Source: Candidatus Desulfovibrio trichonymphae
GTDB taxonomy: Bacteria > Desulfobacterota > Desulfovibrionia > Desulfovibrionales > Desulfovibrionaceae
Length of the DNA: 64,000 nt
Direction of reading: 5' to 3'
Assembly (NCBI RefSeq): GCF_002355955.1
Contig: NZ_AP017368.1
Span: 496,001 to 560,000, forward strand
Both the position numbers and the translations under genes were made by a program. The notes under the pieces were generated by a model. The model did no database searches. It was given only the letters and a program-made list of their open reading frames with translations, and was not told where the DNA came from. Position 1 is the first letter of the stretch, and every line of letters begins with the position of its first letter. This document shows, piece by piece, positions 1-64,000 of the stretch.

Positions 1-590
1 CCGAACAAACGCGCGCGGTGCGCCGCGTCAAGACCGTCGGCGCATTCGTCCAGCAGAAGCAGCGGGGGCTCGCGCAGCAGCGCCCGCGCGCACAGCAAAA
101 GGCATAGCTGCCCTTGGGAAAATGCGGAGATGGAACAGGCCAGCAGATGCTCTGCCTTCAGCCGCGCGGCTATTGCTTCAGCCGCGCGGCTGCATTCGTC
201 GGGCGGGCTGCTGTACAGCAGGGATGTGTCGTCAAAGGCCGTAAGCAGCAGATCCCTGCCCGTGATGTCCCAAGCCTCACGCTGGTGTTTTTCTTGAAGT
301 GCCGGAGAAACAAGGGCGCTCATAGCGCGCCCCGCCAGTGGTGAAGTTTCGGCCCCTTCAGCGGTATGCCAGTAGATGCTCCCGCGCGCGGGCCGGAGTT
401 CACCGCGCAAAAGACGCAGCAGCGTTGATTTTCCAGCGCCGTTGCCGCCGGTCAGCACGCAGTGACAGCCGCGTCGGACACGCCAGTCAATATCGTGCAG
501 CACCATCTCCTGACGGGAGTCGCCGGGCAGAGAAAGACTCACGTGGTCAACCGTGACCAGCAATGTCGGGTCGGCAGTCTGACACGTCAT
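1..590 (-). CDS. ABC transporter ATP-binding protein (C-terminus beyond window)
   Basis: I read 196 residues from the ATG at 590 to the window edge without a stop. The Walker A motif is GGNGAGKST (about residues 47-55) and Walker B with the catalytic Glu is LLLLDE near the edge. The ABC signature is degenerate, FSQGQ rather than LSGGQ. The protein is a cytoplasmic ATPase; no permease is visible, and the general look is closest to stand-alone ModF/PhrA-type ATPases, so the substrate is unknown. It starts 18 nt after the PHP gene ends, so it is the third gene of a pyrR - PHP - ABC operon. It is only partial because the window ends. Confidence 0.85.
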   Translation of the reverse strand, partial: MTCQTADPTLLVTVDHVSLSLPGDSRQEMVLHDIDWRVRRGCHCVLTGGNGAGKSTLLRLLRGELRPARGSIYWHTAEGAETSPLAGRAMSALVSPALQEKHQREAWDITGRDLLLTAFDDTSLLYSSPPDECSRAAEAIAARLKAEHLLACSISAFSQGQLCLLLCARALLREPPLLLLDECADGLDAAHRARLF

Positions 591-607
591 GGAACCAGCG
601 CCCCGAT

Positions 608-1444
608 TTAAAACGGCAGCAAAGTCATGCGGCCTTTTTCAAAAACCGCATGCTGTGAAAAGCCGAAGCCTCGGGCGTACGAGGCCAGACGGTCAAAGCT
701 GAAGGCAATATCGTCAGCGTTATGCGCGTCAGAGGCAAAGCTCACCGGCAGAGCCAGTTCCGCCGCCAGAGACATGAAAAGCGGCGCCGGGTAGATTTCC
801 CGGCAGGGTTTGCGCAGACCTGCGGAAGAAATTTCCATGCTCATGCCTGCGTCCCGCAGGGCCGTTAGGGCGTTGTAGATCGTCTCTCGGCTGTCGGCTT
901 TGGCAAGCCAGATATGGAACTGTTCCACAGAAAAAATTTTGATGAGATCAGGGTGGGCGGCAATGTTGAAAAGTCTGGAGACGATCATCGCTTCCCATGC
1001 CGTAAAATAGGCATGATACCGCGCCTCGCATTCTTCTTGGGAAAAACCGGCCCACGTCAGCGCCCCGTCGTCAAAACCCCAGCGTCCTATAAAATGTACG
1101 CTGCCAAGAAGATAGTCAAAATCACAGGCCCGGCACGCGGCGCTCGTGTATGCCGTCCGGCCGTCAAGCCAGTCCATTTCCATCCCGTAGAGCACCCGGC
1201 ACACGCCGTTGGCCCCCTCTTTCGACGCAGCTTTCAGTTCCAGCACATCGCGCTCGTAGTCCGGCAGAGAGCGCGTCAGATGCTCGCGGTATTCATGGAG
1301 GTAGTCAAAGCCGTACGGACGCGGCGAATGTTCAGAAAAACCCAGCAGCAACAGGCCCTTTGCAAGGGCAGCTTCGTACATGGCGGCAGGGGTGTCCCGA
1401 CCGTGCGAACAGCATGTGTGGGTGTGCAGGTCGCTTGTGATCAT
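608..1444 (-). CDS. PHP-domain phosphoesterase, histidinol-phosphatase (HisK) like
   Basis: The 278-residue protein opens with a PHP metal motif, DLHTHT (D5, H7, H9), and has further candidate metal ligands in AAHPD and SDAH near the C-terminus. Length and motifs fit the HisK-type histidinol-phosphatase branch of the PHP superfamily, which dephosphorylates L-histidinol phosphate in the cytoplasm. No other his gene is in the window, so the substrate is inferred from family only. Its ATG overlaps the pyrR stop (ATGA), so it is probably translationally coupled to pyrR. Confidence 0.8.
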   Translation of the reverse strand: MITSDLHTHTCCSHGRDTPAAMYEAALAKGLLLLGFSEHSPRPYGFDYLHEYREHLTRSLPDYERDVLELKAASKEGANGVCRVLYGMEMDWLDGRTAYTSAACRACDFDYLLGSVHFIGRWGFDDGALTWAGFSQEECEARYHAYFTAWEAMIVSRLFNIAAHPDLIKIFSVEQFHIWLAKADSRETIYNALTALRDAGMSMEISSAGLRKPCREIYPAPLFMSLAAELALPVSFASDAHNADDIAFSFDRLASYARGFGFSQHAVFEKGRMTLLPF

Positions 1445-1974
1445 AACACCACAAGTCGAACCGCGTCTTCGCCGTCGCGCTCTTCCAAAAGCACGTCCAC
1501 ATGCTCGTGGCGTTCTGTGGCGACAACGCGTCCTGCATAATCGGCCTGAATGGGCAATTCCCTGTGTCCCCTGTCGATAAGCGCGAGCAGTTCCACGGCA
1601 TCTGGGCGGCCGTAGTCGAGCAGGGCTTCCAGCGCGGCGCGGACGGTGCGCCCGGTAAACAGCACATCGTCCACCAGGATGACCACGCGCATGTCCACGC
1701 TCTCGGGTATGGAAGAAGACACGATCTGCGGCTTGCCTTCTATGCTTGTCCAGTCGTCTCGATAAAGATTGATATCCAGCGTGCCGAGCGGCAGGCGACG
1801 GCCGATGCGTCTCTCAAGCAAGACGGCAAGACGCCGGGCCAGATCCGCCCCGCGTCGTTGGACGCCGACCAGCATCACTCCCCCGCAGTCGGGATGACCT
1901 TTGAGAATCATGGCGGCCAGCTCGTCAAGAATACGGGCAATCTCGTGTTTGTCCAACAGCGGTGACACAGTCAT
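1441..1974 (-). CDS. pyrR: PyrR: pyrimidine attenuation regulator / uracil phosphoribosyltransferase
   Basis: The product is 177 residues with the type I phosphoribosyltransferase PRPP loop VILVDDVLFTGRT (about residues 98-110, acidic pair D102-D103). PyrR converts uracil and PRPP to UMP and in many bacteria also binds pyr mRNA to control attenuation. I placed the start at 1974 because a good Shine-Dalgarno (GGAGGGTG) lies about 8 nt upstream; an in-frame extension to 2058 lacks one and adds 28 unconserved residues. Whether it regulates RNA here cannot be told from this window, since no pyr operon is present. Confidence 0.9.
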   Translation of the reverse strand: MTVSPLLDKHEIARILDELAAMILKGHPDCGGVMLVGVQRRGADLARRLAVLLERRIGRRLPLGTLDINLYRDDWTSIEGKPQIVSSSIPESVDMRVVILVDDVLFTGRTVRAALEALLDYGRPDAVELLALIDRGHRELPIQADYAGRVVATERHEHVDVLLEERDGEDAVRLVVL

Positions 1975-2135
1975 GGACTTCACCCTCCAGCGTAAAAATA
2001 GAATTTTTAGCCTATGCCGGATATTTTCGCAACGCAAGAACTGCTCCATATAACTCACAGCTCATGGTGAAAAGACTTTCTTTGCGGACTTGCCTGCAAG
2101 GAATGACAGAAACAACACACGGTGTGCAAAGATGT

Positions 2136-2373
2136 CCGATTTTGCGCGGCAGGGATATCAAACGCTATGGTTATAATTTCGCAAATCTGTGGCTAATAAA
2201 CACACATAACGGTATACGGGAACAACATATTCCGCCGGTTGACGTGAATAAATACCCCGCTATCAAGGCTCATCTGGATAAATTTTATCCAGGCCTCGCA
2301 AGGCGTCAAGACAAGGGTGCTACTCCGTATAACTTGCGAAATGGTTATAGCATATTCTGAAGACAACAAGTTA
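2136..2373 (+). pseudogene. 3' fragment of a type IIG restriction-modification enzyme (target-recognition region)
   Basis: The translation from 2136 reads PILRGRDIKRY, then WLINTHNGIR, YPAIKAHLD and DKGATPYNLRN. These are hallmark blocks of the TaqI-like specificity region of Eco57I-class adenine methyltransferase/nuclease fusions. There is no methyltransferase or nuclease part here. After NLRN the frame breaks: the expected continuation (AYSEDN) is in another frame. The fragment begins exactly at the codon where the fragment at 22354-22552 (minus strand) ends, so the two pieces look like halves of one gene. Non-functional. Confidence 0.8.
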
Positions 2374-2526
2374 TAGCCTACCAGTTAACAAAAATCACGT
2401 CAAAAAGAACGGTCTCCCTGTCCGTCAGCAAGAGCCTGTTCGCCGTCATTTACGGCAAGCGACAGGCAAAAAATAACAGCAAGTGCGGTAGAGAAAACTT
2501 CCAGACAAGTTTCATGTCTCATTCCG

Positions 2527-3765
2527 TCAGTCAAAATCAGCCAGCAGCGAGCCAAGATGCAGACAATCCAGGGGGCACCCGTAAAGCCTTTCCTTGAGCC
2601 GCGCCAACGCGTCCTGCAATTTCGGCGAGGATACACCGTTGCGTATGGAACTGTGCGCCTCCAAAAAAGCGGCAAGCAGATCGCACACCTTGATCATCTG
2701 CCCGTCCTTGGGGTTCAGTGCGTCGGCGTTATAGCCCTTTTGCAGGGCGTCAAAGCCGTCCACCCTGACAACACGGCCTCCCTCCTGTGCGCTTTCCTGA
2801 AATTCCGACCCTGCCTCAAGTCCCAGGTAATAAGAAATCTGTTCCACAAGCAGGGCAAAGCCCTCTTCGCGCAAAGGGTGAAAAATACGCCGTGTGAGTT
2901 CCTCTTCCTCATATTCTTTCAGGAGCGCGGGCAGGCAGGCCACAGACTGTTTTACCGGTGAAATAATATCCCGCGTCAAAAGTTCCGGCAAATCGTGGAA
3001 CAAGCCGCAAAAAAAATTATTGTTGGCTCTTGCTGTGCACGCCCCCACGGCAAGACTGAAAAAATAGCTGAACGCCGCTACAATGAACATATGCCCCAAC
3101 ACAGATGTGGCCGGAATGCGCGGCGCTTGCGTCCAACGTATCTGAAAACGCAACTGCCCGCAATGATTTGCCAGCTTTGCCAGAGCGTTGCCGGGCGCGA
3201 GCAGGTACTCCATGCCGGCAAGATCGCGAAAAGCGTCAAGCCGTTCCTCAAAAGACAGGGCGATGTCATCCATTTCGTCATCAAATGTGTTCAGCGGTTT
3301 GATAAGATTGAATTCCCACCGTGAAGCAAAAAGATGCGCCGCCGAAAGAATGCGGCGCGAAAGCGTGGTTTCATCCCCCTCCAAATGCCATGCGCTCATA
3401 CGCTCCCAAAAAGGCCCCAGCGGGGAAAGCAGCGGTTCAAGCCGTGAGAGCACATGTTCCGTCAGACGACGGAAATGGTCGGGGTTTTCCTTTATTCGAT
3501 AAAAAACAGGCGGTTTGATATCCGTTATGATCAGACGGTAGAAATAGTCAAAAAGGCCGCCTTCAATAACGTCACGGGCGAGCCTCAGACGTTCGGAATC
3601 AGGCAGGCCGCGCCCGTTTTCATGCCAGAGCGCACATGCGACAAGCATTTTATGCGCCTGTTTGTCGATTTCCAGCAGTTCCGAAGGACGCAGCTTGTCA
3701 TTCCAGCGCAGCAAATAGGCGCCGGAAAAAATCAATTGAAGCAAACTTTTGCGAACAATCGACAT
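2527..3765 (-). CDS. HD-domain protein of unknown function
   Basis: The 412-residue protein carries an HD-type metal site in its C-terminal half: H225 (LGHMF), H257-D258 (LFHDLPE) and E261, with D266 nearby. The spacing resembles the YfbR/HD_3 group of phosphohydrolases acting on nucleotides. The N-terminal 200 residues have no motif I recognise. No signal peptide or membrane segment is seen, so it is probably cytoplasmic. A GGAG Shine-Dalgarno lies about 8 nt before the ATG at 3765. It stands alone. The HD site is clear; the substrate is unknown. Confidence 0.75.
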   Translation of the reverse strand: MSIVRKSLLQLIFSGAYLLRWNDKLRPSELLEIDKQAHKMLVACALWHENGRGLPDSERLRLARDVIEGGLFDYFYRLIITDIKPPVFYRIKENPDHFRRLTEHVLSRLEPLLSPLGPFWERMSAWHLEGDETTLSRRILSAAHLFASRWEFNLIKPLNTFDDEMDDIALSFEERLDAFRDLAGMEYLLAPGNALAKLANHCGQLRFQIRWTQAPRIPATSVLGHMFIVAAFSYFFSLAVGACTARANNNFFCGLFHDLPELLTRDIISPVKQSVACLPALLKEYEEEELTRRIFHPLREEGFALLVEQISYYLGLEAGSEFQESAQEGGRVVRVDGFDALQKGYNADALNPKDGQMIKVCDLLAAFLEAHSSIRNGVSSPKLQDALARLKERLYGCPLDCLHLGSLLADFD

Positions 3766-4094
3766 GGCATACTCCAGTCAAGTCTTCCACAAAACAGTCT
3801 CTTGCCGCCGACCCGCGTCCCCGCGACATACCGTAAACATGCAGCTCCACGTCCGCTTCCGCGGCGAATTATGCCCGGCCGCCGACCTTGCAGGGACAAA
3901 TATTCAATAGTACTATATGAACTTGCAGGCAACATCAAGGCATACATTGATTTTATTGACACGGCGGCAGGCCGTCGACAAGACGCATTATCATGGGAAG
4001 AAAAGCCCGTTCACCACGGCCATCAACAGGCTGGGTCAATACAGGCTTGAATCGCATTTGTCCTACCGCACCTGGTCGGACGGACAGACTGTCC
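3766..4094. other. Intergenic stretch with no recognisable gene
   Basis: This stretch lies between the HD-domain gene and the phosphofructokinase relic. Short open frames exist but resemble nothing I know. It may be decayed upstream sequence of the relic. Confidence 0.4.
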
Positions 4095-4405
4095 GGATTT
4101 TTGTTGACGATGAACTGGATGAAAACAGCGATACAATCAAATACATAGATCCGAGCTACATCATCCGCTCCGTGCCGGCCAACGCTAGCGACAAGGTATA
4201 CTGCGGATTTCTCGGGCAATACGCCGTGCACGCAGCCATGGCCGGCTGCACGAACATAGTTGTCGCCAAACTGCAGAACAGATATGTGCATCTGCCGCTG
4301 GAACTGGGGGCGCGTAGCACCGCACGCTTACTCCGAGCTCCGGCGCGCTGTGCTTGATATCTACCGGGCAGGGAGGACTCAAAGGCATGCTGCCTGATGA
4401 TTGAT
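4095..4405 (+). pseudogene. 6-phosphofructokinase C-terminal remnant
   Basis: The translation around 4128-4305 reads [18 protein letters not shown], then [15 protein letters not shown] and YVHLPLEL. This is the C-terminal substrate-binding end of group II (TP0108-like) phosphofructokinases. The N-terminal two thirds, including the nucleotide-binding GGD motif, are absent. After about 4305 the homology continues only by changing frame twice: LRRAVLD in one frame, then STGQGG in another, ending at the TGA at 4403-4405. It cannot make a working enzyme. The residual end abuts the start of addA. Confidence 0.75.
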
Positions 4406-7400
4406 ATTGACATAATGCCGCAATTAACCCAAATCAAGGCATCCGCCGGATCCGGCAAAACGTACGAACTGACGCGGCGCTTCTTGCTGCGCCTGACGCA
4501 ATGCGGCAACAACAGCGCAAAAAACGCTTTTGCAGCCTGCGCCCCGATAAGGAATGACCGGCCGCTCGGGCTCGGCGACATTCTGGCCGTCACCTTCACC
4601 AACGCTGCCGCTGTTGAAATGCGCGACAGGGTTATCCGCCAGCTGAAAAACGCCGCCCTGGGCAATCCGACCGGGGACTTTTCTCTGCCCGCCGACAGAG
4701 CGCGCGCCTGGGTGGATACAATCGTGCGCGATTTGAGCGCGCTGAATATCCGCACCATAGACAGCCTCCTGCTCCTTATTGTGCGCGCCGCGGCGCTTGA
4801 ACTGAACCTGCCGCCTGATTTTCAGCCTGTCTTCTCCACAGAGGAAGCTCTGACCCCGTATCTGGACATCTTTATCGAGCAGGTCTCACGCGGGGACGAC
4901 GCCATGCGCGAACTCTTGCGTCAGGCATGTCTCGCGCTCGTCAACCATGACAACACGCCCGGATTTCTGGCCGGAGACAAGCTGCGCCGCAAGTTGTGTG
5001 AAGTGCTGGACGATGTGCTGCGCGGCAAATATGCCGGAAGGACGCCAAGGTCGGAGCTTGAAGCAAAGCTGCACGACATGAAAACAACGGCCGTACAGGC
5101 GGCGCAAACCCTGCTCGCCACAACAATGACGCACAACCTGCCTTGGCATAAAACAGCCCTCGCCGCTGTAGCGCAACTGGCCGAAGGCCGGATGAAAAGC
5201 TGCGCGTCCGTGTATGCCGGCAAAAACAACGCCGGGGAATTGTTTCACAAAAACACTACGGTGCCGGACATCGTCGCGACGGCCTTTGAGGCTTATGCCG
5301 CACAAGCCCGCAACTGGACGCGGACAGGCGAACTGATCAGGCAAGCGCTGGGCCTTGAGCCTTTTATGCAACTTGCCGAAACGCTGGTTGGGGCATTTTT
5401 GCAAAGTCTGGAACAGGAGGGCGCGCTGCCGGCGCTGCTGACGCCGCAACTGGCCGGCGCGGCGCTCAACGGCGACCACGGCGTGCCGGATATGCTCTGT
5501 CGTCTCGGGACACGGCTGCGGCATTTTCTGTTGGATGAATTTCAGGACACAAGCCGCGAACAATGGCTTGCGTTGCACCCGCTGGTGCTGGAAGCTCTCT
5601 CTCGCGGCGGTTCTCTGACCTGTGTCGGCGACGTTAAACAGTCCATCTACAGCTGGCGCGGCGGCGAACCGGAACTTTTTGATTCTGTCTTTGAAGACGT
5701 CGCACTGACACAGATTTCCCCCCGTATGGAACAGCATATCCTGCCATTCAACCGACGCAGCCGCCGTGAAGTGCTTGAACACAACAACAGATTTTTTGCT
5801 CCTCTGGCGGACGCTGCAACAGCCTTGCAAATCATGAGATCGCTTATGCCGCAGGACACTCCGGAACACATTCTTCAAACAGGCGCCCACAAAATACACA
5901 CAGCCTTTGCCGGAGTCGTGCAGCAATGCCCGCCTGAAGCGCAAAACGGAGGGTTCGTGCGCATGAAGCAGATTCAGGAGCACGACGCCGCCGCCTTGAG
6001 TGAGGCGGCGGCGGATTGTCTTTGCCGCCTGTTGCGTGAAGAAATTCAACCACGCAGACCCTTGTCCGACGTGCTTGTGCTCACGCGCGGCAATGCAACC
6101 GCGCGCCTTGTGGCGGAACGTCTTGTTCGCGAAGGTTTGCCGGTCATCACGGAAAACAGCCTGCTTTTGGCCGGGCATCCGCTGATCGTCCAGACTGTGG
6201 CCATGTTGAGATTTCTTGACGCTCCCGAGGACGATATTGCCTTCTGGACAGTGCTGACAGGCTCTGTCTTGCGTGATCATCCTGAGGCTGCGGGGCTTGC
6301 GTGGGAATCTCTGCACGACTGGCGCCCCGCAAACGCGCAACAGCCATTGTACCTGAATTTTCGCGCACACCGACCCCACATCTGGAAGCGTCTGCTGGCC
6401 CCGTTTTACAATCAATCCGGCCTGATGACGCCTTACGACATCGTGCAGGAATGGTTTGCGCGCCTTGATGTTGAATCGCGCTTTGCCGACGCGCGCACGT
6501 TTTTACGACGTTTTCTGGAAGTTCTGCAGCATGCTGAAGAAAAAGGCCTTGCCGACCTTCCGTCCTTTCTCGCGCACTGGCAGGATAAAGGCGGCGAAGA
6601 AAAAGTGCCCATGTCTGAAAACATGAACGCCGTGCATATCATGACCATTCACAAATCTAAAGGTCTGGAAGCGCCTGTGGTCATACTTCCCTGGACGGAT
6701 TTCAGACCGTATGCCGCGAACAATACGATCGCCGTTGAAAAGGATGGGATGCTCCTTGCGGCGTCCAATCAGAAAAGCCTTGGAGAACTTTATTACGCGG
6801 ATATGACCCGTCAGGCCCGCGAAACCCTGCACCTGCTCTATGTGGCCTTTACCCGTGCAAAGGACGAACTGTACGCATTTCGCACCGTCACACCCCATAC
6901 AAAAAAGCTGTGCTCACTGGACGCCGCCATGGACATCCTCTGGCGTCAGGCGGGCTTTGCCCCGCCTTATATTTCAGGAACACCGCCGTCAACGCTGGTC
7001 CGCGACACAAAACCCGCAGCCCCCACTCCTTCTGCGCAGTCTGTCGCCCCGCAGCCTGTCCCGACGGACTGGCGGCCCATGCTGTGGCTGCCGCGTCTTA
7101 AAATTTTCCGCAATCCGCTCGGCAGATCAGCCTTCACGCCGGAAAAATATGGGGAGTTGATCCACTTCTGCCTGAAAAATTTAAAAATTACCGGCAAAGC
7201 CGGGCACGACGCGAGCATGGCGGTGAAATTCAGCCTTGCGCATTTTCCCCTGCCTGTTCCGCGCAATAAAACCCTGCGAGAAGAGCTGATAGACATGCTC
7301 GAATGGTATGCCTCCTGCCCGGAAGCCGCTCGCTGGATGGCGCACGGCATGCCCGAACAATCCATGATAGACAAGGACGGACGGACGCTGCGCATGGACC

Positions 7401-7621
7401 TACTGGTGCGCGAGCCAGGTGGGCTTCTTATTGTTGAGTACAAAAGCGGGCAGCCGCAACCGCGGCACCTTGATCAGATACGTCGCTACCTCGCCTGCCT
7501 TGCTGAAAGCGGCGAAGCCGGCGCTGACGCCGCACGCGCAGTGCTGGTCTATATAAGCCTGCGGCGCTTCCAGCCGGTTTCCCCGCACAGTGCGTCGCCC
7601 TTGTGTGAGGCGTATGAGTAA
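4397..7621 (+). CDS. addA: AddA-type helicase-nuclease (RecB-like)
   Basis: The 1074-residue protein begins with an SF1 Walker A motif, ASAGSGKT (15-22). It has the Walker B/motif II box DEFQDT (about 380), the motif V-like TIHKSKGLE (about 749) and a C-terminal PD-(D/E)XK nuclease with D1000 and EYK (1012-1014). AddA is the motor and one nuclease of AddAB, which resects double-strand breaks and loads RecA. Start: ATG 4397 or ATG 4415; neither has a strong ribosome site, and 4415 gives the more family-like N-terminus. addB follows after 3 nt, so the pair is co-transcribed and probably forms one complex. Confidence 0.85.
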   Translation: MIDIDIMPQLTQIKASAGSGKTYELTRRFLLRLTQCGNNSAKNAFAACAPIRNDRPLGLGDILAVTFTNAAAVEMRDRVIRQLKNAALGNPTGDFSLPADRARAWVDTIVRDLSALNIRTIDSLLLLIVRAAALELNLPPDFQPVFSTEEALTPYLDIFIEQVSRGDDAMRELLRQACLALVNHDNTPGFLAGDKLRRKLCEVLDDVLRGKYAGRTPRSELEAKLHDMKTTAVQAAQTLLATTMTHNLPWHKTALAAVAQLAEGRMKSCASVYAGKNNAGELFHKNTTVPDIVATAFEAYAAQARNWTRTGELIRQALGLEPFMQLAETLVGAFLQSLEQEGALPALLTPQLAGAALNGDHGVPDMLCRLGTRLRHFLLDEFQDTSREQWLALHPLVLEALSRGGSLTCVGDVKQSIYSWRGGEPELFDSVFEDVALTQISPRMEQHILPFNRRSRREVLEHNNRFFAPLADAATALQIMRSLMPQDTPEHILQTGAHKIHTAFAGVVQQCPPEAQNGGFVRMKQIQEHDAAALSEAAADCLCRLLREEIQPRRPLSDVLVLTRGNATARLVAERLVREGLPVITENSLLLAGHPLIVQTVAMLRFLDAPEDDIAFWTVLTGSVLRDHPEAAGLAWESLHDWRPANAQQPLYLNFRAHRPHIWKRLLAPFYNQSGLMTPYDIVQEWFARLDVESRFADARTFLRRFLEVLQHAEEKGLADLPSFLAHWQDKGGEEKVPMSENMNAVHIMTIHKSKGLEAPVVILPWTDFRPYAANNTIAVEKDGMLLAASNQKSLGELYYADMTRQARETLHLLYVAFTRAKDELYAFRTVTPHTKKLCSLDAAMDILWRQAGFAPPYISGTPPSTLVRDTKPAAPTPSAQSVAPQPVPTDWRPMLWLPRLKIFRNPLGRSAFTPEKYGELIHFCLKNLKITGKAGHDASMAVKFSLAHFPLPVPRNKTLREELIDMLEWYASCPEAARWMAHGMPEQSMIDKDGRTLRMDLLVREPGGLLIVEYKSGQPQPRHLDQIRRYLACLAESGEAGADAARAVLVYISLRRFQPVSPHSASPLCEAYE

Positions 7622-7624
7622 CCC

Positions 7625-10546
7625 ATGACAGCCAAACCGCCTTTTTTGCTGTTTCCGCTGCAACGCCCTTTTCTGCCGGATCTCAAGGAGATGCTGGCAA
7701 AACTGACAGCTGGCCGACCGGGATCTGCCCTGCTGATTGTGCCGCACAACCGCCCTTGGCGCTATCTACAGCATCTCTACGGGCGTGAAAAAACACCGCG
7801 GCTTTTGCCGAAAGTGATGACCATCGCCGAAATGACCGGCATCTGGCGCAATGCTGCAGCAGACGTGCCGCTGCACACGGCCGGTCTGCTGGATCAGATT
7901 GCCCTGCTGCATGCCTGTGTGCAGCATCTGGGCAAGGAAGACACAAAAATCGCCGGGCGGTTCGCCCGCATGGACATGTCGCTTTTTCTACCCTGGGGCC
8001 TGCGGCTTGCCTCGCTGCTGGAAGAACTGTTTCGCCAAAATGTAGAAGCGGCGGATATAACCCATGCCGAGGCTGAAGCGGGAGAAACAGCAGCGGCGCT
8101 GCTTGAGGCGCTCGGCCGTATAAGCGCCGCATATCTTGCCGCCCTTGAACAGCGCGGCTGGACAACGCCCGGTCTTGATTGCCGTATCGCCGCACGCCAC
8201 AGCGCCACAATTCCCCACCTGCTTGCGCCCGGCGAGGGAAAAACGATACTGGCCGCAGGATTTTTTATACTGACCGGCACGGAAAACACCCTCTTGCACA
8301 GCCTTTGGCAGGCCGGCGCCCATATATGCCTGCACACTGATGCCGGGCTTGCCACAGGCAACGCGGCGCACTGGTCGTGCGCTGAGCATGCGGCCTGGCT
8401 GCGCCGATGGAAGGCGCAGGCAAAACCCGCAGTAAACGCCGCGCTGGAAGAGATTACGCACAGACCGTCTTTTTCCTTTTTCGCCGGGTACGACTGCCAC
8501 TCCCAACTTGAGGTGCTGCGAGAAAAACTCGCCGCCGGGCAATATGCGCTATCCACAGCCATTGTGCTGCCGGACAGCGCCCTGCTCATGCCGACGCTTC
8601 ACCATCTGCCGGATAAGGACGTCAACGTGTCCATGGGCTATCCGCTTGCGCGCTCCGCCCTCTGCCGTCTGATTCAGGCACTTTTTGAAATGCAGACGAA
8701 CCGAAGCAAAGACGGACGCTGCTACTGGCGCCATCTGCGCCGGATTTTGCGCCATCCCTACCTGAACATGCTGCCTGTAGCGACAGACGACGAGAAACCG
8801 CGCTCTTTGCGCGAAGCCCTGCGGAGTCTGGAAGCCCTGGTCATGGCGGGCGGTCGTTTTGTTGACCTCACGTCTGTTGTGCGGGAATGCTGCGCAACGT
8901 TGCCCGCAGCCGCAAGCGAGCTTCTTGATGCGGTGATGCGCGTCATGTCGTCGCCGCTTGAAGCGGCCCGGACAACAGCCGATATCGCCGACTGGCTGTG
9001 CGGCGTCTGCAATTTTTTGATCACGCGCGGCGGTGAGGTGTGGCGGCATTTCCCGCTGGACGCTGAGGCCATGTACCGCCTTGTACAGCACACCGCGCCC
9101 ATGCTGCGGCAAACCTGTCTGGCACAAACCCCCTTTCCGGCTGCCACGCTGCACACCATCACACGACATATTATTGAACAGGAACGCGTGCCCTTTGAAG
9201 CAGAACCGATCGCCGGCATTCAGGTCATCGGCATGCTGGAAACCCGTCTGCTGCACTTTGACCATGTCTTCATTGTTGACGCCACAGAAGACAAACTGCC
9301 CGGCAACCCGACTCACGACCCACTGCTGCCTGATTCGCTGCGCGCGGCCCTAGGCCTGCCCGACGCACATGAACACGGCCGCGCCACGGCCTACGCGTTC
9401 TACCGGCTCTGCGCCGGCGCCGCGGAAGTCCATTTTTTTTGGCAGGAAGGTGTCCGCGATTCGCCCCTCCTTTTCGGCAAAAAAAGCCGCAGCCGTTTTG
9501 TGGAGCAATTGCTCTGGGAGGAAGAACAGCGCCGCGGCAAACTGCTTGAACCTGGCGAGGCGCCCCTGGCGGCTGCGGCCTGCACGGCGTACGCAACACA
9601 AAACGCCCGCAAAAATCTGGCCCGCAACGCAAGACTTGACGCGGCGTTACGCGAACTGACACGCGTGCCGCTTTACGCGTCGCTTCTTGATGTTTACCTG
9701 CACTGCCCCCTGCGCTTCGCCTGGCAATATCTGTACAAAATAAAGCCGCGGCAGACCATCAGCGAGGGCGACGATCCGCCTGCAGTCGGCGAGTGCCTGC
9801 ACAAAGCGCTGCACGCCGTCTACCTGCCCTGGCTGGGTAAGACAGTGCACACGGGCGATATTTCCGCACAGCGCGCACGTAAGTGTTTCTATAAAGCGCT
9901 TGAGCACGCCGACCTGCAGCGACTTCTGCCGGCTGACAGCTGTCTGATGCTGGAAAGCGCTGCCCCCCTGCGGCTTAAACGCTTTCTGGAAAAACAGCCG
10001 GACAGCGTCACAATTCTTGCGCTGGAACACAAATTGTCGGCGCGGCTGCTCCTGGCAGGCCGCGAATATGACTTTACCGGCATTCTGGACCGTCTGGACA
10101 GGCGTGACGGCCTGCTGGTCGTTGTGGATTACAAAACGGGACAAGTCAGGAAGCCCGACGGCAGCCTGTGGTCTGACGCGGTTTTTTTTGACAGGGCGGC
10201 ACGGCTGTGCGCCTCCGCGACAGCCATGGATGCGGCGGAGGCCGACACAATGATGGAAGAGTTGCGCACGCGCCTGCCCAGTGTACAGCTTCCATGCTAT
10301 CTGGCCATGCTCGACGCAAAAAAATCCGATCCTGTTGGCGATGCACTCTATGTCAATCTCGGGATGGACGGCGCGGAAATTCCGTTGCTCGGCGACCTTG
10401 CGGACGAAGAACGCGCCTTAGCCCTCAGATATTGCACACAGACGCTCGCATTGGTGCTGCATTGTCTGGAAAACGCCGAGACCTTCCCGGCCAGCCCGGA
10501 CAAACACTGCTCCTGGTGCCCCTACGCGAGTCTGTGCGGGTCATGA
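7625..10546 (+). CDS. addB: AddB-type nuclease with Fe-S cluster motif
   Basis: The 973-residue partner of AddA has a PD-(D/E)XK nuclease region with VVDYKTGQ (D835, K837). The four cysteines typical of the AddB iron-sulfur nuclease fold are C694 (HCPLRF) and C962, C965 and C971 (CSWCPYASLC) at the extreme C-terminus. The N-terminal region is a degenerate helicase-like domain: no GKT motif is seen, as expected for AddB. The gene is intact and ends convergently with rpsA, separated by about 120 nt without a recognisable terminator. Confidence 0.83.
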   Translation: MTAKPPFLLFPLQRPFLPDLKEMLAKLTAGRPGSALLIVPHNRPWRYLQHLYGREKTPRLLPKVMTIAEMTGIWRNAAADVPLHTAGLLDQIALLHACVQHLGKEDTKIAGRFARMDMSLFLPWGLRLASLLEELFRQNVEAADITHAEAEAGETAAALLEALGRISAAYLAALEQRGWTTPGLDCRIAARHSATIPHLLAPGEGKTILAAGFFILTGTENTLLHSLWQAGAHICLHTDAGLATGNAAHWSCAEHAAWLRRWKAQAKPAVNAALEEITHRPSFSFFAGYDCHSQLEVLREKLAAGQYALSTAIVLPDSALLMPTLHHLPDKDVNVSMGYPLARSALCRLIQALFEMQTNRSKDGRCYWRHLRRILRHPYLNMLPVATDDEKPRSLREALRSLEALVMAGGRFVDLTSVVRECCATLPAAASELLDAVMRVMSSPLEAARTTADIADWLCGVCNFLITRGGEVWRHFPLDAEAMYRLVQHTAPMLRQTCLAQTPFPAATLHTITRHIIEQERVPFEAEPIAGIQVIGMLETRLLHFDHVFIVDATEDKLPGNPTHDPLLPDSLRAALGLPDAHEHGRATAYAFYRLCAGAAEVHFFWQEGVRDSPLLFGKKSRSRFVEQLLWEEEQRRGKLLEPGEAPLAAAACTAYATQNARKNLARNARLDAALRELTRVPLYASLLDVYLHCPLRFAWQYLYKIKPRQTISEGDDPPAVGECLHKALHAVYLPWLGKTVHTGDISAQRARKCFYKALEHADLQRLLPADSCLMLESAAPLRLKRFLEKQPDSVTILALEHKLSARLLLAGREYDFTGILDRLDRRDGLLVVVDYKTGQVRKPDGSLWSDAVFFDRAARLCASATAMDAAEADTMMEELRTRLPSVQLPCYLAMLDAKKSDPVGDALYVNLGMDGAEIPLLGDLADEERALALRYCTQTLALVLHCLENAETFPASPDKHCSWCPYASLCGS

Positions 10547-10669
10547 ACCCAACCGCGCACGGCGGCCACGGCAGCTGACCCGATACCACAAAATCGCCGC
10601 GCCAGATTTCTTAACGCAAAGAACCGACAGCCGTTGTCGCAAGAATGCAGCAGCAGTCCTCAACCTGCA

Positions 10670-12382
10670 TCAGTTAGTTTCGCTTTCTTCCAGTTTCTGT
10701 TTCAGCAAATCGCCCAGGTTCTGCCCGCTTTCCTGCGAACCTGTGTAAAATTCTTTGGGCTTACGGCGCTCTTCTTCATCCTTGATCTGCTTGATAGACA
10801 GACCCAGCCGGCGCTCCTCAGCGCTGACATAGATAACCTTTGCCTGAATTTCCTGGCCTTCCTTGTATATTTCCGTGGAAGTCTTGACTTTTTTGTTGGA
10901 CAGTTCAGAGACGTGCACAAGGCCTTCTATGCCTTCCTCCACTTCCACAAACAGACCGAAATCCGTCACATTGGTCACAACGCCCTTCACAGAGCAACCC
11001 ACGGGGTATGTGTTAGGAACATGACCCCAGGGATCGTCCACAAGCTGCTTGACACCCAAGGTAAATTTTTCGTTTTCCTGATCCACGGTGAGCACTTTTG
11101 CCTGCACCATGCCGCCGACATTGTACATCTCGTTCGGATGACGCACTTTTTTTGTCCAGGAAATGTCAGAAACGTGAATAAGGCCGTCAATGCCGTCTTC
11201 AATGCCGATGAACATGCCGAATTCCGTAATGTTCTTGATCTCGCCCTCAAGCACGGTGCCTTCGGGATATTTCTCGGCAACCACTTCCCATGGGTTGGGA
11301 CGCGCCTGCTTCATGCCGAGGCTGATGCGCTTCTTGTCGCCGTCCACGCTAAGAATCACCACGTCCACCTCGTCCCCGGTGTGCACCATCTGGGAAGGAT
11401 GCCGCAGTTTGCGCGTCCATGACATTTCAGAAATGTGAACAAGGCCTTCCACGCCGGGCTCCAGCTCCACAAAGGCTCCATAGTCAACAAGGTTGGTGAC
11501 TTTGCCTGTACAGTGATTCCCATCGGGGAAACGAGCGGAAATATCCTGCCACGGATCAGGCACCAGTTGTTTGAGACCAAGAGAAACCTTGTTGTTATCA
11601 CGGTTAAAGGAAAGCACTTTCAGGGTCAAATCCTGGCCCATGGTGATCATTTCCTTGGGATGGCGTATGCGCTTCCAGCTCATATCCGTAATATGCAGCA
11701 GGCCATCCAGACCGCCGAGGTCTACAAACACGCCATATTCTGTGATATTCTTCGCCCTGCCGCTGACAGTCTGGCCCTCTTCCAAGGTGCGCAGCAAATC
11801 TTGCCGCTTTGAATCCCGCTCTTCTTCCAGCAGAACACGCCGGGAAACAATCACATTGCTGCGGCGACGGTTGATTTTAAGCACACGGAACTCAAATTCC
11901 TGGTTGACCAGAGCGTCCATATCAGGAACAGGGCGCAAATCAACATGCGAACCGGGCAAAAAGGCTTCCACGCCGTCAATGTCAACCGTGTAGCCGCCCT
12001 TTATGCGGCGCATAATATGTCCTTTGACAACCTTGTTGTTTTCCTGCACATCTTCAAGCTGATCAAAGATCTGCATGCGTTTGGCCTTTTCAAAGGAAAG
12101 GGTGATGGTACCGTCCATTTCGTTTTTGCGCTGCACGTACACATCCATCCTGTCGCCCAGCTTGACGGTCATATTGCCTGCCGCGTCGCGAAATTCCGCG
12201 GCGGGAATCAGCCCTTCAGACTTGAAGTTCACGTCAACAAGCACATTGTCGTCGTTAACGCGAACGATTTCGCCTTTCACAATTGAGCCTTCCTCAAGAT
12301 TGCCGAAATCAGGGTTGAGATAGTTCTCGAGGGCGCTCTCAAAATTCATTTCATTGTCGTGCCCGGTTTCTGGATTTGTCAT
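10670..12382 (-). CDS. rpsA: 30S ribosomal protein S1
   Basis: The 570-residue protein consists of six S1 RNA-binding repeats, each with the recognisable G-x-V and GLxHxS/TDMSW pattern (for example GLDGLLHITDMSW, GVEGLVHISEMSW and GIEGLVHVSELS). S1 recruits mRNA to the 30S subunit. The length agrees with Gram-negative S1. A short acidic/Ser-rich tail follows the last repeat. It appears monocistronic, with 168 nt between its start and the glyS stop. Confidence 0.95.
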   Translation of the reverse strand: MTNPETGHDNEMNFESALENYLNPDFGNLEEGSIVKGEIVRVNDDNVLVDVNFKSEGLIPAAEFRDAAGNMTVKLGDRMDVYVQRKNEMDGTITLSFEKAKRMQIFDQLEDVQENNKVVKGHIMRRIKGGYTVDIDGVEAFLPGSHVDLRPVPDMDALVNQEFEFRVLKINRRRSNVIVSRRVLLEEERDSKRQDLLRTLEEGQTVSGRAKNITEYGVFVDLGGLDGLLHITDMSWKRIRHPKEMITMGQDLTLKVLSFNRDNNKVSLGLKQLVPDPWQDISARFPDGNHCTGKVTNLVDYGAFVELEPGVEGLVHISEMSWTRKLRHPSQMVHTGDEVDVVILSVDGDKKRISLGMKQARPNPWEVVAEKYPEGTVLEGEIKNITEFGMFIGIEDGIDGLIHVSDISWTKKVRHPNEMYNVGGMVQAKVLTVDQENEKFTLGVKQLVDDPWGHVPNTYPVGCSVKGVVTNVTDFGLFVEVEEGIEGLVHVSELSNKKVKTSTEIYKEGQEIQAKVIYVSAEERRLGLSIKQIKDEEERRKPKEFYTGSQESGQNLGDLLKQKLEESETN

Positions 12383-12550
12383 ATTTCCATGCCTCCAAAG
12401 ATTTTCCCCTTAAAGGGAGCGGGCAAAATTACCAAAAACGCCGCGCATGCACAAGACAAAAATGGTGCGGTATCTCACCTCAGCAATAATAAGAGTTCAG
12501 AAATGTTTCCATCTTGCCCCGTCATAAGGCATGCCGTCAAATTTTTTCGT

Positions 12551-14635
12551 TCATATCTGCAAGGCCGCGAAGTCCGCAATTCTGGCGAAGCGGGCACCCA
12601 GCGCCGCGAGCATGGCAAGACGGTTGACGCGCAGTGAGGCGTTTTCACACATCACCATTACCCCGTCAAAAAAAGCCTCCACATCCGGGCGCACTTCCGT
12701 CAGGCAGGCCAACGCCGCGCCGTGATCACCGTCGGCCCGAAGCACATCAAGCCGGGGCAGCAGGTCTTTGAGCGTTGCGGCCAGAGCTCTTTCCGACGTT
12801 TCCTGCAGCAAGGCGTCGTCCCATATGTCGGGCAGGGCATCTGCTCCTCCCTGTTTGCGCACGATATTGACAACGCGTTTGAAGGTCTGCACGGCCTCGG
12901 CATAGCCGGGCCGGCGGCTGAAGACCGCAAGCGCGGCGAGACGCGCCGCGCAGTCGTGCAATTTTGCGACGCCCGCGCCAAGTGCCGCGTCCACCAACGG
13001 AGTTTCCTGCCCCTGGCCTGTAAAGTGGTTACGCAGCCTGCCGGCCAGAAAATCCATCAGTTTGTCCAGCGTTTGCGCCACAGGCAGCGCCTGCCCCTGT
13101 GCCGCATACAAATGCAGCACCTGTGTAAAAACTTCGCGCATGTCCAGAGAAAAACCGAAGTCCAGCACAATGCGTATGATACCTATGGCGCAACGCCGAA
13201 GCCCGTTGGGGTCTGCCGTGCCGTTGGGGATCATCTTCAGGCCGAAGCAGGCTACCAGTGTGTCGGTTTTGTCCGCCAGAGACAGCAGGGCTCCCGCACG
13301 GCTTTGCGGCAGGGGAGAATCCGGCCCGGCGGGCAGATACTGTTCCTGCAGTGCATCGGCCACAGCTTTGTCCTCGCCTTTGCGTTCAGCGTAGATACCG
13401 CCCATAATGCCCTGCAGATTATCAAATTCACCCACAAGCCCTGTGACCAGATCAGCCTTGGAGAGCCGCCCGGCACGCGCGACCGTGTCGGCGAGGTCAG
13501 GGGCACATTGCTCCGCCAGACTTCGGCACAGGATTTGAAGACGCCGGGTTTTATCGCCCATGCTGCCCATGCTGCCGAGAAAAATTACCTGATCAAGTTT
13601 GGCAAGCCAGTGGTCAAAATTTTCTTTTAAATCGGCGCGCCAGAAAAAGCATGCGTCTTCCAGCCGGGCGCGGAGCACGCGCTCCCATCCGTGTTTGACC
13701 AGATTGACATTCTCCGGAGTCAGATTGAGCACGGTTAAAAAATGAGGCATCAGGCTGCCGTCACGTGCGGCAATGCCGAAGCTTTTCTGATGGCTTTCCA
13801 TGCTCGTCAGCAAAACCTCGCGGGGCACTTCCAAATAGGCCGGATCAAAATCCGCAAGCATGGGCACGGGGTGTTCTGTCAGCCCCTGCACTTCGTCAAG
13901 CAGGCGCTCATTCCACAGCACTGTTCCGCCGATGGCGCGTGCCTGTGTATCGCCGCCCTGCACAATGACGTTGCGGCGTGTCACCGGGTCAGGCGCAACA
14001 GCGCCTGACCCGGTGACAATACCCTGCCACGCTTCTGCCTCAGGCACGGAGAACGGGCCAAACCCGTGAACGCGATGACCACGCGTGTCGCGCCCCGACG
14101 CTACAGGCCCGACGCTGAAGGGGATGATTTCCGCGTCCAGCAAGGCGACAATCCAGCGCAGCGGGCGCGCGTAGGCAATATTGTATGCGCCCCAGCGCAT
14201 GCGTTTGGCAAAAGGTATCTCGTTTATGACAGCCGGGCAGATATGCGCCAACAGGTCTTTGACGGAAACACCGCCCATGTGTTTGCGCACGGCAGCGTAG
14301 TCGCCTTTTTCCGTTGCTGCGCGAAAAACGTCGGTAACGGCAAGGCAGTGCGTACGCGCGAAGCCTTCCAGAGCTTTTGTGGGCGCCCCGTCGGACGTGT
14401 AGGCCACACGAGCCGGTGGCCCCAAAACAAGCTCTTCTTTTTCCTGTTGTATGGGATCCATATTTTTGATCAGCACAACAGCCCGTCGAGGCGTGCTCAT
14501 AACGCGCAATGGGCCGTGCAGTACGCCAGCCTCGGCCAGAGCCGCAGCAAAGCGCTGCGCAAGTTCAGCCTCTTCCGCGGGCAGAAAACGGGAGGGCAAT
14601 TCTTCACTGCCGATTTCAAGTACAAAAGTCGCCAT
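12551..14635 (-). CDS. glyS: Glycyl-tRNA synthetase beta subunit
   Basis: The 694-residue protein has the usual length of the beta chain of heterotetrameric glycyl-tRNA synthetase and its characteristic N-terminus (LEIGSEELPSRFL). The beta subunit binds tRNA-Gly and supports the catalytic alpha subunit. It starts 3 nt after the glyQ stop, so the two subunits are co-translated. No frame damage is seen. Confidence 0.95.
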   Translation of the reverse strand: MATFVLEIGSEELPSRFLPAEEAELAQRFAAALAEAGVLHGPLRVMSTPRRAVVLIKNMDPIQQEKEELVLGPPARVAYTSDGAPTKALEGFARTHCLAVTDVFRAATEKGDYAAVRKHMGGVSVKDLLAHICPAVINEIPFAKRMRWGAYNIAYARPLRWIVALLDAEIIPFSVGPVASGRDTRGHRVHGFGPFSVPEAEAWQGIVTGSGAVAPDPVTRRNVIVQGGDTQARAIGGTVLWNERLLDEVQGLTEHPVPMLADFDPAYLEVPREVLLTSMESHQKSFGIAARDGSLMPHFLTVLNLTPENVNLVKHGWERVLRARLEDACFFWRADLKENFDHWLAKLDQVIFLGSMGSMGDKTRRLQILCRSLAEQCAPDLADTVARAGRLSKADLVTGLVGEFDNLQGIMGGIYAERKGEDKAVADALQEQYLPAGPDSPLPQSRAGALLSLADKTDTLVACFGLKMIPNGTADPNGLRRCAIGIIRIVLDFGFSLDMREVFTQVLHLYAAQGQALPVAQTLDKLMDFLAGRLRNHFTGQGQETPLVDAALGAGVAKLHDCAARLAALAVFSRRPGYAEAVQTFKRVVNIVRKQGGADALPDIWDDALLQETSERALAATLKDLLPRLDVLRADGDHGAALACLTEVRPDVEAFFDGVMVMCENASLRVNRLAMLAALGARFARIADFAALQI

Positions 14636-14638
14636 ATA

Positions 14639-15517
14639 TCACCTCACGTCCTTTTTAAGCAGGGGGTAACCCAACTCTTCCCGTTGTGCCGCATACAGGC
14701 GCGCTACGCCTGCGGCCAGAGCCCGGACTCTCCCGATGTAGCCTGTGCGCTCTGTGATGGAGATGGCGCCGCGGGCGTCCAGGAGATTGAACGTGTGTGA
14801 GCATTTCAGGCAATAGTCATAGGCGGGCCAAGGCAGATTGAGGGCGAGCATGGACTTGCACTGCCCTTCAAAATCCGCGAAGTGACGCAGCAGCATCGCG
14901 GCGTCGTTGACCTCAAAATTATGGCGGGACTGTTCCACTTCATTCTGATGATAGATATTGCCGTAAGTTACGTCGGCGTTCCATCGGATGTCATACACAG
15001 ATTCCACACCCTGCAGATACATTGCGAGGCGTTCCAGACCGTAAGTCAGCTCCACGCTGACCGGCGAAAGATCAATGCCGCCCACCTGCTGAAAATAGGT
15101 AAACTGGCTTACTTCCATGCCGTTGAGCCAGACCTCCCATCCCAGGCCCCAGGCGCCCAAAGTGGGCGATTCCCAGTCGTCTTCCACAAAACGGATATCG
15201 TGACAGGCAGGGTTCACATCCAAGGCTTTCAGACTTTCGAGATATTGTTCCTGCACGTTGTCCGGCGATGGCTTGAGCACAACCTGAAACTGAAAATAGC
15301 GCTGCAGACGGTTGGGATTTTCGCCGTAGCGGCCGTCTGTGGGCCGTCGAGATGGCTCCACATAGGCCACATTCCATGGCTCCGGCCCTATGACGCGTAA
15401 AAAAGTGCTGGGGTTGAAGGTTCCGGCCCCGCATTCCACGCCGGAGGGTTGCTCCAGAACGCAGTCGCGTCCGCCCCAGTAGTTTTGCAGCGTCAGAATG
15501 ATATCTTGAAAATACAT
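14639..15517 (-). CDS. glyQ: Glycyl-tRNA synthetase alpha subunit
   Basis: The 292-residue class II catalytic subunit begins with [12 protein letters not shown] and contains [12 protein letters not shown] and [18 protein letters not shown], the ATP- and Gly-binding blocks of the alpha subunit. Together with GlyS it charges tRNA-Gly. It is first in a glyQ-glyS operon. The upstream 71 nt separates it from recO on the same strand. Confidence 0.95.
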
Positions 15518-15588
15518 ATCTCTGGTCCTTATATATTACAAACAGACAGTAAACATCATAACGGAATCATGCCCGTGCACGGCTTACA

Positions 15589-16341
15589 TTATATCCGGCG
15601 AAAACGGCCGCCTTCAAAGGCAAGTCCGAGGTGATACTGCACAAAACCGTCAACAGCTCTGGCGCAGGCTCTGCGGTTTGCCGCCGCCGGCTCTTCCGTT
15701 GGCCAGGCGGATGGCAATGTGTGCTGAACGCGGCGCAAGATGGCGAGGCTCGCGCCGGAAAGATCCACGCCGTAGCTTGTTGAACGCGCGGGGCGGCAGG
15801 CCGTGCAGCGCAGTTGCCCTTCATCCGTCAGAAAAATCGCGGCGTCGGCAAGCGCCGCGCCGCATGCGCCGCATTGCCCGAGCAACGGGGCCAGACCCGC
15901 GGCGCCGGCCAGACGCAGACGAAAAAAAAGCGGCAACATTGAGGGCAGGCGCGGCGCTTGCTCAAGCGTTTGCCGCAAATCCTCCACAAGGGCAAAGGCT
16001 TCCGCAGCCCCTTCCGTATTCACGCCGAGAGCTTCCACAAAGCGCAGACAGTTTGCGGCGATGCCCATGCGTTGCCAGTTGTGACGCAATGTTCGCGAGC
16101 CTGTCAGCAAAACAGCTTCTTCAAGATTGAAGAAGTTGTCGCCTCTGGCCGCTTTGACACGGCATTGTAGAGTGTTGAGCACATCCAGACAACCGCAGAA
16201 ACGTCTCCGGCTGCGGCTCGCGCCAAAAGCAAAGAACGTCAGCAGGCCGCGCTTGCGGCAAAGCAATTTCAGCCAGACGTCAGCCTCACGAAAGCGCCCC
16301 ATACGCAGCACCAGCGCGTGATCCGCCCATTCCGTCGCCAT
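15589..16341 (-). CDS. recO: DNA repair protein RecO
   Basis: The 250-residue protein begins MATEWADHALVLRMGRF, the OB-fold of RecO, and has a four-cysteine zinc motif at C157, C160, C179 and C182. RecO anneals SSB-coated strands and helps load RecA in the RecFOR path. The reading frame is open for another 47 codons upstream to 16482, overlapping the rodZ-like gene, but the OB-fold sequence starts at the ATG at 16341. It lies 34 nt downstream of the rodZ-like stop and is probably in the same transcript. Confidence 0.82.
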   Translation of the reverse strand: MATEWADHALVLRMGRFREADVWLKLLCRKRGLLTFFAFGASRSRRRFCGCLDVLNTLQCRVKAARGDNFFNLEEAVLLTGSRTLRHNWQRMGIAANCLRFVEALGVNTEGAAEAFALVEDLRQTLEQAPRLPSMLPLFFRLRLAGAAGLAPLLGQCGACGAALADAAIFLTDEGQLRCTACRPARSTSYGVDLSGASLAILRRVQHTLPSAWPTEEPAAANRRACARAVDGFVQYHLGLAFEGGRFRRI

Positions 16342-16375
16342 GTCGACCCTGTTGCCCCTGAATTGCCCGGCAGTG

Positions 16376-17209
16376 TTATTCTTGTCGCGTCGCGGGCGGA
16401 AAGACCAGTGTGCGCACCTGGCCGGACTGTCCCGGCGTCGGTATTTCTTCTCCGTTATAGCGTATGCGCACGCCGCCCGCATTACCGAATTTGATCTCCA
16501 GTTTTTTGCTGAACGTCAGGGCGAAGGTGTCGCCTTTGTGCAGTAAAAATTTACGCGTGCCGGTATGATCCGCGCGGGAATGTATCCAGCATTTCTCGAC
16601 GGCCGTCACAATGACATTGTGAGCAGCGGGTTTTGCCGCGGCGGCGTCCGCGCTTTCAACCGGCAGCGGCGTAGCGGCGCGCTCCGGTCTTGCCTGTGCC
16701 GCTGTTTTGTCGGCAGCGGCGGTCGCCGGTAGTTTCGACCGGCGGACCCGTTCTTGCGGCGGCGCTTGCGGCAAAGCGACAGGCTGAGCAGGTTGGGTAA
16801 GACGTTGCGGCGGACGATCCAGCGAGTTGAACACGTTGGTATGCAAAACAAAATACGCTCCGCCCATGCACAGTAGAGCCATGACGGCAGGCCCAAGCCA
16901 TTTCGGACTGCTGCGGGGCTCCGTCACTGCGTCAGGTATGTAGACGGCCTGAATGGTCGCTCCTGTTTTTAAGACGTCCAAAGACTGAAGAGCCGATACC
17001 ATATCTTCTGCCGCAAGTCCAAAAAAGGAGGAATACGCACGGATAAAGCCTTTGGCGTAGGCCGGATGCGGCAGGGGCACCATGTCACCTTCTTCCATGG
17101 CACGCAAGAGCCGTGCGCCGATTTTCAGAGTGTCGGCCATGTCCTCAATGCTCAAAGCACGTTTTTTGCGCTCGGTACGCAAAGTCGCGCCCAGTTCCTC
17201 CAGCGTCAT
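16376..17209 (-). CDS. RodZ-like helix-turn-helix membrane protein
   Basis: The 277 residues divide into an N-terminal HTH_25 domain (about 5-70), one transmembrane helix (104-123), a Pro/Ala/Arg-rich linker, and a C-terminal DUF4115 beta domain (about 200-277). This is the architecture of RodZ, the cytoskeletal adaptor linking MreB to the wall-elongation machinery. In deltaproteobacteria such genes are also annotated simply as HTH-domain proteins, so the role in cell shape is inferred. It sits between a periplasmic chaperone gene and recO on the same strand. Confidence 0.75.
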   Translation of the reverse strand: MTLEELGATLRTERKKRALSIEDMADTLKIGARLLRAMEEGDMVPLPHPAYAKGFIRAYSSFFGLAAEDMVSALQSLDVLKTGATIQAVYIPDAVTEPRSSPKWLGPAVMALLCMGGAYFVLHTNVFNSLDRPPQRLTQPAQPVALPQAPPQERVRRSKLPATAAADKTAAQARPERAATPLPVESADAAAAKPAAHNVIVTAVEKCWIHSRADHTGTRKFLLHKGDTFALTFSKKLEIKFGNAGGVRIRYNGEEIPTPGQSGQVRTLVFPPATRQE

Positions 17210-17239
17210 GAAAAACCTCTGAGTCTGTTTTTTTTAGAG

Positions 17240-18175
17240 TTACAGCCGGATGTCAATAATGGCCTTATTGCGCAACTGGGCGGAATATTCCTCAAGCCGT
17301 TCCATAGCCTTGGGCTGGCGCAGGATGGCGTCAATCTGCGGTGTGGCTTCTTCCAGTGTAAGAAGGTTTACAACGCCGCCGCCGGGCCTGAACAGACGCA
17401 CCTGTGCCTTGAAGTTGTTGAGAACAAAAATTTCCGTCACGTCGCCGGGCTTCATTTTCGTCAGACGGCCTTCCCACTCTGGGTTCAGTTTGTCCCATTT
17501 CACAGGCCCCATATCTCCGCCTTTATCCTTGTTGGAGGCAATAGAATATTTGCGCACGGCCTCTTCAAAACTCAGGCTGCCGTTTTTGATCTGTGCCGCC
17601 AGCTCGCCAGCCTTGGCTTTGGGTGGGTATACCAGCAGAGCCATGTGCAGGTTGTCCCGATTGAAAAGGCTGTCTTTGTGACTTTCATAATAAGCCTTGA
17701 TTTCTTCCTGCGACACAATGACCCTGCGCGAGACCTCCAAGCCCATAATTTTTTGGCGCAGCAGGTTTTTTTCTATGCTTTTGCGCAGTTCGGCAAGAGG
17801 CATTTTGTCTTTTGCGAGCTGTTCCTCAAATTGTGCCTTGGTCATATTATGCGCCTGCATCATTCTTTCGATCTGCTTGTCCACATCTGACGATGCAATG
17901 CTGACTTTGAGCCGTTTGGCGTCCTGAACGATGAGAATATCCATAATCATCATGTCGAGCGTTTTGCGCAACACCTGATCAATGGCCTCAGCATCCGAGG
18001 GTTTGTTCGGGACAAGCCGCGCGCGCGCAATGTTGGGCACGGCAATTTTCTGCAGATCCATCATGGTGATCACCTGACCGTTGACCACTGCCGCCACCTT
18101 GTTGATCTGGGCCGCATGCGCGGCAATCACGGTGCACAACAGGATTGCCGGCATGAAAACAAACAATTTTTTCAC
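17240..18175 (-). CDS. Periplasmic SurA/PpiC-type peptidyl-prolyl isomerase
   Basis: I start this at a GTG (18175) because GGAGA lies 8-9 nt upstream and the protein then begins with a clean signal peptide (VKKLFVFMPAILLCTVIAAHA). The open frame extends to 18337 without Shine-Dalgarno support. The 311-residue product has a SurA N-terminal domain (INKVAAVVNGQVIT) and one parvulin domain (about 175-280, with GGDMGPVKWDKL). It is predicted to chaperone outer-membrane proteins. SurA proper usually has two parvulin domains; this has one. Confidence 0.8.
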   Translation of the reverse strand: MKKLFVFMPAILLCTVIAAHAAQINKVAAVVNGQVITMMDLQKIAVPNIARARLVPNKPSDAEAIDQVLRKTLDMMIMDILIVQDAKRLKVSIASSDVDKQIERMMQAHNMTKAQFEEQLAKDKMPLAELRKSIEKNLLRQKIMGLEVSRRVIVSQEEIKAYYESHKDSLFNRDNLHMALLVYPPKAKAGELAAQIKNGSLSFEEAVRKYSIASNKDKGGDMGPVKWDKLNPEWEGRLTKMKPGDVTEIFVLNNFKAQVRLFRPGGGVVNLLTLEEATPQIDAILRQPKAMERLEEYSAQLRNKAIIDIRL

Positions 18176-18323
18176 GAAAGATTCTCCATGCAAAGACTTT
18201 GGCAAAGCGGATACCCTACCGCTCTTTCTACCGCAAACACATCTGCTAGGCAATGTCGCAGCCGACATTGTGCAAAAGGAACAGATAGTTTGAATACGCC
18301 GCGTGTTTCTGAAACGATATGTT

Positions 18324-21300
18324 TTACGGGCCGTCAATTCTTGTATTGACCTGAGCGGTTTCCAGTGTACGCCGGATTTGCAGCAAACCGTCGGGAAAAG
18401 ACAGCCCTTCCGGCAGCGGCAGCGTCAGCCCGGCCGGGGGGTGCAGCCGCGCGCGCGGCGTTTTTGTCGCCAGTTCCACCAGACGTTCCGGCAATACGGC
18501 AGACTGCCCTTCAGCCCAGGTCAGGCGCAGGCAGTCGCGACGAACATCGGCCTTCTGCACTTGGAGTTGCGCAAAAAACTGCTTGCAGTCAAGCACGGCC
18601 AGAAAATGCCGCAATTCTTCGGGCAGAGGGCCGAAACGGTCCCGGATGGAAAGAGCCTCTTTCTCCCTGTCCGCGCCGTCCGTCGCGGCAGTCAGGGTCT
18701 TGTAGCAGCGCAGGCGCTCGTGGCCGTCTTCAATATACGACGAGGGAATATGCGCGGGCAGCCCCAACGTCAGCTCCGTTTCAGCGACGAGGGCCGGCTG
18801 TTCGCCCTTCAGGCGGGCAACGGATTCCTCCAGCATTTCCAGGTAAAGGTCGAGGCCGACCCGGCTCATGTGGCCGGACTGCACTTCGCCGAGGATATTG
18901 CCGGCCCCGCGCAGCCGCAGGTCTTCCATAGCCAGCTGAAAGCCCGCGCCCAGATAGTCCATGTCCTGAATGATGCGCAGACGTTCTTCTGCCACAACGC
19001 TCAGGCGCCCGTCGGCCGGAACGACAAAAAAGGCATAGGCCTGTCTGTCGCTGCGACCCACGCGGCCGCGGAGCTGATAGAGCTGCCCCAGGCCGAACAT
19101 CTGGGCATGATCGACGACAAGGGTGTTGGCGCGCGGAAAATCCAGGCCCGATTCCACAATGGACGTACAGACCAGGATATCCAGATCTCCGTGCCAAAAT
19201 TTGTGCATAGTTTCTTCCAAGGCAGTTTCGCTCATCTGACCGTGGGCCATGCCCACCCTGGCCTGCGGCGCGAGTTTTTTCGCGTGTTCCACCACGCGCT
19301 CCAAGCCCTGCACCCTGTTGTGGACCCAGAAGACCTGTCCTTCGCGCTCGAGTTCACAGGCGAGCACGCCGGCCAGCATCGTGTCGTCGCGGCGCAGCAC
19401 GGCTGTGGCGACAGGCTTGCGGTCTTGCGGGGCTGTTTCAATGATGGAGAGATCCCGTATGCCGGACATGGAAAGCTGCAATGTGCGCGGAATGGGGGTA
19501 GCCGTGAGCGTCAGCACGTCCACATTTTTTTTAAGGGATTTGAGCTTTTCCTTATGGCGCACGCCGAAGCACTGTTCCTCGTCCAGTATCAGAAGTGTCA
19601 GATTGGGCAGTTTCACATCGTTGGAGAGAATGCGGTGCGTGCCTATCAAAATGTCAATCTGTCCTGCCGCAGCGGCGCTGAGGGTTTCTTTCTGCTTCAC
19701 CCGAGGGACGAAACGGCTTAACAGGGCGACGTGAACAGGAAAGCCGGCAAGCCGCGTCCGAAAAGTCTGAAAATGCTGTTCCGCAAGCACGGTAGTGGGG
19801 CAGAGCAGGGCCACCTGCCGGCCTTCAGCCACGGCGCGAAAGGCCGCGCGCAACGCTACCTCTGTTTTGCCGAAGCCGACATCCCCGCAGATCAGCCGGT
19901 CCATAGGCTCTGCCTTGTCCATGTCGGCCAGCACGTCGGCGATGGCCTGTGCCTGATCCGGCGTCTCCTCAAAACCGAAGGTGGACTCGAATTCGCTATA
20001 CATGTCGTCGGGCGGGGCATAGCGGTAGCCCTTGGCCAGTTTGCGCCAGGCATACATTTCCACCAGATCCGCGGCGATTTTTTCAACAGCTTTGCGGACC
20101 TTGTTCCTTCCGGCAATCCAGCCGGCGCCGCCCAGGCTGTCGAGCGGCGGCTCCACGCCCTCAGCCCCCTTAAAACGTTGTATAAGACCGATTCTATCTG
20201 CCGGAACATAGAGCTTGTCCCGACCGGAATATTCGATCAGCAGAAAATCGTTGGCGGCCTCGTTGAGATTAAGGTGATGCAGTCCTGCAAAACGGCCTAT
20301 GCCGTAGTCTCTGTGGACAAGCAGATCGCCGTTGCTGATTTCTTCAAAGCTGTCCAGTCCCTTGAACGCGCGTGAGGCCACGCGCGGCGTTTTTTCCGCG
20401 CGCGGGTAAAGAATGTCTTCACCGAGAACAAGCGCATTGTCCCAGACAAGTTCCACGCCTGAACGGAAGGGTGAGACCAGGGCAAAAAGACCGCCCGCTT
20501 CCGGCCCGTAGCGCAGAGACGGGGCAATGCCCTCCTGGGCGGCCAGGTGTAAAAATTTTGTCCGGCCCCGTTCTGAGGAAAAACTCAGCACAACCTGACG
20601 GCGGCTATGACTCCATTCTTTCAGACCGGCCGCCAGATGCTGCCAAGGCCTGTCCTGTGCGCCCGGCAGGGGGAAAAGGTCGCTGAAGGAATGCATCGTC
20701 CGTTCAGGAAGGCTTTCTCCCCGTTTCTCCACACCTGCCACAAGAGGTTCGGCAAAAACGCGCTGAAAATTGCGCCAGGGCGCGGGCTGTGAGTTTTTGC
20801 GCAACGCCAGATTTGCCGGTTGCGGCAGGGGGGCGTCTTCGCTTTCCAGTATCTGCTTGAGCGCAAGCTGCGCGTCACGCAGGGCTTCGGTGCTGTCTGC
20901 CTCGCCCGGCAAAAGCCAAAGGCTGTCTTTCGGCAGCCAGTCTTCGATATGGCTCGAATTTTCAAAAACAATGCCAGGCAACAGGTCAACCCCACCGTTG
21001 TCCAGAGATTTTTTGAAAGAATAACAATGTGTTTCGCTGATTCTGCCTTCATCGAACAAGGCCTCGCAACGCGCCGCGGCCTTGCCGCTCTCGCTTTTGT
21101 TCAGGGCAAGCGGGCTTATGGGCAAAAGGGTCAGATCGTCAATATGCAACAGGGAGCGCTGGCTTTCCGCATCAAAAAGGCGTATTTCTTCAACAGCGTT
21201 GCCGAAAAATTCTAGACGCACCGGGCGGCTGTGCCCAGTGGGAAAAATATCCAGAATATCACCGCGCATGGCCATGTCGCCCGGGCGATTGACAAGACTG

Positions 21301-21776
21301 ACGCGCTCGTAGCCCCATTCCGCCGCCTGATTCATCACAAGCTCCGGCGAGTATTCGCCGCCCTTGAGCAGCGTAAGGCTTTTTGCCTCAAAAAACGTCA
21401 GGGGCATATAGAGCAGCAGCAGGCTTTCCAGATCGGCAACAAGGCAGCGCGGTTGCCCTCTGATCAAGGCATAGAGCGCTGTGAGGCGGGATGCCCAATT
21501 TGTTTTGTCGCGCCACAGAACCGGCGGGGGCAGGGAGACGCAAGGGCTGTCAAACCCCGGCCTTGCCGGTGGGACGTCGCCCTGTGAAAGAACGGGGGTG
21601 AACAGGGCAAGCAGGGCGCGGGCACTGTTGAACTCTTCCCTGCCCCGTGTCACAAGCACTGCACCGCGCCCCGCCGCAAGTGCCTGGCAGGCAAGACGGC
21701 AGCGCGTGGCCATGCCGCAACGTTGAAGATAGAGCATTTCCCGGCCGGAGAGCAAATCGCTTGTGTTTTGCATCAT
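18324..21776 (-). CDS. mfd: Transcription-repair coupling factor Mfd
   Basis: The 1150-residue protein has the full Mfd layout: UvrB-like N-terminal modules, an RNA-polymerase interaction domain (HRDYGIGRFAGL, about 480), an SF2 translocase with Walker A GDVGFGKTE (about 625) and DEEQ (about 728), a TRG-like QLRGRVGRSDRQAYAF segment, and a C-terminal TRCF domain. Mfd removes stalled RNA polymerase and recruits UvrA. Full length, no lesions. The start at 21776 gives the expected N-terminus. It is upstream of the surA-like gene with about 150 nt between. Confidence 0.95.
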   Translation of the reverse strand: MMQNTSDLLSGREMLYLQRCGMATRCRLACQALAAGRGAVLVTRGREEFNSARALLALFTPVLSQGDVPPARPGFDSPCVSLPPPVLWRDKTNWASRLTALYALIRGQPRCLVADLESLLLLYMPLTFFEAKSLTLLKGGEYSPELVMNQAAEWGYERVSLVNRPGDMAMRGDILDIFPTGHSRPVRLEFFGNAVEEIRLFDAESQRSLLHIDDLTLLPISPLALNKSESGKAAARCEALFDEGRISETHCYSFKKSLDNGGVDLLPGIVFENSSHIEDWLPKDSLWLLPGEADSTEALRDAQLALKQILESEDAPLPQPANLALRKNSQPAPWRNFQRVFAEPLVAGVEKRGESLPERTMHSFSDLFPLPGAQDRPWQHLAAGLKEWSHSRRQVVLSFSSERGRTKFLHLAAQEGIAPSLRYGPEAGGLFALVSPFRSGVELVWDNALVLGEDILYPRAEKTPRVASRAFKGLDSFEEISNGDLLVHRDYGIGRFAGLHHLNLNEAANDFLLIEYSGRDKLYVPADRIGLIQRFKGAEGVEPPLDSLGGAGWIAGRNKVRKAVEKIAADLVEMYAWRKLAKGYRYAPPDDMYSEFESTFGFEETPDQAQAIADVLADMDKAEPMDRLICGDVGFGKTEVALRAAFRAVAEGRQVALLCPTTVLAEQHFQTFRTRLAGFPVHVALLSRFVPRVKQKETLSAAAAGQIDILIGTHRILSNDVKLPNLTLLILDEEQCFGVRHKEKLKSLKKNVDVLTLTATPIPRTLQLSMSGIRDLSIIETAPQDRKPVATAVLRRDDTMLAGVLACELEREGQVFWVHNRVQGLERVVEHAKKLAPQARVGMAHGQMSETALEETMHKFWHGDLDILVCTSIVESGLDFPRANTLVVDHAQMFGLGQLYQLRGRVGRSDRQAYAFFVVPADGRLSVVAEERLRIIQDMDYLGAGFQLAMEDLRLRGAGNILGEVQSGHMSRVGLDLYLEMLEESVARLKGEQPALVAETELTLGLPAHIPSSYIEDGHERLRCYKTLTAATDGADREKEALSIRDRFGPLPEELRHFLAVLDCKQFFAQLQVQKADVRRDCLRLTWAEGQSAVLPERLVELATKTPRARLHPPAGLTLPLPEGLSFPDGLLQIRRTLETAQVNTRIDGP

Positions 21777-21900
21777 AAACTAAGTGAGAGCGACCACAAG
21801 GCCGCCCCTTGGTTATATTTCTCTTTATAATTTCATAACTGCCTTATTTCCTGCCGCGCCTCTCCCACAAGGGGAGAACTGCAGGAAACAGCACTCCGCA

Positions 21901-22257
21901 TTATACCGGGCAGCTTCTTGTGTTGGGGAGCAGCCCCGCTTGCGTGGCGCAACCGCTTCCGCAGGAAGCGCACACGCTTTCCCCTGTCGAGGCAAAGGGC
22001 ACAAGCGGGTCAACGGCAAAACCCATATAGGTCAAGTTGATTTTGACCCCCTGTACCTGACCGAGCAATTCTTTGTCAATGCAGAAGGTAACACCGTTGC
22101 TTTCTTCAGTATGATCAGTGCCAGCAGGTTCGTCCAGAGCCAGTGCGAGACGCGGCCCGCCACAGCCGGCTGCAGAGAAAATCCTGATGGTTGCTTTTTC
22201 CTTATCCGCAAAATAAGATTCAAGCTCCTTACGGGCGGTGTCTGTCAATTCCAGCAT
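21901..22257 (-). CDS. IscA/HesB-like iron-sulfur assembly protein
   Basis: The 118-residue A-type carrier fold is recognisable from AAGCGGPRLALALDEP (C32) and the C-terminal cysteine cluster VCASCGSGC (C96, C99, C103), which replaces the canonical CGCG tail. Such variants are common in sulfate reducers and are thought to carry or sense Fe-S clusters. The last 15 residues (TQAGLLPNTRSCPV) look unconserved. The gene is solitary, and its upstream region lies directly against the R-M relic at 22354. Confidence 0.75.
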   Translation of the reverse strand: MLELTDTARKELESYFADKEKATIRIFSAAGCGGPRLALALDEPAGTDHTEESNGVTFCIDKELLGQVQGVKINLTYMGFAVDPLVPFASTGESVCASCGSGCATQAGLLPNTRSCPV

Positions 22258-22353
22258 AACATCTCCTGATTTTTCCTAAATCAGTACGTCCGAATGCCCT
22301 TTTTGTCAATTGCGGACGCTGTACATCAACAGGGCGGACACGTCTAAAAAATC

Positions 22354-22552
22354 CGGACGTATCATTTCGTTTGCTCCATCAATAATGAACGCATCGTTAA
22401 ATCCGGTTTTAATACCATAGTTGATCCGAATATCTCAATCCTTGAGCGGAACGCCCACGGCCTCGATCTTGCGCTTGATGCTCTGTTCTATGGGCGAGAG
22501 GATCGGCCAGCTCTCGCCGGTGTCGATCCGGCTTGCCGTGCTGTTCCGCTCA
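22354..22552 (-). pseudogene. Internal fragment of a type IIG restriction-modification enzyme
   Basis: Reading the minus strand from 22552 gives ILSPIEQSIKRKIEAVGVP, then LKD-stop-DIRINYGIKTGFN, DAFIIDG and EMIRP. This is the start of the specificity region of Eco57I-class enzymes. A TGA replaces the expected Trp codon after LKD, and the segment between FIIDGA and EMIRP is shorter than usual. The homology ends at the Pro codon at 22354, precisely where the fragment at 2136 takes up the same sequence (P-ILRGRDI). The methyltransferase domain that should precede it is missing. Confidence 0.8.
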
Positions 22553-22600
22553 ATATAAACGCTCTGTTATTATCAACAAATCACCAGGAGCGAACAAACC

Positions 22601-23158
22601 ATGAATTACGGATACATCCGAGTAAGCAGCGATAGGCAGACCGTGGAAAATCAACGTTTTGAAATCACAAATTTTGCTGAACGCAACCATCTGCAATTTG
22701 ACGGATGGATTGAGGAAAGCATCAGCGGAACTAAAAGCTATCTTAAACGTGAACTCGGCAACCTGCTGAAAAAAATCCATAAGGATGACCTGATAATCTG
22801 TGCTGAATTGTCTCGCTTGGGACGTAACCTATTTATGATCATGGAAATTCTGAATTTGTGTATGAATAAAGAGTCTAAGGTGTGGACAATAAAGGATAAC
22901 GACCGATTAGGTGAGGATATTCAAAGCAAGGTACTGGCATTTGCTTTTGGATTATCCGTTGAAATTAAACGCAACCTTATAAGTCAGAGAACGAAGGAAG
23001 CGCTTGCCAGAAAACGGGCTGAAGGGGTTGTGTTGGGTAGACCCAAGGGAAGGAAATCCAGCAAAGTCAAGCTGTCAAGAAAAGAAGAAACAATTCGCGA
23101 TCTTCTGAAACAACGGGTTGCAAAGACAGAAATAGCGCGAATTTTCGGTGTCAATTAG
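22601..23158 (+). CDS. Serine recombinase (DNA invertase/resolvase family), frameshifted at C-terminus
   Basis: The 185-residue protein begins MNYGYIRVSSDRQT with the catalytic Ser at position 9. It carries the resolvase core (ELSRLGRN, about 69-76), the long alpha-E helix (QRTKEALARKRAEG) and a helix-turn-helix that breaks off at IFGVN. An extra T in AAT-T-AGG near 23156 makes a TAG. Removing it would restore NRMTVDAFVRNNRL, the second helix of the binding domain, ending at 23228. AGGAG lies 10 nt before the ATG. The closest types are Pin/MPIR-like invertases. The catalytic domain is whole, but DNA binding is probably impaired. Confidence 0.75.
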   Translation: MNYGYIRVSSDRQTVENQRFEITNFAERNHLQFDGWIEESISGTKSYLKRELGNLLKKIHKDDLIICAELSRLGRNLFMIMEILNLCMNKESKVWTIKDNDRLGEDIQSKVLAFAFGLSVEIKRNLISQRTKEALARKRAEGVVLGRPKGRKSSKVKLSRKEETIRDLLKQRVAKTEIARIFGVN

Positions 23159-23228
23159 GATGACGGTCGATGCCTTTGTTAGAAACAATAGGCTTGCAAG
23201 CGGCATTGCTCCCGGCAGAATTGCATAA

Positions 23229-23607
23229 GTGGATTGGACAAGATACAAAAGGCTTTGCGGTGTTACGGTGCTTTGCACTCTCTCGCCCGGGGCTTATGCA
23301 GTCCGGCACGATCCGAGCCCATCTGGATCGTGCCGGATGGCGTTGTCCGATGCGCTGCAAGTTCTTCAATGTGTACAGGCGAGTCCGCATCACAAGGAAT
23401 CAAGCGGGAAATTTTACCAATCTACCCTTCTGTTCAGCCACGATATCATATAATTGAAATTTCAGCAATTAGACACCAGGCTGCAAATATCAAGAAAACA
23501 GCCCTGATTCGCTGATGTATCAGGCAGTTTTATATCTTTTTGCCTGTTGTTCCAAGTGGTTTTTCGACATTGCAAAAATTGGCTTCTTATGTACAATCCA
23601 ACATTGG
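23229..23607. other. Intergenic region containing a perfect inverted repeat
   Basis: No gene is recognised between the recombinase remnant and the precorrin-2 dehydrogenase start. The main structure is the 13-bp inverted repeat listed separately. The sequence turns AT-rich after 23400. Confidence 0.5.
23302..23337. repeat. Perfect 13-bp inverted repeat
   Basis: TCCGGCACGATCC (23302-23314) and GGATCGTGCCGGA (23325-23337) are exact reverse complements separated by 10 nt. No T-run follows on either strand, so it is not a classical terminator. It is 146 nt beyond the serine recombinase stop. It could be a recombination or operator site, or an RNA hairpin; nothing here decides. Confidence 0.75.
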
Positions 23608-24309
23608 ATGAAAATGCTGGACAACAATATACCCACGCCGCTTTACCCTCTTTTCCTGTCCCTGGAAGGGAAGCATTGTCTCTTGGTCGGCTTTGGTCAT
23701 GTAGGTCAGCGCAAGCTCCCTCGATTGTTGCTCAGCGCCCCGGCTTCTGTACTTGTTCTGGATACAGTCGCTCCGTCAAATAGGGCTTTGCCCCTGCTGG
23801 CGGACAGCCGCGTGCATTTTGAACGCAGGGACTGTTCCCGGGATGACGTCATTGGTAAAATCCTTGTTTTTGCCGCTACAGACAACAAGGCAGAAAACGT
23901 CAGGATAGCTGACATTGCGCAAAAAGTGGGAGTATTGTGTAATTGCGCATCGGCGCCGGAATCAGGGAGTTTTTTTGTCCCCGCTGTAGCCCGTCAAGGT
24001 GCGCTTGCGGCAGCGCTCTCCACAGGTGGGGCAAGCCCGGCTCTGGCGCGGCAATGGCGTCGTGAACTTGAGACATGGCTCGCCCCCCGTGCGCATACGG
24101 CATCTCTGCTGGGCCGAATGCGCCCTCTCATTCTTGCCTTGCGCCACGCGCCGGAGAAAAAGACACAGCTGTTCCAAAAACTGGCGTCATCGCCATTGCA
24201 GCAGTGGCTTGCAGATGACGAGTTCGAACGTTGTCGTGAATGGCTTAAGGCAGAATTGCCTGCGGAACTGCACGTCCATATCACGGAGTTGCTCAATGAT
24301 CTCTCCTGA
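23608..24309 (+). CDS. Precorrin-2 dehydrogenase (siroheme synthase N-terminal type)
   Basis: The product is 233 residues from the ATG at 23608 (an alternative ATG is at 23614; neither has a strong ribosome site). It has the Rossmann motif LLVGFGHVGQRK (about 26-37) of CysG-N/Met8-type enzymes, which oxidise precorrin-2 to sirohydrochlorin with NAD and may insert iron. SGSFFVPAVARQG, LSTGGASPALAR and the helical tail match the family. It begins a run with a CcsA/HemX-like gene and hemA, consistent with tetrapyrrole synthesis for sulfite reductase siroheme and heme. The start is uncertain; the function is fairly sure. Confidence 0.82.
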   Translation: MKMLDNNIPTPLYPLFLSLEGKHCLLVGFGHVGQRKLPRLLLSAPASVLVLDTVAPSNRALPLLADSRVHFERRDCSRDDVIGKILVFAATDNKAENVRIADIAQKVGVLCNCASAPESGSFFVPAVARQGALAAALSTGGASPALARQWRRELETWLAPRAHTASLLGRMRPLILALRHAPEKKTQLFQKLASSPLQQWLADDEFERCREWLKAELPAELHVHITELLNDLS

Positions 24310-25123
24310 ATGTGCAACACTCCCCACTCTTCTTCTCTGTGGCGTTTCAAGTATTGCCGGCATTGTCGGCATGTTGGCCCGCAGCGCCTTTTTAAGGCGA
24401 CTGGGGGTCTGGCTTGCCGTCGCCGTTTTTATCTCTCAATCCCTGATGCTGATGCTCGGCTTCCACAAGGCCTTGCCTAGCGGGCTGAGTCTGGGCGCAT
24501 ATTTTCAATTGTTTGCCTGGTTTGTTTTACTGTGCGGCCTTATTGTATGGCGTAAAATCAAACAGGAGACCCCGCTGCTTTTTGCAACGCCTTTATGTCT
24601 GATGCTTTTTGCCATGTCAATGTCCTTTCTTGACGCGGCTGTACCTCTGCCCGCATTATTGAAAGCGCCCTTTTACGCGCTGCACATCGGCGCTCTTTTT
24701 TTAAGTTTAGGCCTGTTGGCCATTGCCTTTTTCGCGGCCCTACTTTTTCTCTTTCTTGAAGGACGCATCAAGAGCAAACAGCGCACGCAGGGCTTCTGGC
24801 AGGACATGCCTGCTATCGCCCTGCTGGACAAAACCAACGCCTTGACCGTGTTAACGGCTTTTCCGCTCTATACCTTGGGCATTATGTCCGGACTGCTTTG
24901 GGCAAAACCCGTATTTGGATCTTCAATGACAGGGGATCCCAAAGAAGTGATGAGCATTGTGATCTGGCTGATCTTTGCCGTGCTTTTTCACAACCGCCTT
25001 GTCAATAACTGGAAGGGGCGCAAGCCGGCGCGATTTGTCGTGCTGATCTTTTTGCTCTGTCTTTTTTCCATTGTTGTGGTCAACACCGTCATGAACACGC
25101 ATCACGCTTTTATGCGGGGATAA
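24296..25123 (+). CDS. CcsA/HemX-like membrane protein
   Basis: The 275-residue protein has about eight hydrophobic helices. Near its C-terminus is a CcsA-type segment (LLWAKPVFGSSMTGDPKE), and conserved histidines occur in YALHIG and NTHHAF, expected heme ligands on the outer face. The family handles heme in cytochrome c assembly; members next to hemA are called HemX. The ATG overlaps the end of the previous gene by 14 nt and has GGAG about 8 nt upstream. hemA follows after 11 nt, so the three genes form an operon. Membrane topology is inferred from hydrophobicity only. Confidence 0.8.
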   Translation: MISPECATLPTLLLCGVSSIAGIVGMLARSAFLRRLGVWLAVAVFISQSLMLMLGFHKALPSGLSLGAYFQLFAWFVLLCGLIVWRKIKQETPLLFATPLCLMLFAMSMSFLDAAVPLPALLKAPFYALHIGALFLSLGLLAIAFFAALLFLFLEGRIKSKQRTQGFWQDMPAIALLDKTNALTVLTAFPLYTLGIMSGLLWAKPVFGSSMTGDPKEVMSIVIWLIFAVLFHNRLVNNWKGRKPARFVVLIFLLCLFSIVVVNTVMNTHHAFMRG

Positions 25124-25134
25124 TTCTGGCTGCT

Positions 25135-26409
25135 ATGGAAAGTGACATCTATCTTGTCGGACTGAATCACCGCACAGCCGGTGTAGATGTGCGCGAACGT
25201 TTCGCCTTGGCGGATCACTGTGATCAAGAACACTGGGCCTTGCCGTGCGAGGGTGGAATACATGAAAGCATAATTCTTTCCACCTGTAATCGTGTTGAGC
25301 TTCTGGCTACAGGTCAAGGGGATGTGGCCGGTCAGATGCTCAATTATTGGGCAAATGCGCGCGGCGCAGGCGTTGAGGATCTTCAGCCATATATATATAT
25401 ACATAAAAGCCTCGAAGCCGTACGGCATATTTTTTCTGTGGCATCCAGTCTGGATTCTATGGTTCTGGGGGAGCCGCAGATTCTTGGCCAGCTGAAGACC
25501 GCCTATCGCAAGGCAGTGGCATGTCGCGCAACAGGCGTTATACTGAATCGTCTGCTTCACAAGGCATTTTCTGTTGCGAAGCGCGTGAGAACAGAAACAG
25601 CGGTTGCTTCCAATGCTGTTTCCATCAGTTATGCTGCCGTGGAACTTGCTAAACGCATTTTCGGGGACATGCATGCCCACAAAATGTTGTTGGTGGGTGC
25701 CGGAGAAATGGCTGAACTCGCCGCTGCACATCTTCTCCAGAACGGCATCGACGAAATTTTTGTTGCGAATCGCACTTTTTCTCGCGGGCAGCAGCTGGCG
25801 GAACAATTTCATGGGCGTGCAGTGCCTTTTGACAAGCTGACCGAACTGCTTACCACTGTTGATATCATCATAACCTCCACTGGAGCGCCGGAACCTGTCA
25901 TACGTGCGCGAGACATACGGGCTGTGCTCAAAACGCGAAAAAATCGTCCTATGTTTTTTATTGATATAGCGGTGCCCCGCGATATAGATCCGGATGTCAA
26001 CGCGTTGGACAATGTCTATCTTTATGACATTGATGATCTTAAAGAGGTTGTTGAAGAAAATCTGTCTAATCGGCGTGATGAAGCGAACAAAGCCAGGAAA
26101 ATTGTGAATGAGGAAGTAAATTTTTTTGCAAAGTGGCTCACGGGGCTTGACGCCCAGCCGACTATTGTCGCGCTGATCCAGCGCGGAGAACAGATTGCCC
26201 AGGAAGAAATATCCCGCACATTGCGGCGCATAGGAGATCATGATCCAAAACATCGCGCGGCGCTCGAAGCGATGGCAGGGGCATTGGCGCGCAAATTCAA
26301 CCATGACCCGATCATGTTTCTGAAGCGCGGCAGCATGTCCCGGGAAGGCAGCAGCGCGCGCATCAGCATGATACGACAAATTTTCAACATTGATAACGTC
26401 TCGGTATAA
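25135..26409 (+). CDS. hemA: Glutamyl-tRNA reductase
   Basis: The 424-residue enzyme begins with GLNHRTAGVDVRERFAL and has the catalytic STCNRVELL (C51). A NADPH-binding segment (LLVGAGEMAELAA, about 183) and a C-terminal dimerisation helix follow. It reduces Glu-tRNA to glutamate-1-semialdehyde, the first step of C5 tetrapyrrole synthesis. It is the last gene of the precorrin-2 dehydrogenase - hemX-like - hemA operon. Full length. Confidence 0.95.
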   Translation: MESDIYLVGLNHRTAGVDVRERFALADHCDQEHWALPCEGGIHESIILSTCNRVELLATGQGDVAGQMLNYWANARGAGVEDLQPYIYIHKSLEAVRHIFSVASSLDSMVLGEPQILGQLKTAYRKAVACRATGVILNRLLHKAFSVAKRVRTETAVASNAVSISYAAVELAKRIFGDMHAHKMLLVGAGEMAELAAAHLLQNGIDEIFVANRTFSRGQQLAEQFHGRAVPFDKLTELLTTVDIIITSTGAPEPVIRARDIRAVLKTRKNRPMFFIDIAVPRDIDPDVNALDNVYLYDIDDLKEVVEENLSNRRDEANKARKIVNEEVNFFAKWLTGLDAQPTIVALIQRGEQIAQEEISRTLRRIGDHDPKHRAALEAMAGALARKFNHDPIMFLKRGSMSREGSSARISMIRQIFNIDNVSV

Positions 26410-26498
26410 CAAGCCATAAGATATTACGTTATTGGCGATTTCAATACTGACGATACTGCAAAATTGGTTCAAAAGCTGCAAATTCTAAATTTTGAATT

Positions 26499-27572
26499 AT
26501 GAATTTTTCACTGGATATTCACGACCTGTCACCGAACTCGGCCAGGCTGTGCCTTGCGGTGGAGCAATTTATTCATGGACAGTTGGGGTTTGATCGCGCT
26601 TCCAGATTATTGCTGGCTGTCTCCGGCGGAGCGGATTCCTCTGCTCTGGCACTGATTTTGCGCATACTCGCACCGCGTCTTGGTCTTGAATTGTCTGCCA
26701 TGACTGTCAATCACGGGCTGCAGCCGGATGCGGCCTGCACAGCGGCCGCGGCTGCGGCGTTCTGCGCGCGGCTTGGCATCCCCTGTACGACACGAACAGC
26801 TGATGTGGCAGGCATGGCGGCCAGAGAACATCTGGGTCTGGAGGAAGCAGGTCGTCACCTTCGTTACGCCATTCTTGCAGAAGAGCGCCGGGCAGCAGAG
26901 GCTGATTTTATAGTGCTTGGCCATCATTGCGCAGATTTGACTGAAGACATACTCATGCGGCTCACGCGTGGATCAGGTTGGCCGGCAATGGCCGGCATGA
27001 GGGCGCGTGATGATTCTCGGCATCTGCTGCGGCCTTTGCTCTGCTGTAAGCCCCACGCGCTCAGATCCATCCTGCGGGAATACCGCTTTGTCTGGCGCGA
27101 GGATATCAGCAATACAGACATGCGTTTTAAACGCAACCGCATGCGTCATGCTGTTATACCCTTGCTGTATAAAGAAAATCCCTCTCTGGACAGCACAATG
27201 GCAGACCTTTGGCGGCTGGCGCAGCAGGACAGGGATTATTGGGACAAAACACTTGCTGAAATAACTGCGCGACATTCATGGAAAAAAGATCCACAAGGCC
27301 TGTGCTTGCCGAAGGAAATGCTGCAAGGGCTGCACCCGGCCGTCAGGCTACGTCTTTACCACAAGGCTGTATCTTCGCTCATTGACGGCACGAATGGAAC
27401 TTGCCACGGTCAGGCAAGAGCCGGCACGTTGACGGCATTGGACACAGCACTGCAAGCAGGGCGCGGCGAAACCCGTTTTCAGTTGCCGGGGGGGATTGAA
27501 GCCAGCATACATAAAGGCTCTGTATATTTTTGTCTGCCCGGAAAACTCGTCAGGCACAATACAATGTCTTAA
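26499..27572 (+). CDS. tilS: tRNA(Ile)-lysidine synthase
   Basis: The 357-residue protein has the PP-loop motif SGGADSS (about 42-48), TVNHGLQPDA and LGHHCADLTED, the N-type ATPase core that adds lysine to C34 of the AUA-reading tRNA-Ile. The C-terminal domain seems shortened compared with E. coli TilS, as in many deltaproteobacteria. The region before the ATG is AT-rich and shows no clear Shine-Dalgarno, so the start may be slightly off. This gene is essential in most bacteria and is intact. Confidence 0.88.
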   Translation: MNFSLDIHDLSPNSARLCLAVEQFIHGQLGFDRASRLLLAVSGGADSSALALILRILAPRLGLELSAMTVNHGLQPDAACTAAAAAAFCARLGIPCTTRTADVAGMAAREHLGLEEAGRHLRYAILAEERRAAEADFIVLGHHCADLTEDILMRLTRGSGWPAMAGMRARDDSRHLLRPLLCCKPHALRSILREYRFVWREDISNTDMRFKRNRMRHAVIPLLYKENPSLDSTMADLWRLAQQDRDYWDKTLAEITARHSWKKDPQGLCLPKEMLQGLHPAVRLRLYHKAVSSLIDGTNGTCHGQARAGTLTALDTALQAGRGETRFQLPGGIEASIHKGSVYFCLPGKLVRHNTMS

Positions 27573-27744
27573 GCATCTCTTCCCGTGTAGAAATTTTTAT
27601 ATTCGCTTTCTATCTATGCATTCCAATTCCATTTCCAAATAAAATATACTATAGTTCTCTCAAGCAGGGAGGGGGTTGTGGAAAAAACTTGACAACTTAT
27701 CTGCCGATAGAGAAAATTTATTGGCTCTAGCACAGACTCTTTAA

Positions 27745-28107
27745 AATGTAACTGCCGTATGCAATGATTACAGAGAAGCGAATGATTTTATTGCCAGCAG
27801 GACTTTCGTTTATTTTGACCCTCCGTATCGCCCCTTGAATACCACATCCAGTTTTACAGCCTATACAGAAAACTGCTTTGATGATTCCGCGCAGAAAGAA
27901 CTTTCAGAGTTTGTCAATTTCGTGACTGAAAAGGGGGCAAGGGTTATGGTAAGCAATTCAGATCCCCAAAATATAAATAAAAAAGATAATTTTTTTGACA
28001 AGCTATATGCTGCACACAAGATAAACCGGGTAGAGGTAACACGTATGGTTAATTGTAATAGTGCATTGAGAGGCAGGATACATGAACTTCTCATCTTTAA
28101 CTTCTGA
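27745..28107 (+). pseudogene. DNA adenine methylase (Dam/MboI-class) C-terminal remnant
   Basis: After an in-frame TAA at 27742 the frame reads NDYREANDFIASRTFVYF followed by DPPY (27817-27828), the catalytic motif IV of D12-class N6-adenine methyltransferases. Further family sequence runs to a normal stop at 28107, including RVMVSNSDPQN and LRGRIHELLIFNF. The SAM-binding N-terminal half (FxGxG) is absent, and the 170 nt upstream are AT-rich and noncoding. It is a dead 3' half of an R-M methylase. Confidence 0.75.
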
Positions 28108-28118
28108 GAGATTTTCTT

Positions 28119-28232
28119 ATGAAAAAGCGTGACTTCTCTTCAGCGGTTCACGAAAAAAAGCTTCGTCTTTTTCTGGAAAAGTCAACCTCTGGGAGTCTCC
28201 AAGCAAGGCTTAGGGTTACCTGTTGTTATTAA
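28119..28232 (+). pseudogene. Possible fragment of the partner gene of the decayed methylase
   Basis: A 37-codon frame starts ATGAAAAAGCGTGAC at 28119, 12 nt after the methylase relic, and stops at TAA 28230-28232. A restriction endonuclease commonly follows methylases of this class, so this could be its 5' scrap, but I do not recognise the sequence. The following 70 nt up to the glutamate synthase stop show no gene. Confidence 0.25.
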
Positions 28233-28303
28233 GATTTTGATGAGCAATGGTAAGACCGTCTATAGAAAAACCTGGAGTAGTTTAAAGACCTGCAGACGGC
28301 GTC

Positions 28304-30601
28304 TCAACCTAAATCCCGATTAGGGCGCATAGTCCAGATGCCGCAGGGGCAAACGCCGGCGCAGATGCCGCAACCGATGCAGCGGGCCGGATCAGAAACA
28401 TACTCAAACGCGCTGTTCCCCAGATTCTTGCGGTCGATGGCCGTTTCCGGGCAGGTTTTGAGGCAGAAGCCACAGTCCCTGCAGGTGCCGCAGCTGACGC
28501 ACCGTGTAAAGTCCTCCTGCGGCGTCGGCAGGTCAGAGGCGTGACATCTGGCAAAATACGCGGTGTGCAACCGCAGTGCCGGAATTTCCTGCTTGTTTTC
28601 GGGCTGGAAGGTTGCGCCGCGCAGATATGCGTCCGCGGCAAAAGCCGCCTGACGTCCTGTGCCTACGGCGTGCGCCAGAAGGCCCGGTTTAATCACGTCG
28701 CCCACGGCGAACACGCCGTCCAGAATACTCAGGTTTTCGCTGGGCACAAGCCAGTCCCGAAATTTTTTGACCTCATCAGTGATGTAGGAAAGATCGGGTG
28801 ATTCGCCGATGGCGATGATCACCATTTCACCGGGGATCAGCCTGCCGTCCTCCGTTATCAGGCCCTGGTCCGTGATTTCCTTTATCTGAACAGGCCAGAC
28901 CATCTCGCCGCCAAGAGATTCTATATGGGCAATCTCATGAGCAAAAGCGGCGGGTTTTTGCACGTCAACACAGATCACCTTACGCGCGCCCACGGCATAC
29001 GCGCCGCCGGCCGCATCCATGCCGGCGTTGCCGCAACCGATAACGAGAACATTCGCCGGCACGCGCGGGTTTTCCCCTCTGTTCACGGCTTTCAAAAAAT
29101 CAATGCCGGCCACGGCTTTCTCATGCCCCGGCCAGGGGAAAATACGCGGAACATGCCCGCCTGTGGCCACAATCAGGGCGTCGTGCTTTTTGCGCAGAGC
29201 ATTGAAGCGTTCGGCGTCCACAGGAAAATCCGTCACAAAATGGACGCCGGCCTTTTCGATGCGGTTAAGCTCCCTGCACAAAATGTCATGATTCAACCGC
29301 TCACGCGGGATGACCTGCTCAAGCTTGCCGCCCATTCCGGAGTCCGCTTCATACACCGTCACTTCGTGCCCCATGCGGGCAAGCTGCCATGCGGCGGTCA
29401 AACCGCCCACGCCGCCGCCGATCACCCCAAGATGTTTGCCACTTAACTGTGCCGGTTTTTCTACAGAAATATCCGCCGAACATGAGCCAAGCCTGCCGAT
29501 CTGCACGGGGCTGTCCACCACGCTGCGCGTGCATCCATCCATACAGGGATTGGGGCAAACGCTGCCGCAAACAGAACCAGGAAACGGCGTATATTCAAGC
29601 AGCAGACGATAGGCATCTTCAATCTTGCCCTCACGCAGCAGATTAAAACGCTGCTGGCTTGGAATGGAAGCCGGACAGAAAAATTCACAGGGGGCGGCAA
29701 AGCGGGCATTTTCCCAATACGGCACGCGCAAACGATCCTCACCGCGCGCCACAAGGGCATTGACTTGAAAATCGTCGTGAAAGACGTCACTGAATATCCC
29801 GTCCCTGATCCATTCACTGGCGCGAAATGCGCCTATGCTTACAGCCTTGGCCCGCCCGCGTTCCTCAAACGAGAGCGGCGTGATTTTCTGCCACTGCGCC
29901 CAGACGGCAAGCTCGTGGTACAGCTCAGGCCTGTCAACGGCATTGATAAAATTTTTGAGACCTCCGTCAAGCCAGGCGATATCATCTTCATTGAGGGAGC
30001 TTATCCGCACGTCCGCCGGCAACGAAGCGACATGTCCGCGAAAATACACAACCCCTCCGACCATGCCCACACAGGGGCGTTCGCCCAGCACAGAGGGCAG
30101 ATTCTGACTTTCGCAGCCGCAAACCACAGCCTTGCCGCCGCCCATAAATTCAAAAGAAAAACTGCCGACATTCTCCAGCACCCAGAGTTCCGGCGGCTCA
30201 TAAAGCGGATCGTGTTTCATCAGAGAGCCTGAACGCGTGCCTGCGCTGCCGCCGATATAAATGACGCCGCCCGCAGCGCAATGCCCCGCCGTATCCCCCG
30301 CGTCGCCGAGCACCACAATACGCCCGCCTGAGTTCAGCCAGCCTGCGTCAGCCGGAGCCGGCCCATCGACCACAATTTCTGTATTGGACATGCACATGGA
30401 ACCAACCCGCTGGCCGGGGTTGCTGACCTTGAACGTCAGTTTTTTCCCGTCCCGGTTCCAAAGAGGGCCGCCGATGTCGTGCTGGCCCGAGGCCTCAATA
30501 TAAAAATCCGTCTCGCCCTTTGCCACGGCGCTCTCAATAGCCAGCAGCAGATTCTGGGTTGACATACGCTCGTGATTGTGCACTGTGCTGAGGCGCGACA
30601 T
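28304..30601 (-). CDS. Glutamate synthase GXGXG / GltD-like FAD / ferredoxin fusion subunit
   Basis: The 765-residue protein joins three parts. First is a GXGXG beta-helix domain (about 45-200, with GDAGDTAGHCAAGG) corresponding to the GltB C-terminus. Second is a GltD-like FAD/NAD(P)H oxidoreductase with Cys clusters (CEFFCPASIP, CGSVCPNPC) and two dinucleotide folds (GVIGGGVGGLTAA, VIGCGNAGMDAA). Third are two C-terminal 4Fe-4S motifs (CVSCGTCRDCGFCLKTCP, CIGCGICAGVCPCG). I chose the ATG at 30601 because GGGAG precedes it; the frame opens 10 codons earlier without such a signal. It is the third gene of the split glutamate synthase operon and probably feeds electrons to the FMN subunit. Confidence 0.85.
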   Translation of the reverse strand: MSRLSTVHNHERMSTQNLLLAIESAVAKGETDFYIEASGQHDIGGPLWNRDGKKLTFKVSNPGQRVGSMCMSNTEIVVDGPAPADAGWLNSGGRIVVLGDAGDTAGHCAAGGVIYIGGSAGTRSGSLMKHDPLYEPPELWVLENVGSFSFEFMGGGKAVVCGCESQNLPSVLGERPCVGMVGGVVYFRGHVASLPADVRISSLNEDDIAWLDGGLKNFINAVDRPELYHELAVWAQWQKITPLSFEERGRAKAVSIGAFRASEWIRDGIFSDVFHDDFQVNALVARGEDRLRVPYWENARFAAPCEFFCPASIPSQQRFNLLREGKIEDAYRLLLEYTPFPGSVCGSVCPNPCMDGCTRSVVDSPVQIGRLGSCSADISVEKPAQLSGKHLGVIGGGVGGLTAAWQLARMGHEVTVYEADSGMGGKLEQVIPRERLNHDILCRELNRIEKAGVHFVTDFPVDAERFNALRKKHDALIVATGGHVPRIFPWPGHEKAVAGIDFLKAVNRGENPRVPANVLVIGCGNAGMDAAGGAYAVGARKVICVDVQKPAAFAHEIAHIESLGGEMVWPVQIKEITDQGLITEDGRLIPGEMVIIAIGESPDLSYITDEVKKFRDWLVPSENLSILDGVFAVGDVIKPGLLAHAVGTGRQAAFAADAYLRGATFQPENKQEIPALRLHTAYFARCHASDLPTPQEDFTRCVSCGTCRDCGFCLKTCPETAIDRKNLGNSAFEYVSDPARCIGCGICAGVCPCGIWTMRPNRDLG

Positions 30602-30708
30602 GGTTCGCTCCCGTTGCCGTCGTTGCGTCATTTTATTATATTTAATATTTGTTTATGCCCCGCCGCTTCGCGGCAAGCCAAGAAACAGGTTGTCAATAAA
30701 ATTATGTT

Positions 30709-32340
30709 TCAGCAGGCATACTGAATGTCCAGTTTGTCCGCCACGGCCTTGTCCGTGGAAACCAGCGCATCAGAGCGGCCCACGGGCAGGGAACTGTTGC
30801 CCACAGGCGCAAGCAGCTTGCGCATTTCACTGTCAAAGGCCAGCATGTAGTCCACGACATTCTGCGCGCCTCTGTCTATGTCCAGCCGTTTGACAAGACG
30901 CGGTTCCTGCGTACAGATGCCGGTGGGGCATCGGCCGCTGGAACACGCGTTGCAGCGGCCCCGCTCATTGCCCACACAACCCAGAAGCTGAATCAGTATC
31001 TTGCCCATAATAACGCCGTTCGCGCCGAGGCAAATCATTTTAAAGGCGTCCGCGGCGGCATTGCCCGTCATGCCGATGCCGCCCCCCGCCCACAGTGGAA
31101 TCTGTCCCTGCAGGCCCTGTGAAACGGCGGCCAGATAGCAGTCACGCAATTTGGAAACAACCGGATGGCCGGTATGATCAAGCGACACCTCATTAGCCGC
31201 GCCGGTACCGCCCTGAATGCCGTCAATAAAGAAACCGCCGCAGATTTTATACGGATCGCGCAGGAGGTTGTTGTACACAGAGACGGACGTGGCGGAAGCC
31301 GCGCACTTGATGGCCACAGGCACGCGAAAGCCGAAAGCGGCATTGAGCGAAAGGTGCATTTTCTGCACCGATTCCTCAATGGAATACAGACCCTGATGGT
31401 TCGGCGGAGAATGCAGCGTTGCCTTCGGCACGCCGCGTATTGCCTGAATGTGCGAGGCGACCTTTGCGGCGGGCAGCAGGCCGCCGTCGCCGGGTTTTGC
31501 GCCCTGACCAACCTTTATCAGCACGCCGGCCGGATCTGCCTTCATCCGCGGCATCGCCTTGATAATCCTGTTCCAGCCGAAATGCCCGGACGCGATCTGC
31601 AAAATAATATATTTAATCTGTTCTGCTTCCAGAAGTTTTATGGGCATGCCGCCTTCGCCGGAGCACATGCGCACCGGCAGATCGTATTTTTCATTCAGAT
31701 ACGCCGTGGCAAGCGCCAGAGTCTCCCAGGCTCTGGTAGAAAGCGCGCCTATGCTCATGTCACTGAAAATGGCCGGGTAAATCCAGCGCACGGGGGGCGT
31801 TTTTTCCGCCAGTACAAGATTGTCGCCCGCCACGCGAAAAGGCAGCTCTTTTGCCGGCAGAATACGGCCAAAAGGCGAACGGATGTCAAAAGTATGCCGC
31901 TCGGAATCCAGGGACGGGTCTGTCATTTGACTGATGCGGCCTACAATGATGGCATCAAGTGTACGCTGCTTGTTCAGATTGGTGCGTCCGCCGCGTTTGA
32001 TGGGACCTTTGGCGCGGGCAAGCAGCAGGAAGCGGCTGTCGTCGTTGCGCACAGGGGCAATGGCATTGTTGGGGCAGCTTTTTTCGCACATGCCGCAACC
32101 GGTGCAGGCTTTCGAGATACATGCTTTCTGACGAATCACCGGCTTCGCGGCGTGTTCCGGCACAGGTTCAGGAAACGGCCTGCGGGAAGCCGTCACACTC
32201 AGACGAAGCATCCCCGCCTCAATGGCGTCAAATGTACAGGCCGCCACACAGGAGCCGCACATGGTGCAGCGCTCCGGGTGGTAAGCAATCTTCCACGGAA
32301 GATCGTTGACGCTTATATCCTGTGTTTTTACTGATTCCAT
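30709..32340 (-). CDS. Glutamate synthase FMN-binding (synthase) subunit with ferredoxin domain
   Basis: The 543-residue subunit has an N-terminal 2[4Fe-4S] ferredoxin (CTMCGSCVAAC and CTGCGMCEKSCP), then the FMN barrel that makes glutamate from 2-oxoglutarate and ammonia (GEGGMPI, KVGQGAKPGDGG, GGTGAANEVSLDH). A 3Fe-4S-type cysteine set near the end reads GRCNACSSGRCPTGIC. Its start overlaps the end of the amidotransferase gene by 13 nt. This archaeal-type arrangement replaces the single large GltB chain. Cytoplasmic, in ammonia assimilation with GlnN. Confidence 0.88.
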   Translation of the reverse strand: MESVKTQDISVNDLPWKIAYHPERCTMCGSCVAACTFDAIEAGMLRLSVTASRRPFPEPVPEHAAKPVIRQKACISKACTGCGMCEKSCPNNAIAPVRNDDSRFLLLARAKGPIKRGGRTNLNKQRTLDAIIVGRISQMTDPSLDSERHTFDIRSPFGRILPAKELPFRVAGDNLVLAEKTPPVRWIYPAIFSDMSIGALSTRAWETLALATAYLNEKYDLPVRMCSGEGGMPIKLLEAEQIKYIILQIASGHFGWNRIIKAMPRMKADPAGVLIKVGQGAKPGDGGLLPAAKVASHIQAIRGVPKATLHSPPNHQGLYSIEESVQKMHLSLNAAFGFRVPVAIKCAASATSVSVYNNLLRDPYKICGGFFIDGIQGGTGAANEVSLDHTGHPVVSKLRDCYLAAVSQGLQGQIPLWAGGGIGMTGNAAADAFKMICLGANGVIMGKILIQLLGCVGNERGRCNACSSGRCPTGICTQEPRLVKRLDIDRGAQNVVDYMLAFDSEMRKLLAPVGNSSLPVGRSDALVSTDKAVADKLDIQYAC

Positions 32341-33434
32341 CGCCGCACCGTCAGGTCCTTGTCAATGACCACCATTTCTCTTTCGTGGGGATAAATATCC
32401 TTTGACGTGTCACGATCCGGCAGGATGGTGTTCAGTCCGCAGACCTCGGAAGTGATGGCTACCATTTTGTCGTTGCCGCCCAGCACCACAGGACGTAATT
32501 TTTTTGAGTCGCAACATGTAAACATCTGCCCGTCGGGCAGATGTCCGATGATGGCGTTCGGACCATTGATTTCCAGATGCGCCAGAGCTTCGCGGATGAG
32601 AAGAAGCTCCTTTTTGTCCGTCCGGTTTTCCACTTCCACAAAGGGCAGGGGCGTGATCACATGTTTATAATATTTGATGGGCCATTTCAGCTCGTGCAGC
32701 ACATAGTGCAGCGTATAGAGAAAATTTTGCGAGTCGGACTCAAAGCCTATGTAGCCGCGGTGCAGTGCTTTCTGACATTCCCTGTTCTTTGTAAAAAACG
32801 TGTTCTCGCCGTTCGTGCACAGGGTATAGCCCTGCAGAAAGAAAGGATGTGCCGCATAGCGCACAATGGCGTAATTGGTGTTTTGACGGCACTGTGAAAC
32901 AATGCTCTTGGCCATCAGGCGTCCGTCATCGTCCCAAAGCCTGAAGCAGGCGGCAATGTCGGACGGATCGCCGATTTCCTTCAGGGTCAGCACGTCAGGC
33001 CAGAAGGAATACACAAAGCCGTTCTCGCCGCCTTCCAGAAGGTTGCGCAACGCAAGGCGCGTGTCGAGCAGCAGTTCTTCGCATTCTTCCCGGCTGCTGT
33101 GGCGCGCGCGCTCAGGATAATCATAATTGCGAAATACATAACCCGGCATTGCGGCAATTCTCAGGCCGGGCCGCAAATCCATGTCGGGCTTCCACTGAAA
33201 AACCTGCACAAAACCCTTTTCTTCCATATAATCACTGACTATCTGCATGCCCTTCGACGTGCACGCGAGCGAGAGGAGGGGCTTGTCTTTATAGGGGGCA
33301 AAAACCCCGTCCAGATCCTGCATTACCATCGCAAAGCCTGAATTATCGTGGCCCTCCTGCTGCGGCAGCATAAGACGCAAGGCCATGGACGGATGCATTG
33401 GCGTTCTGCTTTTGATGGAACCGATTCTGCACAT
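32328..33434 (-). CDS. Glutamate synthase glutamine amidotransferase subunit (class II)
   Basis: The 368-residue protein begins Met-Cys (Cys2). After removal of Met this is the N-terminal nucleophile of Ntn amidotransferases, which release ammonia from glutamine. HDNSGFAMV and the later NGENTFF and LPDGQMFTCCDSKKL segments fit the class II fold. GAGG lies about 11 nt before the ATG. It is the first gene of the three-gene operon, giving the order amidotransferase - synthase - reductase. No obvious promoter was identified in the upstream decayed region. Confidence 0.85.
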   Translation of the reverse strand: MCRIGSIKSRTPMHPSMALRLMLPQQEGHDNSGFAMVMQDLDGVFAPYKDKPLLSLACTSKGMQIVSDYMEEKGFVQVFQWKPDMDLRPGLRIAAMPGYVFRNYDYPERARHSSREECEELLLDTRLALRNLLEGGENGFVYSFWPDVLTLKEIGDPSDIAACFRLWDDDGRLMAKSIVSQCRQNTNYAIVRYAAHPFFLQGYTLCTNGENTFFTKNRECQKALHRGYIGFESDSQNFLYTLHYVLHELKWPIKYYKHVITPLPFVEVENRTDKKELLLIREALAHLEINGPNAIIGHLPDGQMFTCCDSKKLRPVVLGGNDKMVAITSEVCGLNTILPDRDTSKDIYPHEREMVVIDKDLTVRRWNQ

Positions 33435-33584
33435 AAGTTCGCTGCCTCAAAAAACAGCTTTATCTGCCGCTGTTGCCGGAACAAATTGCTTTTGAGAACC
33501 TTCATTCCCAAAAGCAATCGCTGCAAGATACAAGAGACGAATTTTTTTTGCAATAAAACGGCAAAAGCGTGCCTTATTTTACGG

Positions 33585-33941
33585 GGAATCCGAAAGTTCC
33601 CCATAGTACATCGCGGTCGGCATTACTTCCACAAGCTGTGCCGCCCCGGCTTTGGAGTGATCCTCCAGCTTGCGTCGCTCGGCCCAGGCATAGGCTTTGT
33701 CATGATGATCCGTATGACGACAAAAGAAGGCTTTCGGCAGTACTGTGGACAATGTGCGCGGCGCCATCCACGCGCATGATCAGAAGTTGTTGTCTTTGGT
33801 ATTGTCCAGTTTGTGTAACTTGAGGCCAGGGCTTGCCGGGTTCACCTGCGCGTCAAAGGTGGTCTGCTTGACCAGCTTTTGCTCTTCCGCCGTCAGACGT
33901 GACAAATTTGCGGTGAAGGTGTCGGCAATGCGAAATTTCAT
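33585..33941 (-). pseudogene. Remnant of a UvrD-type helicase with RelE-like N-terminus
   Basis: From the ATG at 33941 the frame reads MKFRIADTFTANLSRLT, then FDAQVNPASPGLKLHKLD and KDNNF, followed by a TGA where Trp is expected. The homology continues in a second frame (MRVDG, HIVHSTAESLLL) and then a third (DHHDKAYAWAERRKLEDH, GAAQLVEV). These blocks are the RelE-like leader of a superfamily I helicase often found beside adenine methyltransferase genes. Everything after about 120 residues is gone. Its start codon overlaps the methyltransferase stop (TAATG), so the two were once coupled. Confidence 0.65.
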
Positions 33942-34870
33942 TAGTTCACCCTGTACACCTTCATCACTTCATCGCCCAGGTGATTGATGACCTTGACGGC
34001 AATGCGCCTGGACTTCGGTCTGTCGAAAGGCCGGGATGTGTCGCTGTGCAGGCTTTCCCAAGCTTCGCGGTCAATTTCCGCCTTGAGGGTTATTTTAAGT
34101 AGATTTATACGTGTCATTGGCCTCCAAAAAGTAGGCATGGCGCACAAAGAAGCTTTCCTCGTTATAGTCGATGTCCGCAAACCAGCAGGCGATATTGTCC
34201 GGTTCATCAGAGCGCACCTCGCTGGTTAATGACAAAGAGGTTGCCCTTGCCGTTGTACGCTGCCGAATTCCGGGCCGATGAAAATTGCTGCCCTATTATG
34301 CTCCGCCCACCTTCCCGATAGGCGCCTTTGGCGCATATATAGCGGCCCTGCCAGGGCTTGAGGGTGGAGAACAGGATTTTGTCTTCCTTGTGCGCCTGCT
34401 GCACACCGGATATTTTTAATTCCTCCAGAATCATGGCCGCGAAATCTTTGCCTTCGTCCTGAACGGCCTTGTCCAGCGGATCAATGAGTTCGTCGTTTTC
34501 GTCCACGGCCAGCATCCGGTGCGGGGAAAGGCTTTCCACGGTAAACTGCCCGGCCACGCGCACTTTTTTGTTGTCCGCATAGGGCTTGTCATAGAGAATT
34601 TGTTATCGGCTTTGGCGGCAATGGATGCGTCGATTTCCTTTTGCCGGGCAATGCGGGCCGCCTACCATGCGGCATGGAGTTTTTTTGCGGCGTCCGGCTA
34701 TGTTGTATCAACCTCTCGCGGGATTTCCCAATCTTCCCAAGTTGTTTTCAGGATCGAATTAAGTTGCTCCCGCAACGGCTCCAGTTTCTCCTGCCACTTC
34801 TCCCAAATCACGTCAATTTCCGCGTTGTTGGCAATGGATTTGAGTGTAATATGGGGAATCCAGGATGGGC
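33941..34870 (-). pseudogene. Site-specific adenine DNA methyltransferase remnant, multiply broken
   Basis: From high to low coordinates the minus strand gives HITLKSIANNAEIDVIWEKW, WEDWEIPRE, then across a TAG (expected Trp) ARIARQKEIDASIAAKA, and after a frameshift VRVAGQFTVESLSPHR, VQQAHKEDKILF and GRYICAKG. A gap of about 70 residues removes the middle (SSARN to NGKGNLFV). A further frameshift near 34100 separates NEESFFVRHAYFL from LKAEIDREAW, followed by RRIAVKVINHLGDEVMKVYRVN-stop. This is the C-terminal half of a Mod-like N6-adenine methyltransferase; its catalytic motif is absent. Dead. Confidence 0.75.
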
Positions 34871-35204
34871 CGCTCGAAAAAGGGATTGCTCCAGTTTGTC
34901 GGACGATAAGCCGGGTTGTGCGCATAAGGGTGCCCACAGCAAGCCGCAAGGCGTATTGTTTTCAATGCCCTCTGCCATGGCCGTGTCTGTGGAGAAGATG
35001 TCTTCTTCGCGCCGCCATAAGGAGGAAAATTGGCGATACTGTGCTCATGCCCACAGTGCGCAGTGGCATCAGATGGAACTTAAAAGACTGCGATATCGGC
35101 AATGGCACGCTCGCAACGGCGCTGGTTGCCGCCAGTTCCTTGCCAGGAATCATACGTCATATGCCGCCTTGTATCTGTAATCTGTCACTTAACGAGTCGT
35201 GTCC

Positions 35205-35300
35205 ATGCCTGAATACACAGTCGATATGCGTTGGGACAATGAGGCTGCTGTCTGGATTGCACCAGCGTTGATTGGGCGTGTGCGCTCTATGCCGCGCCTC
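35205..35300 (+). pseudogene. DUF1902 (HicB-like antitoxin family) fragment
   Basis: From the ATG at 35205 the frame reads MPEYTVDMRWDNEAAVWIA, the opening strand of DUF1902 proteins, then jumps to ALIGRVRS, which resembles the family's ALIERV helix. The usual 15-20 residues in between are deleted. It lies opposite the end of the conserved hypothetical gene at 35315. No toxin partner is visible. Confidence 0.4.
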
Positions 35301-35314
35301 CATCCCTGCAGGAT

Positions 35315-35848
35315 TTATTGCGTTGTCTCAGCAGCGGAACCGACCGCAGACTGTCCGGACACCAGCAATTTTTCCGCAATCTCACGCGCACCCGGGCTTT
35401 GCCGCCACTGCGCGAACAGGTTGCGCCATTCGCCGAATTCCAGAAAAGTCTCATCCAGACGGCTTTCATACACCTGCACCCAGATATTGAAAAGTTGCAT
35501 CTGCGCCTGAAAAATCGCGCTTCCCAAAATAACGGCGGCCATATCTCTGGGCATGACTTTGCCGTCCAAACGTTCCAGCACAAAGGTGCAGACTGTCCGA
35601 CGGGATGTTTCAAAGTCTATTTCCTTGCCGTTCATGTCTTCGACTATAGACAGCAGATGGCTATAGTCCTCTTTGATACGATCCATACCCTTGTCAGGCA
35701 CGGCTACAAAGAGTGGCGTCCGCCCGTCAGCCGTCGGCGGCGCGTCCGGTATTTCCGTAATGAAATAAAAACGAAGCCAGTTTTCAAACATAACTGCTTC
35801 CAGAACGTGCATAACGGACTTTTGGAACTGTTTCTGCTGGTTAGTCAT
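35315..35848 (-). CDS. Conserved hypothetical protein
   Basis: The 177-residue soluble protein begins MTNQQKQFQKSVMHVLEAVM. It is rich in aromatic and charged residues (WLRFYFI, FNIWVQVY, FGEWRNLFAQW), with no signal peptide, membrane helix or known catalytic motif. The coding pattern is clean and unbroken beside heavily decayed sequence, which argues that it is expressed and selected. I believe similar proteins occur in other Desulfovibrio, but no function is known to me. Its C-terminal Ala/Ser tail (SGQSAVGSAAETTQ) looks disordered. Confidence 0.6.
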   Translation of the reverse strand: MTNQQKQFQKSVMHVLEAVMFENWLRFYFITEIPDAPPTADGRTPLFVAVPDKGMDRIKEDYSHLLSIVEDMNGKEIDFETSRRTVCTFVLERLDGKVMPRDMAAVILGSAIFQAQMQLFNIWVQVYESRLDETFLEFGEWRNLFAQWRQSPGAREIAEKLLVSGQSAVGSAAETTQ

Positions 35849-36033
35849 GAAACTCTTTCTTCGCGACTGCGACCTTCAACCCAAGGGAATAAAGCTGTTT
35901 TATCGCGGAAGGGCAACCGCCAAGCGAATGAATCAAACGAATTCAGCAGCAAGGGGCCGAGGTTAAAAATCCGTCATCCCATTCCGCGCGGTTGCGTCTG
36001 ACGCACAAACTTTTCTTTCTTCCCCCACGCGTC

Positions 36034-37260
36034 TCAGCGCAGGGCGCGCAGCCGGCGTATGGCTTCTGCCGTATCTTCCTCTGTGCCGAAAGCTGTTAGG
36101 CGCACATAGCCTTCGCCGCTCGCGCCGAAGCCCGCCCCCGGTGTACAGACCAGCGCGGCGGATTGCAGCAGGTGCTCGAAAAAACCCCAGGAATCCATGC
36201 CCTTCGGCACGCCCGCCCAGATATAGGGCGCGTTTGTCCCGCCAAAAACTTCAAGGTTCATATCTTGCACAGCCGTGCAAAGCAGTTCGGCGTTCTGCAG
36301 ATACCCTCTGATCACCGCCTCAACCTGCGCACGCCCCTCCTGACTGTAAACAGCCGCGGCCGCCTGCTGCACAATATAGGCGCAGCCGTTGTACTTTGTG
36401 CACTGACGGCGGTTCCAGAGGCTGTTCAGGGCTACTTTGCCGCCTTTGCCGTCACTGAGCTGCAGAGCGTGCGGCACCACGACATAGGCGCACCGCAGGC
36501 TTGTAAAACCGGCTGTTTTGGAGAAACTGCGAAATTCCACAGCCACTTCCTGCGCTCCGTTGAGCTCATATATGCTGTGCGGTATGTCCGGTTCCTGAAT
36601 AAACGCTTCATACGCCGAATCATATAACAGCACGCAGCCTTCGCGCCTTGCGTAGTCCACCCACCCCTGCAGCGCCTCGCGTGACAGCACGGTGCCGGTC
36701 GGATTGTTGGGATAGCAAAGATAAATCATGTCCGGGCGTGTTTTGGGGAGGTCCGGCACAAAATTGTTGGACTTGAGGCACGGCAGATACACAAGGCGCT
36801 TCCACCGCCCTGCAGCGAACCCGCCGGCCCGGCCGGCCATGACGTTGGAATCCACATAAACCGGATAGACAGGGTTTGTCACCGCCACAACGCTGTCCGC
36901 CGCAAAGAGCTCCTGAAAGTTGCCGATATCTGACTTGGCCCCGTCGCTCACAAAAATTTCATCCGTGCGCAGGTCCACGCCGCGGGCCTTGTAGTCATGC
37001 TGCGCGATGGCTTCACGCAAAAACTCGTAGCCCTGCTCCGGCCCGTAACCACGAAAATGCGCCGCCTCGCCCATTTCATCCACAGCCCTGTGCAGAGCGC
37101 TGACAACAGCAGGCACAAGCGGACGCGTCACATCGCCTATGCCGAGGCTGATTACTTTTTTACCCGGATTTGCTTCTTTAAACGCCGCAACCTTGTGGGC
37201 TATTTCCACAAAAAGATAATTGCGTTGAAGCTCAAGAAAACCGGCATTGACCTTTGTCAT
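36034..37260 (-). CDS. dapL: LL-diaminopimelate aminotransferase
   Basis: The 408-residue fold-type I PLP enzyme contains [26 protein letters not shown] and YPNNPTG, with the PLP lysine in [13 protein letters not shown]. These are distinctive for DapL, which makes LL-diaminopimelate directly from tetrahydrodipicolinate and bypasses the acyl pathways. I used the ATG at 37260 rather than 37278, since the family begins near MTKVNAGF. It lies 8 nt after dapF, so the lysine/peptidoglycan genes are paired; dapA is elsewhere, at 56.5 kb. Confidence 0.93.
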
Positions 37261-37268
37261 AAAAAACC

Positions 37269-38135
37269 TCACATGCAATAAACGCCGTCAAAAACACTCA
37301 CCGCGTCGCCTGTCATATAGACATGCCCGTCGCTTTCATCCCAGCTGACGTGCAGCACGCCGCCCGTGAGATGAACATCCATTTCACGGCCTGTAAGCCC
37401 GTTCAACGCGCCTGCCACAGCCGCGGCACAGGCGCCTGTGCCGCATGCCAGGGTTTCACCGGCGCCGCGCTCCCACACGCGCATGCGTATTTTGCCTGAC
37501 GAGAGCACTTCCACAAATTCCGTGTTGATGCGCTGCGGAAAAAATTCATGACGCTCAAAGCAGGGGCCAAGCCGCTGCAGGGCAAGATTGTCAATATTGT
37601 CCATAAACACAACGGCATGCGGGTTGCCCATGGAAACCGCGGTGATGTTGTATACACGGCCGTCAACTTTCATCGGGCGGGCGATAATGCGCTTTTCCGC
37701 GGGGTTATCCGCCGCCGGCGGCATGAGTACAGGAATGCGCTCGGCGACAAGCACAGGCTCGCCTATGTCCACTGTGGCGCCGCACACCTGACCGGCTTCT
37801 GTGAGCAGTCGCACAGTCTTTATGCCCGCCGCCGTTTCCACCCTGATCACATCCTTCACGACAATGCCGTGATCGCGCGCGTACTTGCCCACACAGCGTA
37901 TGGCGTTGCCGCACATTTCCGCTTCAGAGCCGTCGGCGTTGAACATGCGCATGCGCACGTCCGCCGTGCCTGACGGCATAATCAGCACGACCCCGTCCGA
38001 TCCCACGCCGAAATGCCGGTCGCATATTCTGGGCGCAAGCTCGGAGGGCTTTTCCACCCGTTCTTCAAAACAATTCACATACACATAATCGTTGCCGACG
38101 CCCTGCATCTTGGCAAAACGCAATTTATTCTGCAT
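37269..38135 (-). CDS. dapF: Diaminopimelate epimerase
   Basis: The 288-residue enzyme has both catalytic cysteine motifs: [11 protein letters not shown] (C75) and [11 protein letters not shown] near the C-terminus. It interconverts LL- and meso-diaminopimelate by a two-cysteine mechanism. The start is at 38135 ([16 protein letters not shown]); the frame runs open 44 codons further upstream but that part is AT-rich and unlike the family. It heads a dapF-dapL operon. Confidence 0.93.
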
Positions 38136-38283
38136 AACGACCTCATTTTGTTCATATTTTCTGAAAAATACTGTTCTTGAAGACCATAACATACCATTTA
38201 TACTGTATTTATAAAAAGATAGTCCTGAAAACGAGAAATGTAAAGAAGTGTGCAGGCCGAACGACAAAGCGTCGACCTGCCGG

Positions 38284-38322
38284 AAAAGCAGAACGCCGCC
38301 GGCGCATGACCCGCGGCGTTCT
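38284..38322 (-). terminator. Rho-independent terminator after glnN
   Basis: On the minus strand a 10-bp GC-rich stem (AGAACGCCGC paired with GCGGCGTTCT, 13-nt loop, 38290-38322) is followed by GCTTTT. It lies 57 nt downstream of the glnN stop and before dapF. The U-tract is short. Confidence 0.55.
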
Positions 38323-38378
38323 CCATGAGCAGGCGAGCGTTGCCTGCCGTTAGACGAATCTTTGAAGCGTCGGATGCT

Positions 38379-40574
38379 TTAATGTATCCAGAGCAGTTCG
38401 GAATATTTTGGCAGTACCCACAGGTTGTCTTCCACCAGACGTTCAAGAACGTCAGCATGCTCACGGCATTCTGCCATAGCTGGAAGGACAGCATCGCGGC
38501 CGACTTTCGCCTGTTCAAGAGCGCCTCTGGTATTGCAGGCTTTTTCCACTGCCTTGCCAAGTTTTGTCGCGTTTTTCTGCAGAGCCGCGACATGCGCACG
38601 CAGAAGACTGAAGTTTTCCTCTTCGCTTTTCGCGGCCTTTTCACCCAGCACAGCGCGTGTTTTGATCACCACGTTCGCAGCTTTTGCCTGCGCCTCCAGA
38701 CATTGCGGCAACACCTGTGCAAGCAGAATATCCGCAAGCAAATGACCCTCAATGCACAGGGTTTTGGCGTAGTTTTCCAGAAGGATTTCCTGCCGCGCCA
38801 GCATTTCGCGTTCTGTCAGTACGCCGTGACGCAAAAAGACATTCATGACCCCCGGGTCACTGTAATGCTCAAGCGCCTCCACTGAATTTGTGTAGTTCGG
38901 CAGCTTGCGGCGGGCGGCTTCCATGGGCCAGGATGCGGCATAGTTGTTGCCGTTGAACACCACCGGCATATGCTCCTTGAAGTGCCTCGGCAGCAGTTCC
39001 TGCAGGGCCACATTGAGCTTGGTTCCGGTGGAGAGCGCGGCTTCGAGTTCCGTTGCGATGTCATCCAGCGCACAGGCCACGGCCGCGTTGAGCGCGATGT
39101 TCACCGGCGCGATGGACTGGGACGAGCCCACGGCCCTGAATTCAAACTTGTTGCCGGTGAACGCGAAGGGGCTTGTGCGGTTGCGGTCGGCCATGTCCAC
39201 AGGCAGGGGCGGCAGGGTTGATACACCCACTTCCATAAAGGGGTTTTTTTTGTTTTTTGAACTCTTGCCGCTTGTAATGCCTTCCAGCACTTCCGTGAGC
39301 TGTTCGCCGAGATACACCGAGATAATGGCAGGCGGCGCTTCATTGGCGCCGAGACGGTGGTCGTTGCCCGCGCCAACGGTGCCTATGCGCAGCGCGGTGC
39401 TGTGCTTGTGAACCCCGCGCAGCACGGCGGCCAGAAACACCAGAAACTGGGCGTTGTCCTGCGGCGTTGCACCTGGATTGAGCAGGTTCACGCCGTCAGA
39501 GTCGCATAGGGACCAGTTGTTGTGCTTGCCGCTGCCGTTTACGCCGGCAAAGGGCTTTTCGTGCAGCAAACACACAAAACCGTGTTTCGCGGCCATATGG
39601 CGCATCATATTCATGCACAGCATGTTGTGATCGCACGCTATGTTGGCCTCTTCATACACGGGGGATATCTCAAACTGGCCGGGGGCCACTTCATTGTGGC
39701 GGGTTTTGGCCGGAATGCCGAGCGCCAGCAGCTCGCTTTCCACGTCCTGCATAAAACTCATCACCCTGGCGGGAATGGCGCCGAAATAATGGTCTTCCAT
39801 CTCCTGGCCCTTGGGCGAGAAAGCGCCTATCAGCGTGCGGCCCGCCAGCAAAATGTCCGGACGAAGAACGGCCAGATATTTGTCTACCAGAAAATATTCC
39901 TGCTCCGGACCGACCATGGGCCGCACATATGTCGCGGTTCTGTTGCCGAAGAGCTTCAAAATGCGCAGCGCCTGACGGGAAATCGCCGAAATGGAACGCA
40001 TCAGCGGAATTTTGCGATCCAGCGCCTCGCCGGAATAGGAATAGAAATATGTGGGAATATGCAGAGTCGCACCGTAGGGAGCGTCAATAATAAATACAGG
40101 AACCGAAGGATCCCACGCGGTATAACCGCGGGCTTCAAAAGTGGAGCGGATGCCGCCGGAAGGAAAGGAAGAGGCGTCCGGCTCGCCGCTGATGAGCATT
40201 TTACCGGAAAATTCGCTGATCACCTGCCCTTCGGAAGAAGGGGAAAGAAAAGCGTCGTGCTTTTCAGCGGTCAAACCGGTCATGGGATGAAACCAGTGCG
40301 TGTAGTGCGTGGCGCCGCGCTCAATGGCCCAGTCTTTCATGGCGTTGGCAACCACATCGGCTATTTCCGGATCAAGGCGCTCGCCATCACGGATTGTTTT
40401 TGCAAGATTTTTATAAACATCCTTCGGCAGGCGCTTGCGCATTACGGCAAGTCCGAAGACATTACGGCCGAATACTTCGCCCGCCTCGTGCGTTTTTGCT
40501 TTCCCGCAACAGCATGGCCGCAACGGCTCTGTTGCTATGGCTTTAAAAAGCGCCTTTTTTCTTGGTGAACTCAT
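38379..40574 (-). CDS. glnN: Glutamine synthetase type III
   Basis: The 731-residue protein has the length of GSIII (not GSI/GSII) and its blocks, such as THYTHWFHPMTG, SGEPDASSFPSGG, RHNEVAPGQFE and NGSGKHNNWS. It condenses ammonia and glutamate with ATP. AAGGAGGAG precedes the ATG at 40574. With the split glutamate synthase at 28-33 kb it forms the GS-GOGAT route. The usual PII and activator neighbours upstream are truncated here, so control is probably altered. Confidence 0.93.
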   Translation of the reverse strand: MSSPRKKALFKAIATEPLRPCCCGKAKTHEAGEVFGRNVFGLAVMRKRLPKDVYKNLAKTIRDGERLDPEIADVVANAMKDWAIERGATHYTHWFHPMTGLTAEKHDAFLSPSSEGQVISEFSGKMLISGEPDASSFPSGGIRSTFEARGYTAWDPSVPVFIIDAPYGATLHIPTYFYSYSGEALDRKIPLMRSISAISRQALRILKLFGNRTATYVRPMVGPEQEYFLVDKYLAVLRPDILLAGRTLIGAFSPKGQEMEDHYFGAIPARVMSFMQDVESELLALGIPAKTRHNEVAPGQFEISPVYEEANIACDHNMLCMNMMRHMAAKHGFVCLLHEKPFAGVNGSGKHNNWSLCDSDGVNLLNPGATPQDNAQFLVFLAAVLRGVHKHSTALRIGTVGAGNDHRLGANEAPPAIISVYLGEQLTEVLEGITSGKSSKNKKNPFMEVGVSTLPPLPVDMADRNRTSPFAFTGNKFEFRAVGSSQSIAPVNIALNAAVACALDDIATELEAALSTGTKLNVALQELLPRHFKEHMPVVFNGNNYAASWPMEAARRKLPNYTNSVEALEHYSDPGVMNVFLRHGVLTEREMLARQEILLENYAKTLCIEGHLLADILLAQVLPQCLEAQAKAANVVIKTRAVLGEKAAKSEEENFSLLRAHVAALQKNATKLGKAVEKACNTRGALEQAKVGRDAVLPAMAECREHADVLERLVEDNLWVLPKYSELLWIH

Positions 40575-40667
40575 ACCATCTCTCCTCCTTGTAAAGTCAA
40601 ACTTTGCGAAGCCCCAGGCACAGCCCGGGGTCTATCTGAACGACTTCTTCTTCAACACCCCGCGCTG

Positions 40668-40847
<180 letters not shown>

Positions 40848-40988
40848 TTAAATCGCGTGAACGTGTTTTATTTAAAAATCTCGGTTTGTTGGAAATATTT
40901 GTGATATACATGGGCCGGCCTGTTGTGATCACTCTCCCTATAATGCCCTCCCCTGCCCTGTAACGTCCGCGCCGTCGTTCGGCTGACG

Positions 40989-41237
40989 TCAGGCCATACG
41001 CCGACTCAATGCGGATTTCGCCTGTCTGGTGTTGCCGCGCATCGTGTGCATGTGTCTGCCCATCAGGGCGAGCGCCTGATCAAGGGCGTCCTGTACGGCG
41101 ATGGAGGAGTTCATGATCTGTGCCAGATCAAACAGAAGGCTCAGCTGCTTTGCGCTGTGCACGGCAAAAGATTCCGGAGTCGTCAGGGAAAAGGCGGCAA
41201 CAGAGCGCGTCTGACGGAGCGTATCAGCAATAGGCAT
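40989..41237 (-). pseudogene. N-terminal GAF-domain fragment of a NifA-like sigma-54 activator
   Basis: The 82 residues include QLSLLFDLAQIMNSSIAVQD, ALDQALALMGRHMHTMRG, matching the start of the N-terminal GAF domain of NifA/NtrC-family enhancer-binding proteins. The sequence then becomes unrelated (NTRQAKSALSRRMA) and stops; the AAA+ and HTH domains are gone. It is upstream of the PII remnant and glnN on the same strand, so it was probably the activator of this nitrogen locus. Confidence 0.6.
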
Positions 41238-41379
41238 GGTATGCTTTTATCCTGAATCGGTCTTGCGCGCAATAATATCCTTAATGGTGGAACCAACCGC
41301 AATTATAAATAAATATTCTTCAGCTGCGGACAGGATGTTTCTACGGGACAACGCGTCAACGCAATGCACGGCGCTGCTC

Positions 41380-41407
41380 TTGACGGCTCGGGACTCGTTC
41401 TTATTTT
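41380..41407 (+). promoter_or_regulatory. Candidate sigma-70 promoter of htpG
   Basis: TTGACG (41380-41385), a 16-nt spacer and TATTTT (41402-41407) stand about 30 nt before the htpG ATG. A consensus heat-shock (sigma-32) element was not obvious. Confidence 0.35.
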
Positions 41408-41438
41408 TACAGTGATTATTGTCACAGAGGAGGTTCTC

Positions 41439-43400
41439 ATGGCAGAGACAGGCAAAAAAAACCGTCAATTCCGCGCAGAAGTGCGCAAGGTTTTGAATAT
41501 TCTCACGCATTCGCTCTATACCAATCGAGAAATTTTTCTGCGCGAGCTCATATCCAACGCTTCCGACGCGCTGGATAAATTGCGTTTTCGCGCTAACCGC
41601 AGCGAGCAGCCGTCCGGTGGGGACATGCCGTTGGAAATCCGCATAACTATTGACAAAGACAACAAAACCTTCACCATTGCCGATACCGGCGTCGGCATGA
41701 CCGCAGACGAACTGGCTGAAAATCTGGGAACTATCGCAAAATCCGGCTCTGAAGAATTTCTTGCGAACCTGCAAAGTGAAACAGCGGCTGGCGCCGCCGC
41801 CGGCGATGCGGAAAAGCCCGATGCGTCCAATATTGTCGGGCGATTCGGCATCGGTTTTTATTCTGTCTTCATGGTAGCCGACAAGGTGGAAGTGATTTCA
41901 ACGCCGGCTTTTGGCGAAGAACGCGGGGCGGCCGTCTGGTCAAGCGACGGTCTGGGCGCTTACAGCATTAAATCCGCGGGCAGTGACGCGCCCGCGCGCG
42001 GCACTGTGGTTAAAGCGCACATCAAGGACGACGCAGTGGAATTTCTTGAAAAATTCCGTGTGGAATCAGCCGTTCGCAACCATTCCGCCTTTATGCCGTT
42101 TCCTATTTTTCTTGACGGAGAGCGCATCAATCCTGAGCCGGCGCTCTGGCGCGAGCCAAAATTTTTCATAAAAAAAGAGCAGTATGAGGCTTTTTACAAA
42201 GCCCTGACGTATGATGCCAAAGCGCCGATGGACGTGCTGCACCTGTCCGTGGACGCGCCTGTGCAGTTTAACGCGTTGTTGTATATTCCCGACAGCAAGC
42301 AAGATTTTTTCGGTGTTGACAGGGATTTCTGGGGAATTGACCTGTACGCGCGGCGCGTGCTCATTCAGCGCCGCAACAAAGAGCTGATTCCGGAATATCT
42401 GGCGTTTTTCAAGGGAGTGACGGACACTGAAGACCTGCCCCTGAACATCTCGCGCGAAACGCTGCAGGAAAATGTGCTACTTCGCAAAATCAATCAGGTC
42501 ATCGTCAAGCAGGTTCTGGGGCATCTGGAAAAAATGGAGAAAGACAACAGGGAAACTTACCTGCGTTTCTGGCGCTTGCACGGCAAAATTTTCAAGCTCG
42601 GCTACAACGATTTTCCCAACCGCGAACGCGTCAGCGCGCTTTTGCGTTTCAATTCATCCGCCCTGGACGACGACGAAGCCCTGACCAGCCTTGCCGAATA
42701 CATGTCCCGCGCGCCGGCGGAACAAAAAACATTCTGGTATGTTTCCGCGCCGAACCGAGAAGCGGTGTGTCTGAACCCGCACATGGAAATATTTCGCAAA
42801 AAGGGCATCGAAGTGCTCTATCTTTTTGAGCCTGTCGATGAATTTGTTATGGAAGGGCTTGGCAAATACAAGGAATGGGATTTTAAACCCGTGGAAAATG
42901 CCACGGACGACGCCCTTGCCGCTTTTGACGACAGAAAGGATGCCTCACAGGCCTCACAGCAGGCAAGCGCCCCGCTCTCCGGGGAAGAGCAGGAAGATTT
43001 TGACAAACTGCTCGCAAAAATGAAGGAGATATTGAACGACAAAGTCAAGGAAGTGCGTGTGTCACGGCGGCTTGACGACAGCCCCTCTGTGCTCGTTTCT
43101 CCTGACGGAGCCATGGCCTCGTCCATGGAAAAGCTGCTCAAGGTCATGCACAAGGACGATACGTTGCCCGTCAAAGTACTGGAAGTCAATCAAAATCATC
43201 CGCTGCTGCGCGGCATGTTGAAAATATTCAAAGCTGACCCGGAAGACGCCATGCTTGCGCTCATGACGCAGGGGCTTTTTGACACGAGCCTGCTGCTGGA
43301 CGGCTATGCCAGGGAACCTCAGGCGCTGGCTTCGCGCGTCAACGCGCTTTTGAAGGAAACGGCGGCGCTGTATGCGGACGGGCGGGCAATCCCTCGCTGA
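41439..43400 (+). CDS. htpG: Chaperone HtpG (Hsp90)
   Basis: The 653-residue protein has the GHKL ATP site (ELISNASDALDKLR, IADTGVGMT, GRFGIGFYSVFMVAD), the middle domain and a C-terminal dimerisation region. It is a cytosolic ATP-dependent chaperone. The ATG at 41439 has an excellent GAGGAGG about 6 nt upstream; the frame is open 25 codons earlier but that part is not family-like. An Ala/Ser/Gln-rich linker occurs near 42950 (ASQASQQASAP). Intact. Confidence 0.94.
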   Translation: MAETGKKNRQFRAEVRKVLNILTHSLYTNREIFLRELISNASDALDKLRFRANRSEQPSGGDMPLEIRITIDKDNKTFTIADTGVGMTADELAENLGTIAKSGSEEFLANLQSETAAGAAAGDAEKPDASNIVGRFGIGFYSVFMVADKVEVISTPAFGEERGAAVWSSDGLGAYSIKSAGSDAPARGTVVKAHIKDDAVEFLEKFRVESAVRNHSAFMPFPIFLDGERINPEPALWREPKFFIKKEQYEAFYKALTYDAKAPMDVLHLSVDAPVQFNALLYIPDSKQDFFGVDRDFWGIDLYARRVLIQRRNKELIPEYLAFFKGVTDTEDLPLNISRETLQENVLLRKINQVIVKQVLGHLEKMEKDNRETYLRFWRLHGKIFKLGYNDFPNRERVSALLRFNSSALDDDEALTSLAEYMSRAPAEQKTFWYVSAPNREAVCLNPHMEIFRKKGIEVLYLFEPVDEFVMEGLGKYKEWDFKPVENATDDALAAFDDRKDASQASQQASAPLSGEEQEDFDKLLAKMKEILNDKVKEVRVSRRLDDSPSVLVSPDGAMASSMEKLLKVMHKDDTLPVKVLEVNQNHPLLRGMLKIFKADPEDAMLALMTQGLFDTSLLLDGYAREPQALASRVNALLKETAALYADGRAIPR

Positions 43401-43420
43401 GCAACCGCGGAATATAATGT

Positions 43421-43459
43421 TTTTTCATGTGTTGCCGCGTATCGGCAGCACATGAAAAA
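43421..43459. other. 17-bp hairpin between convergent genes
   Basis: The arms 43421-43437 and 43443-43459 pair over 17 positions with one G-T, and the loop is 5 nt. Ts lie on the 5' side and As on the 3' side on both strands, so the canonical 3' U-tract is absent. It sits between the htpG stop (43400) and the stop of the minus-strand hypothetical (43467) and may separate the two transcripts. Confidence 0.6.
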
Positions 43460-43466
43460 CAACATG

Positions 43467-44012
43467 TCATTGATCCAGCATCGGCACATTGTCTCCGGTT
43501 TTATCAAGCGCCCTGAGTATGGCCTCCAAATGCCGCCGTGTCAGGTTCAGCTCTTCCGCAGCCACCTTCGGCATATCGGGCGGGTGTTCGCCGCTCATGT
43601 CATTTCCTTCCTCAACAATGACAAGGGCCGCCGCCATACGCCCCATAACGCAAAAAAAACGCTCCGGTTTCCAGCCCTTGGTGCTCACCCAGTCAGCCGC
43701 CCTCGCGGAATAGAGAAAGTCCGCCCTGCCCTTGTGCGCCACAGGACCGGCGTTTTCCCTGTTTTCACTGGTCCATCTTCTGAATTGAGGCAGAATTTCA
43801 AGAAAACGCGCCAGCTCCGCGTCTGTCACCAGAGGCTGTTTATCATACACCGTTGCGACCGTCGCCGAAACAGCCTTTTTTGGCGTTGCCCCGGCTTGTT
43901 GCGCCACATGTGCGCCCTCAGCAGGCGCAAACGCAGCAAAAAACGCACACAACGCGAACGCCGGCCAGGTGCGCCGCAAGCGCAACGTCAGAAAAAGGCG
44001 TATACTGCCCAT
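43467..44012 (-). CDS. Secreted hypothetical protein
   Basis: The 181-residue protein has a signal peptide (basic start MGSIRLFLTLRLRR, hydrophobic AFALCAFFAAFAP, likely cleavage near residue 34). A helical soluble domain of about 140 residues follows (DAELARFLEILPQFRRW, FFCVMGRMAAALVIVE). No known motif. It begins immediately after the glpX stop, so it is probably in one transcript with glpX. The location is periplasmic by prediction; the function is unknown. Confidence 0.55.
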   Translation of the reverse strand: MGSIRLFLTLRLRRTWPAFALCAFFAAFAPAEGAHVAQQAGATPKKAVSATVATVYDKQPLVTDAELARFLEILPQFRRWTSENRENAGPVAHKGRADFLYSARAADWVSTKGWKPERFFCVMGRMAAALVIVEEGNDMSGEHPPDMPKVAAEELNLTRRHLEAILRALDKTGDNVPMLDQ

Positions 44013-44996
44013 TCAGTACTGCACCGCGCTGAATTTGGAAAGTCTGTCCATATTATGGTACGACTCCACATAGCGCAATGTACCTGTTTTACCGCGTAAA
44101 ACAAGAGAGTGCGTTACAGCGTACCGTGCGCTGTAACGAACGCCGCGCAGAAAATCTCCTCCGGAAATGCCCGTTGCGGCGAAAAAACAGTCATCGCCAC
44201 GCACCATGTCATTGACGGTGAGCACATCACGCAGGTCAATGCCTGCTTCATTAATGGCTTCTTTTTCAACATACGACTGGGGGTCAAGCCGGGCGAGCAT
44301 CTGCCCTCCCATTCCTTTGATGGCGCAGGCAGAGAGTACTCCTTCAGGAGTGCCGCCCGTGCCCATCATAATATCCACATCTGAATGCGGGTCTACCGCC
44401 ATAAGCGCGCCGATCACATCGCCGTCGGTCTGGAGTTGAATACGCGCGCCGGCGGCGCGGATTTTTTCAATCAAACGCTGATGTCTTGGCTTGTCCAGCA
44501 CAAAAACCACAAGATCCTGCACACTTTTGCCGAGAGCTTTGGCAACGCTGTTCAGATTAACTTTAATGGGCGCGTCAAGATCAATAACATTTCTCGCCTC
44601 ATGGCTGACGACGAGTTTTTGCATATAGAAACTGGGGCCGGGGTTGAACATGCTGCCTCTGGACGACACTCCCACAACGGAAATGGCGTTCGGACGCCCG
44701 TATGCGAGCAGGCTGGTGCCTTCCACAGGGTCTACCGCCACATCAAGGCCGAGGCCGACGCCTTTACCCACTTTTTCGCCGTTGGCGAGCATGGGCGCGT
44801 TGTCCTTTTCGCCTTCGCCGAGAATGACAGTGCCGTCAATATGCAGAGTGGAGAAACTGACGCGCATGGCATGCACGGCCGCGTTGTCTCCCGCCTCTTT
44901 GTCTCCCCGCCCCAGCCAGCGGGCTGAGGCGAGCGCCGCAGCTTCTGTAATGCGTACAATATCAAGTGCCAGATTTTTTTCCGGTGCTTCAGCCAT
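44013..44996 (-). CDS. glpX: Fructose-1,6-bisphosphatase class II
   Basis: The 327-residue GlpX-type enzyme has GEGEKDNAPMLANGE and DPVEGTSLLAYG, the metal-binding core of the Li-sensitive phosphatase fold, plus MMGTGGTPEGVL. It hydrolyses fructose-1,6-bisphosphate in gluconeogenesis. In this window a phosphofructokinase gene is broken (4.1-4.4 kb) while this opposing gluconeogenic enzyme is intact. Confidence 0.92.
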   Translation of the reverse strand: MAEAPEKNLALDIVRITEAAALASARWLGRGDKEAGDNAAVHAMRVSFSTLHIDGTVILGEGEKDNAPMLANGEKVGKGVGLGLDVAVDPVEGTSLLAYGRPNAISVVGVSSRGSMFNPGPSFYMQKLVVSHEARNVIDLDAPIKVNLNSVAKALGKSVQDLVVFVLDKPRHQRLIEKIRAAGARIQLQTDGDVIGALMAVDPHSDVDIMMGTGGTPEGVLSACAIKGMGGQMLARLDPQSYVEKEAINEAGIDLRDVLTVNDMVRGDDCFFAATGISGGDFLRGVRYSARYAVTHSLVLRGKTGTLRYVESYHNMDRLSKFSAVQY

Positions 44997-45300
44997 ACCA
45001 TTCTCCGATTGATGCTGTTGTGTTGTGTCAAGCGATACTACCCCGCTGTGCAGCAGGCTTCAAGCGATAACTTGGCCGGTGACAGACGCGGCGACTGATA
45101 TTAAAGAATTAATCTCCCTGTCCGAGCAAGGTGTGAGCGGCGTCCGCCGCTTTTTTGGAGTCCGCATGCAGCAGTTTTCGTCTGATTAGCCGTGACAAAC
45201 GTCCGCTCGTGCGTTCTGACCAATCATATGATATCTCTGTGTAATATTTGTTTTTATTTATGCGTTGCCGTTGGCGGCGTAGTGCGCTACACCTCTGGGC
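44997..45300. other. Intergenic region upstream of glpX and dut
   Basis: These two genes diverge from here. No complete gene is seen. A short plus-strand frame (VTDAATDIKELISLSEQG) runs through the hairpin listed at 45136. AT-rich sequence before dut may hold its promoter. Confidence 0.4.
45136..45156 (+). terminator. Terminator-like hairpin in the glpX-dut intergenic region
   Basis: AGCGGC and GCCGCT pair around a GTCC loop and are followed by six Ts (the first shared with the stem), the form of an intrinsic terminator on the plus strand. No intact plus-strand gene ends here, so it may belong to a lost gene. Confidence 0.4.
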
Positions 45301-45819
45301 ATGCAAGCACACGCCCCTTCCTGCGCCGGCGTCATTCGCACAGATGCCTCCACAGTGCATATCGCTTTTGTGCGACCCGGCGCGCATGAACTCTATGCGC
45401 AAGGGCGGGAAGACTTTCTCTCTCCGGCCACCTGCCTTTCCGTAGGCTTTGATCTGCGCGCCTGCCTTGACGCGGCGACAACGTCCGTTGCGCCGCGCTG
45501 CCGTATCGCCGTGCCGACGGGAATAAGCATACAGCCGCAATCGCCGGATGTGGCGGGGCTGCTCTATTCCCGCAGCGGGCTCGGCGCGCGCGACGGTCTC
45601 ACCGTGGCTCAGGGCGTGGGCGTTATCGACCCTGACTACACTGGAGAGATTCTGGTCATCCTGCTGAACACCTCGGACGAAGAACGCCGCGTTCAGCGCG
45701 GCGACCGCATCGCCCAGCTTGTTTTCCAGCCCATTGTGCGGCCGCGCTGGCAGGAAACACCCTCACTGCAGACAACCAAACGCGGCCCAGGGGGCTTCGG
45801 CCACACCGGCAAACAATAG
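45301..45819 (+). CDS. dut: dUTP diphosphatase
   Basis: The 172-residue protein contains the trimeric dUTPase motifs: SVGFDLRAC (1), YSRSGLGARDGL (2), GVGVIDPDYTGEI (3), RGDRIAQLVFQPI (4) and KRGPGGFGHTG (5). It hydrolyses dUTP to dUMP. About 15-20 N-terminal residues exceed the usual E. coli length, so the true start might be an internal non-ATG codon. argD follows after 74 nt. Confidence 0.92.
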   Translation: MQAHAPSCAGVIRTDASTVHIAFVRPGAHELYAQGREDFLSPATCLSVGFDLRACLDAATTSVAPRCRIAVPTGISIQPQSPDVAGLLYSRSGLGARDGLTVAQGVGVIDPDYTGEILVILLNTSDEERRVQRGDRIAQLVFQPIVRPRWQETPSLQTTKRGPGGFGHTGKQ

Positions 45820-45893
45820 GGCAGCATTACAAACATTTTTTGCCATCCATCTATTGGTATATTGGTATATTCAGCCGCACAAGGAGTCGCTTC

Positions 45894-47090
45894 ATGTCAC
45901 AAACCTTCAATGCCGTCAAACAGCAAGAAGAAAACCTGCTCTGCCGTTCTTACAGCCGCTATCCGCTGGCCGTCGCTCGGGGCGCGGGCGCGCACCTTTG
46001 GGATGTGGACGGCAGGAAATATGTGGATCTGCTCGGCGGCTTAGCCGTGACCGGCCTCGGGCATTGCAATGAAGAGCTTTGCGCGACGCTGGAGCGTCAG
46101 GCGCATGAGCTCTGGCACGTGAGCAACCTCTTTTATCAACAAAATCAGCTTGATCTTGCCGAGATTCTGCTTTCCACCACACATCACACAAAGGCCTTCT
46201 TCTGCAATTCGGGCGCAGAGGCCAACGAAGCCGCCATCAAACTGGCCCGCCGCCATATGCGCCGCGTAAAACAGCACAACGCCGCCACCATCATTACCTT
46301 GAATGACTGTTTTCATGGCCGAACATTGGCAACGCTGGCCGCAACCGGCCGTGACGCCTTGAGCGACGGCTTTACGCCGCTGCCGGACGGTTTTGCGCAG
46401 GTTCCGGCGGGCAATCTTGAAGCTCTCTCAAGCGCGATAACACCGGCTACGGCTGCCGTTCTGGTGGAAGTGGTGCAGGGCGAAGGCGGCGTTGTGCCGC
46501 TGCCGGCGGAATATCTGCGCGGGGTGCAAGCCCTTTGCCGGCAGAACGGCATTCTTTTTCTGTGTGACGAGGTGCAGGCAGGTATGTGCCGCACCGGCAG
46601 ATTCTGGGCTTTTCAGCATTACGGGCTTGAGCCGGACATTATCAGCGTGGCGAAATCTCTGGCCAACGGCTTGCCCATGGGTGCCATTTTGGCCACAGAC
46701 GAAGCGGCCGAAGGCTTTGAACCCGGCAGCCACGCCACAACCTTCGGCGGTGGAGCCCTGACCTCGGCTGTAGCCGCAAAAACCGTGGAGATCATGCTGC
46801 GCGACAGTATGGCAGACCGCGCCGCCGCGCTCGGCGAACGCGTAAAAAAACAGCTTGAAGCGCTGCGGCGGAATATGCCGGACAAAATCCGCGACGTGCG
46901 CGGTCTGGGACTGATGATCGGCATTGAACTTGTCGAAAACGGCCGGAAAGTATGGGAGGCACTGCTCAGGCGGGGCTATGTCTGCAACTTGAGCCACGGC
47001 AATATATTGCGCCTGCTGCCGCCCCTTGTCATTGAAGAGACGGATCTGGACGGCTTTGTCAGCACACTCGGGCAAACGCTTCAGATGTAA
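45894..47090 (+). CDS. argD: Acetylornithine aminotransferase
   Basis: The 398-residue class III aminotransferase has FFCNSGAEANEAAIKLAR, LVEVVQGEGGV, LCDEVQAGMCRTG and the PLP lysine in SVAKSLANGLPMGA. It transfers an amino group to N-acetylglutamate semialdehyde in arginine synthesis and may also serve lysine synthesis in other organisms. The ATG at 45894 is preceded by AAGGAG; the frame is open from 45840 without such a signal. Its stop is 4 nt from the solitary CRISPR repeat. Confidence 0.9.
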   Translation: MSQTFNAVKQQEENLLCRSYSRYPLAVARGAGAHLWDVDGRKYVDLLGGLAVTGLGHCNEELCATLERQAHELWHVSNLFYQQNQLDLAEILLSTTHHTKAFFCNSGAEANEAAIKLARRHMRRVKQHNAATIITLNDCFHGRTLATLAATGRDALSDGFTPLPDGFAQVPAGNLEALSSAITPATAAVLVEVVQGEGGVVPLPAEYLRGVQALCRQNGILFLCDEVQAGMCRTGRFWAFQHYGLEPDIISVAKSLANGLPMGAILATDEAAEGFEPGSHATTFGGGALTSAVAAKTVEIMLRDSMADRAAALGERVKKQLEALRRNMPDKIRDVRGLGLMIGIELVENGRKVWEALLRRGYVCNLSHGNILRLLPPLVIEETDLDGFVSTLGQTLQM

Positions 47091-47094
47091 AATC

Positions 47095-47123
47095 AGCTTC
47101 ATCCCCACGTGTGTGGGGAATAC
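47095..47123 (-). CRISPR. Solitary type I-E CRISPR repeat (array remnant)
   Basis: On the minus strand the 29-nt unit contains TTCCCCACACACGTGGGGAT, with the CCCCAC/GTGGGG stem of type I-E repeats, and translates to the familiar VFPTHVGM. Only one copy is present; no spacers or second repeat are seen. It is fused directly to the 5' part of casA. Confidence 0.8.
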
Positions 47124-47333
47124 GCTTGGTCCGTCCAGAGCGGCATGGGCTATGCAAAGCAAAAGCCGCATAAGGGCCACCCGCTCATGCGGACGCACGG
47201 CAAGGTCTTTGTATTCCTGCCCCTCATCAAATATATCCAGCAGACTTGCCAGCCGGGTTTGTCCTTGGAGAGTAAGCACAGGAATCCATACTTCTCTTAC
47301 AAGATTCACGCCTGCTCCTTTGTTTTGGGCCAT
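47124..47333 (-). pseudogene. casA: casA/cse1 N-terminal fragment fused to the CRISPR repeat
   Basis: The frame from 47333 reads VNLVREVWIPVLTLQGQTRL and, later, RPHERVALMRLLLCIAHAAL, DGPS. This is the N-terminus of Cse1/CasA, the large Cascade subunit that reads the PAM. After about 68 residues it runs straight into the repeat (VFPTHVGM). The rest of casA and the genes that normally follow it (cse2, cas7, cas5, cas6e, cas1, cas2) are missing, as if one deletion joined casA to the array. It overlaps the end of cas3 by 28 nt, as in intact loci. Confidence 0.78.
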
Positions 47334-49739
47334 ATAATGCCAAGGGTAGTATTCCAGCCTATATTCTTATCTTTCGCCCCTTGTATATGCACTGAATCGT
47401 CCTGAATCCGTGCCCAGCCGAACAGCCTGTATTCCTTAAGCCAGGCGTCTGGCTTTGCTCCGGCAAGGCGATATTCGAAAATTTTCACCATATTTCTGTG
47501 CAGATTACGCGCAGTTTCGTTGCAAAAGTCGGATGTTGACGTATCTATTACGCTGCCATCCAGCAAGACAAATTTTGTCCCCTCTTTTTTCTGGTACAGC
47601 ACAAAGGGGAATTCTCTATGTTCTATAAGACGGGTGGGGGCGATGTCTCTTCCTCATCTGCCCAGGCTTGTTGCCATATGTTCATCAAGGCTTTGTGTCT
47701 GCGGGCCATATCGCCCCCAATAAGCTGATCATACAGCTCTTGCCAGCCGGAGGGGAGATCATCTGGTTCATTGTAGGTAGCCTCGATCAACTCACGAATT
47801 TGTGATGGCAGAGTAACATGGGATATGCCGGACCATATATTGAGGGCCTGAGCCAGCACATAGGGGGCGTACACAAAGGCCTTGACGCCGAAAGCGTTTT
47901 TGATCTCTTCGGCCCGCATGGCGCGCAATTCCGCCAGAGATACTTTTTCTTGCAGAATAGTGTAAGCAGGGTGCGGGGGGCGGGGCCGGGATGCGCGTTG
48001 ATGCCGTCACAGTCTGCCCATGCGTTGCAAAAGCATATCGGTGGGGGCAAGTTCTGTGAACCAGCATATCCGCATCCAAGTCCACACTTTGCTCCGCTAT
48101 TTGCGTGGCGATCAGAATGGCTCCGTGTTGGCGATTCCTGTTTTTACCGAAAGAATCCATCCAATAGTGTTCCCTCTTCTGACGCATAAAAAAAGGCGGG
48201 CGGGCGTGGAGAAGCCCAAGCTCAACATTGTTTGCTGCACAGGCTTCACGCAGCAATCCATACGTTTCCTGTGCCCTGTCCACACTGTTGCCACAGTACC
48301 TGCGCTCCCTGCGCGGCTTGGTGCAGACTTTGGGCAACCATCTGCTCCTGCGGGGTAAAGACAACAGCAACGCGTTTTTCTTCCGGTGGAGGCGTAGAGA
48401 TGGCTGTCGCCTTTTGCCCCTGCCGATGGGAATGTACGAGCGGGTAAGGCGGCAGGACACCCGTTGTCTTTGGCTGTGCCTCTGGATTGAGAAGATCTGT
48501 GCAGTATTTTTGGGTGAGCGTGGCGGAAAGGACAATGACTGTACAGTGCAGTTCTTGCAGCAGGTCGCACAACTTTTGGATTATACTCCCGGTGTAGCAG
48601 TCGTAGCTGTGTACCTCATCCAGAATTACCACCTTTCCGGCAAGGGCAAGGCGACGTAAGGGGAAGTGCTTAACCGCCAGGGCAGCGAGCATAGCTTGGT
48701 CCGCAGTGCCCACGCGCCTATGGGGGCAAGCAAAGCCCGGCGCGAGGAGGAGAACCAGTTGTGCGCATCAGCGTGGCTTACTTCCTTTTCATGCTGCGCG
48801 GACGGGGCTGGAGACAGTTTAGAAACAGGGGCATTAGTATTCTTGTCCAGCCAAGTATTGGCATGAATAAGCTGTACAGGCTGGTGCATTTTGTTTATGT
48901 ATTTGGCAAATTCTTCTACCCGTAAAAAAATTCTGTTGCTGATGGGGGCTTCAATCACATATACTCCAGGCCCGGTGATGGTTTCACAGGCGGCAAGCTG
49001 CATGGAGTTGGGCTTGAAAGGAAATATGTCTTCAAAGACAAGACCTGATCGTACCTCCAAAGGACCGAGGCCAATCCGGGCAACCGCTTCAGCAGCAGCT
49101 TGTTCCGATGAGGCTGGGATTTTAGCTGGGTCGGCAGAGAAAAAGTTTTCATCAGAGCCGATCCAGTCCGCAAGTGTGAGAAGACCTGCGGCTGTCCACA
49201 TCTCCGGAGAATCCTGCTGCAAAGTGGGTAAGGCTGTGCAGCGGCATTCCTGCCAGAAGTGGCGTAAAAGGGTCTGCCGATCCCCTTCCCAATCTATCTG
49301 GAGTTTTTTATCGGCAGCTTCAGCTTGGGGGAGAGATCCTTCAGTGAATGACCGGGCAATACGACCATGATGTGCTCCGATGATGCTTCCTCAGCAAGCT
49401 TTGGCTTCTTCCTGGCCCTGAACATGCGTCTTGAAAAAGCGCTCCAGCGCATTTTTTGTGCGGGAGGCCGTTTTTCCAATCTCCTTGCTGGGCGGCTTCT
49501 TGAAAGCCATTCATCACCAGCCATGCCGGACATTTTGCCTGGAACTCGCGGGAAATTTTGCCTACATCATGCACAGCTGCAAGAAAGCCAAGAAAGTTTT
49601 TTGTAAAACTTGGAGGAAAGATTGCTTTGTTGAAGGCATCATAAAGGCAATTAAGTACACTACGGACATACTCTCCATGCTGATCTATACCAATGCCAGG
49701 AGTTTTTTTCGATATTGTTTTTGCCCAATACGGAGTCAC
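47306..49739 (-). pseudogene. cas3: cas3 (type I-E nuclease-helicase), multiply frameshifted
   Basis: From a GTG at 49739 (AAAGGGGA upstream) the HD domain appears as FLGFLAAVHDVGKISREFQ. After a frameshift near 49400 come GAHHGRIARSF and LLTLADWIGSDENFF. PGVYVIEAP then jumps to ISNRIFLRVEEFA, deleting the Walker A segment. Another shift precedes KVVILDEVHSYD (motif II) and VIVLSATLT; another precedes AILIATQIAEQSVDLD (motif V). The C-terminal part (AFVYAPYVLAQALNIW) is separated by further frame breaks from the final segment (LKEYRLFGWARIQDD). At least five frame changes plus one motif-removing deletion: dead. Confidence 0.85.
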
Positions 49740-50168
49740 GGTAGTCGTCCCCTTTCAGCAACACTTCAAAGTAGAGCCTATGCCGCCTTTAGCGGTTTCA
49801 TGGCCGATGTGATGCCGCAAATGCTCAATTATTAGATTGAGCGTTCTTATAGCTCCAGAACCACTGAGTGGCAACATTCTGTATGTCTTTGGTGACAAAA
49901 TTTGCTGTATTTCGATATCCTTATTTATGTGTAAATTTTGTTGACAATAAATTTCAATTTCAATATACACAAATTGCCCGGAGTAATCCCCTGCGGGGAT
50001 CACCTAATCTGTCGAATCGACGGCAACAGGCGGACGCCGATGGAAGTGGTTCCGGCAATCCGGCATGTCGCATAAAAAGTTCATACATGCTCGCGTCAGA
50101 CTGTACAGCAGCTGAATGGATGTCATATTTGTCGCATTCAATGTCAAAAATGTCAAAAAGGAGCCATC
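49740..50168. other. Intergenic region between cas3 remnant and FTR1 gene
   Basis: No gene is recognised. It contains a strong plus-strand promoter match (49941) and a short GC palindrome ATCCCC-tgc-GGGGAT at 49986-50000. The first 250 nt are AT-rich and may include the old cas promoter. Confidence 0.45.
49941..49969 (+). promoter_or_regulatory. Candidate sigma-70 promoter for the iron uptake operon
   Basis: TTGACA (49941-49946), 17 nt, TATACA (49964-49969): near consensus. It faces the FTR1 gene and leaves a leader of about 190 nt. No clear Fur box was found. Confidence 0.5.
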
Positions 50169-51368
50169 ATGAAAAAACGGTTTTTTTTAACAGTCTCCCT
50201 TCTGTTGTTCGGCCTGTCATGGACGAATGCGGCATCTGCCACGCAATACAGTACCTGGAACGCAATTGTGGCCGAGATGAGCGTGGTTCTCAACTCATCC
50301 TATGAGATATATCTGACCGGGAATATTGCACAGAGCAAAGAGATGGTAAACAAGGCTTACTTTGATTTTTATGAAACACTGGGTGTGGAACGTGCTGTGC
50401 TCTCGTATGTTTCCGGCAAGCGGGCGTCCATAGTGGAGTATCGGTTCGCCGAGGTAAAGCGCCTGATGACAGAACAGGCCGCAAACAGAGACGTGCGGCT
50501 CAGTCTGGATACCCTCATCAAAATGTTGAAAGAAGATGCGGATCAACTTGACGGTAAAAAAGAAACCGGCTGGGGGGTTTTTGTCGCTTCTCTTCTGGTT
50601 TTACTCCGTGAAGGATTTGAGGCCATTCTCGTGGTGGCGGCCATAGCTGCCTACCTCATTCGTTCCGGCAACAAAAGCCTGACAAAGGTGGTCTATAAAA
50701 GCGCGGCTGCAGCCGTCGCTGCAAGCGCGTTTCTCGCCGTTGCCTTGCAGAAGTTGTTCTCCATCAGTGGCGCCGGTCAGGAGATGGTTGAAGGTTTTAC
50801 CATGCTCCTGGCCGTGGCGGTGCTGTTTTTTGTCAGTAACTGGATGGTGTCCAAAGCAGAGAGCGAGGCTTGGAAGAACTATATTAAAGACAAGGTCGCC
50901 GCCGCCGCAACGACCGGCAGTGTTGCCGCGCTGGCGGCGGCGTCCTTTTTGGCCGTGTTCCGGGAGGGAGCGGAAACAATCCTCTTTTATCAGGCTCTTT
51001 TGGCCGATACCAAGGATCACATGGGCATGCTCTGGTTCGGTTTCGGCGTTGCCTGCCTTTGCCTTGTCGTTCTTTTTGCGGCGATTCGTTTCGGGAGCCT
51101 GCGTATTCCTTTGCGGCCCTTTTTCATCGGCACCAGCATTCTCATGTACGTCATGTCCATCAGTTTCGCCGGCGGCGGCGTGAAAAGGCTGCAAGTGGCT
51201 GATCTTGTGCCCGTGACGCATGTATCGGACATCGCCACTGTGGATATCCTGGGCATCTACCCCACAATGGAAACCCTGTTGCCGCAAGGGGCTCTGCTCA
51301 TTCTCGCTGTCGCTTCGTTTCTTTTTTACATGCGAAAAGGCGCTGCTCTTAAAAAGGCGGCATACTGA
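50169..51368 (+). CDS. FTR1-family iron permease
   Basis: The 399-residue protein has a signal peptide (MKKRFFLTVSLLLFGLSW...ASA), a periplasmic helical domain of about 110 residues, then about seven membrane helices. The two iron-permease motifs are REGFEAIL and REGAETILFY. FTR1 proteins move ferric/ferrous iron across the inner membrane. AAGGAG precedes the ATG. It is the first gene of a six-gene set matching the Campylobacter Cj1658-Cj1663 (p19) order, in which the partner P19 delivers iron in the periplasm. Confidence 0.88.
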   Translation: MKKRFFLTVSLLLFGLSWTNAASATQYSTWNAIVAEMSVVLNSSYEIYLTGNIAQSKEMVNKAYFDFYETLGVERAVLSYVSGKRASIVEYRFAEVKRLMTEQAANRDVRLSLDTLIKMLKEDADQLDGKKETGWGVFVASLLVLLREGFEAILVVAAIAAYLIRSGNKSLTKVVYKSAAAAVAASAFLAVALQKLFSISGAGQEMVEGFTMLLAVAVLFFVSNWMVSKAESEAWKNYIKDKVAAAATTGSVAALAAASFLAVFREGAETILFYQALLADTKDHMGMLWFGFGVACLCLVVLFAAIRFGSLRIPLRPFFIGTSILMYVMSISFAGGGVKRLQVADLVPVTHVSDIATVDILGIYPTMETLLPQGALLILAVASFLFYMRKGAALKKAAY

Positions 51369-51415
51369 ACAACACTCTTGAATCAGACCAACCTTTAACG
51401 GAAGAAGGAACAGTT

Positions 51416-52000
51416 ATGATGAACAAACACATGCGTAAGCTTGTCCATTTGATTTTGCCGGCCCTTACCGTGTGCGCTTTCGCAGCGACAGCAATGGCGG
51501 CGCCTCCCGCGCCCGGCCCTGAGTCCGCCGGTTTTAAGGAATTTCCTCTGGGTGACGAGCAGTTTGTCGGCCCTTTAAAAATTGCGGGCGTCTACTTTCA
51601 GCCCGTTGATATGGAGCCTGTCGGGCTTGGCGGTCTGCCCGCTTCCAAGGCGGATATGCACTTGGAAGCCGAGATCACTGCTGTTGAAGGCAACAGTCTC
51701 GGTTACGGTATCGGTGATTTCGTGCCCTATCTGACGGTGAAATACCTGATCGAAAAAAAAGGCGGGAGCAAGGGCATTGAAGGCAGTTTCATGCCCATGA
51801 GCGCCAGCGACGGGCCGCATTACGGCAACAATGTCAAGCTTGACGGGCCTGGAGAATACAAGATTACCTTCATTATTGATAACCCCGAGAAGCAAAGCTT
51901 CCTGCTCCATGTTGACAAGAAAACCGGCGTGAGCGGGCGGTTCTGGAAAGAGCCCCTGAAAGCAAGCTGGAATTTCAAATGGGTTCCGCGCGCTTGGTAA
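51416..52000 (+). CDS. P19-like periplasmic high-affinity iron/copper-binding protein
   Basis: The 194 residues begin with a signal peptide (to about A28) followed by a Tp34/P19 immunoglobulin-like fold. Metal ligands expected for the family are visible: M81-H82 and E84 (DMHLEAE), a Met in SFMPM (126/128), H135 (DGPHYG) and H165 (FLLHVD). P19 proteins dimerise and bind ferric iron with copper, working with FTR1. It lies 47 nt after the permease gene. No truncation. Confidence 0.88.
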   Translation: MMNKHMRKLVHLILPALTVCAFAATAMAAPPAPGPESAGFKEFPLGDEQFVGPLKIAGVYFQPVDMEPVGLGGLPASKADMHLEAEITAVEGNSLGYGIGDFVPYLTVKYLIEKKGGSKGIEGSFMPMSASDGPHYGNNVKLDGPGEYKITFIIDNPEKQSFLLHVDKKTGVSGRFWKEPLKASWNFKWVPRAW

Positions 52001-52104
52001 TCCGTTATTTGATTATGGATTTCTGTTTGTAGTCTTCGCTGCAGGGTTCTCATGCGGGAGCCGTGCGGCATATTTTATGCCAGCAGCCAGAGCCGGGAAG
52101 GGTT

Positions 52105-53355
52105 ATGCTCCATTTTTGGGTATTGGTTACCGGAACAATGCTTGCTGTGTCCATACTCACGGGCCTGCTGCTCGGCTATGCCGCACAGCGGGATCTTCTG
52201 GAGATGCGGTCGCCTGCCCGGCACGGTGCGATTGCGGGCATTATTGCGGCGGCTGCTCTCGCTCTGCTCGAATTCACAACTGCGTTCGTTGTACGTGAAT
52301 ATTACAATCTTATCGTACTCTGCGTGGCTCTTGCGGCGGGAGGGGCGCTGTCGGTGCTGCTTGTCGCCACGCGCTCCCTTGCCCCGGAAAAAGCCGCCTC
52401 ACTGCCTCTCAGGTTCGCTTTCTTTATTGTTCTTGCTTCCTGGGGAGCTTTTTACCTGCCGGACATTTTTATTTACCCATCGCACTTTGCCGTGGGAGTA
52501 GTGCAAGTCGCAAGTAGTGAATTCATCTTTATCGCCACAGGCTATGTGATCGGCATAGGGCTTTGTCTGTTGGTCGGGTATTCCATTTTTCAGCTTTGCT
52601 CGGATGTGCCGGAAAATTTTCTTTTCCCACTTTTTTCTCTGGCGTTTCTGGCTTTCAGCATCAGCCAACTCATAACAGTGGGGCAGATTTTACTGGGACG
52701 TGGTCTTACTCCACGCTATGACTGGGCACTTGATTGTATCATCTTTCTGTTAAGCAACGCCCCTTGTCTGCTCTATGGGATTGTCGGCACAGCCGCCCTG
52801 GCAGCCGCCATCCTGTGGTTGCGCAGCAGCAAAACCGTGGCTGATGGCGAAAATCCGGCACTACGGCGTAAGGCCCGCAGCGTCATGCGCAGGCGTGTGC
52901 GGTGGAGCAGAACGGCCATCCTCTCCCTGCTGGCCGGTTTGCTGACTATGACAGTGGGAATGTATTTAGACACCCGAAAAGTGGAGCTTTCACCTCCGCT
53001 GGAAATGACGGTTGCGGACGGCAAGATTGCCCATTCCACTGCCGTTGTCGGAGATGGAACCTTGCACCGTTTTGTCTACAAGACGCTCCAGGGGGTGGAT
53101 GTACGCTACATCATTATCAAAAAAAGTGAAACCGCCTATGGCGTCGGGCTGGATGCCTGCGATGTGTGCGGCCCTGCCGGCTATTACGAACGCAAGGGAC
53201 AAGTGATCTGCATTCTTTGTGATGTTGTTATGAACAAGTCCACCATCGGCTTTGCCGGCGGATGTAATCCCGTGCCGCTCAAGTTTTCCTTGAAAGACGG
53301 CAGCCTGATTATCAATACGGAAGATCTTGAAGCGGAAGCTCATCGGTTCATGTAA
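52105..53355 (+). CDS. DUF2318 membrane protein of the P19/FTR1 iron system
   Basis: The 416 residues (start at 52105 with a nearby GGAAGG; a GTG at 52063 is possible) form about eight or nine membrane helices. A DUF2318 domain follows (from about 310) with cysteine pairs CDVCGPAGYYE and CILCD and a GCNP loop. Its homologue is the third gene of the Campylobacter p19 locus and is thought to supply electrons for iron reduction or to bind an Fe-S cluster. Expected location: inner membrane with the DUF2318 domain outside. Confidence 0.8.
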   Translation: MLHFWVLVTGTMLAVSILTGLLLGYAAQRDLLEMRSPARHGAIAGIIAAAALALLEFTTAFVVREYYNLIVLCVALAAGGALSVLLVATRSLAPEKAASLPLRFAFFIVLASWGAFYLPDIFIYPSHFAVGVVQVASSEFIFIATGYVIGIGLCLLVGYSIFQLCSDVPENFLFPLFSLAFLAFSISQLITVGQILLGRGLTPRYDWALDCIIFLLSNAPCLLYGIVGTAALAAAILWLRSSKTVADGENPALRRKARSVMRRRVRWSRTAILSLLAGLLTMTVGMYLDTRKVELSPPLEMTVADGKIAHSTAVVGDGTLHRFVYKTLQGVDVRYIIIKKSETAYGVGLDACDVCGPAGYYERKGQVICILCDVVMNKSTIGFAGGCNPVPLKFSLKDGSLIINTEDLEAEAHRFM

Positions 53356-53365
53356 GGAAGTATTC

Positions 53366-54664
53366 ATGTTTTTGCGTATGATCCTCGGCGCGGTTACGCG
53401 CCAGAAAAAAAAGCTGATGACGATGGCCTGCGCCATGACGCTCGGCATATCGCTCGCTACCGCCATGCTTAATGTCATGCTTGATGTGGGCGACAAAATA
53501 AATCAGGAACTGAAAACCTACGGCGCTAACATTATGGTTACATCGCGCGGCGCTTCTTTCCTGACTGATCTGTATGGTGTTGAAGAAGGCGCCGGCGTAT
53601 CGGACAAATACCTGCTTGAAGATGAATTGTCCAAAATGAAAACTATTTTTTGGGCTTTTAACATCGTGGACTTCACACCTTACCTTGATGCCGTTGTCAG
53701 CGTGAACGACTCGGGAGCCGATGTCCCCCTGCTGGGTACCTGGTTTAGAAAACATCTGGATATCCCGACAGGCGAATCCGTGGATACCGGGATTATAAAC
53801 TTGCGTTCCTGGTGGGATGTGCGCGGCGCATGGCTCAGGGATGAGGATCAGTCCGGAGTTATGGTCGGGGAGGCCTTTGCAGCAAAACATGGAATAACGC
53901 AGGGCGACAATCTGAGGCTTTCCGCAAAGAATGCTTCCGGCACCCGGCGTACGGTAACTGTGGTCGTCAGATCAATCTTCCATTCCGGGGATAAGGAGGA
54001 TGGCGGATTGCTCGCTCCTCTCGCCACTGTACAATATCTGACGGGCCTTGAGGGAAAGGTGCGGCGGGTGGAAGTGAGTGCCCTGACCACGCCGGAAAAC
54101 GATCTGGCCCGGCGCGCGGCACAGAATCCGCACAGTCTTTCGCGCCAAGATTGGGAGGTCTGGTACTGTACAGCCTATGTCAGTGCCATTGCCTTCCAGA
54201 TTGAAGAAGTGCTCACGGACGCTCGCGTAAAACCAGTCCTTCAGGTGGCGGAATCCGAAGGGGCCATCCTGCAGAAGACCAGGTTTCTGATGCTGCTGCT
54301 TACGCTCTTGAGTCTTGCCTGCTCCGCCTTTGCCATTTCAAATCTGGTCACGGCCAATGTGATGGAACGCAGCACCGAAATAGGCCTGCTCAAGGCGCTG
54401 GGAGCCACTGACGATCAGATTTCCTTTCTCATCCTGACAGAAATGCTCATTGCCACAATCACCGGCGGTGTCTTCGGCTATGCCGCCGGTCTCGGGCTGG
54501 CTTCAGTCATAGGCTATTCCGTGTTTGGCTCCGCCGTGACTGCCAAGGGTTTGGTTATCCCCATCGTTGCGCTTCTGGTGCTTCTTGTCACTATCGGCGG
54601 GAGCCTTCCCGCCATTCGTATGCTTTTGCGCCTGCGGCCCGCAGATGTGCTGCACGGGAGGTAA
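53366..54664 (+). CDS. FtsX/MacB-type ABC transporter permease (first)
   Basis: The 432-residue protein has one N-terminal helix, a large extracytoplasmic domain (about 40-310) and three C-terminal helices ending in RLRPADVLHGR: the FtsX/MacB topology. The start at 53366 has AAGGAAG upstream; the frame is open from 53327. It pairs with the next gene and the ATPase at 55.8 kb. In the P19 locus these permeases are needed for iron use; what they move is unknown. Confidence 0.83.
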   Translation: MFLRMILGAVTRQKKKLMTMACAMTLGISLATAMLNVMLDVGDKINQELKTYGANIMVTSRGASFLTDLYGVEEGAGVSDKYLLEDELSKMKTIFWAFNIVDFTPYLDAVVSVNDSGADVPLLGTWFRKHLDIPTGESVDTGIINLRSWWDVRGAWLRDEDQSGVMVGEAFAAKHGITQGDNLRLSAKNASGTRRTVTVVVRSIFHSGDKEDGGLLAPLATVQYLTGLEGKVRRVEVSALTTPENDLARRAAQNPHSLSRQDWEVWYCTAYVSAIAFQIEEVLTDARVKPVLQVAESEGAILQKTRFLMLLLTLLSLACSAFAISNLVTANVMERSTEIGLLKALGATDDQISFLILTEMLIATITGGVFGYAAGLGLASVIGYSVFGSAVTAKGLVIPIVALLVLLVTIGGSLPAIRMLLRLRPADVLHGR

Positions 54665-54669
54665 TTGTC

Positions 54670-55806
54670 ATGGCCCGACACGCCATGTTTTTCAAAATAG
54701 TTGTCAGTTCGCTGATCAGGCGTCGTTCAAGAATGCTGGTTGCGTTGCTCGCGGTCGTTATCGGAGCCACGGTTTTTCTGGGCATGGGAGCCGTGTATTA
54801 CGACATCCCCCGCCAGATGGGCCGGGAGTTTCGCTCTTACGGCGCCAACCTCATTTTTGTCTCTTCCGGCAGTAATTCCATCTTGAGTCTGGATGATGCG
54901 AAACAGGCCATTGAGATGCTTCCCGCTGACAAGCTGGTGGGGGCATCGCCTTTTCGCTATGAGACTATGTATTACAACATGCAGGGTCTCACCGTCGCGG
55001 GGGCGGATTTCTCTGCAGTAAAAAAAACCAGCCCATATTGGCAAATCCAGGGCGAATGGCCCCAAAAGGACGATGAAATCCTCATCGGTACTGATATCGC
55101 CGAGCATACACGCCAATACGCGGGTTCGTTTATTACTGTGGAAATCCTGCCGCCCAGAGGGGGTAAGTTTGTGAAAGAACTGAAAATCAGCGGAGTTGTG
55201 CGCACCGGGGGGGCGGAAGATGGTTTTGTGTTCATGCCCATGGCCGGCTTGGAAGTCCTTATGGGCACAAGCGGCACGGCCAATGTGGTGGAGATCAGCA
55301 TTGTCGCCGCAGGAGAGGAAATTTTCCGGCTTGCCGAGGAAATTCAGGCAAAAGTGCCGGGCATCACCCCCCGTCTTGTCAAGCGCATTGCCGATTCGGA
55401 AACGACAGTGCTCTCCAAGCTTCAAGTGCTTGTCTGTCTGGTGACAGGCGTTGTGTTGTTCCTGACCATGATTTGCGTGGGGACAACAATGATGACGGTG
55501 GTTATGGAAAGAAGCAGGGAAATCGGTTTAAAAAAGGCAATCGGCGCGGGAAACAGGGCCATTATTGCCGAATTCATGGGCGAAGGCATTACCCTGGCCT
55601 TGGGCGGCTGGCTGCTGGGCACCGGCTCAGGTTATTTTTTCGCTCAAGTGGTCAGCATGAGCGTCTTCTCCCGCGAAGTGGCCCTGCCCTTCTTTCTTGT
55701 TCTGCTTACCTTGGGCGCGTCGCTTGCGGTAACCGTATCCGCCTCTTTGATCCCTGTCGCCATGGCGACAGATGTCGAGCCGGCTGTTGTTTTGAGGGGC
55801 GAATAA
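54670..55806 (+). CDS. FtsX/MacB-type ABC transporter permease (second)
   Basis: The 378 residues have the same architecture: an N-terminal helix (MLVALLAVVIGATVFLG), a periplasmic domain with FRSYGANLIFVSSG, then three helices with the conserved MERSREIGLKKAIGAGN loop that couples to the ATPase. It starts 5 nt after the first permease gene. Together they would form a heterodimeric permease. Intact. Confidence 0.83.
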   Translation: MARHAMFFKIVVSSLIRRRSRMLVALLAVVIGATVFLGMGAVYYDIPRQMGREFRSYGANLIFVSSGSNSILSLDDAKQAIEMLPADKLVGASPFRYETMYYNMQGLTVAGADFSAVKKTSPYWQIQGEWPQKDDEILIGTDIAEHTRQYAGSFITVEILPPRGGKFVKELKISGVVRTGGAEDGFVFMPMAGLEVLMGTSGTANVVEISIVAAGEEIFRLAEEIQAKVPGITPRLVKRIADSETTVLSKLQVLVCLVTGVVLFLTMICVGTTMMTVVMERSREIGLKKAIGAGNRAIIAEFMGEGITLALGGWLLGTGSGYFFAQVVSMSVFSREVALPFFLVLLTLGASLAVTVSASLIPVAMATDVEPAVVLRGE

Positions 55807-55818
55807 AAGGACGACGCA

Positions 55819-56493
55819 ATGAATATTCTTGAATTGAATGATGTTTCCATGAGTTACGGTTCTGTCAAGGCACTGCAGCATATCAGTTTGGCCGTGCGGC
55901 CGGGGGAATGGATCTCTATTATGGGTGCTTCAGGATCCGGCAAAACAACGATGATGAACATCGGGGGCTGCATGAACAAGGCTACGCACGGCTCCGTGAT
56001 TTTGGACGGAGAAAATATTTCACGGCTCAACGCCAGGGATCTGACAGTTATTCGCAGAGATAAAATAGGTTTGATATTCCAGCAGTTTCATTTAATTTCT
56101 TATCTTACGGCCCTGGAAAATGTCATGATCGCCCAGTATTACCACAGTATGGTTGATGAGAAGGAAGCCACACAGGCGCTTGAGCGCGTAGGTCTTGCAA
56201 GCAGAGCAAAACACCTGCCCCGTCAGCTCTCCGGCGGCGAACAACAGCGTCTGTGCATAGCCCGCGCTCTGATCAATTATCCCAAGCTGATTCTGGCCGA
56301 CGAACCAACAGGCAACCTTGATGAAATAAATCAGAATACGGTCATGGACATCTTTCATCAATTACATAAGGAAGGCAGCACCATTATCGTTGTTACACAT
56401 TCGCCGGAAGTGGCGGCACATGGGCAGCGTGTTGTCAGCCTTGAATTTGGCCGCCTGGTGGGAGACGCTTCAACGCGGCAGGTCCGGGCGTAA
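55819..56493 (+). CDS. ABC transporter ATP-binding protein (MacB/LolD type)
   Basis: The 224-residue ATPase has Walker A GASGSGKTT (about 34-42), a Q-loop (FQQFHL), signature LSGGEQQRL, Walker B LILADEPTGNLD and the switch His in VVTHSPE. Such ATPases partner FtsX-type permeases in mechanotransmission or lipoprotein-type ABC systems. It is the last gene of the six-gene iron locus, 12 nt after the second permease, and ends convergently 50 nt from dapA. Confidence 0.9.
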   Translation: MNILELNDVSMSYGSVKALQHISLAVRPGEWISIMGASGSGKTTMMNIGGCMNKATHGSVILDGENISRLNARDLTVIRRDKIGLIFQQFHLISYLTALENVMIAQYYHSMVDEKEATQALERVGLASRAKHLPRQLSGGEQQRLCIARALINYPKLILADEPTGNLDEINQNTVMDIFHQLHKEGSTIIVVTHSPEVAAHGQRVVSLEFGRLVGDASTRQVRA

Positions 56494-56542
56494 CAGATTC
56501 AGTCGCATGACGCTCAAATATCATGGCGTGAGGTCAGGGCGT

Positions 56543-57424
56543 TCAGTCCAGCATTCCCTGCGCGTGCAGCACGTCAATCAGCTTGTTTTTATTGGCTTCG
56601 TCCATCGGGCAGAGCGGCAGGCGCATTTCATCCGATATCAAACCCATGAGCGCGAGCGCTGTTTTTGCAGGTATGGGGTTTGTTTCCGCAAACATGACGT
56701 CGTGCAGGGCAAAGAGCGAGAGGTGCAGACGCGCGGCTTTTTGCAGGTCGCCCGCGGCCAAGGCGTTACACATTTCGGCCACGAGGCCGGGCGTCACATT
56801 GGAGGTGACGGAGATAATCCCCTTGCCGCCCAAAGCCATGAGGGGCAGAGCCGTGAGGTCGTCGCCGGAAAGCACGATGAATTTTTTTGGACAGGCTGCC
56901 AGCAGGCGGCTGCACTGAGGTATGTCGCCCGTGGCTTCCTTGATGCCCACAATATTGGGAAAATCTCTTGCAAGGCGGCTCACGGTCGGGGGCAGCAGGT
57001 TGCAGCCCGTGCGTCCGGGCACATTATAGGGCACGAGCGGCAGGTCCACGGCTTCGGCAATGGCCTTGTAGTGCCGGTACAGGCCTTCCTGTGTGGGTTT
57101 ATTGTAGTAGGGCGTGATGAGGAGTGCGCCGTCCGCCCCGGCTTTTTGCGCAAAGCAGGTCAGGCGCACCGCTTCGCTTGTGTTGTTGGAACCGGCTCCG
57201 GCCAGCACCGGCACGCGTCCTTTGACCTGATCAATACAAATTTCAATAACCCGCTCGTGTTCTTCGTGGGAAAGAGTGGCGGATTCTCCCGTTGTGCCGC
57301 AAGGCACGAGGCCGTGTATGCCTTCGCTGATCTGGCGTTCAATCAGGACGCGAAAGGCATCTTCGTCCACAACATTGTGTCTGAACGGGGTGACAAGTGC
57401 TGTCAATGCGCCGGAAAAACGCAT
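56543..57424 (-). CDS. dapA: 4-Hydroxy-tetrahydrodipicolinate synthase
   Basis: The 293-residue TIM barrel has the catalytic tyrosine Y133 (VPYNVPGRTG) and Schiff-base lysine K162 (VGIKEATGD), with the GTTGE pyruvate loop near 43. It condenses pyruvate with aspartate semialdehyde, the first step toward diaminopimelate; DapL and DapF at 36-38 kb take the pathway on. It is 30 nt downstream of the HU gene. Confidence 0.95.
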   Translation of the reverse strand: MRFSGALTALVTPFRHNVVDEDAFRVLIERQISEGIHGLVPCGTTGESATLSHEEHERVIEICIDQVKGRVPVLAGAGSNNTSEAVRLTCFAQKAGADGALLITPYYNKPTQEGLYRHYKAIAEAVDLPLVPYNVPGRTGCNLLPPTVSRLARDFPNIVGIKEATGDIPQCSRLLAACPKKFIVLSGDDLTALPLMALGGKGIISVTSNVTPGLVAEMCNALAAGDLQKAARLHLSLFALHDVMFAETNPIPAKTALALMGLISDEMRLPLCPMDEANKNKLIDVLHAQGMLD

Positions 57425-57454
57425 GGCCGTCTCCTGAGTGCCGGGGAGTGGGAG

Positions 57455-57736
57455 TTATTTCTGGTTGATCAATTCTTTCAATTCCTTGCCGGCACGGAAA
57501 AAGGTCAGTCGTTTGGGAACAACGGAGATTTTTTCTCCTGTTTTCGGATTACGTCCGGAATAACCGCCGTATTTCTTGATTTTAAAGCTGCCGAAACCGC
57601 GGATTTCAACACGGTCTCCGGCGAGCAGGGAAGATTTCATGGATTCTATAAAGGTATTCACCACCATTGTGGCGTCATCAAGGGGAATGTTGGTCTCGTC
57701 GACCAGAGCCTTGATAAGTTCGCTTTTATTCATCAC
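57455..57736 (-). CDS. HU-family DNA-binding protein
   Basis: The 93 residues match HU/IHF: GFGSFKIKKYGGYSGRNPKT, GEKISVVPK is the DNA-binding arm signature, and the first 45 residues form the dimer helices. It bends DNA in the nucleoid. Whether it is HU or an IHF subunit cannot be decided from sequence alone. It is probably co-transcribed with dapA. Confidence 0.9.
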   Translation of the reverse strand: MMNKSELIKALVDETNIPLDDATMVVNTFIESMKSSLLAGDRVEIRGFGSFKIKKYGGYSGRNPKTGEKISVVPKRLTFFRAGKELKELINQK

Positions 57737-58005
57737 GCCTCCATAGTTATTGAATAAAGATATACGTCGTTACATTATCCCTGTTCAATAGTCATGTAAA
57801 GCGGTTGTTCGGTTACTCAGGCAGCTCCTGCAAATTTTTCTGCCGGCGAGCCGGTCTGCCGTGCCGAGCGTACGCATTTTCAAGGCGTCCGAGGCCTGTA
57901 TCGTCCATGTTCCGCTGCAAGGTGCGTCATTTCGCCGGCTATGCCTGCGGAAAAATGGCCGACATCGGGTCGACGCAGCCGTTGTGCCGCGGTGTGGAAG
58001 GGCGT

Positions 58006-59128
58006 TCAGCGCTGCTGCTCATGGCGGTATAAAAGATAATCGTGCTGAAAACGGTCAATCTGCCCGTCAAGCACCGCGTCCACATCGCCCGCTTCACAGC
58101 CGGTGCGGTGATCTTTGACAAGACGATAAGGCTGCAAGGTGTATGTGCGTATCTGGCTGCCGAAGGCGATGGCGTCTTTGCCTGCATATTTCGCCTGGCG
58201 TTCCGCCTCGCGTTTTTGCACTGCAAGATTATACAAACGGGCCTTCAGCACGCGCAGTGCCGTCTCTTTATTGTGGTGCTGCGATTTTTCGTTTTGGCAT
58301 TGAGCTGAAATGCCTGTGGGCAAATGTGTCACGCGTACGGCTGAACTGGTGGTGTTGACGCTTTGCCCGCCGGGGCCGCTGGAACGGAAAATATCTATGC
58401 GCAGGTCGGCTTCTTTTATGTCCAGTTCAATTTCACTGCCGGCGTCAGGGATGACATCCACAGAAGCAAAGGAAGTATGCCGGCGGCCTGAAGCATTAAA
58501 GGGCGAAATGCGTATCAGCCTGTGAATGCCGCGTTCGCTTTTCAAAAAACCGAAAGCGTGCGGTCCGGCGATGCGCAGGGTCACGCTTTTGATACCGGCT
58601 TCATCACCGGGCAACATGTCCAATTCTTCCACAGCGTATTTATGGCGTGCGGCCCAGCGTGTGTACAAACGCAGGAGTATTTCAGCCCAGTCCTGGGATT
58701 CCGTACCGCCCGCGCCCGGATGAATTTCCAGAATGGCGTCCCTGTTGTCCTCTTCTGCGGAAAGAAGCATGACAAGCTCGGTTTTATCAAGCAGATCCAC
58801 CAGCTCTTTCTGCTGTTGCGCAAGAGTTTCCAAGACTTCCTCATCCTCGCTGCTTTCGCTTTCCAGTGCCAGGGTAAGCCAGTCTTGCATATCGTCACAG
58901 CATTTCTTGAGACGGGTTAACCGTTCTATTGCGTCATTTAAGGCGCTTTTTTCCCGCAGCAGCGGCGTCAGGTTTTCCGGTTTGTCCCACGCGCCGGGGT
59001 GGGCCAACTCTGTTTCTATGGCAGAGAGGCGCTGCAGTGAAGCGGCAACGTCAAAGACGCCTCCAGAGGTTGTCAAAACGTTGCGACAAGGGCTGACAGG
59101 CGGCGCGCAGATCACTCAAATGCAACAT
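58006..59128 (-). CDS. prfB: Peptide chain release factor RF2 (programmed +1 frameshift)
   Basis: Translation starts at the ATG 59128 (MLHLSDLRAACQPLSQRFDN) and reaches an in-frame TGA at 59053-59051 within CTTTGAC. A +1 shift continues with DVAASLQRLSAIETEL to the stop at 58006, giving 373 residues. The product has the RF2 SPF anticodon-like motif (ISPFNASGRRHT) and the catalytic GGQ (PGGQSVNTTSSAV). RF2 reads UGA and UAA; its own UGA makes synthesis self-limiting. It starts 15 nt after the lnt stop with little Shine-Dalgarno, suggesting coupling. A start inside the shifted frame at 59115 would be wrong. Confidence 0.93.
59050..59068 (-). promoter_or_regulatory. prfB: Programmed +1 ribosomal frameshift site of prfB
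   Basis: On the minus strand: TCTGGAGG (59068-59061), a Shine-Dalgarno-like stimulator, then CGT and CTTTGAC (59056-59050). CTT UGA C is the classic RF2 slip site, where slow termination at UGA when RF2 is scarce allows slippage to the next frame. Confidence 0.9.
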
Positions 59129-59142
59129 GGTGTGTTTTTGGA

Positions 59143-60723
59143 TTAAAAGGTGTGGGCCACTCTTGCCGAACGGCCGAAAACGAGAAGGGTGCAAAAAAGC
59201 AGCAAGGCCGAGGGAAAAATCCAAGGCTTGAAGGTGTGGTAAGGGCTTTGCACGGCGACAAGGCGCGCTCGTGCAAAGAGTGCGCCGGCAGTAAACTGTT
59301 CGCCGCGCAACGTCAAACGGCCACGTGTGTCTACTACAGCGGAAATGCCTGTGTTGGTGCCGCGCAAAATCCAGCGGTTCTGCTCTATGGCCCGCAGGGC
59401 AGTCAGATACAAATGCTGCAGGGCTGCAGGAGTGCGACCGAACCAGGCGTCGTTGCTGATGTCGGCAAAAATGTTGGCGCCGTCTTTCACACGGGCATCA
59501 GCCAGCCAAGGGAATATACCTTCATAACAGATAAGCATGCCGAGGGCAAGAGCGCCGTGGCGCAACGGCGCGCTGGACGAGCCCTGCTCATATACACCAA
59601 CACCCTGCAGAAGCTTTTGCAAAAAATCAAAATGGAGCCAGGCCGGCAGGTGTTCTCCGAAAGGCACCAGATGTTCCTTGTCATACCAGCCTATGGTATC
59701 TCCCTCAGGCGAGAGAAGAAAAGCTCGGTTGAACACAAGGAGTTCCCCGTTGCCGCGCTGCCCGGCGCCAGGTGCGCCGAAAAGCAGGGGACAGCCGCTT
59801 GCGCGCGCCAGCTCACGTACGCGTGAGGCGTGGGCAAGGCTTTTTTCAAAAAAGAAAGGCAGGGCTGTTTCCGGCCAAACAATAAGAGGTTTTTCTTCGG
59901 GGCAGGCCGTCAGGGCATTGTTGGTCAGGTTGAGATACGCGTCAACAGTGGCACGCTGAAATGCGGGAACCCATTTTTGATTCTGGTCGATATTGCCTTC
60001 CACAAAAAGCGTTGCAAAACTTTCAGGTCCGGTTGGATTCGGGAGAAAGGGGGTCTCGTTGAGTCTGTATGTCCCATAGGAGAGCACGGCCAGCGCGCCG
60101 GCAAGACCCAGGGCCAGACAGCGTTTGTCCGCGCGGCAAAACAGGCAAAGCAGCGCAATAAAAACCCATAGTCCGCCAAGGGCGTACGCGCCCAAGATGT
60201 CTGCTCCCTGAACAAGCACTGGACAGACGGCCAGCGCGCCGGCCAAGGGAAGCCAGGGAAAGCCCAGCAGGTGCGCGGCGAAAAATTCAAGCAGGTACCA
60301 GACGAACGCCAGCAGCGCCGCAAGACAGAAGGGAGGCCTTTCACGCAGCACGTATGCCGCAAGCGAGAAAACGCCGTTCGCCGCAGAAAGACAGGCCGCA
60401 ATAAATACGGCACAGGGCAATGCCAGAATCCAGGGGAGATTGCCTATGTTATGGACGGGCAAGGCAAGCCAGTACAGCGCCGCAGTGCTGCCGGCAAGGC
60501 CGAGCAGCCAGCCGGCGCGCAACGCGGCGGAGGGCGTCTGCGCGTTCATGCCGAGCAGGGCAAGCGCCACAGGCCACAGCAGGGCAAGCGGCGGCAGATT
60601 TATGAGGTCATTGGGAAAACCCAGCCATACGGCAAGCGCGCCGACAAGCCCCACAAAAAACACTGGACCGCGCCATAGCGCGGCAATCGTTTGCGCTGCG
60701 CTTCCCGCGCTTGCGGCGTTCAT
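59143..60723 (-). CDS. lnt: Apolipoprotein N-acyltransferase
   Basis: The 526-residue protein has about six to seven N-terminal membrane helices and a C-terminal nitrilase domain with the catalytic Glu (IVWPETALPFF), a Lys region (WYDKEHLVPFGEHLP) and Cys (MLICYEGIFPW). It adds the third acyl chain to lipoproteins at the outer face of the inner membrane. The start overlaps the corC-like stop by 4 nt (ATGA). Full length. Confidence 0.93.
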   Translation of the reverse strand: MNAASAGSAAQTIAALWRGPVFFVGLVGALAVWLGFPNDLINLPPLALLWPVALALLGMNAQTPSAALRAGWLLGLAGSTAALYWLALPVHNIGNLPWILALPCAVFIAACLSAANGVFSLAAYVLRERPPFCLAALLAFVWYLLEFFAAHLLGFPWLPLAGALAVCPVLVQGADILGAYALGGLWVFIALLCLFCRADKRCLALGLAGALAVLSYGTYRLNETPFLPNPTGPESFATLFVEGNIDQNQKWVPAFQRATVDAYLNLTNNALTACPEEKPLIVWPETALPFFFEKSLAHASRVRELARASGCPLLFGAPGAGQRGNGELLVFNRAFLLSPEGDTIGWYDKEHLVPFGEHLPAWLHFDFLQKLLQGVGVYEQGSSSAPLRHGALALGMLICYEGIFPWLADARVKDGANIFADISNDAWFGRTPAALQHLYLTALRAIEQNRWILRGTNTGISAVVDTRGRLTLRGEQFTAGALFARARLVAVQSPYHTFKPWIFPSALLLFCTLLVFGRSARVAHTF

Positions 60724-61652
60724 GACTCACTATCGTCCGGTACCGGCTTCGCGCCTGATTTCGGTCTGTCTGTTTTTGCGGCGTCGGCTGTCCGTTCAGC
60801 GCGCAAAAGGCGTATCAATTTTTTATCCGCTTCTAGCACGGTAAAAAGCCAATCGTGCAGGGCAAAACATTCGCCTGCGGCCGGCACATGCCCTGCTTCC
60901 ATGCTCAGATAGCCGCCGATGGTGTCAACATCGTCAGAACTCAGGGCAATGCCGAGCTCTTCCAGATCCTTCAGAAGAGCGCGGCCGGTGAGCTCATACG
61001 CATTGTCGTCCAGAAGTCGGATGTCTTCCTCATGTGGGGTGTCATGTTCGTCCTCAATGTCGCCTACAATTTCTTCCAGCACATCTTCAATTGTGATAAT
61101 GCCGGAGGTTCCGCCATACTCGTCGAGCGCAATGGCAATATGCTGTTTGCGGGCGCGGAATTCCTGCAGCAGTGTGCGGATGGACTTTGTTTCCGGCACA
61201 AAAAACGGTTCGCGCATCACCGCAGAGACCGGCGTCCGAGTTTTTTCCGGGGCAATGAGGTTGTGCAGCAAATCCTTGGCGTGCAGAATGCCGACTATAT
61301 TGTCGCGGGTGTCCCTGTAGACGGGAATGCGCGAGTGGCCGGATTCCACAACAACACGCGCCACATCGGGCAGCAGCATGTCGTGCGGCACGCAGTCAAT
61401 GTCTGTGCGGGGTATCATGGTATCATGCACATGAAGGTCGTCAAAGCGCAAAATTCCAAGGAGCATGGATTCCTCATCCGGCTCCACACAGCCTACCGCT
61501 CTTGCTTCAACAATAGCTTTTTTCAGGGATTCGTCGTCATGCCCGAATAATCTGCCGAGGCGCGACCAGAGGGTACTGTGACAGTCTGAACCTCCGTCCA
61601 AAATAACCTCCTGCTGTGAATCCCCACGGGAGTTGCCGGTGATAGATAACAT
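60720..61652 (-). CDS. CorC/HlyC-type CBS-domain protein
   Basis: The 310 residues contain a CBS pair (about 75-195, with DTMIPRTDID and HSRIPVYRDTRDNIVGILHA) and a C-terminal CorC_HlyC domain (about 215-295, GALL-like GRALLKDLEELG). No transmembrane DUF21 domain is present, so it is the soluble CorC type linked to magnesium/cobalt efflux; the old name hemolysin is misleading. It is first in a corC - lnt - prfB run. Confidence 0.85.
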   Translation of the reverse strand: MLSITGNSRGDSQQEVILDGGSDCHSTLWSRLGRLFGHDDESLKKAIVEARAVGCVEPDEESMLLGILRFDDLHVHDTMIPRTDIDCVPHDMLLPDVARVVVESGHSRIPVYRDTRDNIVGILHAKDLLHNLIAPEKTRTPVSAVMREPFFVPETKSIRTLLQEFRARKQHIAIALDEYGGTSGIITIEDVLEEIVGDIEDEHDTPHEEDIRLLDDNAYELTGRALLKDLEELGIALSSDDVDTIGGYLSMEAGHVPAAGECFALHDWLFTVLEADKKLIRLLRAERTADAAKTDRPKSGAKPVPDDSES

Positions 61653-61835
61653 GTAAGACTTGCGTCAGGTGTCGCTGTATTTTGTCAATGCACATCACCC
61701 ACTGTGTTATCAGGCTACGCTTCTGGACGGGAAACTGCGGAACCGGAGTATTTCAGAACAAAAATAACGGCTCTGCTCTGCCCTACTTATGGCCAGAAAA
61801 ATCAGGATGTATTGATTTGTGCCCATCATAGCGCG

Positions 61836-63788
61836 TCACCGAGGTAAAAAAGAAATCGTTTTCTGAGAGTGTTGTCTTTGGTGCGGACGCAACAACCCTA
61901 GTTTGTGCAAATATATCTCCAAACAATTCAAAGCAGCAGGCGTCACCCCGGAAATACGGCTGGCCTGTCCCAGACTGCGTGGACGTACCCGGCTCAACTT
62001 TTCTTCCACTTCGCGGGACAGTCCTGTTATTTTGGCATAATCTAAATCCAAGGGCAAGATTGTTGATTCCAGTTTCGCCGTGCGGGCAATTATGCGTCGT
62101 TGGCGTTCCAGATAACCCGCGTATCTGATGTCGGTCTGCACACGCTCCCGCACAGCCGCATTACATTGCGCCATTTCCGCAGCCAGTTTGTCGCCCGTCT
62201 CCCGCAGCAGTGTATGTGCCGGGTCGTTGAGCAGATCAAGCATCCGGTCCATGTCCATGTCGGGACGACGTAGAATTTCCGCGAGGTTGCGGTTGTGCCG
62301 TAAGGCCGCAATGCGCTCGTCCGCATTCTTATCGGCGGGAATGCGCATTTGCACAAGACTTTGTTTGAGTCGTGCACAGGCTTTTTCCTTGTTGCAAAAA
62401 AGTTGCCAGTGCGCGTCGTCCACAAGGCCCAGACAGCGACCGAGCGCGGTCAGGCGCTCGTCAGCGTTATCTTCGCGCAGCAAAAGACGGTTTTCAGCGC
62501 GTGAGGTGAACATGCGGTACGGCTCAAGCGTGCCGAGCGTGACAAGATCATCTGTCAACACCGCCATATACGCGCTGTCTCTGCCGGGCAGAAAATACGG
62601 CAGACTCCGTATGGCGCAGGAAATATTCAATGCGGCCCACAGCCCTTGGGCCGCCGCTTCTTCATAGCCGGAAGTGCCGTTGATCTGTCCGGCAAGCCAG
62701 AGACCCGGCACGGTCTTGCTTTCCAGCGTGGGGGCAAGCTGCACGGGATTTGCGTAATCGTACTCAATGGCATAGCCGGGCCGCACCATAACAGCCCGCT
62801 CAAGGCCCTCAATGCTGTGCAGCATGGCCTGTTGAACGTCGAGAGGCAGGCTTGTCGAGATGCCGTTGGCATATATTTCCCCGCTTTCAAGACCTTCCGG
62901 TTCCAAGAATATCTGATGGCGCTCCCGGTCGGGAAAACGGGAGACCTTGTCTTCGATGGAAGGGCAGTAGCGCGCCCCTGTGCCCTTGATCACGCCGGTG
63001 AAAAGGGGCGAACGGTCAAAAGCGTCACGGATGATCTGATGGGTACGCGTGTTTGTCCAGGCAATATGGCAGGGAATCTGCGGAAGTTCCGGCCCGTTGC
63101 CGTGAAAGCTGAAACCGGGCGGCGGCGTGTCGCCAGGTTGAACCGTCAGACGGGAAAAATCAATGGAAGAGCGTAAAAGACGCGGTGTGGTGCCGGTCTT
63201 CAGACGACCCAGCGTCAGGCCCAACGAGCGCAAAGAGTCGGAAAGGCCAAGTGACGGCGCATCGCCCAGACGTCCGCCGGGCAGGTTACTCAGGCCGATA
63301 TGGATGCGTCCGTCCAAAAAGGTGCCGGTAGTCAGTAATGCATGACGAGCGGCGAAAAAGAGACCTTGCGCCGTGTGTACGCCGTAAATCCGGCTGGAGT
63401 CGCAAGCGAGGGCGGTGACAGTGTCTTGCCAGATGCGCAAGCCGGGTGTTGCAAAAAGCGTTTTTTTCACAGCACGCTGATAGGCCTCGCGGTCAATTTG
63501 GGCGCGCGTAGCGCGCACGGCCGGGCCTTTGCTCATGTTCAGCCGGCGAAACTGTATGCCCGCCGCGTCGGCCCACAGGCCCATCATTCCGCCAAGGGCG
63601 TCAATTTCACGCGTCAGGTGGCCCTTGGCAAGGCCTCCGACGGCTGGATTGCAGGAGAGATAGCCCAGCCGATCCACATTGCCGGTGATCAGAAGAATGC
63701 TGTGTTCAAGCCGCGCCAGAGCGACAGCGGCTTCACAGCCGGCATGGCCGCCGCCGACGATGATGCAGTCAAAGGCGGCGTTAGGCAT
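61836..63788 (-). CDS. mnmG: tRNA uridine 5-carboxymethylaminomethyl modification enzyme MnmG
   Basis: The 650-residue flavoprotein begins with an FAD motif ([17 protein letters not shown], about 8-24) and contains [24 protein letters not shown] and [13 protein letters not shown]. These are conserved in MnmG/GidA, which with MnmE modifies U34 of tRNAs reading NNA/NNG. The C-terminal GidA-associated domain is complete. It overlaps the preceding M20-type peptidase gene by 8 nt. Confidence 0.95.
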
Positions 63789-64000
63789 GGTAAGCGTGCA
63801 TTAGAATATGGGCGAAAACTTGCGCGTCTTTAATGGTCGCGCTGATCATGCTGTATTCGTCCGGTTGGTGACAGGTGTTTGCAAGGCAGCTCCAGACGGC
63901 TGCAGGAAAGCCCCTGTGCCACAACAGCGCGGCCACTGTGGTTCCGCCTATGCCGATAGGGCGGGTGCAAACGTCGTATACGTGCGGAACGGCTTTACGC
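63781..64000 (-). CDS. C-terminus of an M20-family peptidase (partial)
   Basis: About 72 residues are visible to the stop TAA at 63781. [21 protein letters not shown], then [20 protein letters not shown], resemble the last strand and helix of M20 metallopeptidases, where PDEY follows the metal-binding region. The catalytic residues lie outside the window. It overlaps the mnmG start by 8 nt, so both are in one transcript. Confidence 0.6.

Follow-up and report, generated by a model that had tools for sequence, protein, structure and literature searches.

CRISPR-Cas systems of 'Candidatus Desulfovibrio trichonymphae' Rs-N31, whose genome has 1.4 Mb and 54.8% G+C, are reported as pseudogenized (PMC7608387, citing Kuwahara et al. 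2017). The passages of that paper on Rs-N31 agree with the present analysis in that the immune systems are dead; the same passages describe neither the casA-repeat junction considered here nor the intact locus of a sister genome. Loss of immunity in this organism is already published, and the junctions, the operon exchange, the intact locus of the sister and the parallel collapse of a type I-C locus appear to be new detail.

Two intact type I-E loci of relatives can be compared with the one studied here. In the MAG Hs463_bin8 (G009, hereafter the sister), a single contig (JAISKZ010000050.1) contains the FTR1 gene, the operon cas3-casA-casB-cas7-cas5-cas6e-cas1-cas2, an array of 14 near-identical repeats GTATTCCCCACACGCGTGGGGATGAACCG and, at the contig end, the 3' part of argD. 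Each of the eight Cas proteins matches its own Pfam family. One spacer of this array is present as two adjacent identical copies. The locus of G062 (L067) represents the Cas3/CasA lineage closest to the remnant; it is intact, with 96 repeats identical to the exact consensus, and it lies away from argD, unlike the remnant.

The window, that is, the whole stretch of 64,000 nucleotides analysed here (NZ_AP017368.1, 496,001 to 560,000), has 55% G+C and comes from a genome assembled as a single contig of 1.41 Mb. Its cas region is very probably a dead type I-E CRISPR-Cas locus of a genome-reduced Desulfovibrio symbiont, decayed stepwise through at least three kinds of event. As a fossil it shows clearly how adaptive immunity vanishes from a protist-embedded symbiont of the termite gut.

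Flanking genes

The remnant lies between the same two genes as the operon of the sister, in the same gene order and orientation. On one side there is an intact gene of the argD-type acetylornithine aminotransferase family (45894-47090, plus strand), convergent with the cas remnant. It has 97% amino acid identity to the sister over residues 1-304 and 95% nucleotide identity in the 3' part; among 79 genomes of the genus only Hs463_bin8 has an argD with about 97% identity. On the other side, the upstream flank of cas3 (49890-50047) is syntenic with the sister (93% nucleotide identity to L017:4084-3928) and is followed by a gene for an FTR1-family iron permease (50169-51368, plus strand; PF03239, E 2e-30; 93% identity in JAISKZ010000050.1). 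At the DNA level the flanks are 93-95% identical (argD 95%, FTR1 93%), and between them only the repeat aligns. Thus the comparison with an intact type I-E locus of a close relative, which had been proposed as a check, could be made at the same site. Upstream of the FTR1 gene, a stretch of about 110 bp (50048-50157) is absent from the sister, where the aligned ends overlap by 8 bp; this is a small insertion here or a deletion in the sister. In a further locus retrieved with FTR1 (L049, Ncb351_bin103), neither cas genes nor repeats occur beside this gene.

The casA fragment and the lone repeat

The minus-strand reading frame starting at 47333 opens with a 5' fragment of casA (cse1), 69 codons long (47127-47333). 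The homology to Cse1, on which the preliminary description depended, proved to be real: residues 10-69 match positions 1-61 of the Pfam family CRISPR_Cse1 (PF09481, E 7.4e-15; 55.5 bits against a cut-off of 24.7), TIGR02547 agrees with a Cse1/CasA N-terminus, and identity to the CasA proteins of the relatives G021 and G062 is 64-67%. The fragment covers the first 60 of the 450 profile positions (E 7e-15). Judged by the alignments, CasA homology is certain as far as Gly-Pro (47127). The codon that follows, AGC (47124-47126, minus strand), is ambiguous and may derive from casA or from a spacer; the serine occurs in the closest intact CasA ('GPS' in G021) and is absent from other CasA proteins. 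Here codon 69 of casA meets the 5' edge of the repeat, 0-3 nt from its 5' end.

The repeat itself (47098-47123, minus strand; GTATTCCCCACACACGTGGGGATGAA) differs at one position from the 14 repeats of the sister's syntenic locus, and 0.00 copies of it are expected by chance in the window. No second copy exists in the window or elsewhere in the 1,410,056-bp genome. The lone type I-E repeat of the preliminary description is therefore real and single; however, it is not complete, as 26 of 29 nt are left and the last three are missing.

As noted earlier, the Cse1 N-terminus continues in frame into the peptide VFPTHVGM, which is indeed the translation of the repeat remnant; the frame then runs antisense across argD, to a total of 301 codons. 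A coding role for this frame was considered and rejected: spurious repeat peptides are routine in type I-E (arrays of relatives also translate, to VHPHARGEH and RFIPTRVGNT), and a matching frame has a one-in-three chance. The in-frame run is a coincidence and carries no sign of meaning.

Everything between casA codon 69 and the repeat had been described as lost from the locus, and the genome-wide searches bear this out. Profile searches for three of the missing proteins, Cas1 (PF01867), Cas7e (PF09344) and Cas6e (PF08798), found none of them anywhere in the genome, so displaced copies of these genes are missing as well as displaced repeats. The sole Cse1 match in the genome is the 69-codon fragment. 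Type I-E arrays have repeats of about 29 nt and spacers of about 32 nt; here there are one 26-nt repeat remnant and zero spacers. Since Cas7e, Cas6e and Cas1 are absent genome-wide, this is a remnant of a type I-E system and not a system, and the casA-repeat remnant has no CRISPR function.

CRISPR arrays are difficult for assemblers, and genomes of uncultured symbionts are often obtained from amplified DNA. The join of casA to the repeat might thus be an artefact of assembly or whole-genome amplification, not real in the cell. However, the genome is one contig, searches of which turned up neither displaced cas genes nor displaced repeats; there is no homology between casA and the repeat that could mislead an assembler into joining them; the cas3 gene adjoining the junction has decayed independently; and pseudogenized CRISPR-Cas is reported for Rs-N31 (PMC7608387). 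An artefact is extremely improbable.

The cas3 pseudogene

A Cas3 HD-helicase gene is found upstream of casA, as in type I-E operons, as a pseudogene only (47336-49754, minus strand). Alignment with intact Cas3 proteins by tblastn recovers the HD, helicase and C-terminal parts; from 49754 to 47336 the frames follow in the order -3, -1, -3, -1, -2, -1, that is, with at least four frame changes, and there are in-frame stops inside the translated pieces. A stretch of 33 residues including Walker A (GMGKTEA) is missing compared to the Cas3 of the closest relative. Frameshifts, stops and the loss of Walker A have killed cas3. Thus the order cas3 - casA(5') - one repeat - argD given in the preliminary description stands, but cas3 itself is broken.

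Origin of the operon

The Cas3 and CasA pieces of the remnant are 34-67% identical to those of one group of relatives (G062, G082, G094, G005, G035, G070, G008). In G062 the identity is 67% for CasA and 37-52% for the Cas3 pieces. The sister is more distant: its Cas3 is 23-53% identical to the pieces, and no CasA match was obtained in that search; a separate whole-protein search gave 40% identity between the CasA N-termini of the window and the sister. The possibility that the remnant is the sister's own operon in a decayed state is rejected by these identities. Judged by them, the cas3 and casA remnants and the operon of the sister, despite the common site, are of different type I-E lineages.

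The repeat does not discriminate. It differs from that of the sister in one of 26 nt and from that of G062 in two of 26, and as the repeats of the G062 group differ from it by few bases, it fits either lineage. Since two different type I-E lineages occupy the same site, we infer that the operon between argD and FTR1 was exchanged before the decay, in the lineage either of the window or of the sister. Among type I-E relatives whose chromosomes are complete, the nearest two have argD and casA far apart (at 2.02 and 2.71 Mb, respectively, in G021, and at 2.67 and 1.41 Mb in G062). Another group of type I-E loci (L071, L073, L075; genomes G095, G066, G012) has repeats GTCTTCCCCACGCCCGTGGGGGTGTTTCNN that are not constant in their last bases from one copy to the next.

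Loss of the type I-E locus

The order of genes in intact relatives suggests that the ancestral locus would have been cas3-casA-...-cas2-leader-array, situated between the FTR1 gene and argD. A deletion running from codon 69 of casA up to the repeat's 5' edge took out the remaining Cascade genes, cas1, cas2, the leader and all spacers. The loss of these elements is evident from their absence, and the deletion may be estimated from relatives at no less than about 5.6 kb, as the stretch corresponding to the missing interval in G062, up to its array, is about 5.6 kb.

On the opposite side of the repeat, the argD stop codon (47088-47090) lies 7 bp from the remnant. These 7 bp, AATCAGC (47091-47097), are common to the window and the sister. 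Past them, at the junction 47097/47098, the window enters the repeat at once, whereas the sister runs for about 142 bp more before its terminal repeat. A second deletion is therefore probable, judging from the sister: it would have taken the last 3 nt of the repeat and about 142 bp with the predicted argD terminator, and would have ended 7 bp short of argD. On the other hand, the 142 bp of the sister could be an insertion there, as one sister genome cannot polarise the difference.

The preliminary description explained the locus by one deletion. Indeed, if the ancestral array abutted argD directly, one deletion between casA and the terminal repeat, along with the cas3 lesions, would be enough; the break at the left junction is clean, 0-3 nt from the 5' end of the repeat, and terminal repeats are often degenerate at the 3' end, which would explain the three altered nucleotides. 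However, the terminal repeat of the sister is full-length and is separated from the argD stop by 149 bp that hold two strong hairpins, one of them a 15-bp terminator-like site in the argD direction (the predicted argD terminator). Besides, cas3 bears further independent lesions, and therefore a single event cannot explain the state of the locus. Hence an array that always ended beside argD, collapsed by one deletion, is unlikely, and the explanation is not supported in that form: the repeat is cut on the argD side and about 142 bp are gone relative to the sister.

With the cas3 lesions added to the deletions, the loss was stepwise. The sister, whose genome is equally small (1.4 Mb) and whose locus at this site is intact, makes the timing and order of loss testable.

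One possibility is that the repeat persists because the argD mRNA now uses its palindrome as a 3' hairpin, for stability or termination, after loss of the native terminator. The 7-bp palindrome is intact and begins about 10 nt beyond the stop codon, the fold has a z-score of -2.85, the sole substitution in the repeat falls in the loop, and the predicted argD terminator of the sister is missing here. However, there is no T tract, the promoter/terminator scan called no terminator at the remnant, one difference in 26 bases is also expected under neutral drift, and one genome is known. This role is thus improbable. An Rfam search gave no match.

A type I-C remnant in the same genome

The type I-E remnant is not the sole record of CRISPR loss. 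A second locus, of type I-C and outside the window, came to light when the genome was searched for Cas3; it has decayed likewise (C1:285,669-289,028; L083:8670-12029). It consists of a cas3 reading frame of 680 codons, open but truncated, scoring above the cas3_core cut-off, and an array without a leader, made up of 21 identical repeats GTCGCCCCTTCACAGGGGCGTGGATTGAAAC and 20 spacers of 33-37 nt. The reading frame runs in frame into the first repeat; clear homology to Cas3 stops about 30 nt before it, and the C-terminal part is missing. In the closest intact type I-C relative (G018), cas5, csd1, cas7, cas4, cas1 and cas2 lie between cas3 and the array. None of these genes occurs beside the remnant, where the gap between cas3 and the array is too small for any of them. 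Of a type I-C locus, that is, cas3, an array with repeats of the form GTCGC...GTGGATTGAAAC and cas5c-cas8c-cas7-cas4-cas1-cas2, only the truncated cas3 and the 21 repeats are left, and Cas1 is absent genome-wide.

It is conceivable that a shared deletion process or bias, not chance, removed the same interval (downstream cas genes and leader) at both loci and joined the upstream cas gene in frame to a repeat, the type I-E palindrome possibly being kept as an argD 3' hairpin; we consider this highly doubtful, and the history of the locus is one of ordinary genome decay. Deletion by Cas1-Cas2 at the repeat boundary was considered as a particular mechanism and rejected. Proximity of 0-3 nt to a repeat arises by chance in about 7% of cases, given the period of 61 nt, and since clear Cas3 homology in the type I-C locus stops some 30 nt short of the first repeat, the two loci do not point to one consistent boundary for such a deletion. 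Thus the type I-E and type I-C loci have lost the same interval, although the breaks lie differently with respect to the repeat.
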